IMG/VR virus record: IMGVR_UViG_3300025701_001373
Span: 1 to 52,641 of that record
Strand: one strand, 5' to 3'
Origin: a virus
Length of the DNA stretch: 52,641 bases
Part shown: piece by piece, positions 1-52,641 of the stretch
Numbering within the stretch: the stretch's first letter is position 1
Layout: each line of letters starts with the position of its first letter
Program-made: the position numbers and the translations under genes
The notes under the pieces: generated by a model
What the model was told of the DNA's origin: nothing
The model's input: the letters and a program-made list of their open reading frames with translations, nothing else
Database searches by the model: none

Positions 1-2
1 AT

Positions 3-158
3 GAAATTACAAATGAGTTATGTTTAATATCTACTGATGATGGAGAGGCTAAAAAAGATGGATGGTCTGTACATTTTTTCGATTACGATTATATTTGGTT
101 TAGTAACCCAGAAGACTTAAAAACTCTTATTAATGTTATAGAAAAGAATAAAGAATGA
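3..158 (+). CDS. C-terminal end of an unrecognised protein (5' truncated by window)
   Basis: An open frame runs from the window edge to a TGA at 156-158 and gives 51 residues, acidic and aromatic near the end (contains WSVHFFDYDYIWF). The stop overlaps the next ATG (AATGA), as is usual for translationally coupled phage genes. No family is recognised, and the true start lies outside the window. Confidence 0.6.
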   Translation, partial: EITNELCLISTDDGEAKKDGWSVHFFDYDYIWFSNPEDLKTLINVIEKNKE

Positions 159-556
159 AAACACACAAAATAACAAACCGGTATGGAGATGAGTTCACTC
201 TTACTCTTCAAGAAGACGGAACCATATTATGGGAAGGTAATTTTGAACATTGTAGATTTGGATGTCCAAACGACTACACAAAAGCCTTTTTTGAATATAC
301 AAGAGATACCGGAGGAGGTATTTCATTAGAACAATTTAAAGAATTAGTCCACGCTTATGATGATGAGAAAGAATCATATGTCTTAGAAGATAGGAAATAT
401 GCCGAACTTGTAACTTCAAACACAGCTATAATTAATATGGTTGATCCATCAGGAGGACCCTACTTAACAAGAGATATGAAAATAGAACAGCTGTCACCTA
501 AGAAAGTAGATAGGTTTGAATGGGTTGAAAAGGGCTATATAATATACTTAAAATAG
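155..556 (+). CDS. Hypothetical protein, 133 aa
   Basis: A complete frame starting with an ATG that overlaps the upstream stop by 4 nt, so it probably belongs to the same transcript. The product is acidic and soluble, with no signal peptide or membrane segment. The N-terminus (HKITNRYGDEFTLTLQEDGT) looks like a small beta-rich domain, and one Cys pair (HCRFGCP) lies near residue 33. No family is recognised. The next gene starts from its own promoter just after this stop. Confidence 0.7.
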   Translation: MKTHKITNRYGDEFTLTLQEDGTILWEGNFEHCRFGCPNDYTKAFFEYTRDTGGGISLEQFKELVHAYDDEKESYVLEDRKYAELVTSNTAIINMVDPSGGPYLTRDMKIEQLSPKKVDRFEWVEKGYIIYLK

Positions 557-590
557 TTGTTTGTTTAAAGTATTCTTCTTATATTAAGGT
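557..590 (+). promoter_or_regulatory. Early-type promoter, TTG-N20-TATATTAAGG
   Basis: TTG at 557-559 and TATATTAAGG at 580-589, separated by exactly 20 nt, followed by an AT-rich leader to the ATG at 611. The layout matches the Bacteroidota sigma-A consensus (TTG/TAnnTTTG) and the many copies further on. The TTG directly follows the previous stop. Confidence 0.75.
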
Positions 591-610
591 ATAATTATAA
601 AATTAAGGTT

Positions 611-1762
611 ATGAAGAAGTATTTAGTATCAGTATTAGGGTTAGTTTTACTAGTAGGATGTGAAAAGACTACTATAGAAGAAGAGATAACACACATAGTT
701 GAAACACCAGAAGCGATTACTGACTACAATGTAGCGTCCTACTATTTAGATAAACCACTCAACCTTGTAGACTATAAGGACGAAGACAAACATTCTAATC
801 CTTTAGATATCACAGTGGTTGATTATAACTTAGACGGTTATGACGATGTAGTAGAATCAAATTCACATTATGGAGAAACCTACAGAACTAAGTTTAAATT
901 CTACCTCGGTCAACCAGACGGGACGTTAAAAGAAGACCAAACTAATTCAAATAAGTTTGAAGGTTTAGTACATGCCAGAAAAGGTATTGTAGGAGATTTC
1001 AACAAAGACGGGAAGCCGGATCTATTTTTTGTAGGACATGGCTACGATAAACCTCCTTACCCAGGGGAGTACCCTGTATTATTTCTTAGCACGGAAAATT
1101 ATGAATTCACTTCTTTATACTTTACGGAGTTAGTTGATTTTTTCCATACTGCTGCCTCAGGAGATTTAGATAATGACGGAGATTTAGATATTATACTTGA
1201 TGGGTTTAATACTTTCATACTGGAAAATGACGGTAAAGGCGGTTTTAGTAGTACCTCACTAAAAGATTCACAATTATTTACAGAAGGTGTAGACAGGTAC
1301 TTTGAAAATAAATTTACATTAGAGTTATACGATTTAGATAATGACGGGTACTTAGATATTATTTTAGGAGGTCATGAATTTGAAGGTACTAAGGAACCTA
1401 ATGTTATTCTTTATAACTCACCAACTGGGTTCACCGGCCGATATACTTTTATAGATACAGTTATAGACTACAAAGTAACTATTGATATAGATTTTTACGA
1501 TTTTGACAATGACGGAAAATCAGAGTTAATACTAAACCGGACGGGAAGCACAAATTTCTACACAGGATCTTATATACAGGTTGTTAACATAGAAGGTATA
1601 GATATTACTAAAGAGGTGTTTTTAGACACTTCTTATAAAAATATAGCTGGAGATCAATGGATAGCTTGGTTAATAGTCTACGGGAACACCTTAATTCTTA
1701 ATGACCTTTACTCAGATAAAAGCTGGGCTATAACAGATAAAGGTATACAGTTAAGTAATTAG
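611..1762 (+). CDS. Lipoprotein with five VCBS/FG-GAP-type repeats (beta-propeller-like)
   Basis: Residues 1-17 form a type II signal peptide with lipobox LVGC; Cys17 would be acylated, so the mature protein should be anchored in the host envelope. Five calcium-loop motifs of the FG-GAP/VCBS type (D-x-N/D-x-D-G pattern) begin at about residues 71, 129, 185, 241 and 297, a period of 56-58 residues that fits blades of an integrin-like beta-propeller. It has its own promoter at 557-590, and the SGNH gene starts 4 nt after its stop. Such lipoproteins are common in Bacteroidota but unusual in a T4-like phage. Receptor masking or superinfection exclusion is a possible role (inference). The lipoprotein and repeat calls are firm; the function is unknown. 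Confidence 0.85.
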   Translation: MKKYLVSVLGLVLLVGCEKTTIEEEITHIVETPEAITDYNVASYYLDKPLNLVDYKDEDKHSNPLDITVVDYNLDGYDDVVESNSHYGETYRTKFKFYLGQPDGTLKEDQTNSNKFEGLVHARKGIVGDFNKDGKPDLFFVGHGYDKPPYPGEYPVLFLSTENYEFTSLYFTELVDFFHTAASGDLDNDGDLDIILDGFNTFILENDGKGGFSSTSLKDSQLFTEGVDRYFENKFTLELYDLDNDGYLDIILGGHEFEGTKEPNVILYNSPTGFTGRYTFIDTVIDYKVTIDIDFYDFDNDGKSELILNRTGSTNFYTGSYIQVVNIEGIDITKEVFLDTSYKNIAGDQWIAWLIVYGNTLILNDLYSDKSWAITDKGIQLSN

Positions 1763-1766
1763 ATTT

Positions 1767-2570
1767 ATGTACGATATACAAAGAGAACTCAACAAGTACT
1801 TTAGTAAAGAAGTACACCATAGAACATTAGATAAATACTGGTATGGAGTAGATTCTAAAAAGAACTTTGATAGACAGGTTAAGACTCAATATAGTGAACT
1901 AAAAGAATATATAACAATACCAATAACTTATACTTGGAACAGAGATAAATTTAGATCAAACTTTGAATTCACGCCAAATAAAGATTTAAAGGTTGATATA
2001 TACTTAGGATGTTCTCACACTATGGGTACAGGACACTATTGGGAAAATACCTGGCCTTACCATGTATCAAAATATACCGGTAATGAAATAGTCAATTTAG
2101 GTGTAGGAGGGAAAGGAATAGAGTTATCATTTATAAACCTAGCTAAGTACATAAAATACTTCAATGTTCAAAACATCTTTCACTTCCAGCCAATATACGC
2201 TAGGTACAATTTTCCTTACAAAGGAGAAATAGGAAGCGTATTAGTACAGAATGTAGATTTAAATAACGGAGAAGAGGATTACGTACCTTGGCGAAAAAAG
2301 TACATAAAAGAAGAATTACTAAACGATGACTATATTGTATATAATCACTATAAACATACATTAAGTATACAAGGCTTATGTAATACGTACAGTATACCGT
2401 ATTACCATATGTATAAACTGCCCGATACAAGAGATGATAAAAGTACGCTAAAGGCAAGGGACTTAGTACACTATAACTCTACACAATTGAAAGCCATTGC
2501 TAACGAGTTTTTATCTAAGATGAACACTACAAATGGGTACAATCAAATACTAGATGATCTAAAATGGTAA
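1767..2570 (+). CDS. SGNH/GDSL-like hydrolase
   Basis: 267 aa. After a beta strand (KVDIYLG), residues 81-89 read GCSHTMGTG, a variant of the SGNH block I, with Ser83 as the candidate nucleophile. A glycine block follows (NLGVGGKG, about 110-117), and RDLVHYN near 231-237 supplies a D-x-x-H pair (Asp232, His235) typical of block V. SGNH enzymes are mostly esterases or deacetylases, often acting on glycans; the substrate here is unknown. No signal peptide is seen. The gene overlaps the following oxygenase by 7 nt. Two further SGNH proteins lie at 22977-23600 and 23944-24747, one of them also beside oxygenase genes. Confidence 0.7.
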   Translation: MYDIQRELNKYFSKEVHHRTLDKYWYGVDSKKNFDRQVKTQYSELKEYITIPITYTWNRDKFRSNFEFTPNKDLKVDIYLGCSHTMGTGHYWENTWPYHVSKYTGNEIVNLGVGGKGIELSFINLAKYIKYFNVQNIFHFQPIYARYNFPYKGEIGSVLVQNVDLNNGEEDYVPWRKKYIKEELLNDDYIVYNHYKHTLSIQGLCNTYSIPYYHMYKLPDTRDDKSTLKARDLVHYNSTQLKAIANEFLSKMNTTNGYNQILDDLKW

Positions 2571-3022
2571 ATATACATAAAAACTTCCTTACAGAGAGTG
2601 AATGTACAGCCCTTCTTAAAGTGGCTATAGATAAATTTGAAATTGATAGACGTACTTATTCTGGCTGGAGCTGTAGAGTTAATAGAAGTTTAGAGTTTGA
2701 GAATAGAATTAAGAATATACTAACCAATATATCCCCATATGAATCTTTTCATATTAGTTGGATAAATTTAACTGAATACAAACAAGGAAGTTCATTAGAA
2801 CTCCATAAAGACGAAAGGAGTAATTTTACTTTTACTATACCGTTAACAAGTAAGTACCAAGGAGGAGATTTTCTAATAGAAGGTAGTATATATAAGTTAA
2901 ATTTAGGTGACTGTATAGCGTTTACTGGAGGAGAATTAGAACACGGAGTTACAGAAGTTAGAGATGGATATAGAGCATCTCTTAATATATGGATAAAACA
3001 AGGAAATAAAAAAGTGATATGA
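2564..3022 (+). CDS. 2OG-Fe(II) oxygenase, prolyl-4-hydroxylase-like (paralog 1)
   Basis: 152 aa, essentially only the catalytic double-stranded beta-helix. The iron facial triad is visible as His81-x-Asp83 and His127; Arg137, ten residues after the distal His, is placed to bind the 2-oxoglutarate C5 carboxylate. The spacing and the YQGGDFLIEG strand match the P4H-like subfamily (2OG-FeII_Oxy_3/4 type). Enzymes of this fold hydroxylate substrates, often proline, using O2 and 2OG. It is coupled on both sides by short overlaps (SGNH gene before, cytidylyltransferase after). The C-terminal residue is Ile, as in all seven paralogs here. The substrate is unknown. Confidence 0.88.
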   Translation: MVNIHKNFLTESECTALLKVAIDKFEIDRRTYSGWSCRVNRSLEFENRIKNILTNISPYESFHISWINLTEYKQGSSLELHKDERSNFTFTIPLTSKYQGGDFLIEGSIYKLNLGDCIAFTGGELEHGVTEVRDGYRASLNIWIKQGNKKVI

Positions 3023-3432
3023 ACTCGGAAAAATATACAAAAGGAGTAATAGCAGGTAACTTTGATGTAATGCATCCAGGCTATATTAAAATGTTTAAAG
3101 AAGCTGCTGCCAATTGTGACTGTCTTGTAGTCTTACTACACACAGACCCTTCTATTGAACGTCCTCATAAACTTAAACCTATCCTGTCAGTTGATGAACG
3201 AAGAGAGATGTTGTTTGAACTTAAATCTATATGTGACATAATTACATACACGTACGAAGAACAGCTCTTAGACTTATTAAAACTAGGGGAGTTTAATGTA
3301 AGATTTCTTGGAGATGATTACAAAGGTAAACCTTTTACTGGAGACGTTTTGAATATACCTATTTATTATTTGAATAGAGATCACGGATGGTCTACGACTA
3401 AGTTCAAAAGGATGATTGCAAAAACAGTATGA
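3019..3432 (+). CDS. Cytidylyltransferase-like nucleotidyltransferase (TagD/PCT family)
   Basis: 137 aa, the length of glycerol-3-phosphate cytidylyltransferases. Residues 13-22 (GNFDVMHPGY) correspond to the GxFDxxHxGH nucleotide-binding signature, with the second His replaced by Tyr22. SVDERREML matches the helix after the substrate loop, RFLGDDYKG the family RxxGxDY-type motif, and WSTTKFKRMI the C-terminal STT-x-x-x-R motif. Such enzymes activate a sugar or alditol phosphate with CTP. The Tyr substitution may lower or change activity. It overlaps both flanking oxygenase genes by 4 nt, so a shared modification pathway is likely (inference). Confidence 0.8.
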   Translation: MNSEKYTKGVIAGNFDVMHPGYIKMFKEAAANCDCLVVLLHTDPSIERPHKLKPILSVDERREMLFELKSICDIITYTYEEQLLDLLKLGEFNVRFLGDDYKGKPFTGDVLNIPIYYLNRDHGWSTTKFKRMIAKTV

Positions 3433-3950
3433 TAACTCAAAAGAAAATTTTTACTGTAGAAGAGTGTCGGTACATACTAAATCAAATATATACCCAACCT
3501 CTAAAATCTCCCCATACTACATCTTTGCAAGAAAGTTACCGATTTAAAGGAGCTAATATAAAATACTTAAATGTTAATATCTACAATCCCGATTACAGTA
3601 AAATATTAACTCTATTAGAAGATAGGTTGAGAGAATTTGGAGTAGTAAAAATTCCACCTACTATAGATTTATTAGAATACACTGTAGGTAGTTCCCAAAA
3701 GGAACATAGAGATGATTACCGTTCAGTTAAGAGAGGGAGATCTATATCTATCATGTTATCAGAAGAGGAGGACTACGAAGGAGGTAATTTAATTATAGAG
3801 GATTCAATAGCGTCCAAAGAGATAGGGACTTTAATATTCTTCCCTTCTGATAAACTCCATTCAGTATCTAAAGTTACTTCTGGTAAACGATTAGTCTTAG
3901 TCATGTTTCTTAGGCAAGAAAATTTACATATTAAAAGTGGATTAATTTAA
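3429..3950 (+). CDS. 2OG-Fe(II) oxygenase, prolyl-4-hydroxylase-like (paralog 2)
   Basis: 173 aa. The N-terminal half (FTVEECRYILNQI) is the helical element common to P4H-like proteins. The catalytic half carries His93-x-Asp95, His144 and Arg154, the Fe(II) and 2OG ligands in the expected spacing, with the YEGGNLIIED strand between. Last gene of the operon begun at 1767; its ATG overlaps the preceding stop (ATGA). It ends in Ile. Closest in style to paralogs 3, 4 and 5. Confidence 0.88.
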   Translation: MITQKKIFTVEECRYILNQIYTQPLKSPHTTSLQESYRFKGANIKYLNVNIYNPDYSKILTLLEDRLREFGVVKIPPTIDLLEYTVGSSQKEHRDDYRSVKRGRSISIMLSEEEDYEGGNLIIEDSIASKEIGTLIFFPSDKLHSVSKVTSGKRLVLVMFLRQENLHIKSGLI

Positions 3951-3978
3951 AACTTCTTCTTATATTACATAACACACC

Positions 3979-3993
3979 TATATTTATATTAAA
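3979..3993 (+). promoter_or_regulatory. Candidate late promoter, TATTTATANTAAA type
   Basis: TATATTTATATTAAA at 3979-3993, identical over 15 nt to the site at 38789-38803 upstream of a tail gene. It lies 22 nt before the ATG of the Hint-domain gene. An early-type -7 hexamer (TATATT at 3961) is also present but its -33 TTG is degenerate (TGG). The assignment as a late promoter is inferred from recurrence upstream of structural genes. Confidence 0.4.
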
Positions 3994-4015
3994 TAAAGCT
4001 TTATAAACTATAATC

Positions 4016-6220
4016 ATGAAAGGAACCCTTTTTTCAACAGATTTTGTAAAAGACTCTAACGGAAACCTGAGATTGCTTGAAATCAATACAGATACTGCTA
4101 TTGTTACTTCAGCAGTCAACCAGTTAGACTTTACAGGATTCAAATCAGTACTAGAAAGTAATTCTATTACTAAAGTAAAGACAATTCACAAACTATATCA
4201 AGAAGATATTGTAGATGCATTAAAAGCATATATTGGTGCTAATGTTTCTTCAGTAGTTTCTTTTGAAAGTATTGTGGAGGATAGTAACACTATTTACCCA
4301 ACATCTGTTGAAGACGCAGATGATACATTTATCTTAAGATTAGCTTACGATGAATCAGCATTGTTAGACAGTGAGTATGCCAAAAACACATTCAACATCC
4401 TCCGACTTTTCAAAGATAATAACCTACTATCCAACACAGTAGGATATTACTACAAAGGTATAAATGGAGTAGACGACAACCTAGACAGAACATTCAATGT
4501 AGAAAATGCTCCTGATATACTAACTAAAAACTTGACTACAACTTTAGGAGAACCAATCGAATTTTTTAAAATTGGCCAACCTCAATTGGATGATGAAAGC
4601 AGATTTGGATCAATGCTTAATTCTATAGATGAAGGTAAAGTTGTCATGAACTTCTATAACGACCCTAGCGCTTCTAAAGTAGAATCATTTAGATCAATGC
4701 ATATAATTTTCGGAAGCAGTTTAGATATTATTAGCTTAGGAGGATTTAAATCTACCGCTATATTAGAAAAACCATCCAGTTTACAAAATTTCGATGGAGA
4801 AATTTTAACTAAAGTAGATTTAAAACACTACCATGAATTAACTACAACTCTTCCAAGATTTGGAGTAGGTTCAAACTACGGAGGTATCTTTGAAGAAGAG
4901 AGTATTGTAAAAGCAGATGGTACATTAGTTTCTATTAAAGAAGCAACAGTAGGAGATTCTTTTAAATCGTATTTTATTTCTGGCTCTCCTGATACAGATA
5001 TTGAATCAGAATACCTAGCTTGGACTTTTCCAGGATCTGAATTACCAAGTGGTTCATACGCTACGACTTCTACTTTAATTAATAACCTTGAAGTAGATTT
5101 ATTTTACAATATGATCTTCCATGTAACTTTAGAAGATGGAAGCGATTTCAGAGCAACAGGAAACTCTCATGTTCTTGCATATTCTATAGAAGAAGATTTA
5201 CTAAAGTATGTTTCAGTTAACTACTTACATGCTACCAAACATAAATTAGTCTCAGCAGGTAGTGGACTAGTAAATATTACAGGAGTAGTTTGCGAAATAC
5301 TTGACGGTTCATATTCATCTCATATTCTAGATATGGAGACTGCAGATACATTCTTTATCGGCGACGGACAATTAAGTATAAAAATTGTTGCACACAACTG
5401 CTTCCCAGCTGGTACTAAAATTACCATGGCAGACGGATCAGTAAAGAATATTGAAGACGTTAAAGCAGGTGACAAACTTTTAACAATCAACGAAGAAACT
5501 CAAGAGCAATCTGAAGGTAGAGTTGGAGATGTATTAGTTAAGAAAGATAGATTATTATTTGAATTCAAATTAGAAGACGGAGGAGTAATTAAATCTACTT
5601 CACACCATAAGTATTTTGTAAAAGAAAAATCTTGGTTAGCAGCTCAAGACATTCAAGTTGGAGATGTATTAGTTAGATCAAACGGAGACGATGTTAAAGT
5701 TGAATCAATTGAACAGCACGAAGGTGAGTTTGAGGTATTCCATATCATCGATGTAAAAGATAACCATACGTACTATGCAGAAGATGTTTTAGTTCACAAC
5801 TACAAAAGATGTTTCATTGCAGGAACTGAAATTACTTTAGCTAACGGAGACGTTAAGAATATCGAAGATGTAGCAGTAGGAGAAGAAGTTCTTACTTACA
5901 GTGAAGATAAAAAAGTAACAGAACAAGGAGTAGTAGGTGACTTAAAGAAACATGAAGTTGATTCTGTAATTAGGTTAACTTTAGATAATGAAAATGTAAT
6001 TGTAACAACAGCAGAACATCCTTTCTACGTAGTAGAAAAAGGTTGGGTTAAAGCTGGAGAATTACAACCATTAGATGTTTGTTTAAAAGAAGACGGAAAA
6101 GAATCTTTAATCTCTACTGTAGAAGTATTAGAAGAGAAACATGAAGTATTTAACCTACTTAGCGTTTCAGGAAACCATAACTTCTTTGCTAACGGAATAT
6201 TAGTTCACAATAAAAAATAA
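4016..6220 (+). CDS. Large protein ending in three tandem Hint (intein-like) domains
   Basis: 734 aa. Residues 1-290 are unrecognised; GNLRLLEINTDT (16-27) faintly recalls the metal-binding strand of ATP-grasp enzymes (weak). Three Hint modules follow. Module 1 (about 292-461) has Glu/Ser where the first Cys should be but ends in His460-Asn461. Module 2 runs from Cys462 to His594-Asn595. Module 3 runs from Cys599 to His731-Asn732. The residue after Asn461 is Cys462, the residue after Asn595 is Tyr596, and only KK follows Asn732. This pattern resembles bacterial intein-like (BIL) domains, which cleave at their ends instead of splicing cleanly. No endonuclease insert is seen. It stands alone between oxygenase operons with a possible late promoter, so a self-processing virion protein is plausible (inference). 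Confidence 0.85.
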   Translation: MKGTLFSTDFVKDSNGNLRLLEINTDTAIVTSAVNQLDFTGFKSVLESNSITKVKTIHKLYQEDIVDALKAYIGANVSSVVSFESIVEDSNTIYPTSVEDADDTFILRLAYDESALLDSEYAKNTFNILRLFKDNNLLSNTVGYYYKGINGVDDNLDRTFNVENAPDILTKNLTTTLGEPIEFFKIGQPQLDDESRFGSMLNSIDEGKVVMNFYNDPSASKVESFRSMHIIFGSSLDIISLGGFKSTAILEKPSSLQNFDGEILTKVDLKHYHELTTTLPRFGVGSNYGGIFEEESIVKADGTLVSIKEATVGDSFKSYFISGSPDTDIESEYLAWTFPGSELPSGSYATTSTLINNLEVDLFYNMIFHVTLEDGSDFRATGNSHVLAYSIEEDLLKYVSVNYLHATKHKLVSAGSGLVNITGVVCEILDGSYSSHILDMETADTFFIGDGQLSIKIVAHNCFPAGTKITMADGSVKNIEDVKAGDKLLTINEETQEQSEGRVGDVLVKKDRLLFEFKLEDGGVIKSTSHHKYFVKEKSWLAAQDIQVGDVLVRSNGDDVKVESIEQHEGEFEVFHIIDVKDNHTYYAEDVLVHNYKRCFIAGTEITLANGDVKNIEDVAVGEEVLTYSEDKKVTEQGVVGDLKKHEVDSVIRLTLDNENVIVTTAEHPFYVVEKGWVKAGELQPLDVCLKEDGKESLISTVEVLEEKHEVFNLLSVSGNHNFFANGILVHNKK

Positions 6221-6226
6221 ATAATT

Positions 6227-6367
6227 ATGCCAGTAGTATATAAATCGTTTGATTATCAAACAGAAGCAAGAGATAAAGCTGTAGAAGCAGTAGACAGTAC
6301 AACTAAACAAGAAATGGATAGTATTGTTTCTAGCTTTGTAAATTTATTTAAAGCTAAACACTTATAA
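6227..6367 (+). CDS. Small protein, 46 aa
   Basis: ATG 6 nt after the Hint gene stop, with a TAA at 6365-6367. The product is a charged, probably helical peptide (DYQTEARDKAVEAVDSTTKQ). The position suggests co-transcription with the Hint protein. No family is recognised. Confidence 0.55.
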   Translation: MPVVYKSFDYQTEARDKAVEAVDSTTKQEMDSIVSSFVNLFKAKHL

Positions 6368-6385
6368 TAATAAGCTAAATATTAA

Positions 6386-6913
6386 ATGGTTGTCGAAAAA
6401 ACGTTATTCTCCAAACAAGATTGTGAGTATATAAAATCATTTTACGATACCGCAATTGAGAAAAACGAAATAGGTTTTAAATTAAAATCAGACAAGTACC
6501 CACAAGGTATAGCAATAAAAGACGGTTCAGCAGTTTCTTGGAATGAAATCCAAAATGAGACGCTGGACCGTTTCTTATTAAGGAAGTTAAATAAGTTAGG
6601 TATAATCTCACTACCGTATTTAAAACTAATGAAGTACGGAGTAGGAAATGAAATGAAACCACACAGAGATTTTCAAGCTTACGATACCGATGTAATCTAC
6701 AGATCTACTACTATACAACTTTCTGACCCCGATGAATACAACGGAGGAGAGTTATATGTAGAAGGAGTTAAGGGAAGTAATCTACAAGGTACTGCGATTA
6801 TGTTTAACCCTAATCAGAAACATTGGGTCACTGAGATCACTAAAGGAGAGAGATGGGTCATTGTAGCATTCCTAGAGGAATCACACTTTAGTTATAGAAA
6901 AACAGTAATATGA
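6386..6913 (+). CDS. 2OG-Fe(II) oxygenase, prolyl-4-hydroxylase-like (paralog 3)
   Basis: 175 aa with the full P4H-like layout: an N-terminal helix (FSKQDCEYIKSFYD), then His93-x-Asp95, a YNGGELYVEG strand, distal His146 and Arg156. It forms a tandem pair with the next gene through an ATGA overlap. The protein ends RKTVI; the terminal Ile is shared by all paralogs. No promoter is recognised directly upstream. Confidence 0.88.
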   Translation: MVVEKTLFSKQDCEYIKSFYDTAIEKNEIGFKLKSDKYPQGIAIKDGSAVSWNEIQNETLDRFLLRKLNKLGIISLPYLKLMKYGVGNEMKPHRDFQAYDTDVIYRSTTIQLSDPDEYNGGELYVEGVKGSNLQGTAIMFNPNQKHWVTEITKGERWVIVAFLEESHFSYRKTVI

Positions 6914-7419
6914 TCGAACAAAAAGTTTTATTTTCACCTGAAGAATGTCATAAGATTAAAACTGAAAATTTAGTTATATACCCTCCTATTGAAGATAAAG
7001 AATGGTGGGCGTCTCATTCTGTTAATGACAAGTTTAAAAACAAGCAGGAGTATGAAATCAGCAACATAGACAGTAGAAAGTTTATACTGAGTAAGGTCAA
7101 AGAATTGGGTGTTAATAGTCTTCCCTACTATAAAGTAATACACTACACACAAGGAGGTTATTTTAATCCTCATATAGATGCTGGATGGAACAATCCTATA
7201 AGGAGGAAGACTATGTTAATACAGCTGTCCTCAGAGAATGAGTACCAAGGAGGGAATATGTACGTTAAAGACACTCTTTTTACTAAGCAGTTAGGAAACG
7301 TAATATTATTTGATTCAAATATTACTCATGAATTGAAGGTAGTTGAAAGCGGGGATAGATTTGTAATGGTCTGTTGGTTAGGTGCTGGTAATTTAGATAT
7401 AAAGAAGGATTTTATTTAA
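6910..7419 (+). CDS. 2OG-Fe(II) oxygenase, prolyl-4-hydroxylase-like (paralog 4)
   Basis: 169 aa. Iron ligands His88-x-Asp90 and His140; 2OG-binding Arg150; YQGGNMYVKD strand. The N-terminal LFSPEECHKIK matches the other paralogs. It clearly shares ancestry with the preceding gene but differs widely in sequence, so it is not a recent duplication. It ends KKDFI-stop (ATT TAA), not coupled to a downstream gene. Confidence 0.88.
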   Translation: MIEQKVLFSPEECHKIKTENLVIYPPIEDKEWWASHSVNDKFKNKQEYEISNIDSRKFILSKVKELGVNSLPYYKVIHYTQGGYFNPHIDAGWNNPIRRKTMLIQLSSENEYQGGNMYVKDTLFTKQLGNVILFDSNITHELKVVESGDRFVMVCWLGAGNLDIKKDFI

Positions 7420-7437
7420 AACTTTACTGTAAAATAG

Positions 7438-7470
7438 TTGTGAGAACAATATATAGTTCTTATATTTAGG
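7438..7470 (+). promoter_or_regulatory. Early-type promoter
   Basis: TTG 7438-7440, 20-nt spacer, TATATTTAGG 7461-7470. This copy has TTTAG and so comes closer to the Bacteroidota TAnnTTTG box. It serves the 62-aa gene and probably thymidylate synthase. Confidence 0.75.
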
Positions 7471-7497
7471 TATATTAATCTATTAAAAACAAATGTT

Positions 7498-7686
7498 ATG
7501 AACAAATTATTTTTTGTACCTTCAACCAAAATTAATGCAAGAATTGCCGATACTGTTATCGCCGGAAACCATATTACAGTAGGTGGTTTAACTTATCAAA
7601 TGGTATCTAAAAGACCATTAGGAAGAAGGGTGTTGAGAAAATTACTAAACGAATCTACTAACACAAAAATTACTATCTACTCTTAA
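7498..7686 (+). CDS. Hypothetical basic protein, 62 aa
   Basis: Small basic protein, beta-rich at the N-terminus, with a KRPLGRRVLRKLL segment in the C-terminal third that could bind nucleic acid. Preceded by a promoter and overlapping the thymidylate synthase start by one base (TAATG). No family is recognised. Confidence 0.65.
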   Translation: MNKLFFVPSTKINARIADTVIAGNHITVGGLTYQMVSKRPLGRRVLRKLLNESTNTKITIYS

Positions 7687-8675
7687 TGAATAGACTCGAT
7701 ACTCAATATCAAAATCTTCTTAAAGACATTCTTGATAATGGAATTGATAAAGAAGATAGAACCGGAACCGGAACAATCTCAGTATTTGGTAGACAAATAA
7801 GACATAACATGCAAGATGGATTTCCTCTCCTTACAACAAAGAAGATGGCAATTAAATCTATTATGACTGAATTGAAATGGTTTCTAAAAGGAGATACCAA
7901 TATAAAATATTTAGTTGATAATAAATGTTATGTTTGGAATGGTGATGCTTTCAAAAACTTTAAAACAAAGTTTAATGGTCCTGCTATTGCAAAAGGAAAA
8001 TTATTTGATGAAAAAGTATTTGTTGAAAAAATAAAAACAAATGACGAGTTTGCTGAAAAATGGGGTGAGTTAGGACCTATATATGGAAAGCAATGGAGAG
8101 ATTGGAATGGTATAGACCAAATCTTAAATTTAGTTAACTCCCTAAAGAAGAATCCCGACAGTAGAAGATTAATGGTATCAGCTTGGAATGTAAATGAATT
8201 ACATGAGATGACTTTACCTCCTTGTCATTATGGATTTCAAGTTTATACAAGAGAGTTGAATCTTGATGAAAGAATAGACTACTTAAACAAAACCACACTA
8301 AATAAATCTTCAGACTGGTTAGAAGGGCATTTGGATGAATTAGGAGTTCCAACAAGAGGAATATCTCTCTCATGGAATCAAAGAAGTGTAGATACATTCT
8401 TAGGGTTACCTTTTAATATAGCTTCATATGGTATGTTGTTAAGTTTATTGGCTGCTGAAGTAAATATGATTCCGGAAGAACTTATTGGTAATTTAGGAGA
8501 TACTCATTTGTATTTAAATCATATTGAACAGGCAGGTAGACAGTTACAAAATGAACCTAAACCTCATCTTCCTAAACTTAAACTAACTAACGTAGATATT
8601 CCTAATGGAGAGTTTGATTATGAGATTTTACATTACCATTCTCATGATAAAATATCTGCACCTATTTCAAATTAA
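7686..8675 (+). CDS. thyA: Thymidylate synthase
   Basis: Folate-dependent methylation of dUMP to dTMP. Diagnostic motifs: DRTGTGT (24-30), FPLLTTKK (46-53), the catalytic loop LPPCHYGFQ with nucleophile Cys180, and LSWNQRSVD followed by GLPFNIASYG, the dUMP-binding region; GDTHLYLNHI is near the C-terminus. At 329 aa it is longer than E. coli ThyA (264). Extra residues lie around 90-125 and after residue 187 (about 40 residues with no counterpart in the core). Thymidylate synthases are common in T4-like phages and supply dTTP for replication. It is translationally coupled to the small gene upstream. Confidence 0.96.
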   Translation: MNRLDTQYQNLLKDILDNGIDKEDRTGTGTISVFGRQIRHNMQDGFPLLTTKKMAIKSIMTELKWFLKGDTNIKYLVDNKCYVWNGDAFKNFKTKFNGPAIAKGKLFDEKVFVEKIKTNDEFAEKWGELGPIYGKQWRDWNGIDQILNLVNSLKKNPDSRRLMVSAWNVNELHEMTLPPCHYGFQVYTRELNLDERIDYLNKTTLNKSSDWLEGHLDELGVPTRGISLSWNQRSVDTFLGLPFNIASYGMLLSLLAAEVNMIPEELIGNLGDTHLYLNHIEQAGRQLQNEPKPHLPKLKLTNVDIPNGEFDYEILHYHSHDKISAPISN

Positions 8676-8677
8676 AG

Positions 8678-8710
8678 TTTCTAGTCTGAATTATTCTTCT
8701 TATATTTAGG
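8678..8710 (+). promoter_or_regulatory. Early-type promoter, weak -33 box
   Basis: TATATTTAGG at 8701-8710 in the usual TTCTTCT context; the expected TTG position (8678-8680) reads TTT. It lies 18 nt before the next ATG. Confidence 0.55.
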
Positions 8711-8728
8711 TATAGAAATTAGAAAGAT

Positions 8729-9094
8729 ATGCACTTAAGAACTACAAGACGATTAGCTGATAAGTATTTAAAGAATTGTGAGAAGATATATGGCTTGAGT
8801 AAGTTTCACGAAACTACTCCTTACATAGAATTCCAACCTTATGTTCATTCTGTTTATACTGAAGATGATAATCCAATTGCAGAGTATATCTTCGATTACA
8901 ATACAATAGTAATATATTATAAGAATATTAATAGTGCAGAAGATTTAGCACAAACAATCGTTCACGAATATCAACATTATTTACAATCTCCTTCTTGGAT
9001 GACTCGTTACTACAATATGGGCTTCTGCTATTCAGATCATCCATATGAGATAGCAGCATTTAATGAGGAGAAAAACTGGAAATTAGTTGCTTAA
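8729..9094 (+). CDS. HExxH putative zinc metallopeptidase
   Basis: 121 aa. HEYQHYLQ places a zinc-binding His79-Glu80-x-x-His83. Glu107 (HPYEIAAFNEE), 24 residues further, is a candidate third ligand, giving the gluzincin-like HExxH...E pattern of small phage and bacterial metallopeptidases. No signal peptide. Monocistronic, between two promoters. The substrate is unknown; a non-catalytic zinc role is possible. Confidence 0.65.
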   Translation: MHLRTTRRLADKYLKNCEKIYGLSKFHETTPYIEFQPYVHSVYTEDDNPIAEYIFDYNTIVIYYKNINSAEDLAQTIVHEYQHYLQSPSWMTRYYNMGFCYSDHPYEIAAFNEEKNWKLVA

Positions 9095-9142
9095 TTAAAG
9101 GACTATTCTATATTTATAAATTAACTAACTAAACTACAATTT

Positions 9143-9952
9143 ATGGCTTGCGGATGCGGTAGATCTCCAGACGGATGTAGAGGATGGCACTCCCTTACAG
9201 AAGAAGAATACAAAGTAGAGTATGATGCGTTTCTTAAAGAGAAAGACGGTATCTTACGTGTTAAAGAAGTAGAACACTATACAGATAGCCTTTTTAAATT
9301 TAAACTCTCTAAGACAGAAGAATATAAATTTAAGGCCGGACAGTTTACGATGATAAACGTAGACGGGGCACCTAAAAGAGCTTATAGTTTTACAAGCGGT
9401 CCGGAAGATGACTTTATAGAATTCTACAGTATTAAGGTACCTAATGGACCTCTTACAAGTAAGCTTCAAAAGATCCAAGTAGGAGACTTTGTGAATGTTT
9501 CTCCTAAAGCTACCGGAACATTAATTATAGACAATCTAACTGAAGGAACTGATTTATGGTTACTTGCAACAGGAACTGGAATAGCTCCATTCATCAGTAT
9601 GTTATGTGATCCTAAAACTTACGATACGTTCAAAAACATTCACGTTGTCTGGTCTGTAAGGGAGAAAGAAGAATTAGATGCTTTCGATGAATGGTTAAAT
9701 TCTATCGGTATAGACTATATTCCTATCGTTACAAGAGATAAAAGATGGGAAGGTGAAACAAGACGAATAACTACTTTACTTGAAAGCGGAAACGTGATAC
9801 CAAACCTCAACCCAGACAACGATAAAGTAATGTTGTGCGGTAATATGGCTTTTAACAAAGAGATTATGGCAATGTTAGAGGAAAGAAATTATACTGAAGG
9901 TAATAGTAGAGAGGCTGGTTCATTTGTTTTAGAGAAAGCTTTTGTTGGGTAA
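9143..9952 (+). CDS. Ferredoxin/flavodoxin-NADP+ reductase-like flavoprotein with Cys-rich N-terminus
   Basis: 269 aa. From about residue 35 it follows the FNR fold. RAYSFTSG (79-86) is the FAD-binding RxYS motif; GTGIAPF (144-150) and LCGN are the NADP(H)-binding motifs; the C-terminus EKAFVG is in the position of the FNR tail. It therefore probably moves electrons between NADPH and a ferredoxin or flavodoxin. Residues 1-30 form a separate segment with Cys3, Cys5 and Cys12 plus GWHSL, possibly a small metal site. An FNR is a rare auxiliary gene in phages. A TATTTATA element lies 24 nt upstream (9111-9118), and no early promoter is seen. Confidence 0.85.
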   Translation: MACGCGRSPDGCRGWHSLTEEEYKVEYDAFLKEKDGILRVKEVEHYTDSLFKFKLSKTEEYKFKAGQFTMINVDGAPKRAYSFTSGPEDDFIEFYSIKVPNGPLTSKLQKIQVGDFVNVSPKATGTLIIDNLTEGTDLWLLATGTGIAPFISMLCDPKTYDTFKNIHVVWSVREKEELDAFDEWLNSIGIDYIPIVTRDKRWEGETRRITTLLESGNVIPNLNPDNDKVMLCGNMAFNKEIMAMLEERNYTEGNSREAGSFVLEKAFVG

Positions 9953-9956
9953 AGAG

Positions 9957-9986
9957 TCGTTTCTTTAAAATATTCTTCGTATATTT
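9957..9986 (+). promoter_or_regulatory. Early-type promoter, degenerate
   Basis: TATATTTAAA at 9980 in the TATTCTTCG context, with TCG in place of TTG at 9957-9959. A leader of about 25 nt follows, ending in AGAGGTTAT before the ATG. Confidence 0.5.
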
Positions 9987-10011
9987 AAATCTAATTAAAA
10001 ATAGAGGTTAT

Positions 10012-10311
10012 ATGAAAGCAAAACGTCATTACGAAAAATGGTCATTAGAAGAAGCTAAAACTTTTTTGGATTTTTACTTAGCTAATATTACTAGAAAAGA
10101 TTACTCAATAGTAATAGATTCTTATGCAAAGCAAGTAGAAAGGACAAACGATGCAATAGCATTTAGAGTAAAAGAGGTAATTAGTATTCTCACTAATGCA
10201 GAGAAAGGATTAAAGAAGGATAAATGGACTACTGAATTCATTCAAGCTGTTGAAGATAAATTGAATGAAGGTTCTATTTCAAAGAATAAGATGTTAATGT
10301 TATTTGAATAA
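10012..10311 (+). CDS. Hypothetical protein, possibly Myb/SANT-like
   Basis: 99 aa, helical and basic. The order W (YEKWSLEEAK), a helix, a second helix, then R-T-x-x-A-I-x-x-R-V (residues 43-52) recalls the helix pattern of Myb/SANT or SLIDE DNA-binding domains, but this is only a resemblance. It has its own promoter and is followed after 1 nt by the next gene. Confidence 0.6.
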   Translation: MKAKRHYEKWSLEEAKTFLDFYLANITRKDYSIVIDSYAKQVERTNDAIAFRVKEVISILTNAEKGLKKDKWTTEFIQAVEDKLNEGSISKNKMLMLFE

Positions 10312-10312
10312 T

Positions 10313-10693
10313 ATGTTTAGTGTATATTGGTATATATTTTCTGGATATAGAGGGAGTTCTATAACAGAGCAGCTTAAAGCTAAATACCCTTATCAAGGTA
10401 TACTCTATAAAGTAGGTTACCAAAGAGGAGAAGAAAATTTCGGAAGGGTAAAAGATAATGCTGAATACGATAAAGATAAAAACCCCATTTGGATAGAATT
10501 ATGGGATAAAATTCAGTGTGGAGGAATAATAAAAGGATTTAAAACTGAACAAGAAGCCAAAGCAGTAGAGGAAAAAATACTTCAGGAAATTGGACCTAAA
10601 GATTTTAATCTTTATGAAAAAATTAGCGGTATAAGAGAATTTAGAATTGCTAGTTTAGAAAGAAAACAAATTTTAAATAAATACTTCAATTAA
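10313..10693 (+). CDS. Hypothetical protein, 126 aa
   Basis: ATG at 10313 was preferred over an in-frame TTG at 10304 because it sits just behind the previous stop. The opening segment (YWYIFSGYRG), LYKVGYQRG at about 30-38, and the late Glu-rich helix (EQEAKAVEEKIL) give a weak similarity to GIY-YIG-like nuclease folds; the identification is not secure. Probably co-transcribed with its neighbours. Confidence 0.6.
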   Translation: MFSVYWYIFSGYRGSSITEQLKAKYPYQGILYKVGYQRGEENFGRVKDNAEYDKDKNPIWIELWDKIQCGGIIKGFKTEQEAKAVEEKILQEIGPKDFNLYEKISGIREFRIASLERKQILNKYFN

Positions 10694-10694
10694 T

Positions 10695-11093
10695 ATGGCA
10701 CTATGGGATGTAGATGGAGAGATAGTTTATGCTGAAGGTAGCTTATCTCTCACACCGGAAAAAACTAACGCAGTATTTGTAACTCGTCATCGATATAAAG
10801 TACCTTATTCAAATGTAGGTATGGGAGGATTTGTTAAAACAGATAGAGGAACATTTCATACTCCTTCTTGGATTGAAGTTCATCCCCAAGCTAGTTTTGA
10901 AGATTTGATTGTAGATAAAAAACCATTTGAAGAGTTATTTGTTGAAGAAAAGAAATGGGAGTTCAAATCAGGCTCTTCAGATAAAGTATATACTGTTAAA
11001 CATAATAAGCGAGGAGAATTGTCTTGTGACTGTATGGGGTATATAGGACATAGAAAATGTAAACATATTACAGAAGTTAAATCAAAATTATGA
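10695..11093 (+). CDS. SWIM zinc-finger protein
   Basis: 132 aa. The C-terminus carries Cys111-x-Cys113...Cys122-x-His124, the CxCx(n)CxH signature of SWIM domains, which bind DNA or proteins. The N-terminal 90 residues are unrecognised. The start follows the previous stop by one base, and its own stop overlaps the next ATG. Confidence 0.75.
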   Translation: MALWDVDGEIVYAEGSLSLTPEKTNAVFVTRHRYKVPYSNVGMGGFVKTDRGTFHTPSWIEVHPQASFEDLIVDKKPFEELFVEEKKWEFKSGSSDKVYTVKHNKRGELSCDCMGYIGHRKCKHITEVKSKL

Positions 11094-11311
11094 GAGAAAT
11101 AGTTCAATACTTTGTATGGTATATTATCCCGGGCATTGCTTGGGGAGGATTTTTAGAATACTACACTACTAAAAATTTACCCGAACCATTCAACAGGCCG
11201 TGGAATATGCCTGAAAGATTGATGCATATATTTTTCTGGCCGCTTTCTTTTGGCAAGTTTATAATAGAATTTTTTAGAGGGTTATTTGGATACTATGACG
11301 ACGAAGAGTAG
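11090..11311 (+). CDS. Small membrane-associated protein, 73 aa
   Basis: Hydrophobic, aromatic N-terminus (IVQYFVWYIIPGIAWGG) and a second hydrophobic stretch (LMHIFFWPLSFGKFIIEFF) near 44-62, so one or two membrane passes are likely. The acidic tail ends YYDDEE. Overlaps both neighbours. No family is recognised. Confidence 0.65.
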   Translation: MREIVQYFVWYIIPGIAWGGFLEYYTTKNLPEPFNRPWNMPERLMHIFFWPLSFGKFIIEFFRGLFGYYDDEE

Positions 11312-11828
11312 GAATATAGTTATTATTGTAATACTATTATTTATTGTTTTAGGAGTAGTAATTGCAGTTACATATAGAGAAAAGACATTTAATATAGTAG
11401 AGTTAGGAAATAAAAATGCTGTATTAAATAGAACTGAAAAGAATTATTTAGATACAATAGTAAGTGTAGGGTTAAGCGAGTTAAATATTTCCGGAATAAC
11501 AGTTCTTATAGATCCATTAGAAAAAGAACTAACAACAGGAGAGTTTGAAATTCAAGCTCATATAATTGGGACACAAAACCAATTCATAATCTTCACAGAG
11601 ATGTTCTCAAGAGAGAAATCTATAGAAGTTATGTCTCATGAATTAATCCATCTACAGCAGTATAATTCAGGCAGGTTAGTTAAGACTAATGGAGGAGTAA
11701 TTTGGGAAGGATATTATGTAGAGTCAATAGCAGAAATTCCTTATATGGCTCGTCCGTGGGAATTAGAAGCTTTTGTTTTAGGGGAGAATTTAAAAAGAAC
11801 TTTGAGAGTAATTTTAATCAAAAAGTAG
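11295..11828 (+). CDS. Membrane-anchored HExxH protein
   Basis: 177 aa from ATG 11295 (an in-frame TTG lies 9 nt upstream). Residues 8-26 form a single transmembrane helix or uncleaved signal anchor. SHELIHLQQ gives His115-Glu116-x-x-His119, and PWELEAF supplies a downstream Glu (156 or 158) that could complete a zinc site. This resembles small DUF-type peptidases with an MSHELIH motif. The gene overlaps the previous one by 17 nt. A second HExxH protein lies at 8729-9094. Confidence 0.68.
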   Translation: MTTKSRNIVIIVILLFIVLGVVIAVTYREKTFNIVELGNKNAVLNRTEKNYLDTIVSVGLSELNISGITVLIDPLEKELTTGEFEIQAHIIGTQNQFIIFTEMFSREKSIEVMSHELIHLQQYNSGRLVKTNGGVIWEGYYVESIAEIPYMARPWELEAFVLGENLKRTLRVILIKK

Positions 11829-11830
11829 TT

Positions 11831-12043
11831 ATGTACACACCGCCAGAACAAACACCTATAACTGTCGCTTATAGAAAGAAGACAGGAACTAAAGTTTGGA
11901 TCAAAACATTCAAAGACTTAAGATCTCCAGACCGATTAATAACAAATCGTTCTAATCTACTACCAACTGGAAGTGAGATATTAGAAATAGGAGTAGGAAG
12001 TAATTTTGAAGCAAGTTATAAAAAGAAATATAAAGTTAAATGA
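11831..12043 (+). CDS. Hypothetical basic protein, 70 aa
   Basis: The open frame extends upstream inside the previous gene, but ATG 11831, 2 nt after that gene's stop, is the sensible start. The product is Lys-rich with a basic tail (ASYKKKYKVK). Its stop overlaps the next ATG (AATGA). No family is recognised. Confidence 0.6.
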   Translation: MYTPPEQTPITVAYRKKTGTKVWIKTFKDLRSPDRLITNRSNLLPTGSEILEIGVGSNFEASYKKKYKVK

Positions 12044-12210
12044 ATTTAATCTACATGCAGCAGACTATCGATTATATGGCTAGAGTCAATCCTCATTTAA
12101 TTGAAGACTTATCAAAGTACGGTGTTCCGGAAGGGCCAATCGAACTAACAGATGATAATGGTAATACTACTCATAAATACTATATGTATAAGTTAGATGC
12201 ACTTAACTAA
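12040..12210 (+). CDS. Hypothetical protein, 56 aa
   Basis: Short frame coupled to both neighbours: its ATG overlaps the preceding stop and its last 14 nt overlap the GNAT gene. Contains YGVPEGPIELTDDNG. No family is recognised. Confidence 0.55.
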   Translation: MNLIYMQQTIDYMARVNPHLIEDLSKYGVPEGPIELTDDNGNTTHKYYMYKLDALN

Positions 12211-12712
12211 AGACTACTTATTAGAAGTTTATAATAATCAAAAGAAAGAAGGGTTTAAAGGAAGGGAGTCATCTCCTACTCATTTAAACTCCGCTATCGT
12301 TGAATGGAATATTGAAAATTACTGGAATAATCCAGATGCAAGTATACTTACTGCAGACAATAAAGGCTTTGTGTTTCTTTTATACACTTTCCAAAAAGAT
12401 GTTAATGGAGTAGATAAACTTTACTGCGAAATAAGACATATAGTTACATTAGAACAATTTAGAGGAGAGGGTATTGGAAAGAGTTTAGTTGAAGCTACAA
12501 AAGCACATATGGTAACACACAACTCTTCTTACTTAAAAATACTTTCAGATAAAAAAGCTACAGAGTTCTACAAAAAAATTGGATTTAAAGAAAGTGGGAT
12601 TACAAAACATGGACTTTCTTATTTTTGTAATAATATTAATACAATGACTACTGTTAATATGCCGGCTAGTGACTATCCATTCATGAACACAAACCCTAAC
12701 TCAATTTTATGA
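12197..12712 (+). CDS. GNAT-family N-acetyltransferase
   Basis: 171 aa. The acetyl-CoA pyrophosphate loop is visible as FRGEGIGKSL (about residues 91-100, the R/Q-x-x-G-x-G/A pattern), followed by the beta5-alpha4 segment YLKILSDKKATEFYKKIGFK typical of GNAT motif B. It transfers an acyl group to an unknown amine. The C-terminal 30 residues are an Asn/Pro-rich extension. It overlaps the following oxygenase gene (ATGA). Confidence 0.85.
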   Translation: MHLTKDYLLEVYNNQKKEGFKGRESSPTHLNSAIVEWNIENYWNNPDASILTADNKGFVFLLYTFQKDVNGVDKLYCEIRHIVTLEQFRGEGIGKSLVEATKAHMVTHNSSYLKILSDKKATEFYKKIGFKESGITKHGLSYFCNNINTMTTVNMPASDYPFMNTNPNSIL

Positions 12713-13230
12713 AAGGTACTATAAGAAATGTTCTTGACAGTAGCGATATACTCTCTATTTTTAATCTGTATAAAGAACTACCAAATGAAGTATTGATAGA
12801 TGGAGAATTACAAAACAGACATAATGTTTCGAATAGTTTAGGAATTTTTCTACTATCCTCTTTCACAAAAGAAGAATTTGAATCGTTTAATAATAAAATA
12901 CTCACTTCAATAGAACAAAAAGAAGGAGTAGAATTAGAGGTAGTTTATTCAAGAGTTTTAAAATATACAGCAGGATGCTATATTAAAAAACATTACGACA
13001 TTAAAACTCCTCAAACAGAATCAGGCCTATCTATCATTATACAGCTATCTGATCAAGAAGATTTTAAAGGAGGAAAGGCGATGATAGAAGATGAAGAGAT
13101 AAAACTCACACCTGGTGATTTAGTTTATTATAACTACAACTACGAACATGAAGTAACTAAAGTCTTTTCCGGAACAAGATATGTTGTAAATTTAAGAGTT
13201 AAAGTTAAAAAAAGTAACACTTTAATTTAA
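12709..13230 (+). CDS. 2OG-Fe(II) oxygenase, prolyl-4-hydroxylase-like (paralog 5)
   Basis: 173 aa. Iron ligands His95-x-Asp97 and His147, 2OG-binding Arg157, FKGGKAMIED strand, and LTPGDLVYYN before the distal His as in P4H-like enzymes. It ends SNTLI (ATT TAA). Coupled to the GNAT gene, so acetylation and hydroxylation activities are co-expressed here. Confidence 0.87.
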   Translation: MKGTIRNVLDSSDILSIFNLYKELPNEVLIDGELQNRHNVSNSLGIFLLSSFTKEEFESFNNKILTSIEQKEGVELEVVYSRVLKYTAGCYIKKHYDIKTPQTESGLSIIIQLSDQEDFKGGKAMIEDEEIKLTPGDLVYYNYNYEHEVTKVFSGTRYVVNLRVKVKKSNTLI

Positions 13231-13237
13231 GGAAAAG

Positions 13238-13270
13238 TTGCTAGAACGATTTTTTCTTCTTATATTTAGT
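13238..13270 (+). promoter_or_regulatory. Early-type promoter
   Basis: TTG 13238-13240, 20-nt spacer, TATATTTAGT 13261-13270. It marks the start of the promoter-dense early region. Confidence 0.75.
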
Positions 13271-13291
13271 TATAATAATTAATAGACAGTT

Positions 13292-13531
13292 ATGGGATTA
13301 GCTAATACGATTTTAAACCAATACACAAAAACATTAAAAGTTATTCAGAGTTCTAATAAGGATGTACATTTAGAAGCTGCCAATAGAATGAATAGCCTAT
13401 TTATTAAGAATAATTCACAAACTGATAATAGTGGTAATCTTAATACACCTGAATTAGTTAGTGTAATGTATGAGGAACTTAACAGACAACTTCTAATCAA
13501 GAAAAATGAAATCGCTAGAAAGACCAACTAG
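13292..13531 (+). CDS. Hypothetical protein, 79 aa
   Basis: Helical, polar protein with Asn/Ser-rich middle (KNNSQTDNSGNLNTPEL). Driven by the promoter at 13238-13270. Its end overlaps a small basic frame. No family is recognised. Confidence 0.65.
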   Translation: MGLANTILNQYTKTLKVIQSSNKDVHLEAANRMNSLFIKNNSQTDNSGNLNTPELVSVMYEELNRQLLIKKNEIARKTN

Positions 13532-13625
13532 ACTAAAACTATCTCACAATCCAACTGCTGAACTTATTAAAGCAATATGTAAGAAGCAGAAGAGAGATAA
13601 GAGAAAGAGAAGAGGAGTTTGTTAA
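13506..13625 (+). CDS. Small highly basic protein, 39 aa
   Basis: Starts inside the end of the previous gene (26-nt overlap) and ends in a Lys/Arg run (CKKQKRDKRKRRGVC). It may bind nucleic acid. The length makes the call tentative. Confidence 0.45.
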   Translation: MKSLERPTRLKLSHNPTAELIKAICKKQKRDKRKRRGVC

Positions 13626-13642
13626 ATTAAAAAATAAAGGTT

Positions 13643-14200
13643 ATGTCAGCATTAGAATTTAGACCAAATCTAACTCCTACCCAAATGCTAGAGGAAGGAA
13701 TATTTGGCGGTAGTTATTTCGGAGTAGAAGAGTTAGAAGGAGATTACGATTATCAATCTCTATTTCAAGAGACATTATCTAATATATCTCCTCACTTATA
13801 TTTAGGAAACAAATACAGACCTAAACTAAATAAGTTTAAAGTACGTTCCGGAATGTCATTTGAGTATTGGGTTGATATGAAATGGATGCATGCAGATGAT
13901 CCTTACGGGTGGTTTGAATGGTATATCAAATACTTTAACGGAAGAAGGCATCCTGACGACGATAGACAGATTAGAAGATGGCAGGACTTTTGCGGTCCAA
14001 ATGGTAGATGGAGAAATAGAATCTATAAGAGGATATTTGAAACAGATGATTGGAATGTTTCCCCTCGTATCCAGCAATCTCTTTTACATTGGGGATATAA
14101 AGTAAACGAAGACGATTATAACTTATGGTTGAATGCTATCCATAAATCAGATAACTGGTGTCATTATGGAGGAGTTCCTTCTACAAAAGCTTATATGTAA
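13643..14200 (+). CDS. Conserved hypothetical protein, Trp-rich
   Basis: 185 aa with many aromatic residues: FEYWVDMKWMHADDPYGWF, then HPDDDRQIRRW, CGPNGRWRNR and LLHWGYKVNEDD. I recall proteins with the HPDDxRQIxRW...GPxGRWR pattern as a conserved bacterial/phage family without assigned function. It has the AAAGGTTATG leader but no -7 box close by, so it is probably read from the promoter at 13238. Confidence 0.7.
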   Translation: MSALEFRPNLTPTQMLEEGIFGGSYFGVEELEGDYDYQSLFQETLSNISPHLYLGNKYRPKLNKFKVRSGMSFEYWVDMKWMHADDPYGWFEWYIKYFNGRRHPDDDRQIRRWQDFCGPNGRWRNRIYKRIFETDDWNVSPRIQQSLLHWGYKVNEDDYNLWLNAIHKSDNWCHYGGVPSTKAYM

Positions 14201-14217
14201 AAAGGTTTAAAATAAAG

Positions 14218-14250
14218 TTGGTTCGTATTGTTTTTCTTCTTATATTAAGG
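14218..14250 (+). promoter_or_regulatory. Early-type promoter
   Basis: TTG 14218-14220, spacer of 20, TATATTAAGG 14241-14250, then leader TATAGAAATTAAAAATAAAG and GTTATG. The prefix AATAAAGTTGGTTCGTATT recurs at 17615 and 18831. Confidence 0.8.
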
Positions 14251-14273
14251 TATAGAAATTAAAAATAAAGGTT

Positions 14274-14660
14274 ATGACAAATTCAATTACTGTTTACGAT
14301 TCGATGGACGCACCATCTACTGCTGGTTCAAGTTTAAAAGGACATTTAAGTTACGGAATAACTTACGATATGTTAGTAGATTTTTTAGGGGCACCAACTT
14401 TCCTTCCGGAAGATAGCGGAGATGGAAAAGTTAATTTTGAATGGATTGTAGAGTTTGAAACTGAAAACAATGCCACAAAGGTATTTAGTATTTACGATTA
14501 TAAAACTGAATCTCCAGAATGGTCAAAAGCTAATACCGGGAAGATGGAACAGGCCGAGGAATGGTTTGGAGGTAAGAGATGGCATGTAGGAGGTAAATAT
14601 TACGCAGGTGACTTTATCGATTTTATCGAAGAAAAAGTTAAAGAATTAGTTGTTAGTTAG
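14274..14660 (+). CDS. Hypothetical protein, 128 aa
   Basis: Soluble acidic protein with a Trp-rich C-terminal half (ESPEWSKANTGKMEQAEEWF, GKRWHVGGKYY). The last codons (LVVS-stop) overlap the -33 element of the next promoter. No family is recognised. Confidence 0.7.
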   Translation: MTNSITVYDSMDAPSTAGSSLKGHLSYGITYDMLVDFLGAPTFLPEDSGDGKVNFEWIVEFETENNATKVFSIYDYKTESPEWSKANTGKMEQAEEWFGGKRWHVGGKYYAGDFIDFIEEKVKELVVS

Positions 14661-14682
14661 AATTATTCTTCTTATATTAAGG
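14650..14682 (+). promoter_or_regulatory. Early-type promoter overlapping the upstream gene end
   Basis: TTG 14650-14652 lies inside the final codons of the 14274 gene; 20-nt spacer; TATATTAAGG 14673-14682. The leader differs (AACAACATATTTT) and lacks AAAGGTT. Confidence 0.75.
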
Positions 14683-14705
14683 TATAATTAAAAACAACAT
14701 ATTTT

Positions 14706-14828
14706 ATGAATTTGAATTTAAAAAATTTCCGACCATTTTATTATTTTAATACCGAATCGAGGTTGAATAAATTAAATAAATCGACTTTGATTAAAATAAA
14801 TGGTGTCAGCCATTATAATATAAAATAA
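14706..14828 (+). CDS. Small protein, 40 aa
   Basis: Promoter-preceded frame, Asn/Lys-rich (NLNLKNFRPFYYFNTESRLN), ending just before a terminator hairpin. The promoter-ORF-terminator arrangement supports a real transcript; it could also be a small RNA. No family is recognised. Confidence 0.45.
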   Translation: MNLNLKNFRPFYYFNTESRLNKLNKSTLIKINGVSHYNIK

Positions 14829-14837
14829 TAAAAAAAA

Positions 14838-14861
14838 GGAGGGGGTTTAGTTGCCTCCTCC
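14838..14861 (+). terminator. GC-rich hairpin, likely terminator
   Basis: GGAGGGGG (14838-14845) pairs with CCTCCTCC (14854-14861) across an 8-nt loop with one G-U pair. It is preceded by an A-tract and followed by an AT-rich stretch without a strong U-run. The loop contains the TTG of the following promoter. Confidence 0.65.
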
Positions 14862-14883
14862 AATTAAAATTCTTATATTAAGG
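14851..14883 (+). promoter_or_regulatory. Early-type promoter nested in a terminator hairpin
   Basis: TTG 14851-14853 sits in the hairpin loop and the 3' stem arm lies in the 20-nt spacer; TATATTAAGG 14874-14883. The usual leader to ATG 14907 follows. Confidence 0.72.
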
Positions 14884-14906
14884 TATAGAAATCAAAAATA
14901 AAGGTT

Positions 14907-15701
14907 ATGACACGTACAGAAATTTTAAGATTAAGATTAGACGAGCTAGATAAAGAAAGAACTAACATTCAGGTTAGGACTAAAAGACTTTATATCAGAA
15001 GACAGAAAGAACTTATCAATGTACTAAGAGATTGGTTTATTCCTTTTAATATAGAAGATAGAGATGTTAGTTTTAAATTTACTGAATATAGAGTAGAGGT
15101 ATTGAAAAAACAAAAAGAGGAAGATCAAGTTATTTTCTGGTTTAAGCTAAGAGAAGAATGGGAAGGTAAAACTACTTTTACTGGTTTTGAACTTAATAAA
15201 TATTCTGGAGGAGCAATAATAAGCGAGGATGCTGTTACTAACATGCTTTTAGCTGCTCAATGGAGTCAATTTGTATTAGATTATCAAGATGATATTGTTG
15301 CTGAACTAAATATGGTTCAAGAGAGATATGATAAGTTTCTTGAAGTTATTGGAAAGAAAGAAGGAGAGTTAAGAAAAGCTATCAGTCAACAGCAATCAGA
15401 TATTGATAAATTAGAAAAAGAAAATAATCTAGCCAAACTTACTACAGAAGGGATTGAGTTAGATACCAATAAGAGAAAAAATAAAGATACATACTTACCA
15501 TCATTAGAAGTGAGGTTTGATTGGACTTTAAGATCAGTTAAAGCGTTAAAAGTTTTAAGAATGACTACTTCTAAAAAGTCAGCTGATGTTGAAGTTACGA
15601 CAAGAGACTGGCAAGGAAGCCTACACAAGACAATTGTAGAGAGAGTTAGAATGGATAACATTCTACATTTTGTAAACTACAATAGAGATATTATCGTTTA
15701 A
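14907..15701 (+). CDS. Hypothetical coiled-coil protein, 264 aa
   Basis: Strongly charged; residues 1-45 and about 145-185 (KKEGELRKAISQQQSDIDKL) look like coiled coils flanking a central domain. It is the largest product of the early region and is followed by a classic terminator. No family is recognised; a host-interaction or scaffold role cannot be excluded. Confidence 0.72.
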   Translation: MTRTEILRLRLDELDKERTNIQVRTKRLYIRRQKELINVLRDWFIPFNIEDRDVSFKFTEYRVEVLKKQKEEDQVIFWFKLREEWEGKTTFTGFELNKYSGGAIISEDAVTNMLLAAQWSQFVLDYQDDIVAELNMVQERYDKFLEVIGKKEGELRKAISQQQSDIDKLEKENNLAKLTTEGIELDTNKRKNKDTYLPSLEVRFDWTLRSVKALKVLRMTTSKKSADVEVTTRDWQGSLHKTIVERVRMDNILHFVNYNRDIIV

Positions 15702-15736
15702 TACCTTTTGTTTTTAATTATTATTACTTGAAAGAG

Positions 15737-15768
15737 CCGGAAGACGTCATAACCCTTCCGGTTTTTTT
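15737..15768 (+). terminator. Rho-independent terminator
   Basis: Perfect 7-bp stem CCGGAAG (15737-15743) / CTTCCGG (15755-15761) with an 11-nt loop, followed by seven T. It terminates the 14907 gene. Confidence 0.9.
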
Positions 15769-15791
15769 ATTGAAAATAACTAAAGAAAAAG

Positions 15792-15824
15792 TTGGAGCCT
15801 ATTGTTATTCTTCTTATATTAAGG
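15792..15824 (+). promoter_or_regulatory. Early-type promoter
   Basis: TTG 15792-15794, 20-nt spacer, TATATTAAGG 15815-15824, standard leader ending AAAGGTTATG. Confidence 0.8.
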
Positions 15825-15847
15825 TATAGAAATTAAAAATAAAGGTT

Positions 15848-16150
15848 ATGACAATTACAGCGATCAAAAAGGCAAATTTTAAAGCAGTTAAAGATTTACT
15901 AATCAATAAATATAATGCTTACAACATCGATAATGAAGGTTCATTCTTCGGTATGTGTATAGATTTTGAAGATTTTACTATGTCTTGTCAACTAACAAGA
16001 GATTGTGATTTCGGATCTTATGACAGCATTAAGCTTTCCGGAGATGGTTGGACAGAAGAAGAGATAGCTAAACAAGCAGCTGCAGAAAGGTTAGAGTCGG
16101 AAGTAGAAGCTGATATGAAGAAAATAACTACTAAAATAGTTGCTAGTTAG
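15848..16150 (+). CDS. Hypothetical protein, 100 aa
   Basis: Soluble acidic protein (FFGMCIDFEDFTMSCQLTRD), helical C-terminus ending KIVAS; the codons for VAS overlap the next promoter's -33 box. No family is recognised. Confidence 0.7.
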   Translation: MTITAIKKANFKAVKDLLINKYNAYNIDNEGSFFGMCIDFEDFTMSCQLTRDCDFGSYDSIKLSGDGWTEEEIAKQAAAERLESEVEADMKKITTKIVAS

Positions 16151-16172
16151 AAATATTCTTCTTATATTAAGG
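16140..16172 (+). promoter_or_regulatory. Early-type promoter overlapping the upstream gene end
   Basis: TTG 16140-16142 within the VAS codons of the 15848 gene; 20-nt spacer; TATATTAAGG 16163-16172; leader ending AAAGGTTAT then ATG. Confidence 0.78.
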
Positions 16173-16197
16173 TATAGAAATTAAAAATAAAGGTTAT

Positions 16198-16326
16198 ATG
16201 ATTGAAACAAGAGAATTACTCAGAGAAGAATTAAGATTACTACTTGACGGAACTAATAATGTTAATCAGACAGTAGAAGAAATCATTGCACACATCAGAT
16301 GGAGAGAAGATAATTTAAATGAGTAA
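16198..16326 (+). CDS. Small helical protein, 42 aa
   Basis: Directly behind a full promoter/leader cassette. Two amphipathic helices (RELLREELRLLLDG and VEEIIAHIRWRED). No family is recognised; it could be a small inhibitor of a host protein (speculative). Confidence 0.6.
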   Translation: MIETRELLREELRLLLDGTNNVNQTVEEIIAHIRWREDNLNE

Positions 16327-16330
16327 ATAG

Positions 16331-16363
16331 TTGCTTGTCCGTAATATTCTTCTTATATTAAGG
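16331..16363 (+). promoter_or_regulatory. Early-type promoter
   Basis: TTG 16331-16333, 20-nt spacer, TATATTAAGG 16354-16363, leader with AAAACAATAAAAATAAAGG. Confidence 0.8.
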
Positions 16364-16392
16364 TATAATTAAAAACAATAAAAATAAAGGTT

Positions 16393-16599
16393 ATGGTATT
16401 TACAGCTTACGTTTGTGATGATTACGAATTAACAGATTCAGGAGTATTAGTTATATTTGGCAATTATGCTGAATTCACATCTAATGATAGAGAGATGATT
16501 GAACAGTTTATAGAGACTAGTTCTCATAATGCTGTTGTTTGTCCTGCTATCTTTACGGATGAATTTGGAGTGCAACCTAAAAGAATTCTTTTTAAATAA
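16393..16599 (+). CDS. Hypothetical protein, 68 aa
   Basis: Acidic small protein (YVCDDYELTDSGVLVIFGNY) with its own promoter. Similar size and position to the neighbouring single-gene units. No family is recognised. Confidence 0.65.
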   Translation: MVFTAYVCDDYELTDSGVLVIFGNYAEFTSNDREMIEQFIETSSHNAVVCPAIFTDEFGVQPKRILFK

Positions 16600-16602
16600 T
16601 AG

Positions 16603-16635
16603 TTGTTAGTTAGAAATATTCTTCTTATATTAAGG
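16603..16635 (+). promoter_or_regulatory. Early-type promoter
   Basis: TTG 16603-16605, 20-nt spacer, TATATTAAGG 16626-16635. Same AGTTGTTAGTTAG prefix as the copy at 14650, here just after the stop codon and not inside the gene. Confidence 0.8.
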
Positions 16636-16659
16636 TATAATTAAAAACAAATAAAGGTT

Positions 16660-16860
16660 ATGATTACAATTAGGTGTACTAAAGGTTTATTATTAGAAGG
16701 TGGTGAATTTCCTATAATGGCAGGAGAGATGTTTGAACTAATCGATCCAGACAATATGGAGTTTGAAGGAATAGAAGGGAAGTCTATTAATCCCAAAATG
16801 GCAATATGCTTCTTTCCGGAACAATTAGCAAATAATTTTGAGTTTATAGTTGCTAGTTAG
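16660..16860 (+). CDS. Hypothetical protein, 66 aa
   Basis: Small acidic protein with beta-like segments (MITIRCTKGLLLEGGEFPI), ending FIVAS. The terminal codons overlap the next promoter. No family is recognised. Confidence 0.65.
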   Translation: MITIRCTKGLLLEGGEFPIMAGEMFELIDPDNMEFEGIEGKSINPKMAICFFPEQLANNFEFIVAS

Positions 16861-16882
16861 AGTTATTCTTCATATATTAAGG
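16850..16882 (+). promoter_or_regulatory. Early-type promoter overlapping the upstream gene end
   Basis: TTG 16850-16852 inside the VAS codons of the 16660 gene; 20-nt spacer; TATATTAAGG 16873-16882 (ATTCTTCA variant). Confidence 0.78.
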
Positions 16883-16906
16883 TATAATTAAGAACAAATA
16901 GAAGTT

Positions 16907-17410
16907 ATGGTTTCAAAAGAATTAGTTACAGTATTAACTACAGGAAGTATTTTTAAGTTTAGTGAAGTTAAAGAGATGGAAATAGGTCCCGGTATCTATT
17001 CTATATTCGATAAAGGAAGTTTGGTTTATGTTGGCATTTCAGCTACAGATATTTCTGATAGAGTAGGAAGACAGCATGGTTCAGGTAATAGTACAGTCTC
17101 CTCTTTTTGTAATTACATACGAAGTGAGAAGGGATTGGCAGTGACTACAGAAGAAGCAAGAGAATTTACAGAACTAGCTCCAGTTAAGATAGAAGAATTG
17201 AAGGTTCAGGATTATTGCGATAATCACGTTAGAGTTAGATTTGCTAAGTTAGATCCATCTGCATTATTAGAAGATGTTGATAAGAAGCCGGAAGATTTCT
17301 TATTAAGAGAGCATTTCCCTTCTCTTAATGTTAAGCTTTTGAATTTCGGTACTAAGCGTTCGGAGAAGGTGACGTTAGATGAGTATAGAGAGAGAATGAA
17401 ATTAAAGTAA
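16907..17410 (+). CDS. GIY-YIG-family nuclease-like protein
   Basis: 167 aa. GPGIYSIF (27-34) and LVYVGIS (39-45) are the paired GIY...YxG strands; Arg52 (SDRVGRQH) occupies the catalytic Arg region, and Glu in FLLREHFPSLN is a candidate metal ligand. The single domain, without a recognised DNA-binding tail, resembles small phage GIY-YIG proteins more than homing enzymes such as I-TevI. Co-transcribed with the next 64-aa gene. Confidence 0.75.
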   Translation: MVSKELVTVLTTGSIFKFSEVKEMEIGPGIYSIFDKGSLVYVGISATDISDRVGRQHGSGNSTVSSFCNYIRSEKGLAVTTEEAREFTELAPVKIEELKVQDYCDNHVRVRFAKLDPSALLEDVDKKPEDFLLREHFPSLNVKLLNFGTKRSEKVTLDEYRERMKLK

Positions 17411-17411
17411 T

Positions 17412-17606
17412 ATGCTTAAATACAATCCATCATCCCCATTATCAGACGAAGAGTTAGAAGCACTTCCATTTGAAGAAGCTTTAGAGTATTTAGATTCACA
17501 ATCCGAATACTTAAAATCAATTGCTTTACCTCCTTCTAAAAGAGATAAAGGTATTATTGAAATTATGAACGAAAGAGGTTATTTAGAAACTAAAAGACAA
17601 AAATAA
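17412..17606 (+). CDS. Hypothetical protein, 64 aa
   Basis: Starts 1 nt after the GIY-YIG stop. Acidic N-terminal half (LSDEELEALPFEEALEYLD), basic C-terminus (YLETKRQK). No family is recognised. Confidence 0.62.
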   Translation: MLKYNPSSPLSDEELEALPFEEALEYLDSQSEYLKSIALPPSKRDKGIIEIMNERGYLETKRQK

Positions 17607-17618
17607 CTTTAAATAAAG

Positions 17619-17651
17619 TTGGTTCGTATTAGATTTCTTCTTATATTAAGG
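17619..17651 (+). promoter_or_regulatory. Early-type promoter
   Basis: TTG 17619-17621, 20-nt spacer, TATATTAAGG 17642-17651, standard leader. Confidence 0.8.
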
Positions 17652-17674
17652 TATAGAAATTAAAAATAAAGGTT

Positions 17675-18181
17675 ATGACAATTCAAAACGTATTATCATT
17701 AGAGAGTTTAGTAGATGTTCAAGCAATATTAGATGCAGCTACAAGAAGGTTGATGGAGTTAAAAAGTAACTTACCATCCTTTCCGGAAGTTAAAAAGCAA
17801 GCTGTTACTTTAAAGAAAGAGTTTAAAGCTTTAGTAAATGATGATTCTAAATTCTATAATGACGATTTAACTGGCCGTGTTGAGATGATGACTAATGAAG
17901 ACGGGTCTAGATATTATGAAGGTTCGTTTAAAGTTATACCTTCAACAGGTCAAGAAGGAGTATATGATGAGGATTTTGGTTCAATTGCCGGACAGCCTAG
18001 ATATGGATACAAATTTCAACTTGATTCTCCAGACCAGACATTAGAGTTCGTTAATAAAGTATTACCAGAAGGATGGACTACAGAAGTTAAAATTAATAAA
18101 AGCTTAGTTCATGAAGGTGGTGATTTAGTGCCTTATTCTTCTTATTATGTGAATGTAAAATCTCCAAACTTTTTTAAGTAA
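17675..18181 (+). CDS. Hypothetical protein, 168 aa
   Basis: N-terminal helical part, then a C-terminal domain with VLPEGWTTEV near 130. The same LPEGW element occurs in the 18895 product, which also matches in overall layout of its C-terminal part, so the two are probably diverged paralogs. No family is recognised. Confidence 0.68.
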   Translation: MTIQNVLSLESLVDVQAILDAATRRLMELKSNLPSFPEVKKQAVTLKKEFKALVNDDSKFYNDDLTGRVEMMTNEDGSRYYEGSFKVIPSTGQEGVYDEDFGSIAGQPRYGYKFQLDSPDQTLEFVNKVLPEGWTTEVKINKSLVHEGGDLVPYSSYYVNVKSPNFFK

Positions 18182-18185
18182 GAAG

Positions 18186-18218
18186 TTGTTTCGTATTATT
18201 TTTCTTCTTATATTAAGG
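18186..18218 (+). promoter_or_regulatory. Early-type promoter
   Basis: TTG 18186-18188, 20-nt spacer, TATATTAAGG 18209-18218; leader AATAAGAGTTATG. Confidence 0.8.
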
Positions 18219-18241
18219 TATAATTAAAAACAATAAGAGTT

Positions 18242-18754
18242 ATGGCAAATTATTTATCAGTAAACCAAAAGTATTCATCATTCAATTCTCAACTTGCTAA
18301 GACAGAGAAGAACGATTGTTTTGTAAGAGCGTTAGCTGTTGCAGGTGAGACAGATTATCAAACAGCACATAAAGTTGCTAAAGAAGTATTCGGAAGAGAG
18401 GAGAAGCAAGGTACTAAAGGCTTTATGATCTCTTCTATGTTCTTAAAAGCAGAAGCTGCCGGAATGTATTTAGGAAGTAAGAAGCTTGAGGTAGCGGTAT
18501 TAGGTAGAAGAGATATCAAGAACAGATATAAGCTAAAAGGAGAAGAGATCTGGAGACAGAAGACTTTGAAGAGCTTTATTGAATCTCATCCAGTAGGAAA
18601 TTATATCGTTACTGTAGCCGGACATGCTCTTGCAGTAATAGATGGTGAATTAGCAGATTGGTCTAAAGAAGGTTTCAAACCAACTCGTAAAGTTCAAGCA
18701 GCTTATAGAGTTCATCCTCAACAAATAGCATCTCAATTAAGTCTATTTGAATAG
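18242..18754 (+). CDS. Papain-like cysteine peptidase-fold protein
   Basis: 170 aa. KNDCFVRALA places Cys26 at the start of a helix as in papain-like (C39/NlpC-type) peptidases. GNYIVTVAGHALAVIDGE supplies His128 on a strand followed by Asp134, a plausible Cys-His-Asp triad. Such small proteins occur in phages, where they may cleave host proteins or act as amidases or transglutaminases; the substrate is unknown. Monocistronic, followed by a GC-rich hairpin element. Confidence 0.68.
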   Translation: MANYLSVNQKYSSFNSQLAKTEKNDCFVRALAVAGETDYQTAHKVAKEVFGREEKQGTKGFMISSMFLKAEAAGMYLGSKKLEVAVLGRRDIKNRYKLKGEEIWRQKTLKSFIESHPVGNYIVTVAGHALAVIDGELADWSKEGFKPTRKVQAAYRVHPQQIASQLSLFE

Positions 18755-18763
18755 AAGACGGAA

Positions 18764-18804
18764 GGGGAGGGCGTTTTTCTCTCCCCGACGAAGTCGCCTC
18801 GCGC
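18764..18804 (+). repeat. GC-rich double-hairpin element, copy 1
   Basis: GGGGAG (18764-18769) pairs with CTCCCC (18781-18786), immediately followed by CGAC-GAA-GTCG (18786-18796) and CCTCGCGC, then T5. It can terminate the 18242 transcript. Order and sequence match the element at 20438-20484, so it is a dispersed repeat and not only a terminator. Confidence 0.65.
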
Positions 18805-18834
18805 ATTTTTAACGAAACTTTTCTTTAAATAAAG

Positions 18835-18867
18835 TTGGTTCGTATTAGTATTCTTCTTATATTAAGG
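18835..18867 (+). promoter_or_regulatory. Early-type promoter
   Basis: TTG 18835-18837, 20-nt spacer, TATATTAAGG 18858-18867, leader with AAAAATAAAGG. Confidence 0.8.
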
Positions 18868-18894
18868 TAAGTTAAAAAGATAAAAATAAAGGTT

Positions 18895-19218
18895 ATGACA
18901 ATTCAAGATCAAGCAAAGCAATTAAAGAAAGACATTAAGCAATTTATTAATGGAGGTTATGTATGGGCAAATAAGATTAAGGCTCAAAAATGGACAGGAG
19001 GAGGAGAGTATTATAAAGTTGCTTTTCAAACGACAGAGAAGGATAATAAAAATGAGGACTTAATAACTCTACAATCGTTAATACTTCCAGAAGGTTGGGT
19101 TGCTTATTGGACAGGATATAGAATTGAACTTTATAAGAGAGTAGGAGAAGGAGATTTACAGTTAAATGATATTAGATATAATAGAGAGGCTAAATTAGAA
19201 TTTACTCAATTACAGTAA
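18895..19218 (+). CDS. Hypothetical protein, 107 aa
   Basis: Resembles the 17675 product: LKKDIKQFINGGY at the start and SLILPEGWVAYWTG in the middle. Basic and soluble. Own promoter. No family is recognised. Confidence 0.68.
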   Translation: MTIQDQAKQLKKDIKQFINGGYVWANKIKAQKWTGGGEYYKVAFQTTEKDNKNEDLITLQSLILPEGWVAYWTGYRIELYKRVGEGDLQLNDIRYNREAKLEFTQLQ

Positions 19219-19225
19219 AATAAAG

Positions 19226-19258
19226 TTGTTTCGTATTGATATTCTTCTTATATTAAGG
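19226..19258 (+). promoter_or_regulatory. Early-type promoter
   Basis: TTG 19226-19228, 20-nt spacer, TATATTAAGG 19249-19258, standard leader. Confidence 0.8.
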
Positions 19259-19281
19259 TATAGAAATTAAAAATAAAGGTT

Positions 19282-19536
19282 ATGACTTATTACACAGCAT
19301 TAGTTTTAGTAGAAAGAAAGAACGCTTTTACAAACCGTATAATTAAGGTTAAAGAGAAATACGTAGTAGAAGCTAAATACGTTTCAGAAGCAGAAGAAAA
19401 ATTGTTTTCTTATTTTGAGAATGGAGGAGGAGTATGGAACACGACAATGAAAGATGGTTCGGTAGTTAAGGTAGCAGGTAATGTTATTAGAGTTTTAAGT
19501 ATTACTCGAACTACATTTGAAGGAGTGATAGCTTAA
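19282..19536 (+). CDS. Hypothetical protein, 84 aa
   Basis: Beta-rich (TYYTALVLVERKNAF, then KEKYVVEAKYVSEAEEKLF), compatible with a small alpha/beta fold. Single gene behind its own promoter. No family is recognised. Confidence 0.65.
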   Translation: MTYYTALVLVERKNAFTNRIIKVKEKYVVEAKYVSEAEEKLFSYFENGGGVWNTTMKDGSVVKVAGNVIRVLSITRTTFEGVIA

Positions 19537-19549
19537 TAACAAACTAAAG

Positions 19550-19582
19550 TTGTTTCGTATTATATTATTTCTTATATTAAGG
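19550..19582 (+). promoter_or_regulatory. Early-type promoter
   Basis: TTG 19550-19552, 20-nt spacer, TATATTAAGG 19573-19582. Likely serves the run of small genes 19606-20434. Confidence 0.8.
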
Positions 19583-19605
19583 TATAGAAATTAAAAATAA
19601 AGGTT

Positions 19606-19818
19606 ATGTTGAATGTAAGTAAATTATCAGAAGAGTTATTTAATGGTTATGCTAAAGGTATTATAACAGATGAAGAATGTTGTGATATGATTGATCTTAT
19701 CTCTAATACTCCTACAACTACAATTGAAGAGAAGGAAGAAGATACATATGATTGGTCAGTAGATAATATTGAAGATGACGCATATGAGTTAGAAGCTTCA
19801 AGATACGATTACTTATAA
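19606..19818 (+). CDS. Hypothetical acidic protein, 70 aa
   Basis: Two helices then a very acidic tail (EEKEEDTYDWSVDNIEDD). Charge pattern recalls DNA-mimic or inhibitor proteins of phages, but that is conjecture. First gene of a small operon. Confidence 0.62.
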   Translation: MLNVSKLSEELFNGYAKGIITDEECCDMIDLISNTPTTTIEEKEEDTYDWSVDNIEDDAYELEASRYDYL

Positions 19819-19831
19819 TAAAATAAAGGTT

Positions 19832-20017
19832 ATGTCAAGAAAGAAAATAGCATTAGATTCAGAATCACATTTACATTTACTAACTCGTTTGTTTGATATC
19901 GAAGCGATGATTGAACCGGGTGAAGATATAGTGCTTGATAGAGCATTAGAAAAACTAATTGAAGAGGTTAGATATTCGGATATAATTGTCTCATATGAAC
20001 TTATGAAAGATGAGTAG
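19832..20017 (+). CDS. Hypothetical protein, 61 aa
   Basis: Preceded by the AAATAAAGGTTATG leader element without a new -33/-7 pair. Helical and acidic (ALEKLIEEVRYSDIIVSYEL). Overlaps the next small gene by 8 nt. No family is recognised. Confidence 0.6.
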   Translation: MSRKKIALDSESHLHLLTRLFDIEAMIEPGEDIVLDRALEKLIEEVRYSDIIVSYELMKDE

Positions 20018-20147
20018 AACTTATTGGGGATGTGAAATGGAATCTCCTATCTATCGAGAGGTAGCAGAAGAGATGAGATTGAAGAAAGAACCAAATAGTA
20101 TTCAAAGTGAATCAAAGAGTAAGAGAGGTAAAAGAAGTAATAAGTAA
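20010..20147 (+). CDS. Small protein, 45 aa
   Basis: ATG at 20010 overlaps the end of the previous gene; basic C-terminus (SKSKRGKRSNK). Position within a compact run of small genes supports it. No family is recognised. Confidence 0.5.
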   Translation: MSRTYWGCEMESPIYREVAEEMRLKKEPNSIQSESKSKRGKRSNK

Positions 20148-20159
20148 TTCCAGAACGAT

Positions 20160-20363
20160 ATGAAAGAAGGTAGCTACGAAGAAATCAAATACGGAGATGA
20201 GACATTTACAGTTAATAAGAAGACAGGTAAGATAGAATCTAACTATAAGATAAAGAACTCTCAAGGTAGAAGCAGAAAGCAAGAAGAAGATTCTGCAAGA
20301 ATATTTGCTTACGCTGCATTAGGATTAGTTGGAATGATAATTGTGTTAATGATTATATTATGA
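20160..20363 (+). CDS. Tail-anchored membrane protein, 67 aa
   Basis: Charged, basic N-terminal 44 residues followed by a C-terminal hydrophobic helix (FAYAALGLVGMIIVLMIIL), so the N-terminus should face the cytoplasm. Overlaps the next small frame by ATGA. Confidence 0.62.
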   Translation: MKEGSYEEIKYGDETFTVNKKTGKIESNYKIKNSQGRSRKQEEDSARIFAYAALGLVGMIIVLMIIL

Positions 20364-20434
20364 TAGATAATAATGTAGGGTTCATACTCTTAGTAGGTAT
20401 ATGGTTTGTAATATATGCAAACAAAAAGAAATGA
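20360..20434 (+). CDS. Very small membrane peptide, 24 aa
   Basis: ATGA-coupled frame encoding NNVGFILLVGIWFVIYA and NKKK: one transmembrane helix with a positive cytoplasmic end. The coupling and pairing with another membrane protein suggest a two-component membrane unit (holin-like or superinfection-exclusion functions are possible, unproven). Confidence 0.45.
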   Translation: MIDNNVGFILLVGIWFVIYANKKK

Positions 20435-20980
20435 GTTGGAGGGAGGGGGCGCTTTTCTCCTCTCGACAACGAAGTTGTCACGCGAATTCTTCACTACGTT
20501 CATCATCAAATAACCATCCCTTCCTAATAAGCATCCACAATATGACCAATATGGAGGTACTACATACCTCGTGTCTGAAGTAGTTAGTGATTAGGGTGAA
20601 TACTTCATATTAAACTTAATAGAACCTATAAGAGAGATAGGGATACATATGGTAGATAGAGGGTAAATGGCTTATTTCTACTTAAGTATAGAACATAAAT
20701 GAAGTGTATAGATAATACTCTAAAGAGAGAACGCTATCTCGTGTTAAAGAATCGTATTAGATTACATATAAGGCCTAAAGATACCATAAAGAGACCTAAA
20801 GATTATATGTTTATATATGGATATATAGGAGAGGATAGTGTGTAGAATAATGGATAGGAGTGAATGGAATGAGAGATATAAAGTACAGGCATGTGCCTCC
20901 CTCCCTTATTATTTTTGCTATATATGGAGAATTGGCCTAAAGGCCTGCCTAAAGACCGCCTAAAGATTTATATGGAATAA
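20435..20980 (+). other. Gene-free region, about 545 bp
   Basis: Stops are frequent in every frame and no promoter/leader cassette precedes any frame here. It holds the GC-rich element (20438-20484), a hairpin AGGCA-TG-TGCCT near 20886-20897 followed by CCCTCCC and a T-run, and five CCTAAAG heptamers (20774-20965). No tRNA is recognised. It could be a replication or packaging-related region or remnants of lost genes. Confidence 0.6.
20438..20484 (+). repeat. GC-rich double-hairpin element, copy 2
   Basis: A G-run with GGGGGCGC, then TTTTCTCC, then GACAAC-GAA-GTTGTC (20465-20479) and ACGCG. Same order as copy 1 (G-rich arm, T-run, GAA-loop hairpin, GCGC), with compensating changes keeping the second stem paired. 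Confidence 0.65.
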
Positions 20981-20981
20981 G

Positions 20982-21014
20982 TTGGACCCTATTGTTATTT
21001 TTCTTATATTAAGG
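20982..21014 (+). promoter_or_regulatory. Early-type promoter
   Basis: TTG 20982-20984, 20-nt spacer, TATATTAAGG 21005-21014, leader ATTAAAAGATAAAGGTTATG. Last of the dense early series. Confidence 0.8.
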
Positions 21015-21035
21015 TATAATTAAAAGATAAAGGTT

Positions 21036-21353
21036 ATGACGTATTCACAGAGAGTAAAAGCAGGTAAAGAGATTGTTAAAAGAATGGAAGGTCTATCAGA
21101 GGATGGCAAGTTCACATTCAAGTATAAGAATGAGATGTACCAATTGAGATGTTACTCAGTATATGATGATGGTAGAAAATCATTCTCTATCAATAAGGTA
21201 AGTGGATATGAGTCTATGAATGTACATAGGGATGGCTTACAGAACTTTGGACCTACCAGCCTTGAGTTGTATACTTATGATATGATGAATCAAAGATCTA
21301 CATATAAGATGGATATGTCTCTTATGGAAGTACTAACGCCTAAAGAGGCCTAA
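21036..21353 (+). CDS. Hypothetical protein, 105 aa
   Basis: Basic protein with beta-like segments (GKFTFKYKNEMYQLRCYSVY). Its last codons are made of CCTAAAG repeats (TPKEA). Own promoter. No family is recognised. Confidence 0.65.
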   Translation: MTYSQRVKAGKEIVKRMEGLSEDGKFTFKYKNEMYQLRCYSVYDDGRKSFSINKVSGYESMNVHRDGLQNFGPTSLELYTYDMMNQRSTYKMDMSLMEVLTPKEA

Positions 21354-21371
21354 AGAGATCTAAAGACCTAT

Positions 21372-21611
21372 ATGAAAGAACGTAAGATGATACAAGTAGA
21401 TAAAGATATAGCTCTGAAGGTTAAGGAGTTATATCCATCTCTATCGTGGTCAGCTATACTAGGGCTATTACTTGAGTCTAAAGACCTGCCTAAAGAGATG
21501 CCTAAAGGCCTACCAGACAATATAGCTACACTAGAGGATATAAAGGAGTTAAAGGATAAGTTCTCATCTGTACTGGAGAGTCTAATAAAGAAGAATAATC
21601 TAACTACCTGA
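21372..21611 (+). CDS. Hypothetical helical protein, 79 aa
   Basis: Starts with VDKDIALKVKELYPSLSWSA, suggestive of a short DNA-binding or dimerisation helix, then a CCTAAAG-encoded stretch (KDLPKEMPKGLP) and a C-terminal coiled-coil-like helix. No family is recognised. Confidence 0.58.
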   Translation: MKERKMIQVDKDIALKVKELYPSLSWSAILGLLLESKDLPKEMPKGLPDNIATLEDIKELKDKFSSVLESLIKKNNLTT

Positions 21612-21709
21612 TGGCAATTCCGGAAATTAGTAGGGTAGGTTTATATCACCTTGAGGTCACCTTGCCATAACACTGCCAGTAATGTTCCCTAAGAGGTAGG
21701 TAGTCGGCT

Positions 21710-21720
21710 TGGCTTCGCCA
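21710..21720. repeat. Short GAA/TTC-loop hairpin
   Basis: TGGC-TTC-GCCA between convergent genes; on the minus strand it reads as the same GAA-triloop hairpin seen at 18786, 20465 and 25544. It may act as a terminator for either strand. Confidence 0.4.
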
Positions 21721-21778
21721 TACGTGGTTTCATATTTCTGATGATTTTTCACTATATAGGGTTATATATATTTATATA

Positions 21779-22009
21779 TTACTTTACTTCTTCAAATGTA
21801 CAACAGTCTAAATGACTCTCCTTTATACCAAACTCACTAGTACCTACTGTTATCATTAGATTATCTCCTAGTCTACTATGTACCTTTACATTTTCTCCAA
21901 TTATAAACCCTTTCTCCATTAATGTTAGTACAGTACATATATCACAACCTTGGCAATCTGTATGCTGCTGTATATTTAAAAGCTTATATACCTTACCTAC
22001 CTCAATCAT
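21779..22009 (-). CDS. FeoA-like small protein
   Basis: 76 aa. LMEKGFIIGENVKVHSRLGD followed by NLMITVGTSEFGIKESHLD matches the SH3-like FeoA fold (x-x-G-h-x-x-G-x-x-V, then a strand, then an alanine/aliphatic-rich helix). FeoA modulates ferrous iron uptake through FeoB in bacteria. An N-terminal Cys cluster (CQGCDIC) and CC near the end are additions that could bind metal. It is the last gene of the minus-strand operon with two Fe(II) oxygenases, a suggestive link. The FeoA call rests on pattern only. Confidence 0.6.
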   Translation of the reverse strand: MIEVGKVYKLLNIQQHTDCQGCDICTVLTLMEKGFIIGENVKVHSRLGDNLMITVGTSEFGIKESHLDCCTFEEVK

Positions 22010-22437
22010 TAGATTATAGAACTCTTTGATGAACCAAACACTGTCAAAGATATACGTGTACCTTGTTGTATCTTAGGAAGGTTGTGTAGAGTGTAAGAGT
22101 CAAATACACCTTCTAAGGTATCTACTCCATTAACTTTAAGCATAGTCTTACATTCAGAGGCCTTTAACTCGCAGACATAAGCCCATTTCCTTCTAAAGTT
22201 ACTATCCATATGTTCGTCAAAGAAGTCTCCTTCATCCCAGGTATGTATATGGTATACGTCATACTCGGTATCTGGAGATATTAAATCATATGAGTATATA
22301 TGTTCTTTTAACTCATTATGGAAGGGTACATTCTTATAATATATGTTTGTGTACCTATACCTCCTATCTGGCCAATCATAGGATTCCTCTTCTATGGCTC
22401 TATTCTGTATAAACCAATCCTTAAATTCTTGTTTCAT
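22009..22437 (-). CDS. 2OG-Fe(II) oxygenase-like protein (paralog 6)
   Basis: 142 aa. His76-x-Asp78, His118 and Arg128 have the spacing of the Fe(II)/2OG site. Otherwise it is the most divergent of the group (YHIHTWDEGDFFDEHMDS), closer to generic phage 2OG oxygenases. Ends SSII. Its stop overlaps the FeoA-like start by one base. Confidence 0.8.
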   Translation of the reverse strand: MKQEFKDWFIQNRAIEEESYDWPDRRYRYTNIYYKNVPFHNELKEHIYSYDLISPDTEYDVYHIHTWDEGDFFDEHMDSNFRRKWAYVCELKASECKTMLKVNGVDTLEGVFDSYTLHNLPKIQQGTRISLTVFGSSKSSII

Positions 22438-22503
22438 GTTTCCTATAGTACTTTTTACCTAAATTTGAATTATTCGCGTGGGAAATTTTTTCAAAATTTT
22501 TAG

Positions 22504-22980
22504 TTATATAGCTGCCCTACTTACCGTTCCCCTTTTATACCCCAAGTATAGTCCATATAAGTATTCCGATTCTAGTGTTTTTCTTTCATGAGGTACAACT
22601 CCTCCTTCAAAGAAGTATCCGTCACCTACTCCTAAAGTAATCTTTGTAGGTTCTTCATTATAGAATATGAGTAATGGATTCTCTAAAGTATCTGATTGAC
22701 CTAACATAATACTTAACGCAAAATCTGCGCGGCCGTCTATATGTTTCCTTAACACATTCCCTTTCTTATACTTTCTTATCCACCCTTGATACGGAGTTAA
22801 CTCAACACCTACCCTTTCCTGTAAGAATGGTTTTAAATTTCTACATAAATCCATAGCTTTAGGCCAATTATGTAGTATTTGAGAGTTATCTACCTGTCTA
22901 TCTCTGTAGTTTCCTTGAGAGTTAAAGTAGTCGATGAAGTCTTTACACTCTTTTTGAGTAAGTAAATTGTTAAATCTCAT
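22504..22980 (-). CDS. 2OG-Fe(II) oxygenase-like protein (paralog 7)
   Basis: 158 aa with LTQKECKDFIDYF at the start, His80-x-Asp82 and His131 as iron ligands. The basic residue expected about ten positions after the distal His is not there (LYGLYLG); Lys149/Arg150 come late, so 2OG binding may be altered. Ends SRAAI. ATGA-coupled to the SGNH gene upstream of it on the minus strand. Confidence 0.78.
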   Translation of the reverse strand: MRFNNLLTQKECKDFIDYFNSQGNYRDRQVDNSQILHNWPKAMDLCRNLKPFLQERVGVELTPYQGWIRKYKKGNVLRKHIDGRADFALSIMLGQSDTLENPLLIFYNEEPTKITLGVGDGYFFEGGVVPHERKTLESEYLYGLYLGYKRGTVSRAAI

Positions 22981-23600
22981 ATGATTGAAGTATTATTAGT
23001 AATTTTATCTAAAATATACTTATACATATCTTCATGACCTTTCCAAGACCAGTGTAGATTCTGGGTTTTTCCGTTAGTAGCCTCGGTTATTGTTTCGAAT
23101 TTACTAGCTGGATACCAAAAATCAGTATGTTTCCAGTAGTATGTACGTACTTTTCTCCTATTTAACTCTTTTAAGAGTTTTTCTACCATATTTTGATAAA
23201 AGTTTAAATAAAATTCTTCTTTAGGCAGTATTTCGTGGTATATGTAATCAAGTATGTACCTTGAATTGCCTTGTTTATAATTAAAGTACGGGTCGTTAAT
23301 AGTATTAACTCTCTCGCCCGCTTCGTTAAAGTTATGTATTCGTACAGGTCTAGTATCGCTAATAATAACTATATCGTTAGATTTAATACTTTCAAGGTTA
23401 TTAATGAGAGAGTTGATGATCCCTATATTAGATTCTCCACCGTTTGCGGTATTGCGTTCAATTAATTTAAGTTCGGATGAAAGCTTAGTAGTCCATCTGA
23501 GTTTAGGTTTATTGTAATCTAATTGAAAATAGTCATCATCTGGATGACATCCATTACCTCTTGTAAAAGAGTCTCCAAAAAACCAACAACTATTTTTCAT
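22977..23600 (-). CDS. SGNH/GDSL hydrolase
   Basis: 207 aa. FFGDSFTRGNG gives the canonical GDS block I with Ser11; ANGGESN is the block II-like glycine/asparagine segment; LHWSWKGHEDM near residue 181 carries the block V His in an HxxxxGHxxM setting. No signal peptide. First known gene of the minus-strand operon SGNH - oxygenase 7 - oxygenase 6 - FeoA-like. Ends TSII, echoing the oxygenases' terminal Ile. Confidence 0.75.
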   Translation of the reverse strand: MKNSCWFFGDSFTRGNGCHPDDDYFQLDYNKPKLRWTTKLSSELKLIERNTANGGESNIGIINSLINNLESIKSNDIVIISDTRPVRIHNFNEAGERVNTINDPYFNYKQGNSRYILDYIYHEILPKEEFYLNFYQNMVEKLLKELNRRKVRTYYWKHTDFWYPASKFETITEATNGKTQNLHWSWKGHEDMYKYILDKITNNTSII

Positions 23601-23650
23601 AATGTCAATGAACTCTGTGTTTTATATGTGGATCCCTTTATGGGTACGTA

Positions 23651-23809
23651 TTAATCTACGGTCTGTTTCTGTAATTCCTCCCAGGCTCTTTCGTAAACCT
23701 CCTGTAATGACAATTTAGTAGGTAGTTTACGTAGTTCTCCTACTTGGTATAAGAGTTTTAACCTTAATCCTCTATCTTCTGCTTCTAATACTATCTCTTC
23801 TATTGCCAT
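23651..23809 (-). CDS. Hypothetical helical protein, 52 aa
   Basis: The frame continues upstream to an ATG at 23884 (77 aa), but the conserved-looking, charged helical part begins at MAIEEIVLEAEDRGLR, so the ATG at 23809 is favoured. Rich in Glu/Leu with LYQVGELRKLPTKLSLQEVY. No family is recognised. Confidence 0.55.
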   Translation of the reverse strand: MAIEEIVLEAEDRGLRLKLLYQVGELRKLPTKLSLQEVYERAWEELQKQTVD

Positions 23810-23914
23810 CTTATATACAAGATACGATTTATATCTCAGTATGCCAACTGTTTTTATAAGAAACTTGAGGAAATTTTTCGGCAAAATTTTTAGGTATATA
23901 GGGGTGTTATAGTC

Positions 23915-23927
23915 TATTTATAGTAAA
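23915..23927 (+). promoter_or_regulatory. Candidate late promoter, TATTTATANTAAA type
   Basis: TATTTATAGTAAA, 16 nt before the ATG of the third SGNH gene, between divergent genes. On the opposite strand it contains TATAAATA, the T4 late-promoter sequence, so its direction of action is ambiguous. Confidence 0.4.
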
Positions 23928-23943
23928 TTAATAAACAATAGGA

Positions 23944-24747
23944 ATGTTATACGTATTTGGAGATAGTTATCCGGCAGGAGTATGTGAGAAAAAAGAAGAT
24001 AAAGCTTATTATATTGAGAAAGCTTTCCCGGAGTTACTAAGTGCTACTCTCAAAATACCGGTATATAAAGAGGCATTTGGAGGTGCTTCTTGTATGGATA
24101 CTATAAATGCATTGACTTCTAATATTCATAAGTTTAAAAAAGGAGATATAGTAATACTAGCGTTACCTCATTTTGATAGAATAAATCTCCCGGCAAATGC
24201 ATATGCTAACTCAGCAGGTGCAGTTGTAGATAGGAGAAGAAGAGAGGGGGAGCCTAAGCGGAAAACTTTAGTCGGAGTACCGTTATATAATGCGGGGCTT
24301 CAGATACTTTCCGGTGATTATGAGGGAGCTGCTTGGTTTATAAAATTCCTTAAAACAGCGTTGACTCCGGAAGTCTACGGAGGAACAGAAAAAGGGTTTA
24401 AGTATTTTTTAAACTCACTAATAAAGGTTCATGTTGATTTGGGGTATGGGGCGTATGAAAACTATTCTAACTATTACATAGATTGGGCTACTAACCTCTC
24501 GACTTATTTCATAGAGAAGGATATAAACTACATTGTTTACACTTCTCACTGGTGGGCATATATAAAAAAGTTTGTAGCTAGTAGTTGTGAGTGTGGACAC
24601 TGGGATGAAAGGGGACATACTTTGTTTAGTTCTTATTTAGAGGAGTTTTTAAAATCTTATAAACACGGGAATTTTCTAATGTTGCCTCCTGATATATCCT
24701 CTGTTCAGGAAAGGTACTTACTAGGAAATGGACCAAAGCAAATATAG
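23944..24747 (+). CDS. SGNH/GDSL-like hydrolase
   Basis: 267 aa. YVFGDSYPAGV places Ser8 in block I; EAFGGASCMD is the glycine block; GHWDERGHTLFSSYL near 217-231 is the block V region (HxDxxGH). Candidate late motif upstream. Divergent from the minus-strand cluster that also contains an SGNH gene, so SGNH proteins flank this intergenic region on both sides, separated by one small gene. Confidence 0.72.
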   Translation: MLYVFGDSYPAGVCEKKEDKAYYIEKAFPELLSATLKIPVYKEAFGGASCMDTINALTSNIHKFKKGDIVILALPHFDRINLPANAYANSAGAVVDRRRREGEPKRKTLVGVPLYNAGLQILSGDYEGAAWFIKFLKTALTPEVYGGTEKGFKYFLNSLIKVHVDLGYGAYENYSNYYIDWATNLSTYFIEKDINYIVYTSHWWAYIKKFVASSCECGHWDERGHTLFSSYLEEFLKSYKHGNFLMLPPDISSVQERYLLGNGPKQI

Positions 24748-24755
24748 TGAAACCA

Positions 24756-25175
24756 ATGGACCCACATACTTTATTCTCAATCTTCGAACAAGGAGATGAA
24801 GAAGTATATATAGAACATGGAGTAAAAGATGTTCTAGACAATCCTTTTGTTTTAATGGGAATGATACTTAGAGGACTTGAGAACTTTGAGTTAATGGATA
24901 TGATGTATAAAAGAAACTATCCAGAAGAGTATGAAAAGGTAAAGACTGTTATTAAATACAAATACTACAATAAACTATACATATACTTAACGAAGATAGA
25001 TAGTACAAGTTTTAAAGATGAATACACAATAGGAGAAGCTTTTGATAGTGAAAATGTATATAAGGCTTTAGATGACTTAAGAGTGTATTACGAGACAATA
25101 GAAGAATACGAAAAATGTGCTGTCATAAAGAATTTTAGGGAACTTTTAATAGATAAAGTTGTTTCTTTAAAGTAA
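24756..25175 (+). CDS. Hypothetical protein, 139 aa
   Basis: ATG 24756 was chosen; a GTG at 24747 overlapping the previous stop is the alternative (142 aa). Acidic helical protein; the C-terminal ALDDLRVYYETIEEYEKC with later NFRELL is like a UVR-type helical hairpin. No family is recognised. Confidence 0.65.
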   Translation: MDPHTLFSIFEQGDEEVYIEHGVKDVLDNPFVLMGMILRGLENFELMDMMYKRNYPEEYEKVKTVIKYKYYNKLYIYLTKIDSTSFKDEYTIGEAFDSENVYKALDDLRVYYETIEEYEKCAVIKNFRELLIDKVVSLK

Positions 25176-25191
25176 TCTTCTTATCTTAAGG
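25159..25191 (+). promoter_or_regulatory. Early-type promoter
   Basis: TTG 25159-25161 inside the end of the upstream gene, 20-nt spacer, TATCTTAAGG 25182-25191. Confidence 0.72.
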
Positions 25192-25215
25192 TATAATAAT
25201 AAAGGTTATATCGAC

Positions 25216-25488
25216 ATGCAATCAAAATCACTCATTTATTCCTCAGATACCCGCAGGTTACTCTCCCAGGCTATCTACAGTTACCGTAATGATGTTACCG
25301 TATCTTACGATAGTGAAACCAGAAGACTACATATTTCTATACCACATATAGGAGATTACCATATAGATGGGTCTACTGACGTAGTTACTATAGAACATAT
25401 ACGTAGTATTATAGATAAGGAGGATGCTGAACGGGTAGGAAGGGATTTGCAAGGTATTCTTAACGAATTATCTGAAGTATATTTATAA
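25216..25488 (+). CDS. Hypothetical protein, 90 aa
   Basis: Beta-rich N-terminal half (VTVSYDSETRRLHISIPHIG) and helical C-terminal half. The leader has GGTTAT 8 nt before the ATG. No family is recognised. Probably co-transcribed with the lipoprotein gene. Confidence 0.62.
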   Translation: MQSKSLIYSSDTRRLLSQAIYSYRNDVTVSYDSETRRLHISIPHIGDYHIDGSTDVVTIEHIRSIIDKEDAERVGRDLQGILNELSEVYL

Positions 25489-25503
25489 ATTTAAATAAAG
25501 GTT

Positions 25504-26136
25504 ATGAAGAAAAACTCGGGTCAACTTTGCGCGTTCGTCGCGGCGGCGAAGCCGTTATTATTTTTACTATTAACAACTGCTTGCACACCGGATACTACAC
25601 TTTCGACTACTTGTCCAACTGGAGATTGTACAGCTTTTATAGAATTTCCTGTAGAATCTGATGAAAATGGGTATTATCATGTAAAATTAGATTGGACTCG
25701 TGAGTACTTACCTTACTTTTCGGTAGATGCTTATGCAGATCCTACTTCTCCGGAATATCATTATAATAATTCACCTTTCGTAACAGCTAGGTTTGATTCT
25801 AATTTAGTCTGGACGATTGGAGATTCATTGGTCATGCCGGATTACTACTATAACCCTTTCGGTTCTAATAGAACTTCGTCGGGAACCATACTTCCTAGTG
25901 AACATATTGAGGTTTTATTGAGTCAATTTGCAGGAACTAAGGTAAATATTGCACAAAATACCGAAATATACTTCTCAGACCAGAAAAAAGGTAGATTACA
26001 CACAAAAAGAATACTTGGACCTTTTCCTCCAGAGTCTATAGGTGATACAGTCACGGTTTATATGGAGGTATTTTGGGATGCAGGTATGGAATCTCTAGTT
26101 AAAAACCACTACAAACAAAAATTTATCGTAGAATAG
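25504..26136 (+). CDS. Putative lipoprotein, 210 aa
   Basis: Hydrophobic segment (PLLFLLLTTAC) ending in a lipobox-like TTAC at about Cys27, so the mature part may be exported and acylated. The n-region is unusual: codons 9-18 come from a GC-rich palindromic stretch (25529-25554) unlike the surrounding AT-rich DNA, producing GQLCAFVAAAK. The mature domain is beta-rich and unrecognised. AAAGGTTATG leader, read with the upstream gene. Confidence 0.65.
   Translation: MKKNSGQLCAFVAAAKPLLFLLLTTACTPDTTLSTTCPTGDCTAFIEFPVESDENGYYHVKLDWTREYLPYFSVDAYADPTSPEYHYNNSPFVTARFDSNLVWTIGDSLVMPDYYYNPFGSNRTSSGTILPSEHIEVLLSQFAGTKVNIAQNTEIYFSDQKKGRLHTKRILGPFPPESIGDTVTVYMEVFWDAGMESLVKNHYKQKFIVE
25529..25554. repeat. 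GC-rich GAA-loop hairpin inside a coding sequence
   Basis: GCGCG (25529-25533) followed by CGGC-GAA-GCCG (25544-25554). It resembles the hairpin plus GCGC part of the elements at 18764 and 20438 in reversed order, and lies in frame within the signal-peptide codons of the lipoprotein. Confidence 0.5.
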
Positions 26137-26165
26137 TTGATTCTTTAAATTATTCTTCATAACTT
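26137..26165 (+). promoter_or_regulatory. Early-type promoter, degenerate -7
   Basis: TTG 26137-26139 right at the preceding stop, 20-nt spacer, TAACTT 26160-26165. The leader to 26284 is long (about 110 nt) and almost pure A/T. Confidence 0.5.
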
Positions 26166-26275
26166 CATATTATATAATAATAAAATATATATAAGTATAT
26201 AAATATATAAAAATAATAATATAATTACAAGAAAATAATATATAAATAATATAATATTAATTAAATACTAAAAAA
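26166..26275. other. Extremely AT-rich tract
   Basis: Only about five G/C in some 110 nt, with many TATA-type steps. It lies between a promoter-like pair and the HD-hydrolase gene. A DNA-unwinding element or long unstructured leader is possible; no repeats of defined length are seen. Confidence 0.55.
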
Positions 26276-26283
26276 GGTTATCT

Positions 26284-27018
26284 ATGTTACAAGCAGAACA
26301 AATTCAATCAAATTGGGACAAGCATATCAAGATTGTCAACCATTATATTACCGGAGAACGTAAAGAAAAGGTATTAGCAATGTTGGAAAAACTTTCCGAT
26401 ATCTATGTTATGGCTCCTGCTAGTGGTAAATCTTGGTACCACAATGCATTTGCCGGTGGATATGTAGACCATGTTAATAGAGTTGTTCAATATGCTGTTA
26501 AACAGAAGGATTTATACCAACAAATGGGAGGAACTGTTGATTTTACCGATGAAGAGTTGGTATTTGCTGCTTTATTCCATGATTTAGGTAAAATAGGTGA
26601 TGGAGAGAAGCCAAATTACTTACCTCAAACTGATAAATGGAGACAAGATAAATTATCCGAGCAATACACACCTAACCCGGACCTTGACTTTATGTTGATA
26701 CCGGACAGATCTCTATTTGTACTTCAGAAGTTTGGTATACAGGTTAATCAGAAAGAATTCTTAGGTATAAGACTACATGATGGGGTATTTGATGAAGCTA
26801 ACAAAGCTTATTTCTTTAGTTATCAAGAGTCATCTAGACAAAAGACAGGATTAGTGTCTATTTTACATTCAGCAGACTTCTTAGCTTCTAAAGTAGAGTA
26901 TGATATGTGGAAGTCTAATGGAGGTACATCTAAACCTAAAAGTGAAAAAGTAACCTCTACAACAGGTAAGCCAGTTAAAGCTTCAGAAGGGTTAACTAAC
27001 ATGTTAAAAAACTTATAA
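26284..27018 (+). CDS. HD-domain phosphohydrolase
   Basis: 244 aa. His63 (GGYVDHVNRVV) and His99-Asp100 (LFHDLGK) form the HD metal site; DGVFDE and the later HSADFLAS contribute the third His and the distal Asp. HD proteins hydrolyse nucleotides or cyclic nucleotides or act as nucleases; the sequence does not decide between these. It precedes the membrane protein and sigma-factor genes and probably shares their transcript. Confidence 0.82.
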   Translation: MLQAEQIQSNWDKHIKIVNHYITGERKEKVLAMLEKLSDIYVMAPASGKSWYHNAFAGGYVDHVNRVVQYAVKQKDLYQQMGGTVDFTDEELVFAALFHDLGKIGDGEKPNYLPQTDKWRQDKLSEQYTPNPDLDFMLIPDRSLFVLQKFGIQVNQKEFLGIRLHDGVFDEANKAYFFSYQESSRQKTGLVSILHSADFLASKVEYDMWKSNGGTSKPKSEKVTSTTGKPVKASEGLTNMLKNL

Positions 27019-27020
27019 CT

Positions 27021-27326
27021 ATGACACAGTACATAATAATTGGAGTATTAGTTGTATTCTCCGGAATATTATCTTATATTATATTTAACCTATTAAGAAA
27101 AGTAGAGAAGTACGAGGATATCACTTTAGATCAAACCTCATACTTACAGAATATAGCGAACATAATAACAGAATCTCACAACCACCTTTCAACATTAGAT
27201 GAAAATGGGGTATTTCAATCTGATGATGAGGTTGGAGAGTTCTTTAACCAAATGAAAGCAGTGCAGGCAGAACTGGATAAATATATGCTGCCCGAAAATT
27301 ATGGCAAGGAAGAAATCCAAAGCTAA
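27021..27326 (+). CDS. Membrane-anchored small protein, 101 aa
   Basis: N-terminal transmembrane helix (IIIGVLVVFSGILSYIIF, about 4-22) followed by a helical cytoplasmic part with two coiled-coil-like stretches. Starts 2 nt after the HD gene and overlaps the sigma-factor gene by 26 nt. No family is recognised. Confidence 0.68.
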   Translation: MTQYIIIGVLVVFSGILSYIIFNLLRKVEKYEDITLDQTSYLQNIANIITESHNHLSTLDENGVFQSDDEVGEFFNQMKAVQAELDKYMLPENYGKEEIQS

Positions 27327-28005
27327 CTACTTTACCTCAGAGACAGAAGAATATATTGTAAAATATAACGAATCTACCGATCACGAATACAGAGGAAAAA
27401 TATTCACAGATCATATATATTTACCGTTTTATAAATTAGCGGAAAATATTATACATACATTTAAATTCTACTATACAGACGTAGAACAGATAGAAGACCT
27501 CAAACACGAGGTCGTTTCTGTTTTATTAGAACAGAAGATAGATAAGTTTGATCCAACGAATGGAGCCAAAGCTTATTCTTATTTCGGAACTATAGTAAAG
27601 AGGTGGTTAATTAACTACAACAATGTTAACTATAAAAGATTAAAACAAATTGGATCTTTCTCTGATATAGAAGAATCGTACGAAAACACAAATGATCCTG
27701 ATGCACCTGGAATTAAAACGTTAAGTAATTTTGTAGATGAATGGGTAGATGAAATGTATAACGAGATTGATTATATGTTTACAAAACCAAACGAACTTAA
27801 GATAGCTGACGCCGTCTTAACCATATTTAAGACTAGAAATGATCTAGATATATTTAAGAAAAAAGCGTTATACATTTATATTAGAGAAATGACTGATTGT
27901 GAAACACCTCAGTTAACTAAAGTATTAAACGTCTTGAAAAGAAACTTCTACGATAAGTATCAGAAGTATTATGATCTAGGTCTACTTTCCCGAAAACCAT
28001 TGTAA
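27301..28005 (+). CDS. 55: Late-transcription sigma factor (gp55-like)
   Basis: 234 aa. YTDVEQIEDLKHEVVSVLLE and then FDPTNGAKAYSYFGTIVKRW resemble sigma region 2 (the aromatic, positively charged -10-recognition helix) as in T4 gp55, which directs host RNA polymerase to late promoters. It is somewhat longer than T4 gp55 (185 aa). The position immediately before the structural block, with a candidate late motif 4 nt after its stop, fits that role. Confidence 0.78.
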   Translation: MARKKSKANYFTSETEEYIVKYNESTDHEYRGKIFTDHIYLPFYKLAENIIHTFKFYYTDVEQIEDLKHEVVSVLLEQKIDKFDPTNGAKAYSYFGTIVKRWLINYNNVNYKRLKQIGSFSDIEESYENTNDPDAPGIKTLSNFVDEWVDEMYNEIDYMFTKPNELKIADAVLTIFKTRNDLDIFKKKALYIYIREMTDCETPQLTKVLNVLKRNFYDKYQKYYDLGLLSRKPL

Positions 28006-28008
28006 CTC

Positions 28009-28021
28009 TATTTATAATAAA
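28009..28021 (+). promoter_or_regulatory. Candidate late promoter, TATTTATANTAAA type
   Basis: TATTTATAATAAA just after the sigma-factor gene and 10 nt before the first structural-block ATG. Confidence 0.45.
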
Positions 28022-28031
28022 ACTATAAACT

Positions 28032-28409
28032 ATGAGTTTAGATAAAGAAATATTTAAAGGAAAGACTCTATCTGACCTCTTCGGAGAAATATACGACAAT
28101 TCAAAAGACACTAGAGGACAAGTTCAAGGTTTAATTAGAGAATTAAAACCCCTAATAGAGAACATTGGAGATGCGACTTTAATCGTTCCTATGATTAAAG
28201 AATATATGGAGATAGGTGTTAAGAATGACGACGCTTTGATTAAGATGGCCACAATCGTTCAAAGGATAGTAAGCGCAGAAGCTAAAGGTGAGGCTGCAAG
28301 TGAATTTGATTTTTCTGATTTGCAAGATTTATTAGAAGAATCTAATCAATTAGAAGCAGAAGTAAAAGAAGTAGGAGAAAGTAAAGAGGATGGCGAGCCT
28401 AACAACTAA
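28032..28409 (+). CDS. Hypothetical protein at head of structural block, 125 aa
   Basis: Helical and acidic with a Glu-rich tail (LLEESNQLEAEVKEVGESKE). Co-directional, overlapping the gp5-like gene by 20 nt. Likely a virion or assembly protein by position; no family is recognised. Confidence 0.65.
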   Translation: MSLDKEIFKGKTLSDLFGEIYDNSKDTRGQVQGLIRELKPLIENIGDATLIVPMIKEYMEIGVKNDDALIKMATIVQRIVSAEAKGEAASEFDFSDLQDLLEESNQLEAEVKEVGESKEDGEPNN

Positions 28410-29550
28410 CACATACCGGCAATCGGAGATAGATTCTAATAATAGTAACTTTAATCAGTTTACTCCTGTTAGGGTAATTGATGTTATATTAGATGAAACA
28501 CATCCTGAATATGAAAAGTACGATGGTACAAGATGTGTCGGCGGAATAAAATATGCACCTCTAGATAGAAACGTAAAAACAGATAACCCACAAACACTTC
28601 CACTTGCTGTTCCTATGAACGGTAATATAAAAACATTCCCACTAGTAAACGAAATAGTTCTTATCATAACAGCTCCAGATCAGAAACTCACTGTAGGAGA
28701 AGTTAAATCAACTGGTGGACAGGTTTACTATACAGATATAGTTTCAATTTGGAATCACCCACACCATAACGCTACCCCTAGTGAAATTGGGAGAATAGAT
28801 GGAGTAGGGAAAGACTTTAAAGAACAGACTGATATTAACCCTCTTCAACCTTTTCCTGGAGATATTTTACTAGAAGGTAGACAGGGACAGTCGATAAGAA
28901 TGTCTGGTGCAAAACATTTTGAGAATATATATACCAACCAATCCAATGAAGGGGATCCTTTTACAATTATAAGTAACGGTCAAAAATCTGTTGGAAATGG
29001 TACTCAACATATAGTAGAAGATGTTAATGAAGATGACTCTTCAATATACATTATGTCTAACCAGACTGTTCCGTTAACTCAAGCTAGAGATAAAACAAAA
29101 GCTTGGAAAAAAGCACCTACAAAAGCTGATAGGTATGAAGGTTCTCAAGTTATGATTAATGGAGGCCGATTGTATTTTAACTCAAAAGAGGAAAGTACTT
29201 TGTTTTCATCTAAAGAAGCTTTTGGTGTAACATCTAAAACTATTAATTTAGACGCTAAAGACTATATAGCATTAGATGCTGATAAAATCTACTTAGGAGA
29301 AAAAGCATTAAGAGAGGAATTTGAACCAGTTATATTAGGAGAGTCAATGGAAGGATTTCTATACGTACTTCTTTTTAACCTTCAAATGCTTGCTACTGAT
29401 TTACAAGCTGCTACAACTATAGACGGTAAACCAATACCGTTATTAATAACAAGAGGAAAGGTGATGGAGGCTTCTATAAAAGGTCTACAAAACCAAATCA
29501 ACCCTGGAGGGAAGTCTCAACTTAAGTCAAGAAAAGTATACACTGAATAA
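28390..29550 (+). CDS. Baseplate hub/central spike protein, gp5-like
   Basis: 386 aa. Residues about 25-125 look like an OB-fold (VRVIDVILDETHPEYEKY, then KTFPLVNEIVLIITAP), and PGDILLEGRQGQSIRMSG (about 158-175) is the segment typical of T4-like gp5/hub homologs in marine phages. No lysozyme domain is evident, unlike T4 gp5. A beta-strand-rich tail follows. Its neighbours gp25 and gp6 support baseplate assembly. Confidence 0.72.
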   Translation: MASLTTNTYRQSEIDSNNSNFNQFTPVRVIDVILDETHPEYEKYDGTRCVGGIKYAPLDRNVKTDNPQTLPLAVPMNGNIKTFPLVNEIVLIITAPDQKLTVGEVKSTGGQVYYTDIVSIWNHPHHNATPSEIGRIDGVGKDFKEQTDINPLQPFPGDILLEGRQGQSIRMSGAKHFENIYTNQSNEGDPFTIISNGQKSVGNGTQHIVEDVNEDDSSIYIMSNQTVPLTQARDKTKAWKKAPTKADRYEGSQVMINGGRLYFNSKEESTLFSSKEAFGVTSKTINLDAKDYIALDADKIYLGEKALREEFEPVILGESMEGFLYVLLFNLQMLATDLQAATTIDGKPIPLLITRGKVMEASIKGLQNQINPGGKSQLKSRKVYTE

Positions 29551-30392
29551 TGCCACACGGATATTTAAAAGATTTTAAAAGTTTATTAGCACAGTTCTCC
29601 GCAGTAAAAGTTGGAGACCTACTTGCTATGGCTATTCAATATGCTGAACCTAAAGTAAATGAGATAATTAAAGAACTTCTAAACCAATGTCCACCACCAG
29701 AAGTTTTAGAACAAATGTCAAAGACTGTTAACAACGTAAACAGTTTAATGAATAAAGTAGACAGACAGGTTGATCAATTAAATAAAATTCCTAAGAAACT
29801 TGATAAACCTATTAAAGTAGGGAAGGTATTAGTTGAAATATTAGCTCATATGCCTATACCTTCAACAATTGGACTTCCACCAGGACCAGCAGGAGGTGTT
29901 ATAGTTTCAATACCAACTGGAGTTATTCAATCACAATCCCAATTACTATCTTTTACTTCTAGTATGATTAACGCTTTAGAAGATGACCAAAAAGCTATAC
30001 TAGGTATATTATCATCTGCTTCAGGAATATTTACTCCTATTCGTACAAAAATAAGTAGAATAGAAATGCTATTGAGTAGGTGTTTAAATAACCCAAACCT
30101 GTCGGATGAAGATAGAAAAAAGATATTAGACGGGTTACAGGATAAGAACAACTCTACAACAACTGCAGGAGGAATAGGAACAGGCGTAGAGTATACATCT
30201 AATGGAAATGGGAACACGTATACTATTTCTATTGTGACTAATACTGAGACTGGAATAGCAGTTCCTCAAAGACAGGCAGTAGCTAAAGATTTTAGAGGAA
30301 TAGTAGTTCTAAAAGGACCTCTATCCTTCGCTAGCTCAGAACAAGTACTTATAGACGAATTAAAATTTAGAATAGACAATCAACTTCCATAA
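29550..30392 (+). CDS. Virion structural protein, probable baseplate-associated, 280 aa
   Basis: Largely helical with a Pro/Gly-rich centre (LPPGPAGGVIVSIPTG) and a Ser/Thr/Gly-rich linker before a C-terminal beta domain. It lies between the hub and wedge genes, starting at the last base of the previous stop. No family is recognised. Confidence 0.68.
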   Translation: MPHGYLKDFKSLLAQFSAVKVGDLLAMAIQYAEPKVNEIIKELLNQCPPPEVLEQMSKTVNNVNSLMNKVDRQVDQLNKIPKKLDKPIKVGKVLVEILAHMPIPSTIGLPPGPAGGVIVSIPTGVIQSQSQLLSFTSSMINALEDDQKAILGILSSASGIFTPIRTKISRIEMLLSRCLNNPNLSDEDRKKILDGLQDKNNSTTTAGGIGTGVEYTSNGNGNTYTISIVTNTETGIAVPQRQAVAKDFRGIVVLKGPLSFASSEQVLIDELKFRIDNQLP

Positions 30393-30409
30393 ACTAACTA
30401 TTTATATAT

Positions 30410-30892
30410 ATGAAACTCGATCAACTTAGAAAGATAATCAGAGAAGAAGTGAGAGCCGCTGTTAAGGAAGAGTTACAAGAAGTAATGAACGAAGCAGTAA
30501 AAGTAGCTAGCACACCCTCAGGATTACAGCCAGCACCAGTTGCTGGAGAAACTTCATGGTCAACACCCAAAAAACCTTCTAAGCAAGAATTAGCTGAGAT
30601 GATGGGTTTACCGGACATGAAACCAAAGACAACAAATTTAAAGTTTGATGATCCAATTCAAGAGATGTTAAATCAAACCAAGAATAATATGTCAGGAGAA
30701 GACGCAAAAAATGTAATGAATTTTGATTCATCTATGGTTCAAAAACCAAACTTTGCTTCTTCTATGGCAAACCAAATGGGAATGACAGAACCAGGTAATA
30801 TGCCCGGTCTAGATATTTCTCAACTTAGTTTTGTAAAAAAAGCTAAAAAAGTTTTAGACTTAGCTAACGAAAAAAGTAGTAATAAACTATAA
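30410..30892 (+). CDS. Structural-block protein with MKLxQLRxIIRE leader, 160 aa
   Basis: Begins MKLDQLRKIIREEVRAAVKE, an amphipathic charged helix resembling the leaders of two genes near 50.5-51 kb, then a Pro-rich and Met-rich low-complexity part. Overlaps the gp25 start by one base. Possibly a chaperone, scaffold or minor virion protein; function unknown. Confidence 0.65.
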   Translation: MKLDQLRKIIREEVRAAVKEELQEVMNEAVKVASTPSGLQPAPVAGETSWSTPKKPSKQELAEMMGLPDMKPKTTNLKFDDPIQEMLNQTKNNMSGEDAKNVMNFDSSMVQKPNFASSMANQMGMTEPGNMPGLDISQLSFVKKAKKVLDLANEKSSNKL

Positions 30893-31302
30893 TGGCATTT
30901 CAAATTCAAAAAATATATCCTCTAGATTTAGAACCTAGAAAAGCTATCGGAGTAGATTTACCTTTCTCCGGTAAAGCTGTATTTAATTCTAACTACCTAA
31001 CTAAGGATGCGATTAGAAACAACCTAATCAATTATTTTTTGACTAATAAAGGAGAGAGGTACTTAAACCCTTCTTTTGGTTCCAATATACGAAAATTACT
31101 ATTTGAAAATATAAACCAAGATTCTTTAGACGACATAAAAGATATGGTGTCTGATGATATATCTAATTATTTTCCTAGAGTTAATCCAATAGTGTTTGAA
31201 TTAAATGCTGCACCGGATTCTAACACAGTAAGGTTTTATATGAAATATTCAATTCAAGATACAAATATAGAAGATGAACTTCTAATTAATATAGAACAGT
31301 AA
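30892..31302 (+). CDS. 25: Baseplate wedge protein gp25-like
   Basis: 136 aa, against 132 in T4. Contains the GPW/gp25 signature FLTNKGERYLNPSFGSNIRK followed by LLFENI and the conserved helix and strand to the end. Gp25 links wedge and sheath in contractile tails. It is directly followed by gp6, as in T4-like genomes. Confidence 0.9.
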   Translation: MAFQIQKIYPLDLEPRKAIGVDLPFSGKAVFNSNYLTKDAIRNNLINYFLTNKGERYLNPSFGSNIRKLLFENINQDSLDDIKDMVSDDISNYFPRVNPIVFELNAAPDSNTVRFYMKYSIQDTNIEDELLINIEQ

Positions 31303-33113
31303 TGGCAGAAGAAAGAGATATAAAATATATCAATAAAGATTTTTCTGATTTTAGAAATCAATTAGTAGAACACGCTAAAAACTACTTCCCGGATAGTTAT
31401 AACGATTTCTCTCCTACCTCACCAGGTATGATGTTTATCGAAATGGCATCATATGTTGGGGATGTTCTATCATTTTATCAAGATACCCAGCTACAAGAGA
31501 CGTATTTAACATACGCTAAAGATCCTAAAAACTTATATGCGTTAGCGTATATGATGGGATATAAACCTAAAACAACAGGAGTATCGGAAGTTGATATTGA
31601 AGTTAATCAAATTATAGACGCTACAGGAGGGAATTATAATCCTGACTGGAGTCAAGCCGCTATAATTCAACCTAACGCTATACTAAAATCTACAGATAAT
31701 TCTCAAACTCCTTTTTTAATTGACCAGAGAGTAGATTTTTCTTTCTCTAGTTCATATGATCCTACAGATGTTGTAATCTATGATTTAGACGAAAGTGACA
31801 ATCCTGTTAGTTATAAACTTACTAAGAAGGTAAAAGCTATATCCGGTGAAATAAAAACAACATCTCAAACTCTAAGTTCAGCTGAAAAGTTTAAAACTCT
31901 AACTATTCAAGATACAAATATTATTAGAATACTGGATATAGTAGATTCAGATGGAAATAACTGGTACGAAGTACCTTTCCTAGGTCAAGATACTATATAT
32001 GTAGATGAAGACGCTACATCAACATCTTCTAATAGATTACCTCATACTCTATCTTTAAAGAAAGTTCCAAGGAGATACGTAACCAGATTCTTATCTAGCG
32101 GATACCTTCAACTACAATTTGGAGCTGGTACAAACGATAGTGACGATTCAGTAATTATACCTGACCCATCTAATCTAAATATCGGTAATAATAACGGTGA
32201 AAATACAATAGGTAAAGCGTACGATCCATCTAACTTTTTATACAGTAAAACTTATGGAATCGCACCAAATAATACTACCTTAACTATTAGATACTTAACT
32301 GGAGGAGGAGTAACCTCAAACGTACCAGCCAACACTATAACAACAGTTACTAACGTACAGGTGACACCGACAGACGCTAACATAGTATTTAATAACCCAA
32401 AACCAGCAGCAGGAGGTAGAGATGGTGATACGGTAGAAGAGTTAAGAGAGAATTCATTAAGAGCGTTTAATGAACAGAGTAGAGCGGTTACACTTCAAGA
32501 TTATACTGTTAGAGCGTTATCACTACCTGGTAAGTTTGGAAGTATCGCTAAAGCGTACGCAACACAAGATCAATTAACTAATACCAATAGTGTAGATTCT
32601 GTTTTAGTAGATAATAACCCACTAGCTATATCCTTATACGTACTTTCATATGACGTAGATAAAAAACTAGTTCAAGGTTCTACAAAACTAAAAGAAAACC
32701 TAAAAACATATCTGTCAGAGTATATGTTATTAACTGACTCCATTAATATAAAAGACGCTTACGTAGTTAATATTGGAGTTAATTACGATGTAATACTACG
32801 ACCTGATTATAGTGGTAGAGACGTTTTACTTAACTGTAATCTAAAATTACAAGAGTTCTTTGATTCATCTAAATGGACAATAAACCAGCCTATCAATCTA
32901 TCTCAAATCTATTCAACTTTAGATAAGGTAAAAGGAGTACAAACAGTACAGAAAGTAGAAATAGTAAATAAGGCTGGAGGTAACTATAGCCAATTTGGTT
33001 ACGATGTAAAAGGGGCAACAAGAAACAATACAGTATATCCTTCCTTTGATCCATGTATATTCGAAGTGAAATACCCAGAGCAGGATATCAAAGGAAGAAT
33101 AACAACTTTATAA
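31302..33113 (+). CDS. 6: Baseplate wedge protein gp6-like (baseplate J family)
   Basis: 603 aa (T4 gp6: 660). DFSPTSPGMMFIEMASYVGD (about 37-56) with YQDTQLQETYL is the characteristic gp6/J N-terminal region; GGRDGDTVEELRENSLRAF and the following SRAVTLQDYTVRAL are the baseplate-J core. The C-terminal part forms the gp6 ring contacts. Starts at the last base of the gp25 stop. Confidence 0.92.
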   Translation: MAEERDIKYINKDFSDFRNQLVEHAKNYFPDSYNDFSPTSPGMMFIEMASYVGDVLSFYQDTQLQETYLTYAKDPKNLYALAYMMGYKPKTTGVSEVDIEVNQIIDATGGNYNPDWSQAAIIQPNAILKSTDNSQTPFLIDQRVDFSFSSSYDPTDVVIYDLDESDNPVSYKLTKKVKAISGEIKTTSQTLSSAEKFKTLTIQDTNIIRILDIVDSDGNNWYEVPFLGQDTIYVDEDATSTSSNRLPHTLSLKKVPRRYVTRFLSSGYLQLQFGAGTNDSDDSVIIPDPSNLNIGNNNGENTIGKAYDPSNFLYSKTYGIAPNNTTLTIRYLTGGGVTSNVPANTITTVTNVQVTPTDANIVFNNPKPAAGGRDGDTVEELRENSLRAFNEQSRAVTLQDYTVRALSLPGKFGSIAKAYATQDQLTNTNSVDSVLVDNNPLAISLYVLSYDVDKKLVQGSTKLKENLKTYLSEYMLLTDSINIKDAYVVNIGVNYDVILRPDYSGRDVLLNCNLKLQEFFDSSKWTINQPINLSQIYSTLDKVKGVQTVQKVEIVNKAGGNYSQFGYDVKGATRNNTVYPSFDPCIFEVKYPEQDIKGRITTL

Positions 33114-33114
33114 T

Positions 33115-34233
33115 ATGGCAGTATATAAAATATTTCCTAACAAGGATACATTTATCTTTACAGAAGTACCTCTAGCCAACGCAGGGTATGATGAGATGTT
33201 AGAACTAGGAGGGTATAATATTTCTGAGATACCACAAATGTCTAGAATATTAATTCAATTTCCTGATAACGAAGTTAATTCTGTCATTAGTAGTAAAGTT
33301 GGAGATAGACCTTACAGCGCTAGTATAAATGTAAAAATAGCCTCTGCGTATGAAACACCAGTTTCACATTCAGTCCTTTCTTACCCGGTATATGAATACT
33401 GGGATGGAGGAGTAGGTAAATACGGAGATTACCCATGGGATGAATCAGGAGCCTCCTGGCGATACGCTTTAGATAGAAGACAAGGTTCTTGGACCCTACC
33501 TCACAATACTGTGAATATGCCAGCTAATGTTACCGGTTCCTACCTTGAAGGATACCCCGGAGGAGGAAATTGGTACAGTGAATATGACGGAGTTAGTTTA
33601 GAATCAGAACAAGCTTTTGAACTTAATAGTGATGTAGATATAGACATTAATGTTACCAAAGCGGTAGAATTATTTAATACTGGAAGTATAACAAATAATG
33701 GATTTATTTTAAAATTTTCTGAGGATTTAGAATTCAACGTTACCTCTTCTGTTAGACATAAATTTTATAGCGCCGATACAAATACTATATACCCTCCTAC
33801 ATTAGACATAAAGTGGGATGATAGTGAATACGTTACTGGATCTTTAAATATATTAGGAACAGATATCGCTGAAATAGATCTTACAAACAATAAAGGAGAG
33901 TATCCTGATGTAGGTAAACAAAGATTTAGATTACACGCTAGACCTAAATACCCAGTTAGAACTTTCACAACCAGTTCAGTATATAAAACTAATTATGGTT
34001 TACCTCAAGAATCTTATTGGGGATTGAGAGATGAGTTTACTGAAGAGATGGTTATACCATTTGATGACGAGTTTACAAAAATAAGCTGTGATAGTAAAGG
34101 TTCTTATTTTGACATATATATGGATGGTTTACAACCAGAAAGGTACTATAGGGTATTAGTTAAGTCCGTAATAGACGGAACAACAGCTGTAATAAATAAA
34201 GATAACGTATTTAAAGTAGTTAGAAATGGCTAA
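33115..34233 (+). CDS. Virion protein with DNRLRE-like beta domain
   Basis: 372 aa, beta-rich. YKIFPNKDTFIFTEVPLANA at the start resembles the opening of DNRLRE/carbohydrate-binding-like domains, which begin with a D-T-x-I strand. Trp-rich middle (SGASWRYALDRRQGSWTLP). Its place after gp6 suggests a baseplate wedge or fibre-attachment protein; not further identified. Confidence 0.65.
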   Translation: MAVYKIFPNKDTFIFTEVPLANAGYDEMLELGGYNISEIPQMSRILIQFPDNEVNSVISSKVGDRPYSASINVKIASAYETPVSHSVLSYPVYEYWDGGVGKYGDYPWDESGASWRYALDRRQGSWTLPHNTVNMPANVTGSYLEGYPGGGNWYSEYDGVSLESEQAFELNSDVDIDINVTKAVELFNTGSITNNGFILKFSEDLEFNVTSSVRHKFYSADTNTIYPPTLDIKWDDSEYVTGSLNILGTDIAEIDLTNNKGEYPDVGKQRFRLHARPKYPVRTFTTSSVYKTNYGLPQESYWGLRDEFTEEMVIPFDDEFTKISCDSKGSYFDIYMDGLQPERYYRVLVKSVIDGTTAVINKDNVFKVVRNG

Positions 34234-34585
34234 TGAAATTAAAATACATAAATCAGTCCTAAAAAAGGATGAATTTGATAAAGTAGTAGATACTTCTTTC
34301 TCTACATTTGTTGATCCCGAAACCGAGGTTAACACTGATACTGTAGAAGAATTATTTAGACTCTACAATAAACTCTATTACGAGATTCCAATTGAAGGAG
34401 ATACTAATTCACATACTTATCTTGTAAAAGAGAGTTCAAAGTTAGTAGATATAGAAAAAGACCTAACAGATGTTCAACCATTGTTAGATGAGATTAGTGA
34501 ACTAAGAGAAAGATTATTAGTTGTAAATCAACAAATGATCGAAATACAGACAGAGTCTATAGAAGATGCAGCAAACCACGTATAA
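34226..34585 (+). CDS. Hypothetical protein in baseplate operon, 119 aa
   Basis: Acidic and helical, with a C-terminal coiled coil (LLDEISELRERLLVVNQQMI). Overlaps the genes on both sides by 8 and 20 nt. Possibly a small wedge or connector component by position. Confidence 0.62.
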   Translation: MANEIKIHKSVLKKDEFDKVVDTSFSTFVDPETEVNTDTVEELFRLYNKLYYEIPIEGDTNSHTYLVKESSKLVDIEKDLTDVQPLLDEISELRERLLVVNQQMIEIQTESIEDAANHV

Positions 34586-37556
34586 AACCTACCAAGTAGA
34601 CAGTAATGGAAAGAAGTATCAAGATCAAGATACTGAACTAATATCCGGATACGATATTAACTCTCTGTTTGTACCTGAGAAACATCATATAGAACTACAT
34701 GTATACTCTATAGATGGAGAACTACTACAATCTAACCATAACTTCACAGACCAAGCCTATCTTCAAGGAGCTGAAACAGCTGGTACCGATGGGGCATCTA
34801 AACTAACCCTCAACCCAGAAAAAGACGCTCTCAATCTAGGTTACGAGTATGGAGGGATTAGAATGTCTTATAATTTTACTGATAACCTATTCTCTGAACT
34901 TAAGTCTAATATAGACTTCTTTATTGAAGAGATATCACCAGATAGGACAGAAGTTAGGCTACTAACTACTAAATTAACTGATGAACAACTAACTTCTTCT
35001 GTACAGATAATAAGAGAAAAGCTACAGTCTTCTTCGTATTTTTCTGATTTTAGATTAAACTTTAAAAAAGATAATCTCTTAATAGGTACTAATATAAATG
35101 TACAAAGTTACAAAGACAGTACATCTGTTATTGTAAAATTATACGAACCTTTACCTCAAGAGTTTACCTTAAAAAACACCCTAACATTAGAGGAATTAGT
35201 ATCCGATAAGGTTACTTTTGAAATGGAAGCTGAGACATCAACTGACGAAGTTCAAGTACCTTTTCTAAAAGGACCTAACTTTAGTTTAGATTTAGCCGAA
35301 GAAACAACAATACCTTCTCAGTACCTCAATTATGAAGAGTTATTTAGTTTTCCTACAAATAATACCTATAGAGAATTAAGATCTCTATTTGAGGAAAAAA
35401 GTATTAATATTAGTATAGATTATACTAATTACGAAAACTTTATTCAATTCTCATCTGCAGACGAAAGATTAAGAAACTTTAAATATAAGTTAGATTTAGT
35501 TGAAACTTACCAATCTAACATAGACACTATAGAAGCTTCTCCTAATAACCAAGCCGGTATAAGCGGGAGTAGAGATTATTACCAAGGTCTAATTAATAAT
35601 ATATTAGAGAACTTTGACCATTACGATAGACATCTGTATTATGAAAGCGGTTCTAGTTCTTGGCCAAAAACCAATAGTACTAAACCTTTTATAAACACTA
35701 CCGGTCCAGCTACAGGTTCATGGTGGGATACTCAAACAGGAACAGCAGTTTTATTTGATCAACAAAACCCTAACCAGTTACTAAATACAGTACCTGCCTA
35801 TCTTAGAGAAGATCCAAATAACGAACCATATAATGTATTCCTAAATATGTTAGGACAACATTTTGATAATTTATGGATCTATTCAAAAGCTGTAACAGAC
35901 AAGTACGACGCCGATAACAGATTAGATAAAGGTATTTCTAAAGACTTAATACAAGACGCTCTTAAAAACTTTGGTTTAAAGTTATATACGAGTAATAAAT
36001 CTACTGAAGACCTATTCAAAACATTTACAGGAGAGTTTTACCAACCAGGTGAGGAAGTTGTTAATACTTTTGTAACCGCTTCTAATAACCCAACCTCTGA
36101 AGAGAATTATAGAAGAGAGGTTTATAAAAGACTATACCATAACTTACCGTTACTTTTAAAATCCAAAGGTACTGAAAGAGCGGCTAGAGTCCTTCTTAAT
36201 AGTTTTGGTATACCAACTCTCAATAGTGATGGAGCCCACAAAGGACTTTACATTAGAACTCAAGGTGGAGATAGAACAGACGGGAACGTTAACTTAGGAC
36301 CACAGCAGCAGTCAACTAGTTCTTTATCTAATATTAAAATAGATAAAACAGGGAGTTTAGTTTCCGGTAGTACCCTTTCTATAGATACGTCTATTAATAA
36401 AAGACCTACCGAATTTACAGACCAAATACATTCCGTAGAGATAGGATACTCAGTAGCTGAATATCAAAATGACCAAATATATACAGCGTTAACAGCTAGT
36501 GGATTTAACATTGACGATATAATAGGTGATCCGGGATTATCTTTTTCAAGTAGTTATGACGCTCTAAATAGTCAAGCTACATCTATACTAAAAGGTAATA
36601 CTTACAACCTACAAGAGTTTACTAGACTATTAAAGTTCTACGATAACGTAGTATTTAAAATGGTCAAAGACTTTGTACCGGCTAGATCAAATACAGCTAC
36701 CGGTATCGTAGTTAAACCGCACTTACTTGAAAGAAATAAGATAAAACAAGTACAGGGAACGTTTAGTACCGATATAGTTACAGCTTCAATAGATGTTGGA
36801 ACATATAGTGGAAGTCATGGAAAGTCATTTGGAAGTAGTCAAGAAAAAACTACTAACTACACCTCTAGGTATATGACATCAGGAGGAATAGCCTCTAAGA
36901 ATGACCACTTACTAGAACAAGCCAAATACAATGGAGAGTTATCTGGAAGTCAAATAACTGTTTCGCAGACAGATTTCTACCCAATTAATCCATTTAAATA
37001 CGCTTATAGTACAGGGGTTAAATATAAACTTAAGGTAGTAGAATATGAACCAGACCCATCACCGACTCCTACTCAAACACCGGTTACCCCTACTCCAACT
37101 CCAACTATTGGACTAACTCCTACTCCCACACCTACAACCACAGCTACATTGACACCTACCCCTACACCGTCAACTGAAATATTAACTTATCAGATTGGGC
37201 TTGAAATACTAAACGCAGTTTTAGAAGATGGAGAATGCCCTGAGTACAGTGTAACCTACACAGATGATAACGGAACCTCAGGTGTTATAAGATCATACAG
37301 CCCAGGAATTCCTTGTTCATCAAATGGAGTTAAATTAAGGACCGCACCTTCAACCCTCTTTGATTCTACCGTAGTAGTTAATAGGACATCTCCCGATAAT
37401 TCACCAGCGGACTTTACCGTAGTAGACTTTATTAGGAACGGAGTAATGGAACATAGAGAACCACTCGACCCTACCCAACCTATGTTTACCCTGTACTGGA
37501 CATTTAGAGACGTAGAACCAGAAGATGTATTATCAGTAGAAGTATCAGAAGGATAA
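34566..37556 (+). CDS. Large baseplate wedge-like protein with Thr-Pro linker and C-terminal module
   Basis: 996 aa. The central part contains NVFLNMLGQHFDNLWIYSKA and later YKRLYHNLPLLLKSKGTERA then ARVLLNSFGIP, resembling the tail-protein-I type wedge domain and suggesting a gp7/gpI-like wedge. Residues about 830-870 are a Thr-Pro linker ([15 protein letters not shown]) joined to a beta-rich terminal domain. The linker is the first of the series seen in the fibre genes, so this wedge protein has acquired an adhesin-style extension. Confidence 0.72.
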   Translation: MQQTTYKTYQVDSNGKKYQDQDTELISGYDINSLFVPEKHHIELHVYSIDGELLQSNHNFTDQAYLQGAETAGTDGASKLTLNPEKDALNLGYEYGGIRMSYNFTDNLFSELKSNIDFFIEEISPDRTEVRLLTTKLTDEQLTSSVQIIREKLQSSSYFSDFRLNFKKDNLLIGTNINVQSYKDSTSVIVKLYEPLPQEFTLKNTLTLEELVSDKVTFEMEAETSTDEVQVPFLKGPNFSLDLAEETTIPSQYLNYEELFSFPTNNTYRELRSLFEEKSINISIDYTNYENFIQFSSADERLRNFKYKLDLVETYQSNIDTIEASPNNQAGISGSRDYYQGLINNILENFDHYDRHLYYESGSSSWPKTNSTKPFINTTGPATGSWWDTQTGTAVLFDQQNPNQLLNTVPAYLREDPNNEPYNVFLNMLGQHFDNLWIYSKAVTDKYDADNRLDKGISKDLIQDALKNFGLKLYTSNKSTEDLFKTFTGEFYQPGEEVVNTFVTASNNPTSEENYRREVYKRLYHNLPLLLKSKGTERAARVLLNSFGIPTLNSDGAHKGLYIRTQGGDRTDGNVNLGPQQQSTSSLSNIKIDKTGSLVSGSTLSIDTSINKRPTEFTDQIHSVEIGYSVAEYQNDQIYTALTASGFNIDDIIGDPGLSFSSSYDALNSQATSILKGNTYNLQEFTRLLKFYDNVVFKMVKDFVPARSNTATGIVVKPHLLERNKIKQVQGTFSTDIVTASIDVGTYSGSHGKSFGSSQEKTTNYTSRYMTSGGIASKNDHLLEQAKYNGELSGSQITVSQTDFYPINPFKYAYSTGVKYKLKVVEYEPDPSPTPTQTPVTPTPTPTIGLTPTPTPTTTATLTPTPTPSTEILTYQIGLEILNAVLEDGECPEYSVTYTDDNGTSGVIRSYSPGIPCSSNGVKLRTAPSTLFDSTVVVNRTSPDNSPADFTVVDFIRNGVMEHREPLDPTQPMFTLYWTFRDVEPEDVLSVEVSEG

Positions 37557-37569
37557 CAAGTAAGTAAAT

Positions 37570-38775
37570 ATGACATTACAAGAATTTATAAATACAGCAC
37601 CAGAGCAAGGTCAACTTTCAATGTTGAAAAATGAACTTGAAGAAGTCATAGCTATCACTGTAAATAGGATTGATTGCTCACTTAGTGCCTATGATTCAAG
37701 TTTGAACCAACTTACAGGATTAACAATTCAAGTAGGGGAAGATATACTTGTTACCGTTGAAAATGTAAATAAATACGGAGGATATTACTACCTAGAAGTA
37801 GTACCGTTTGAGTTTACAGAAACAGTGAACGAGGATTTATGTGTTAGCGTTCTATTAGAACCTTTTGATGAAAATACATCATTAGAATTTAGGAACACTG
37901 AATTTTATCCGTTGTTTAACAACGTACCGGAAACATTAACTCAAGCTACATTTAATAATATATTTAAAGGTAAAGTAGAGGTAAGAAGAGGTAAAAATAT
38001 ATATGATGTAGATAGAAAGAACGATGCAATCGTACCTACTAATATTACAAACATACTTGAGGATACAGCCAACCTAGCTGAATTTCCTGAATCTAACTAT
38101 TCATCACTATCTAACATAACAGGTAGGTACCTAGGGAGCAAAACCTCAGTAGCAGATTATGGAGTACCTTCTTTAATTAATGGAACAGCTTTTGAAGCAG
38201 CAGAGTACCCAACCTCTATAGCTAGTGGGAGTATATGTAACATATCTTCTACGGATAGAAAAATACAAAGCTATATATTTACTCAACCTACAGGTAAAAG
38301 TCAACAAACCAATAGCACTACTCCAAGTGTAACCTTAGATCATTTATACTGGATAGATTTAAATCCACCTATATTTAGTAAATATCAAACTACAATAACA
38401 GTTCAAAGAAGGTTAGATATAGCTGTAGGAGATATACTAATTGTAGAAGATCAAGATAGAAGGATTAATGAAGACAATATAGTTCTCTACGAATACCTAA
38501 AAGTTACTAAGGTAACGTTAACTAGCTCTACTACTTCTTTAGAATTTATAAGAAACTACCTAACAGATTACGATCCCAACTCCGGTGAATTTACAAGTGG
38601 ACAAGCGGGACAATTTGGCTTTACTAAAGTAATAGGAAGTACAATTTACAATACAGATTCAAGTAAACTGTTTAAAGTTGTAGATAAAAAAATCTGGATA
38701 CAAGAAACAGAAGATATTATAATAGTAGATAAAACTGGTTTTACGGTTATTATGGAAAATAATTGTAGCCTATAA
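37570..38775 (+). CDS. Virion structural protein, 401 aa
   Basis: Beta-rich, acidic; no linker repeats. It sits between the wedge protein and tail genes on the same strand. It ends in a strand pair with Cys (IMENNCSL). Not recognised; baseplate or tail by position. Confidence 0.65.
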   Translation: MTLQEFINTAPEQGQLSMLKNELEEVIAITVNRIDCSLSAYDSSLNQLTGLTIQVGEDILVTVENVNKYGGYYYLEVVPFEFTETVNEDLCVSVLLEPFDENTSLEFRNTEFYPLFNNVPETLTQATFNNIFKGKVEVRRGKNIYDVDRKNDAIVPTNITNILEDTANLAEFPESNYSSLSNITGRYLGSKTSVADYGVPSLINGTAFEAAEYPTSIASGSICNISSTDRKIQSYIFTQPTGKSQQTNSTTPSVTLDHLYWIDLNPPIFSKYQTTITVQRRLDIAVGDILIVEDQDRRINEDNIVLYEYLKVTKVTLTSSTTSLEFIRNYLTDYDPNSGEFTSGQAGQFGFTKVIGSTIYNTDSSKLFKVVDKKIWIQETEDIIIVDKTGFTVIMENNCSL

Positions 38776-38788
38776 AATAATAAAATCA

Positions 38789-38803
38789 TATATTTATATT
38801 AAA
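38789..38803 (+). promoter_or_regulatory. Candidate late promoter, TATTTATANTAAA type
   Basis: TATATTTATATTAAA identical to 3979-3993; the ATG follows 11 nt later. It marks the start of the tail-fibre half of the block. Confidence 0.45.
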
Positions 38804-38814
38804 CAACATTTAAA

Positions 38815-39474
38815 ATGGGATATTTAAATAACTCAGTCGTAACAGTCGACGCAATTTTAACTAAAAAAGGTAGAGAACTACTCGCAAGAGGAGATGGTTC
38901 CTTTAAGATTACACAATTTGCTCTATCTGATGATGAAATCGATTATACATTATATAATCCTTCTCACCCATCTGGATCAGCATTTTATGGAGAGGCAATT
39001 GAAAATATGCCACTACTAGAAGCATTTCCTGATGAGAATCAGATTATGAAATATAAGCTTGCGACTTTACCAAGAGGTACTTCTAAGCTACCAATCTTAC
39101 AAGCTGGATATTCTGCAATTACTTTAAAACAAGGAGCCTCTCTTGCAATCACTCCTCAAACTTTAAACTATCTAGGTGCTACATCTACTTTTGAAACAGG
39201 AGGTTATACAGCACAAATTGCCGATACAAGAGTACTTTCTAACTTTACTGGTGTTGGTATTAATACTGAGGAAGCAGAAAGACTAAACAGTACTACTACA
39301 ATAGGAACTAATGTGTCTAAGACAGTTATTGGAACTTCTATTAACCTTACCGGTACTACTGTAAATACATTATTCGGTACAAGAACACAATTACAGACTA
39401 CAATTACATTAGTAGGTAGAGATTCTGGTGCTAGAATAACTATTCCATTAACAATTCAAAAAGTAAATAGCTAA
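38815..39474 (+). CDS. Virion structural protein, 219 aa (marine T4-like family)
   Basis: The N-terminus GYLNNSVVTVDAILTKKGRE is one I associate with conserved structural proteins of marine T4-like phages (function unassigned). The rest is Thr-rich and beta-stranded. First gene after a candidate late promoter, leading the fibre genes. Confidence 0.7.
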   Translation: MGYLNNSVVTVDAILTKKGRELLARGDGSFKITQFALSDDEIDYTLYNPSHPSGSAFYGEAIENMPLLEAFPDENQIMKYKLATLPRGTSKLPILQAGYSAITLKQGASLAITPQTLNYLGATSTFETGGYTAQIADTRVLSNFTGVGINTEEAERLNSTTTIGTNVSKTVIGTSINLTGTTVNTLFGTRTQLQTTITLVGRDSGARITIPLTIQKVNS

Positions 39475-39479
39475 GAGAT

Positions 39480-40475
39480 ATGTCATTTAAAAGATTCGAT
39501 ACAGAAGATATAGTAGTAAGTTCAGACTCTATCTCATCACCAGCTTGGAGTAATAATCAAGTTACACTTAACAACTTTGCGTACAACTCAGATCAAATAG
39601 GAACTGGTTCTACAGGAGGGCAATACTATTGGAATATATACCAAACAGGGTCTAATGATTCCTCAGCAGCTATACAATTTTCTATTGCATACGGAAACAA
39701 AAACGGGGTAGGTGCTGTACCGTACAACGCTTCAGTAAGTGGAAAATCTCCTTCATCTACAGTTTACGGACAATTTAGAACTCTAATCAACGGAGATGAA
39801 AATACAGATTTTCAATTTGGTACTTCAACACCAGACAACGTATTCTTTATTTCTGTAGAAAGAGCTAGGTTTAAAGAAAAAGTCCTTCCCGGATCATTAA
39901 CATTAAAACTTGCTTATAACGGAAATAGTATAGTATTAACAGATAACAGCTTAACAGCATCAATAGATACATATAAGGATAGCGGTAGAGAGTATTTAAT
40001 TTATTCTGGTGCAGCAGGAGAATTAGAAAATACAGATACAGTTTACGGGAAACTGTACCCAGACGTTGGAGTAGTAGTATTAAATGGTGACATATTATCA
40101 AGTAGTCAGTTTATAGAGTCTATTGACCTATCTACAGATCTTTCAGAAGGACAACCTAACGGAAATCCAGCAGTACTGTATAATGCACTAGCAGCAGGAC
40201 AGAATTTTACATTAAGAGCTGAAGAAACTCTGTCTTCTAACTATGTATTCGTTAGAGCAAGAAATAGTGAATTTAACTACTCTACTAACCCTTCTAACAT
40301 CTCTGGTTCAGGAGAACTTCAACATGATAGTATGATTGATACTCCACAAGCCTATATTACAGCTGTTGGACTATACAACGACAATAACGACTTATTAGCG
40401 GTTAGTAAACTATCAACACCACTACTCAAAGACTTTACTAAAGAAGCTCTTGTTCGTATAAAACTAGATTACTAA
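39480..40475 (+). CDS. Tail structural protein, 331 aa
   Basis: Beta-rich Ser/Asn/Gly-containing protein. The last 40 residues (AYITAVGLYNDNNDLLAVSK) closely match the end of the 43291 product (YITTVGLYNDSNELIAVAK), and both end in KLD-aromatic/aliphatic, so the two share a C-terminal attachment or trimerisation module. Confidence 0.7.
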   Translation: MSFKRFDTEDIVVSSDSISSPAWSNNQVTLNNFAYNSDQIGTGSTGGQYYWNIYQTGSNDSSAAIQFSIAYGNKNGVGAVPYNASVSGKSPSSTVYGQFRTLINGDENTDFQFGTSTPDNVFFISVERARFKEKVLPGSLTLKLAYNGNSIVLTDNSLTASIDTYKDSGREYLIYSGAAGELENTDTVYGKLYPDVGVVVLNGDILSSSQFIESIDLSTDLSEGQPNGNPAVLYNALAAGQNFTLRAEETLSSNYVFVRARNSEFNYSTNPSNISGSGELQHDSMIDTPQAYITAVGLYNDNNDLLAVSKLSTPLLKDFTKEALVRIKLDY

Positions 40476-40478
40476 AAA

Positions 40479-41387
40479 ATGAGCGTTTGGAAGAAGTTAA
40501 ACAAACAAGATTCTTTTGTTACTACTTATGTAGCTAAAAAACAATGGAACTTATCCGGGAATCAATTGGATTCTGCCGGAGTAAAACTTCTTCCAGCATA
40601 CTCAAATGTTAAAGTAGTAGACCCGGAGGATTCTGCAGAGCTAAATTGTAGTTTTGAATTTGATTATATTAATTTAGGACAGACATGTATTCTACTTGCC
40701 GAAGGAGAAGTCTTATCAACATGTGCTACTATTTTAGAAGCTACGGTTTTAGAAGTAGAAGAAACACCAACTCCTACTCCAAGTCCAATACCTCCTACAC
40801 CTACACCTACTCCAACTAATGAAGGTGTGGAACTTACTCCGACACCGACACCAACAAATGTTCCGGTAGATGTTACACCAACGGTTACCCCTACAAACAC
40901 ACCTTCTGGAGTTCCTAATACACCAACACCGACTCCTACCTTACCTTTATATTATACATTGACAAAATGTGAGGATAATGGAGACCAGTCACCAGGATTC
41001 AAATCAGTTCAAAACACATCAGAGCTACCGGGACTAGTAGTAGGAGATAGAGTAAGAGATAATGTATCGCCAAATAATTATACATACTTTGTAGACGGGT
41101 TTGAAACAGGTATTGGAGGAGTAGGAATAGAAGCAATATCTGGAGAGACGTACTGTCCTCCGGTTTACAATTACTACGCAATGAAGAAATGTACCGATCC
41201 TGCCGATATACTATATATACGAATGGAAGATACACTTCCACAAGTAACAGATAACCCGAACACTGCAAGTGTAATATCAGTAAATGGTCAAAGTAGGTAT
41301 GCATATACAGGAGTTACAAAAACAGTATGGGAAACAAATAACGGAGTTGATTACTCTGGAACTCCAACAATAGGGTGCCCAGGATAA
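40479..41387 (+). CDS. Thr-Pro-rich modular adhesin-like protein, 302 aa
   Basis: Residues 1-95 form an N-terminal domain. Residues about 96-155 are Thr-Pro linkers ([16 protein letters not shown]). Then come two copies of a Cys-containing module that begins YYTLTKC or YYAMKKC and ends TYCP or GCPG. Probably a distal or decorating fibre component that binds the cell surface (inference). The DNA is built of short CCTAC/ACC repeats. Confidence 0.75.
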   Translation: MSVWKKLNKQDSFVTTYVAKKQWNLSGNQLDSAGVKLLPAYSNVKVVDPEDSAELNCSFEFDYINLGQTCILLAEGEVLSTCATILEATVLEVEETPTPTPSPIPPTPTPTPTNEGVELTPTPTPTNVPVDVTPTVTPTNTPSGVPNTPTPTPTLPLYYTLTKCEDNGDQSPGFKSVQNTSELPGLVVGDRVRDNVSPNNYTYFVDGFETGIGGVGIEAISGETYCPPVYNYYAMKKCTDPADILYIRMEDTLPQVTDNPNTASVISVNGQSRYAYTGVTKTVWETNNGVDYSGTPTIGCPG

Positions 41388-41421
41388 AAGAAGAATACAG
41401 TAGAAGTAAAAGATATAAAAA

Positions 41422-43275
41422 ATGACTCAAACAATAAGAATAACTCAAATACTTATAGGTAGTGACATTAAAGACACTAACGTATTTGCATTGACTTATA
41501 ATCAAGGAGGTGAAGAAGTAAAAACTCAACCTGGATTTATAACTGCCGGTCAAATCAAAACCGGTAAGGCAGTAGTAGTGATTCCAATAGGAGTGACAGA
41601 GTTAACAGCTACCTGTCAAAGTGGATTATGTGCAGGTACTACCTCCACTATATCTTTGGCTGCTGCAACACCAACTCCAACACCTACCGGAACTGTAACT
41701 CCAACACCTACTAATAGCCCAGTACCGGTAACACCAACACCGACAGCTACAACCCCAGGAGCTACACCTACTAACACACCAATACCGGTAACACCAACAT
41801 CAACACCAATACCGGTAACACCAACATCAACACCAGCACCGGTATCACCAACACCAACACCTACTAAGCAACAACCGGTTGAAGAATTTTACGATCTAGA
41901 AAAATGTACAGATAGTTCTGAGGCTAGAACAGCAAATACAACAGATAGTGGAGCATTTACTAACGGGGATATAGTAGTAGATAGTAGTGGAGCATACTAT
42001 ACTGTAGTTGGGATAACTAATAGGATTACAGGAAATGTAGGTACAGTAACCTCTACAGCATTATCTGAGTGCCCATCTGCACCAACAGAATTTCAACCTA
42101 GCGTAACTTCATATGCGGCAGATCCAGTTGGCACTTCTACTGCTACATTTAACGGTACAGTAACAAATGTAGGAAACCCTAACTATACACAAAAAGGATT
42201 TGTTTGGAAAACAGGGACTGGAGATCCAACCTTAGCTGATACAGTAATAAACGTATCTGGAACCTCCACAGGTGACTTCAGTAGTAACGTAACCGGACTA
42301 ACACCAGGTTCACGTTACACTTACAGAGCTTTTGCTACTAATACAGTTGGTACAACATATGGAGATAGTAGATCGGTAGATACTAACTTAATAGGATACT
42401 ACCAACTACAAGATTGTAGTACACTATCTACCCAACATAGAACATCTCAAACAATAGAAGATATCACACTAGGTAACTCAGATAGAGTAGAATCCGGAGG
42501 TGTTACTTACATAGTAGTAGGTTCAACTAATGATACTGGGTTACCTGCTCATACTGTAACAGATACAGGTTTACAAGGATGTCCAGCAACAGAAAGGTAC
42601 TATAACTACGAAGAATGTGATGGAGGAGGAATAACAGGAGTAGCGAAATGGCCTTCAGGAACTACACTAAGTAATGGAAACGCATTCTACTTTAATGAGT
42701 GTTTTAGAATAACAACAGAAACAACAGGACCTAACTTCGGTGATTTTGATTTAACAGGGTATACTATATATAACGATTGTACAGATTGTAATAATGCTAA
42801 CCAACCAGTACCTGACCCAACACCAACCGCATCTAAAGTGGCACAGAATTGTTATGAATATGAATTAGCAGCAGACGGAGGAGAGACAGTTACCTTTGTA
42901 TACACCGACTGTAATGACGGAAACTTACGTAATGTAACAGTACCTAATGGAGATAGTGTAGGAGTATGTGCAAGAGATCAAAACATAGGGGAAATAACAA
43001 TGAATCCTAACTCAGGAACTATTACACAAGTTGGTACCTGCGGTACTTTCGGAGCAGCAACATCTGTTAGTACACCGGACCCATCTCCAACACCAACTCC
43101 TACTACACCAGGTGGAGGTCAATCTAATGGATCAGATCCCGGAGGCGAAGACGGTGGAGGCACTACAACCACAGATCCGGATGCAGAAACTAACCCCGAT
43201 AATAACGGCGGTGGCGGTTCAAACGACGATGACATTACTTTAAGTGAAGATAACGGAGGCGGCGGAACTAACTAA
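41422..43275 (+). CDS. Thr-Pro-rich modular adhesin-like protein, 617 aa
   Basis: N-terminal domain to about 75, a long Thr-Pro linker (about 76-155), module A (FYDLEKC...SECP), a fibronectin-III-like domain (TATFNGTVTNVGN ... LTPGSRYTYRAF), two more module A copies (YYQLQDC, YYNYEEC), one module B (NCYEYELAADGGETVTFVY), and a Gly/Asp/Asn-rich tail. The same parts recur in other proteins here. Likely a fibre adhesin assembled by module shuffling; receptor unknown. Confidence 0.78.
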   Translation: MTQTIRITQILIGSDIKDTNVFALTYNQGGEEVKTQPGFITAGQIKTGKAVVVIPIGVTELTATCQSGLCAGTTSTISLAAATPTPTPTGTVTPTPTNSPVPVTPTPTATTPGATPTNTPIPVTPTSTPIPVTPTSTPAPVSPTPTPTKQQPVEEFYDLEKCTDSSEARTANTTDSGAFTNGDIVVDSSGAYYTVVGITNRITGNVGTVTSTALSECPSAPTEFQPSVTSYAADPVGTSTATFNGTVTNVGNPNYTQKGFVWKTGTGDPTLADTVINVSGTSTGDFSSNVTGLTPGSRYTYRAFATNTVGTTYGDSRSVDTNLIGYYQLQDCSTLSTQHRTSQTIEDITLGNSDRVESGGVTYIVVGSTNDTGLPAHTVTDTGLQGCPATERYYNYEECDGGGITGVAKWPSGTTLSNGNAFYFNECFRITTETTGPNFGDFDLTGYTIYNDCTDCNNANQPVPDPTPTASKVAQNCYEYELAADGGETVTFVYTDCNDGNLRNVTVPNGDSVGVCARDQNIGEITMNPNSGTITQVGTCGTFGAATSVSTPDPSPTPTPTTPGGGQSNGSDPGGEDGGGTTTTDPDAETNPDNNGGGGSNDDDITLSEDNGGGGTN

Positions 43276-43290
43276 AATTAGGTAAAACTA

Positions 43291-44064
43291 ATGAGTACAG
43301 AATACTACATATCACAAGATACATTATATACCGGCTCCCTTTCACTAGACGAAGGGAGTTACGGTACATTGACCTATAAAAGTATTCAACAATTATATTA
43401 CTCCAACTTTACTTCTGGTTCCATAGGACTAACAGATTCAAACCTGACAGGTTCTTTTGACAATTATATTGAAAGTTCTTTTACATCAGGTTCTAGACAT
43501 TTACTAAATACAGCCTCAGTATTTACTCTTCCAACTAAAATGGTAGGTACACATATTGAACCGCTAACATTTAAAATGGGGTCTGATGTCGAATATATTT
43601 TTAATCAAGATGACTATGTAGTTGTAGATTACCTACTTGAATCTGATATAATAGTAGATGATGGTGAAGGAGTATTAAGAAAAGATAATATAAATGGTTC
43701 CGCAGTAGGTAATATAATATACTCTCATGGACAGGTTATTATTACTGACGAAGAACTGGCTGACTATTACATTAAGAACCCACTACAGCCGTTAAGTTGG
43801 AAATCTAATCAACCTATTTATACATATAACTACAATGTTAAAATAAGTGATTACGAATATAACTATACGTTTAATCCAACAGCTAGAACAGGTTCAGATG
43901 GACAACTGGCCGATAACGTAACAGGAAGTTATTTTCAACCTTATATTACAACAGTTGGATTATATAATGATTCAAATGAATTAATAGCAGTAGCGAAGCT
44001 GGCACAACCACTTCCAAAATCTGCAAATACAGAAATGACAATACAAGTTAAACTAGATATATAA
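43291..44064 (+). CDS. Tail structural protein, 257 aa
   Basis: Beta-rich with Ser/Gly/Thr turns; no Thr-Pro linker. Its C-terminal 40 residues are homologous to those of the 39480 product. Starts 15 nt after the large adhesin and ends at the first base of the next ATG region. Confidence 0.7.
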   Translation: MSTEYYISQDTLYTGSLSLDEGSYGTLTYKSIQQLYYSNFTSGSIGLTDSNLTGSFDNYIESSFTSGSRHLLNTASVFTLPTKMVGTHIEPLTFKMGSDVEYIFNQDDYVVVDYLLESDIIVDDGEGVLRKDNINGSAVGNIIYSHGQVIITDEELADYYIKNPLQPLSWKSNQPIYTYNYNVKISDYEYNYTFNPTARTGSDGQLADNVTGSYFQPYITTVGLYNDSNELIAVAKLAQPLPKSANTEMTIQVKLDI

Positions 44065-45254
44065 TGGCAGTAACATTTAGACTACTAACCGGATCGGCTC
44101 TAACACACAGGCAGATGGATACAAACTTAGGTTCGTATTACCTATCTAGTTCTGTTTCTGGGAGTACAATCACTTTCTTCCAATCAAGTTCAGTAGATGG
44201 AAGTTTAATCTCAACTTCCCATACCTTTACTGATTTAACAGGTTCCGATACAACGTATACAGCAGGAGACCATATTGATATTACAAACGAAGTAATCACT
44301 AATACCTCTCCTGATCAAATAGTAAGTTTAACTGGACAAGGTTCAACAACAGTAACAGGAACATACCCTACATTTATTATTAGTTCATCAGATACTAATG
44401 ATAACACCGAGTATACTGCCGGTACGGGTATAGGTATAACAGGTGAAGTAATAACTAATACTTCTCCAGACCAAACCGTAAGTTTAACCGGTCAAGGGAG
44501 TATTGCTATTACAGGTACCTATCCTAATTTTACTATTAGCGGTTCTGATACAAATGTAAATACTGAGTATACTGCCGGAACTGGATTGACCCTTACAGGA
44601 ACAGAATTTAGTTTTACTGGTTCTTTATTTAGCGGAGACTACAACGACCTAATTAACACACCAGATGTTAGTCTATCACTTGATACTAATAATCTAACCC
44701 TAACTAAACTAGACGGTACAACAGATGTTATAGACTTAACACCATATCTAGATGAAGACGCTAGAGCGATAGCATCCGGTACATTAGACGGAGTAACAGG
44801 TATTGTGACTTTTACAAGAGACGATGCTACCACATTTACTCTAGACCTATCAGACTTATTAGACGATACTAACTTAGTTACTTCTGTGAACGGAGCTAAT
44901 GGTGTAGTTGAATTAGATCTACAGAATGTTTGTGACGTTAGTTCGACCACATCGACTACAATTACAGCTGCTAACTTTATAACTACTTCTGATAAGAGAT
45001 TAAAATCAGATATTAAACCTATACAAGAAGGTTTAGAAACAATCAAGAAGTTCGTATCTTATGAATATGTTAAAGATGGAATTCAAGATGCAGGTTTCTT
45101 AGCACAAGAGGTTAAAGAAGCTATTCCATATTCAATCGGAGAAAGAGAAGATGGATTCCTAACAATGAGAGATAGACCAGTTCTAGCTCATATGCATAAA
45201 GCAATATTAGAATTAGAAGCAAGACTTGCAGCTATAGAAGAAAAATTAGGATAA
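44064..45254 (+). CDS. Tail fibre/spike with C-terminal S74 intramolecular chaperone
   Basis: 396 aa. Residues 60-180 carry about 45-residue repeats ([20 protein letters not shown]). The C-terminus is a peptidase S74 (endosialidase-type) chaperone: SDKRLKSDI with Ser309 and Lys314 in the Ser/Lys catalytic spacing, AGFLAQEV, then a coiled coil ([15 protein letters not shown]). Such domains drive trimerisation and then cut themselves off just before the Ser. So the mature fibre would end at about residue 308. Confidence 0.9.
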
Positions 45255-45255
45255 A

Positions 45256-47316
45256 ATGGCAGTACCAGTAACCGGTAGTTTTGAAATGTTCGGTACCGGA
45301 AGTAATACTTCCATTGCAGGTGCTATTATAGAAGGAGGAAATTCTGTAGACGGGATAACTACGTTTGATGGTTTAATCTCTGCTTCTGTTGCATTTAATT
45401 TTGATAGTAACTATGCTGGTAGTATTACTAATCCAAACCTAGATATTAGTTCTTCACTACAGTTTAGAAACTATCCTGCACTACCAACACCGACTCCTAC
45501 AAGTACAGTAACATTAACTCCAACCCCTACTCCTACTTATACACCTACTAACACTCCTACTAATACACCAACTCCTACTAACACACCAACTAGTACGGTA
45601 ACACCAACACCTACTAGTACCTTAACATTAACTCCTACACCAACACCAACAGGGACTACTATAACACCAACACCTACTAGTACCTTAACATTAACTCCTA
45701 CACCAACACCAACAGGTACCACTATAACACCAACACCTACTCAAACACCACCAAGTACACCATCGGGAACACCACCTCCTACTCCTATAACACCAACACC
45801 TACCAGTACACCACCAAGTACACCACCAGGAACACCACCTCCTACACCCGTAACACCAACTCCATCTCCAACAACAAGTTGTTTTGAGTTAAGTTTAGGG
45901 TATGATTTAAATGATGGATACCAAGCTTGTAGTGAACCTAAGAATACAGTATACGGAAATGGAAGTAACTTATCTACATCTACTGCGTTATACAGCAATA
46001 ACAACTGTACTACTATAGCAACAGCAGGATACTACGCTGATGACTTTGGATATAGGTACTGGAATGGAAGCAGTTTAGGGGCATATTTAAGTTGTACCGT
46101 AACTCCAACACCTACTAATACACCACCTCCTACTCCTATAACACCAACACCGACAACAACACCTGTCCCTGTATCTCCTACACCTACTTCTACCTATGTT
46201 GACCCTTACAACTACTACTTTATACAGCACTGTGAAGGAGAACCATTAGATAGAGTTGTTAGAACAACACAGACATTCACTGTAGGAAATAGTTCAACAG
46301 GAACATACGTATCTATATTCGGTCAAGGGTACTTTACAACATCAGGTGCTACCAAAACAGAGTACGATACAAATGCAGGAGATGAAAGTAGCTACGACTT
46401 AGGAAACACATCATACCCAGATACTGGCTGTCCGACACCAATAACTCCGACACCAACATCTACCCCGATACCGCCAACCCCTACACCTACCCCGACAGCA
46501 TTAGGATGTTACACATATTCAATCCAAAATAATGACTTGTCTCAAAACTTAACATTCCAATATAGAGATTGTGATGGAAACTTAATACAAGATCAAGTAG
46601 TTCTTGCAGATAGCGGAACACCAGACTTCTGTGCAGAAGAAGGAAGTGTAACTAGACAAAGTGGGACATTTAGTTGGGTATTAACAACTGAAGCAACAAC
46701 CTGTATAGAACCAACCCCTACTTCTACACCACCATCAACACCTGCTCCAGTAACCCCTACACCTACTTCTACTAATATTGATCCATATTTCTATTACATA
46801 GTAGAAAACTGTATTACTCAAAATATAATAAGCGTTAGATCAACACAAAATCTATCAGCAGGTATAAGTGTACTGTATAACGGAGAATGTTACGAAATAC
46901 AAGGAGGAGGATCTCCTAACACAAACGATATTACAGCTCACTATACAGATTGTGTGACATGTAATGATAAAATAAACCCAACACCAACACCAACACAAGT
47001 ACCGGTAACACCAACACCAACACCTACCCCGGTACCTGTAACACCAACACCTACTTCATCCCCTTCCTCCTCAGTACCAAGTGAAACATTAGGAGATGGA
47101 AACACTTCTACAGACGCATGTAATGATTTTAATATAGGAGGAACAGTAAGGTACTTAGACGGGCCATTCCCATTCGCTTCAGTAATCTATAGATCTTCAG
47201 ACGGAACCGGAACAGCACCTGCTGGATACTATTCTGACGGAGGCGTATGGAGATACTGGACTGGTAGTACATTCTCAACAAATGGTTCTTGTGATACATA
47301 CGGAGAATTAGTATAA
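45256..47316 (+). CDS. Thr-Pro-rich modular adhesin-like protein, 686 aa
   Basis: N-terminal domain (1-75), a long Thr-Pro linker (about 76-210) with 21-residue repeats, module C ([15 protein letters not shown]), linker, module A (YYFIQHC...GCP), linker, module B ([20 protein letters not shown]), linker, module A (YYIVENC), linker, and a final module C ([15 protein letters not shown]). The richest mosaic of the set. Follows the S74 fibre by 1 nt. Function as a surface-binding fibre part is inferred. Confidence 0.78.
45601..45741 (+). repeat. 63-bp tandem repeat in Thr-Pro linker
   Basis: Two units (45601-45663, 45664-45726) and a partial third. They differ at two positions in the GGGACTACT/GGTACCACT part and encode a 21-residue repeat ([20 protein letters not shown] plus I). 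Confidence 0.8.
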
Positions 47317-47332
47317 ACTAAACTAAAACAAA

Positions 47333-47797
47333 ATGTGGTTATATAATACAAATATAGTAACAGAGATATCTGATATGCCTGTAAACACTTACGGGTTTAT
47401 ATACGAAGTGGTTCATATACCTACCGGTAAAAAATATATTGGAAAGAAGGTACTTTACTTTGAACGAAATAAAAGACTCGGTAAAAAAGCTCTCGAACAA
47501 TTAAAAGTAGAGAGAAAAGAAAAAGGTATAGGAGGAAGAACTCCTCTCAAACAAAAAGTAATCACCGAATCAGATTGGAAGACATATTATGGTTCTCATG
47601 AAGAAATCAAAAAGATCTTAAAAGAGGAAGGACCAGAAAGTTTCAAAAGAACGATACTTGAGTATGTACCTAATAAGAAGCTTCTAACGTATTATGAATG
47701 TAAATACCTATTTATAAAAGAGGTATTAGAAAACCGAGACAATTACATAAACGATAACATACTCGGTAAATTCTACAGAAAAGACTTTAACTTATGA
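47333..47797 (+). CDS. GIY-YIG-like endonuclease, 154 aa
   Basis: YGFIYEVVHIPTGKKYIGKK (20-39) carries the GIY...YIG pair, and ESDWKTYYGSHEEIKK resembles the following helix of phage GIY-YIG endonucleases. YYECKYLFIKEVL provides a candidate catalytic Glu. It lies between fibre genes, a place where free-standing homing endonucleases often sit in T4-like phages. Confidence 0.78.
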   Translation: MWLYNTNIVTEISDMPVNTYGFIYEVVHIPTGKKYIGKKVLYFERNKRLGKKALEQLKVERKEKGIGGRTPLKQKVITESDWKTYYGSHEEIKKILKEEGPESFKRTILEYVPNKKLLTYYECKYLFIKEVLENRDNYINDNILGKFYRKDFNL

Positions 47798-48582
47798 TCA
47801 AACTAAAAGACGTAATAGGATACCCATCACTTCAATACCATATAGACAATGGTCTCTCTTTACATGAACATGTCTACCGTTATTCTAGCGATGCCTTTAT
47901 ACAACTATTTGCCGAAGCGAGAGAAGCTCTTAAAGACGAGGAAATAGAGTTATCTGAAGAAGATAGAGAATTATTAGAAACTACCGACATTGGAGAATAT
48001 GGAGACTATAACGGAATGAAAGTACCGTTAGACTTGCCGATGGTTTCTACAAAATATAATCCCTTATTTGAAATCGGAGCTTATATCGATGAGATGATGG
48101 AGGATGAAGATCTTTTAGATGAAGGAGCTACCCTAGAAGGTATGATCAACTTCGATGAAATAAAAGAACTTTGTGATTCTATCAATGTTCCAATCAATAT
48201 GGAGCAGTTTAGAAAAGCTGTTAAAATGAATAGTGAGAATCTAGACTATAATGGATTTGATATGATTAAAGCTTCAGTAGACTATATACCAGAAGCCGAA
48301 TATAAAGGAAAGAAAGTACAATTAAATAAACCTAAACGTGGAGGATCTAAAAAGTTCTATGTTTATGTTAAGAATCCAAAAACAGGAAATGTTAAGAAAG
48401 TTTCTTTTGGAGATACAGGACTTTCAGTTAAACTAAAACAAAAAGGAGCTAGAGCTTCATTTGCGGCTAGACATAAATGTGCTAGTAAAAAAGATAAAAC
48501 AAAAGCAGGATACTGGTCCTGTAATATAGGACGTTACTGGAAATCATTAGGAGGTGGATCAAACTTCTCAGGATATTGGTAG
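47794..48582 (+). CDS. Protein with conserved basic C-terminal domain, 262 aa
   Basis: N-terminal two thirds acidic and helical. C-terminal 90 residues basic with FYVYVKNPKTGNVKKVSFGD, ASFAARHKCASKKDKTKAGY and WSCNIGRYWKSLG, a pattern I associate with a conserved domain of marine T4-like phages (KxGYWsC...RYW). Two Cys and a His could bind zinc. Overlaps the nuclease gene (ATGA). Function unknown. Confidence 0.68.
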   Translation: MIKLKDVIGYPSLQYHIDNGLSLHEHVYRYSSDAFIQLFAEAREALKDEEIELSEEDRELLETTDIGEYGDYNGMKVPLDLPMVSTKYNPLFEIGAYIDEMMEDEDLLDEGATLEGMINFDEIKELCDSINVPINMEQFRKAVKMNSENLDYNGFDMIKASVDYIPEAEYKGKKVQLNKPKRGGSKKFYVYVKNPKTGNVKKVSFGDTGLSVKLKQKGARASFAARHKCASKKDKTKAGYWSCNIGRYWKSLGGGSNFSGYW

Positions 48583-48601
48583 AGAATAGATTTAGATAAT
48601 T

Positions 48602-50263
48602 ATGGGATTATTAGACAAGTTTAAAAAAGGAGGTTCTTTACTTAATAAAAATAAAGGAAACACCCCACCTAGCACTTTAACCTCAGGTATTAAAAAAGCT
48701 TCTGAAATAAAGTCACTAGATAAACCTACGTCAAAAGGTAAAGTTAAACAGACATCTGAACAAAATACTTGTTCTGAATATATATTTGCCTCAGATGGCG
48801 GTAGTACGGTAACGTATACATATAAACCTTGTGGAGGTAGGACATATAAAAGTTTAATTATTCCCAACGGAGATGCAGCACCTGATGTATGTGCAGTAGA
48901 TGGTTCTATAACAATGACACCGGATAACGGGACATTATTAAAAGTTAGAGATTGTACTCCTGCACAACCAGCACCTAGCCCTACTCCTACTAAAACCTCT
49001 GCCCCCGCTCCTTCAAGTACCCCTACAGGAACTCCAGCACCAGCTCCTTCAAATACTCCAACTGGAACTCCTGCATCAACACCAGCATCAACTCCAGCCA
49101 GTACTCCTGCATCAACACCAGCATCAACACCTGCTAGTACTCCTGCACCAGCTCCTTCAAGTACCCCTACAGGAACACCTGCTAGCACCCCTGCTAGTAC
49201 TCCTGCATCAACTCCAGCCAGTACTCCTGCACCAGCTCCTACAAGTACACCTACACCAACTCCTTCAAGCACTTTAGAGTCTTTACCTGAACCTACACCA
49301 ACTCCTACATCAACATCAATACCCCCTACACCAACACCTTCAAGTACATCACAACCAGTACCTGAACCTACACCAACCCCTACATCAACATCAATACCTC
49401 CTACACCAACACCAACTAGTACATCAATACCTACTACACCAACTCCAACAGGAACACCACCTATAACACCGACAACAACTACTACATTAACTCCTACACC
49501 AACAGGAACACCACCTATAACACCGACAACAACTACTACATTAACTCCTACACCAACAGGAACACCACCTAATACACCTACTCCAACACCTACAAATGTA
49601 CTGGTATTTCCACTCTGGTATGCTATCCAAGGAGGTTCCAACTTCGACGGACTTAACGTATCTTTCAGTACTTTCGAAGAAATACAGTCCTATATGTGCT
49701 TTAGAAGAGATGATCCAGGGCAACTCGCCGGAAATGCTTTTAATTACTATACCTCAAACAGAGACTCTGAACCGGTAGATGGAAGTATTCTATACCATGA
49801 ATTCGACGGAAGTGTAGTAGATAACGCAAGAAGGGTATATGCACCATCAGACTTGATCGATCCAGCAGATACCGGATTAAAAGATTGGATACTAGTAGAA
49901 ACAGACGCTAACGGAGTAATAACTACAACTCCTTTATATCCTTGCCCTACTCCAACTCCTACTCCAACAGGTACACCAACTCCTACTCCAACTCCTCCAG
50001 TTAGCTACGGACTTGTATATGGACCTTTTACAACAAATGGAAGTTGGACAGATCCCTGTGGAAGCACAAGTACTTATGCCAACACGTATATAACTGGAAC
50101 TAATAATCCTAATAATGTACATTCAGTAGAAAACTTCTTGATACGAAATAGCGATAACTCATTTAGTCCATTCCCAGCTTCTAGGTACTTTGTTGGAACC
50201 AACGGAAACTGGGCATATTGGGATCACGAACTTCAACAAGTTACCTCAACAGGTACCTGTTAA
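48602..50263 (+). CDS. Thr-Pro/Ala-rich modular adhesin-like protein, 553 aa
   Basis: Basic N-terminus (LLDKFKKGGSLLNKNKG), module B (TCSEYIFASDGGSTVTYTY), then about 210 residues of linker made of TPAST, APAPSSTPTGT and TPTPTST units, a unique domain (PLWYAIQGGSNFDGLNVSF), a short linker, and a C-terminal module C-like unit (NWAYWDHE...GTC). The linker includes 54-bp perfect tandem repeats. Shares modules with the proteins at 41.4 and 45.3 kb. Confidence 0.78.
   Translation: MGLLDKFKKGGSLLNKNKGNTPPSTLTSGIKKASEIKSLDKPTSKGKVKQTSEQNTCSEYIFASDGGSTVTYTYKPCGGRTYKSLIIPNGDAAPDVCAVDGSITMTPDNGTLLKVRDCTPAQPAPSPTPTKTSAPAPSSTPTGTPAPAPSNTPTGTPASTPASTPASTPASTPASTPASTPAPAPSSTPTGTPASTPASTPASTPASTPAPAPTSTPTPTPSSTLESLPEPTPTPTSTSIPPTPTPSSTSQPVPEPTPTPTSTSIPPTPTPTSTSIPTTPTPTGTPPITPTTTTTLTPTPTGTPPITPTTTTTLTPTPTGTPPNTPTPTPTNVLVFPLWYAIQGGSNFDGLNVSFSTFEEIQSYMCFRRDDPGQLAGNAFNYYTSNRDSEPVDGSILYHEFDGSVVDNARRVYAPSDLIDPADTGLKDWILVETDANGVITTTPLYPCPTPTPTPTGTPTPTPTPPVSYGLVYGPFTTNGSWTDPCGSTSTYANTYITGTNNPNNVHSVENFLIRNSDNSFSPFPASRYFVGTNGNWAYWDHELQQVTSTGTC
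49445..49571 (+). repeat. 54-bp tandem repeat in Thr-Pro linker
   Basis: Two identical 54-bp units (49445-49498, 49499-49552) and the first 18 nt of a third, encoding the 18-residue repeat PTGTPPITPTTTTTLTPT. Identity at wobble positions indicates recent duplication. Confidence 0.88.
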
Positions 50264-50278
50264 ACTTTAGGACTATAA

Positions 50279-50536
50279 ATGAATAAACCTTACATAGAAG
50301 AATTAAAAGATGGTTATATTATTAGAGAGTTCTCTGATAAGACTTCTTCTATGGAATTCGTTTGGCATAGAGATCGAAATGATAGAGTTATAGAACCTCT
50401 TCATAAAACTGATTGGAAATTTCAATTAGATAATGAGGTACCAATTGAATTAAATCGTATATTTATAAAAGCAGGAACCTATCACCGGTTAATTAAAGGT
50501 ACAGGTAACCTTACTTTAAAGATAAAAGAATCATGA
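50279..50536 (+). CDS. Conserved phage protein, 85 aa
   Basis: Contains MEFVWHRDRNDRVIEPL and AGTYHRLIKGTGNLTLKI, a combination I recall from short conserved proteins of T4-like marine phages without a function. It may adopt a cupin-like fold (His-rich). ATGA overlap with the next gene. Confidence 0.7.
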   Translation: MNKPYIEELKDGYIIREFSDKTSSMEFVWHRDRNDRVIEPLHKTDWKFQLDNEVPIELNRIFIKAGTYHRLIKGTGNLTLKIKES

Positions 50537-50991
50537 AATTAGCAAAAGTATTATTACAAGAAAGCGAATCAGGAGATAAACTCGCTATGGGTATCTATAA
50601 AGCTATTGATGCTGTAGATCCTAACCTTAACTATAGAGATTTTGCTTCTGCCGTTGCGACTGTAATTAAAAATGAATACGGTACTCACAACATCGAGCCT
50701 TTCATGAAAGAATTACATTCACAGTTAGGTTTAGCTGAAGTAAAAGAAGGAGTAAATGACAATCTAAAAGTAGAGATTAGCTACACTAACTACGGCGACC
50801 TTTACTCTATAAAATTTAACGGCGAAAAACAAAGAGGAGAGGACGAACAAAAAGCAATAGAGTATTTAGAGAATACTGCTAACATGAAACTACCTAATAA
50901 TGGTTATGACTCTAAAGCTTTAAATAAATTTACAGATGCACTAAAAGCTCAAGGAATAGAAGCAAGTACATCTGAAATGGATGTTGACTAA
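50533..50991 (+). CDS. Hypothetical protein with MKLAxxLL leader, 152 aa
   Basis: Begins MKLAKVLLQESESG, near-identical in pattern to the start of the next gene. Helical, acidic; no further family recognised. The leader could be an assembly or processing signal. Confidence 0.65.
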   Translation: MKLAKVLLQESESGDKLAMGIYKAIDAVDPNLNYRDFASAVATVIKNEYGTHNIEPFMKELHSQLGLAEVKEGVNDNLKVEISYTNYGDLYSIKFNGEKQRGEDEQKAIEYLENTANMKLPNNGYDSKALNKFTDALKAQGIEASTSEMDVD

Positions 50992-50997
50992 AACATT

Positions 50998-51429
50998 ATG
51001 AAACTAGCTAGAATACTGTTATCCGAAATATTACAATCTACTCCAGAATTTGATAGAGAGATTGATAAGATTGCTGACCAAGGAGGTAAACATTTAGGAG
51101 CAGGTGATTATGGTTCAGCATACCTTTTAGGAGGAAAAGCAATTAAAGTTACCACAGACGAAGTAGAATTAGAACATGCCGAAATACTTAAAGGTAAAAA
51201 AACAAATAATTTCGTTTACATATACGATGTTAAAGTTTTAGAACCTAAACTTGGAATCATAGAGATGGAAGTTTTAGGAGAATTCAAAGGAGACATTCCT
51301 GAAGAATTTGTAGATGCTGCAAAAGCCGAAGCCGAAAGATTCGGTATAGACCCGGACGAATTAGACTTTATTGGTGATAATATAATGATACACCCAAAGT
51401 CCGGTAAGTTAAAAATGATTGACGTTTAG
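50998..51429 (+). CDS. Minimal protein kinase-like fold protein, 143 aa
   Basis: After the MKLARILLSE leader, GAGDYGSAY (34-42) is a Gly-rich loop and GGKAIKV contains the VAIK-type Lys50. Glu57 or Glu59 could be the alpha-C Glu; LGIIEMEVLG is hinge-like. GDNIMIHPKSGKLKMIDV resembles the catalytic-loop Asn, strands and metal-binding Asp (IDV for DFG), where the protein stops. It lacks a C-lobe beyond the metal site, so it is about half a kinase. It could be a pseudokinase or regulatory fragment. Confidence 0.6.
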   Translation: MKLARILLSEILQSTPEFDREIDKIADQGGKHLGAGDYGSAYLLGGKAIKVTTDEVELEHAEILKGKKTNNFVYIYDVKVLEPKLGIIEMEVLGEFKGDIPEEFVDAAKAEAERFGIDPDELDFIGDNIMIHPKSGKLKMIDV

Positions 51430-51458
51430 TTGGTAGTTTAAATAAAAGTTCTTATCTT
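51430..51458 (+). promoter_or_regulatory. Early-type promoter
   Basis: TTG 51430-51432 at the end of the kinase-like gene, 20-nt spacer, TATCTT 51453-51458. Marks the switch from structural to replication genes. Confidence 0.6.
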
Positions 51459-51479
51459 ATATAAAGATACGGACGAGTT

Positions 51480-52403
51480 ATGGACTATACATTTTTATTA
51501 GGATCCATTGAAAATTTATTAGGTAAGAGTCATAAGAGAGCTAGAGAGAACTACGCTTTCCATTGTCCTTTTTGCAATCACCGCAAACCTAAATTAGAGA
51601 TCAATATGGCAACCAACGAAGAAGGTAAGAACTTCTGGGAATGTTGGGTATGTCAAACTCGAGGAACTACTATCCGATCTCTACTCAAACAACTCAAAAC
51701 ACCAAGAGAACAAGCTCAAGAAGTATTAAAGTACCTACCAAAAGGTACCTATGTTGAGTATAATAAAATCAAAGCGGTAGAACTACCCAAAGAATTTCAG
51801 ACACTTTACAATGCTTCAACTACATCAATAATAGCCAACCAAGTAAGAAAGTATTTATATGATAGAGGACTTACCGATAATGATTTTATTAAATATGGTA
51901 TTGGATACGCAACAAATGGACTCTTTGGAGGACGAATTATTTTTCCAAGTTATACTGGATCGGGACAACTCAATTTTTATGTTGCAAGAAGCTTTGACGG
52001 TAACTACTATAAGTACAAAAACCCAGAAGCCTCCAAAGACATAATATTCTACGAGAACTTAATCAACTGGAATGCACCTATAATTTTATGTGAAGGTGTA
52101 TTTGATGCAATTGCAATAAGACGAAATGCTATACCGATTCTAGGTAAAGCAATTTCAGACTCATTATATAAAAAGATATTAACTAGCTCAACAAAAGACA
52201 TTTATATCGCTTTAGATACAGATGCAAGAACAGCTGCAATTAAAATAGCAGAACGATTTTTAAATCTCGGTAAAAGAGTTTACTTGATTAACCTTAAAGA
52301 AAAAGATCCAAGTGAGATGGGCTTTAAAGCTTTTACCGAATTAGTACAAACTGCAGAAGAGTTAGACTTAAGTAGTCTAATGATGCACAAACTAGACCTA
52401 TGA
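51480..52403 (+). CDS. 61: DNA primase (gp61-like)
   Basis: 307 aa (T4 gp61: 342). Zinc ribbon Cys29, Cys32, Cys55, Cys58; a central RNA-polymerase-like domain (LYDRGLTDNDFIKYGIGYA); TOPRIM motifs LCEGVFDAIA (Glu) and IALDTDA (Asp-x-Asp). It makes RNA primers for lagging-strand synthesis, normally with the gp41 helicase. Own promoter upstream; stop overlaps the next ATG. Confidence 0.92.
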   Translation: MDYTFLLGSIENLLGKSHKRARENYAFHCPFCNHRKPKLEINMATNEEGKNFWECWVCQTRGTTIRSLLKQLKTPREQAQEVLKYLPKGTYVEYNKIKAVELPKEFQTLYNASTTSIIANQVRKYLYDRGLTDNDFIKYGIGYATNGLFGGRIIFPSYTGSGQLNFYVARSFDGNYYKYKNPEASKDIIFYENLINWNAPIILCEGVFDAIAIRRNAIPILGKAISDSLYKKILTSSTKDIYIALDTDARTAAIKIAERFLNLGKRVYLINLKEKDPSEMGFKAFTELVQTAEELDLSSLMMHKLDL

Positions 52404-52641
52404 TAAGACAAGGTACAAACATTCTCAAAGAGAGTGCAAAAGAAAGATTAGACTACAACCCGGATTTAAAACAAATTAATTTTTTAGACCGAAGAGTCTA
52501 TAAGAGAGGCGAAGGAGTATTTTACCCGTCCGTAACTACAATACTCCAGTATATGCCCAAGAATAAGTTTTTCGACAACTGGTTGAAAGATGTTGGGCAT
52601 AACGCCGATCTTATTTTAAGAAAAGCAGGTAAAGAAGGAAC
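52400..52641 (+). CDS. PD-(D/E)XK-type phage exonuclease, N-terminal part (truncated by window)
   Basis: 80 residues visible from ATG 52400, coupled to the primase gene. FYPSVTTILQYMPKNKFFDN and WLKDVGHNADLILRKAGKEG match the start of RecB/Cas4-like PD-(D/E)XK nucleases common in T4-like marine phages; the catalytic motif lies beyond the window. Confidence 0.7.
   Translation, partial: MIRQGTNILKESAKERLDYNPDLKQINFLDRRVYKRGEGVFYPSVTTILQYMPKNKFFDNWLKDVGHNADLILRKAGKEG

What the first reader, a model, noticed from the sequence alone, without database searches (positions are those of the whole stretch)
4016..6220. Three Hint (intein-like) domains in tandem at the end of one phage protein
Module ends are HN461|C462, HN595|Y596 and HN732|KK. 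The first module lacks the N-terminal Cys, the second and third have it. Module 1's +1 residue is the first Cys of module 2, so cleavage, branching or splicing of adjacent modules could compete. This fits bacterial intein-like domains, not a standard intein with a defined extein downstream. There is no homing endonuclease. The protein may release its N-terminal 290-460 residues, or form an ester or crosslink during virion assembly.
Basis: partly seen in the sequence, partly recalled or inferred. Interest (0 to 1): 0.72.

Follow-up and report, generated by a model that had tools for sequence, protein, structure and literature searches.

The report
Phage ligase-like protein with self-cleaving tails
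A marine phage makes a probable amide-bond-forming enzyme that carries a chain of intein-like domains which look able to cut themselves off its end, and dozens of related phages carry the same enzyme with zero to three such tails and always a tiny partner gene directly downstream.

Summary
ORF 4016-6220 (734 aa) ends in three Hint-fold domains. M2 (462-595) and M3 (599-732) are clear bacterial-intein-like (BIL) domains. M1 (291-461) matches no sequence profile, but its predicted structure is a Hint fold (VIA Z 19.4, 1.6 Å over 141 residues, against the BIL2 domain of Tetrahymena BUBL1).

The protein belongs to an undescribed family seen only in metagenomic phages: 77 distinct proteins, with no match in isolate phages or GTDB genomes by the searches run. 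The plan is an N-terminal ATP-grasp-like domain resembling peptide-spermidine ligases, then M1, then 0-3 canonical Hint modules. A 43-55 aa ORF follows in all but one locus, and that one ends inside the family gene.

In M1 the N-side chemistry is lost (no Cys1 or Ser1, no block-B His). Its C-side residues are almost the only conserved ones: Asp444 and Asn461 in 49/49 and His460 in 48/49 proteins under 70% identical.

Best reading: M2 and M3 cleave themselves off, M1 can cleave only at Asn461, and the product is an enzyme of about 461 aa. Six natural homologues end just after M1. A virion crosslink and the "M1 competes with M2 at Cys462" idea get little support. No step is shown biochemically.

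The parts
3981..3988 (+). TATTTATA promoter-like motif, 35 nt before the start codon
   Evidence: TATTTATA within 80 nt upstream in 36 of 45 family genes, against 0.9 of 45 random stretches and 34 of 583 other ORFs of the same loci; the same motif precedes 28032, 30410 and 38815 in the structural block
4016..6220 (+). 734-aa precursor: ATP-grasp-like domain plus three Hint-fold domains
4016..4885 (+). N-terminal ATP-grasp-like domain (residues 1-290), nearest to YgiC/YjfC and glutathione synthetase; D9, E22, N24, R108, D118, Y121, K171 conserved in all or all but one sequence
   Evidence: Foldseek 7uk6 3.8e-6, 7uk8 2.5e-5, 1m0t 5e-5; hhalign against GSP_synth proteins E 1e-4 aligning the D..E-x-N motif; conservation
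4886..5398 (+). M1, degenerate Hint domain (residues 291-461): no Cys1, no block-B TxxH His, D444/H460/N461 kept
5399..5800 (+). M2, canonical BIL/Hint domain (462-595): Cys462, T528-x-x-H531, D579/H584, H594-N595; +1 is Tyr
5801..5809 (+). 3-residue linker Tyr-Lys-Arg (596-598)
5810..6211 (+). M3, canonical BIL/Hint domain (599-732): Cys599, T665-x-x-H668, H731-N732
6212..6217 (+). Lys-Lys C-terminus; +1 Lys directly after the last His-Asn
   Evidence: 60 of 63 distinct family proteins whose last canonical module ends in His-Asn have Lys at +1 (51 end exactly HNK*); the other three have Arg
6227..6367 (+). 46-aa conserved downstream ORF (MPVVYKSFDYQ...NLFKAKHL)
   Evidence: HMM of the small ORF finds it in every family locus searched that holds the complete gene end, E 2e-21 to 2e-8, nearly always starting 1-33 nt after the family gene

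Best explanation
This is the precursor of a phage ATP-grasp-like (probably amide-ligase) enzyme with removable BIL domains at its C-terminus. M2 and M3 each keep the full set of Hint catalytic residues. Each should form a thioester at its Cys1 (462, 599) and cyclise its last Asn (595, 732); lacking a Cys/Ser/Thr at +1, they should mainly cleave rather than splice. M1 has lost the N-side machinery but keeps only the C-side residues, so it can at most cleave after Asn461. The end product is residues 1-461 (ligase-like domain plus M1), the length at which some homologues naturally stop. The likely partner or substrate is the 46-aa peptide encoded directly downstream. Shown by computation: domain architecture, folds, residue conservation, gene pairing, module turnover. 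Inferred: that cleavage happens, the order of steps, the enzymatic activity, and the role of the small ORF.
For: M2/M3 are BIL-type Hint domains under stronger purifying selection than the rest: window against L001 has similar fourfold-site identity everywhere (0.62-0.77) but 75% aa identity in the N-domain, 87% in M1, 96% in M2, 93% in M3. Of 171 M1 columns only G340, S352, D444, H460 and N461 are >=95% identical across 49 proteins under 70% identical, and three of these are the intein C-cleavage residues; position 291 is never Cys or Ser. Homologues carry 0, 1, 2 or 3 canonical modules after M1, so those are dispensable add-ons and ligase+M1 is the core. Modules move independently of the core: L082's module is 73% identical to L037's last one while their cores are 32% identical. 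N-domain: Foldseek to YjfC/YgiC and glutathione synthetase, hhalign E 1e-4, invariant D9/E22/N24/R108/K171. BIL domains lacking a +1 nucleophile mostly give cleaved products (PMC7664689; PMC7765530).
Against: No biochemical data. If removal of the tail were the only goal, M1's conserved HN in proteins with just 5-10 residues after it, and the conserved HN of the last module with only Lys after it, would be hard to explain by release alone; this favours a role for Asn cyclisation or the +1 Lys that the simple model does not explain. The ATP-grasp match is distant: Pfam GSP_synth is only 0.12 in 2 of 41 members, below its cutoff, and no Gly-rich ATP loop was recognised.
Confidence: 0.55

Rival explanations
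1. The terminal module is a transferase rather than a mere scissor: the Cys1 thioester is resolved by an amine, the conserved +1 Lys (or another amine, such as a polyamine or a lysine of the small ORF product), leaving the N-terminal part with an amide- or isopeptide-linked C-terminus, as Tetrahymena BIL2 does for a ubiquitin-like protein.
For: Lys at +1 of the last canonical HN module in 60 of 63 distinct family proteins, usually as the very last residue; Lys at +1 also in 14 of 26 distinct non-family phage Hint modules; the top structural match is BUBL1 BIL2, reported to make a Lys isopeptide bond without ATP (PMC8616854); the Clostridium BIL (2lwy), also a top match, is cited for ligation without a nucleophilic side chain (Aranko 2013, cited in PMC7664689; that 2lwy is the domain of that paper is from memory).
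Against: In the solved BIL2 construct the residue after the mutated Asn is Met, not Lys. Lys at +1 could be a neutral ancestral residue. The search that found the non-family modules used queries ending in Lys, a mild bias.
Confidence: 0.22
2. Ordinary protein splicing by inteins (class 1 for M2/M3, class 2 for M1 using Cys462 as +1).
For: M1 lacks Cys1 and in this clade is followed by Cys462, which resembles class 2; M2 and M3 keep all class 1 blocks.
Against: +1 residues are Tyr and Lys; no C-extein worth joining (2 residues); no endonuclease; the Cys directly after M1 is absent in most homologues; last-module +1 is Lys or Arg throughout.
Confidence: 0.06
3. The Hint domains are catalytically silent structural modules, or decaying leftovers of inteins.
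For: M1 has lost half its active site; the number of modules varies.
Against: M2/M3 keep every catalytic residue under strong purifying selection; Asn461 and Asp444 are invariant in 49 diverse proteins; decay would not spare exactly these.
Confidence: 0.1
4. A virion protein that cleaves or crosslinks during assembly.
For: A promoter-like TATTTATA element is shared with genes in the structural block; other metagenomic phages carry similar Hint modules inside large proteins.
Against: Enzyme-like N-domain; position among metabolic and modification genes in the window; no PHROG structural family matched.
Confidence: 0.07

Closest known systems
A-type bacterial intein-like (BIL) domains, e.g. Clostridium thermocellum BIL (PDB 2lwy)
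   Same: M2 and M3: Hint fold, Cys1, TxxH, C-terminal His-Asn, no Cys/Ser/Thr at +1, no endonuclease
   Different: In tandem at the extreme C-terminus of a ligase-like phage protein, with Lys as the final residue
BIL2 of the Tetrahymena BUBL1 polyubiquitin locus (PDB 6y75/6tmm)
   Same: Best structural match of M1 and best sequence match of M3; several Hint domains in one polyprotein
   Different: BUBL carries ubiquitin-like domains and intact BIL active sites; here M1 is half-dead and follows an ATP-grasp-like domain
Class 2 inteins (KlbA)
   Same: M1 lacks Cys1/Ser1; in this clade a Cys follows its Asn; fold match 2jmz Z 15.2
   Different: The +1 Cys is not conserved in the family and block-B His is lost
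YgiC/YjfC peptide-spermidine ligases / glutathionylspermidine synthetase (PF03738)
   Same: Fold of the N-domain, D...E-x-N-x-DT motif; isolate phages carry genuine PF03738-type genes
   Different: About 290 instead of 386 residues, below the Pfam cutoff, fused to Hint domains, paired with a micro-ORF

Membership tests
A-type BIL domain (M2, M3) | Hint fold with N-terminal Cys | tested here: met
   Pfam/PDB matches starting at C462 and C599; model of the full protein
A-type BIL domain (M2, M3) | Block B TxxH and C-terminal His-Asn | tested here: met
   T528SHH531, T665AEH668; HN595, HN732
A-type BIL domain (M2, M3) | no Cys/Ser/Thr at +1 | tested here: met
   Tyr596, Lys733; last-module +1 is Lys or Arg across the family
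A-type BIL domain (M2, M3) | N- and C-terminal autocleavage | not testable with these tools
   needs purified protein
Hint superfamily (M1) | Hint fold | tested here: met
   VIA Z 19.4, rmsd 1.6, 141 residues to 6y75
Hint superfamily, autoprocessing (M1) | N-terminal Cys/Ser nucleophile | tested here: not met
   Ile/Leu/Val/Phe/Met at 291 in 48 of 49 representatives, Thr in one
Class 2 intein (M1) | Cys/Ser/Thr directly after the terminal Asn | tested here: not met
   met in this clade only; most of 41 homologues have a linker after Asn
Class 3 intein (M1) | WCT motif with block F Cys | tested here: not met
   block F is (D/N)-x-E-x-x-D-(T/N)-(Y/F), no Cys
Homing intein | endonuclease domain and conserved host insertion site | tested here: not met
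   modules of 134 residues, no endonuclease match, no C-extein
PF03738 GSP_synth | score above the curated cutoff | tested here: not met
   no match in the window record; 2 of 41 members at E 0.12
ATP-grasp fold (N-domain) | ATP-grasp fold and Mg ligands D/E/N | tested here: inconclusive
   Foldseek matches to YjfC/YgiC and glutathione synthetase at 4e-6 to 2e-4, motif aligned, but no solo-domain model and no ATP loop identified

The most novel reading that the evidence does not exclude
A phage conjugation device: an ATP-grasp-like peptide-amine ligase whose own C-terminus is processed by tandem Lys+1 BIL domains, so that thioester chemistry without ATP and ligase chemistry with ATP act together on the small downstream peptide; and, more broadly, a class of phage Hint domains in which Lys at +1 replaces the Cys/Ser/Thr nucleophile.
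Probability: 0.15. Interest if true: 0.85.

Novelty: new variant of a known kind. Interest (0 to 1): 0.62.

Why it matters
It joins two protein-modifying chemistries (ATP-grasp amide ligation and Hint thioester/Asn cyclisation) in one gene, paired with a micro-ORF, in a family that appears only in uncultured phages. M1 is a natural example of a Hint domain trimmed to its C-cleavage half, and the family is a natural experiment in gain, loss and exchange of BIL modules. Lys at +1 in many phage Hint modules makes a non-canonical amine acceptor directly testable.

Tried and rejected
Sequence profiles for M1 alone: none at E<=10; one homologue reaches PT-HINT at 8.8e-4. N-domain in isolate phages: no match with the window, L017 or L076 versions; L074 gives one unconvincing match, E 0.6. 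GTDB genome contigs: pattern hits but no relative. PHROGs for the small ORF: nothing convincing. Small ORFs next to phage GSP-synthase genes (Acj9, phiPMW, Aes012, OC) do not resemble the family micro-ORF. T4-type late promoter TATAAATA on the coding strand: 0 of 45 family genes; the motif present is TATTTATA. 'Lys at +1 is unique to this family': rejected, it also occurs in 14 of 26 other phage Hint modules. 'Hint modules were recently transferred as a block between the window and L001': rejected, synonymous sites diverge about equally; it does hold for M3 of L001/L004 (100% nt identity). The VIA table listed only Hint structures, so it says nothing about the N-domain. Paper searches found no report of Hint plus ATP-grasp.

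Full report
Observation. M2 (462-595) and M3 (599-732) are unambiguous Hint domains by Pfam, NCBIfam and PDB sequence searches and are 38% identical to each other. M1 (291-461) has no profile match of its own. I therefore gathered homologues and predicted the structure.

Homologues. Only near-identical relatives were found at first (85%). Using conserved N-terminal motifs the family grew to 16 loci, 63 loci and, with later scans, 77 distinct proteins. None was found in GTDB genome contigs, and none convincingly in isolate phages, by the searches run. Contigs reach over 300 kb.

Architecture. Every complete member has an N-terminal domain of about 290 residues, then M1, then 0 (six proteins), 1, 2 or 3 canonical Hint modules. 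Seven members end differently, with no terminal His-Asn. The core is therefore N-domain plus M1, and canonical modules are add-ons. The add-ons are exchanged: several pairs share a terminal module at 63-88% identity while their cores are 31-40% identical; L001 and L004 share M3 at 100% nucleotide identity against 86% in the N-domain. In the window-L001 comparison synonymous sites diverge similarly throughout, but the Hint modules are far more conserved as protein, which argues that they are functional.

M1. AlphaFold2 on 41 sequences gave pLDDT 87.5. Residues 286-461 match Hint domains with VIA Z up to 19.4 at 1.6 Å over 141 residues, best to BIL2 of Tetrahymena BUBL1. In 49 proteins below 70% identity only five M1 columns are >=95% conserved: G340, S352, D444, H460, N461. 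D444 lies where block F has its His in M2 (H584), and H460-N461 are the block G pair; the first residue is Ile/Leu/Val/Phe/Met (one Thr), and the block-B His is lost in most. This is the pattern expected of a Hint domain selected only for C-terminal Asn cyclisation (inference). The residue after Asn461 is Cys in this clade and some others; elsewhere a linker intervenes, so the proposed competition at Cys462 is not a family trait.

N-domain. Foldseek places YjfC/YgiC and glutathione synthetases below the Hint hits (E 4e-6 to 2e-4). Profile-profile alignment with 12 GSP-synthetase-type proteins gives E 1e-4 and superposes the D9...E22-x-N24 motif. Invariant D9, E22, R108, D118, Y121 and K171 (N24 likewise apart from one undetermined residue) look like an active site. 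RefSeq names YgiC and YjfC peptide-spermidine ligases. Pfam's cutoff for GSP_synth is not reached, so I call it ATP-grasp-like, not a member.

Neighbourhood. A 43-55 aa ORF, consensus ..YK(T/K)...NF(I/F).YFKAKH(S/L), starts within tens of bases after the family gene in nearly all loci. An HMM of it finds it in every searched locus that holds the complete gene end. Thirty-eight of 48 loci also carry 2OG-Fe(II) oxygenase-type genes nearby, as does the window. A TATTTATA element lies 21-67 nt before the start codon in most members, and 36 of 45 have the exact motif within 80 nt, against 34 of 583 other ORFs of the same loci. In the window it also precedes genes of the structural block. The element looks like a promoter; late expression is inferred.

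Mechanism. M2 and M3 have complete Hint active sites but Tyr and Lys at +1. BIL domains without a +1 nucleophile mainly give cleaved products (PMC7664689; PMC7765530). I expect cleavage at 461|462, 595|596, 598|599 and 732|733, leaving residues 1-461, the size of the natural M1-only homologues. What this leaves unexplained is why the last module keeps His-Asn-Lys when only a Lys would be released: 60 of 63 distinct proteins have Lys there, the other three Arg. Lys at +1 also occurs in 14 of 26 distinct Hint modules from other metagenomic phage proteins. BIL2 is reported to form a lysine isopeptide bond (PMC8616854), so transfer to an amine is the main rival.

Verdict. It is a new variant of a known kind (BIL/Hint autoprocessing) on a new phage ligase-like family.

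Noticed in passing
window 6227-6367: 46-aa ORF directly downstream, strictly paired with the family gene in the homologous loci; a candidate substrate or partner peptide with a conserved C-terminal KH(S/L).
   Followed up: partly
window 2564-3022, 3429-3950, 6386-6913, 6910-7419: Four 2OG-Fe(II) oxygenase genes flank the finding; related genes occur near it in 38 of 48 homologous loci, with sulfotransferase-like and SET-like genes in 20 and 15 loci (labels of the last two from sequence inspection).
   Followed up: no
window 611-1762 and L001:3183-4415: FG-GAP-type repeat proteins, each starting with a lipoprotein-like signal; with the lack of Shine-Dalgarno sites this suggests a Bacteroidota host (inference).
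   Followed up: no
window TATTTATA motifs at 3981, 9111, 23915, 25480, 28009, 30399, 38791: Strand-biased promoter-like motif (12 on +, 3 on -) lying 11-35 nt before start codons, including genes of the baseplate/structural block.
   Followed up: partly
L114, L116, L118, L201, L206, L210, L227, L230, L242: Unrelated phage proteins with Hint modules followed by Lys at +1, one (L201) with two modules in tandem; a possible Lys+1 class of phage BIL domains.
   Followed up: partly
L072:6001-7788 and the ORF after it: Divergent member whose next ORF (125 aa) starts like a separate Hint domain, possibly a split arrangement.
   Followed up: no
L054, L063, L068, L086, L052: Last Hint module ends without His-Asn (SGLGDNELLN-type tail), resembling B-type BIL domains.
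   Followed up: no
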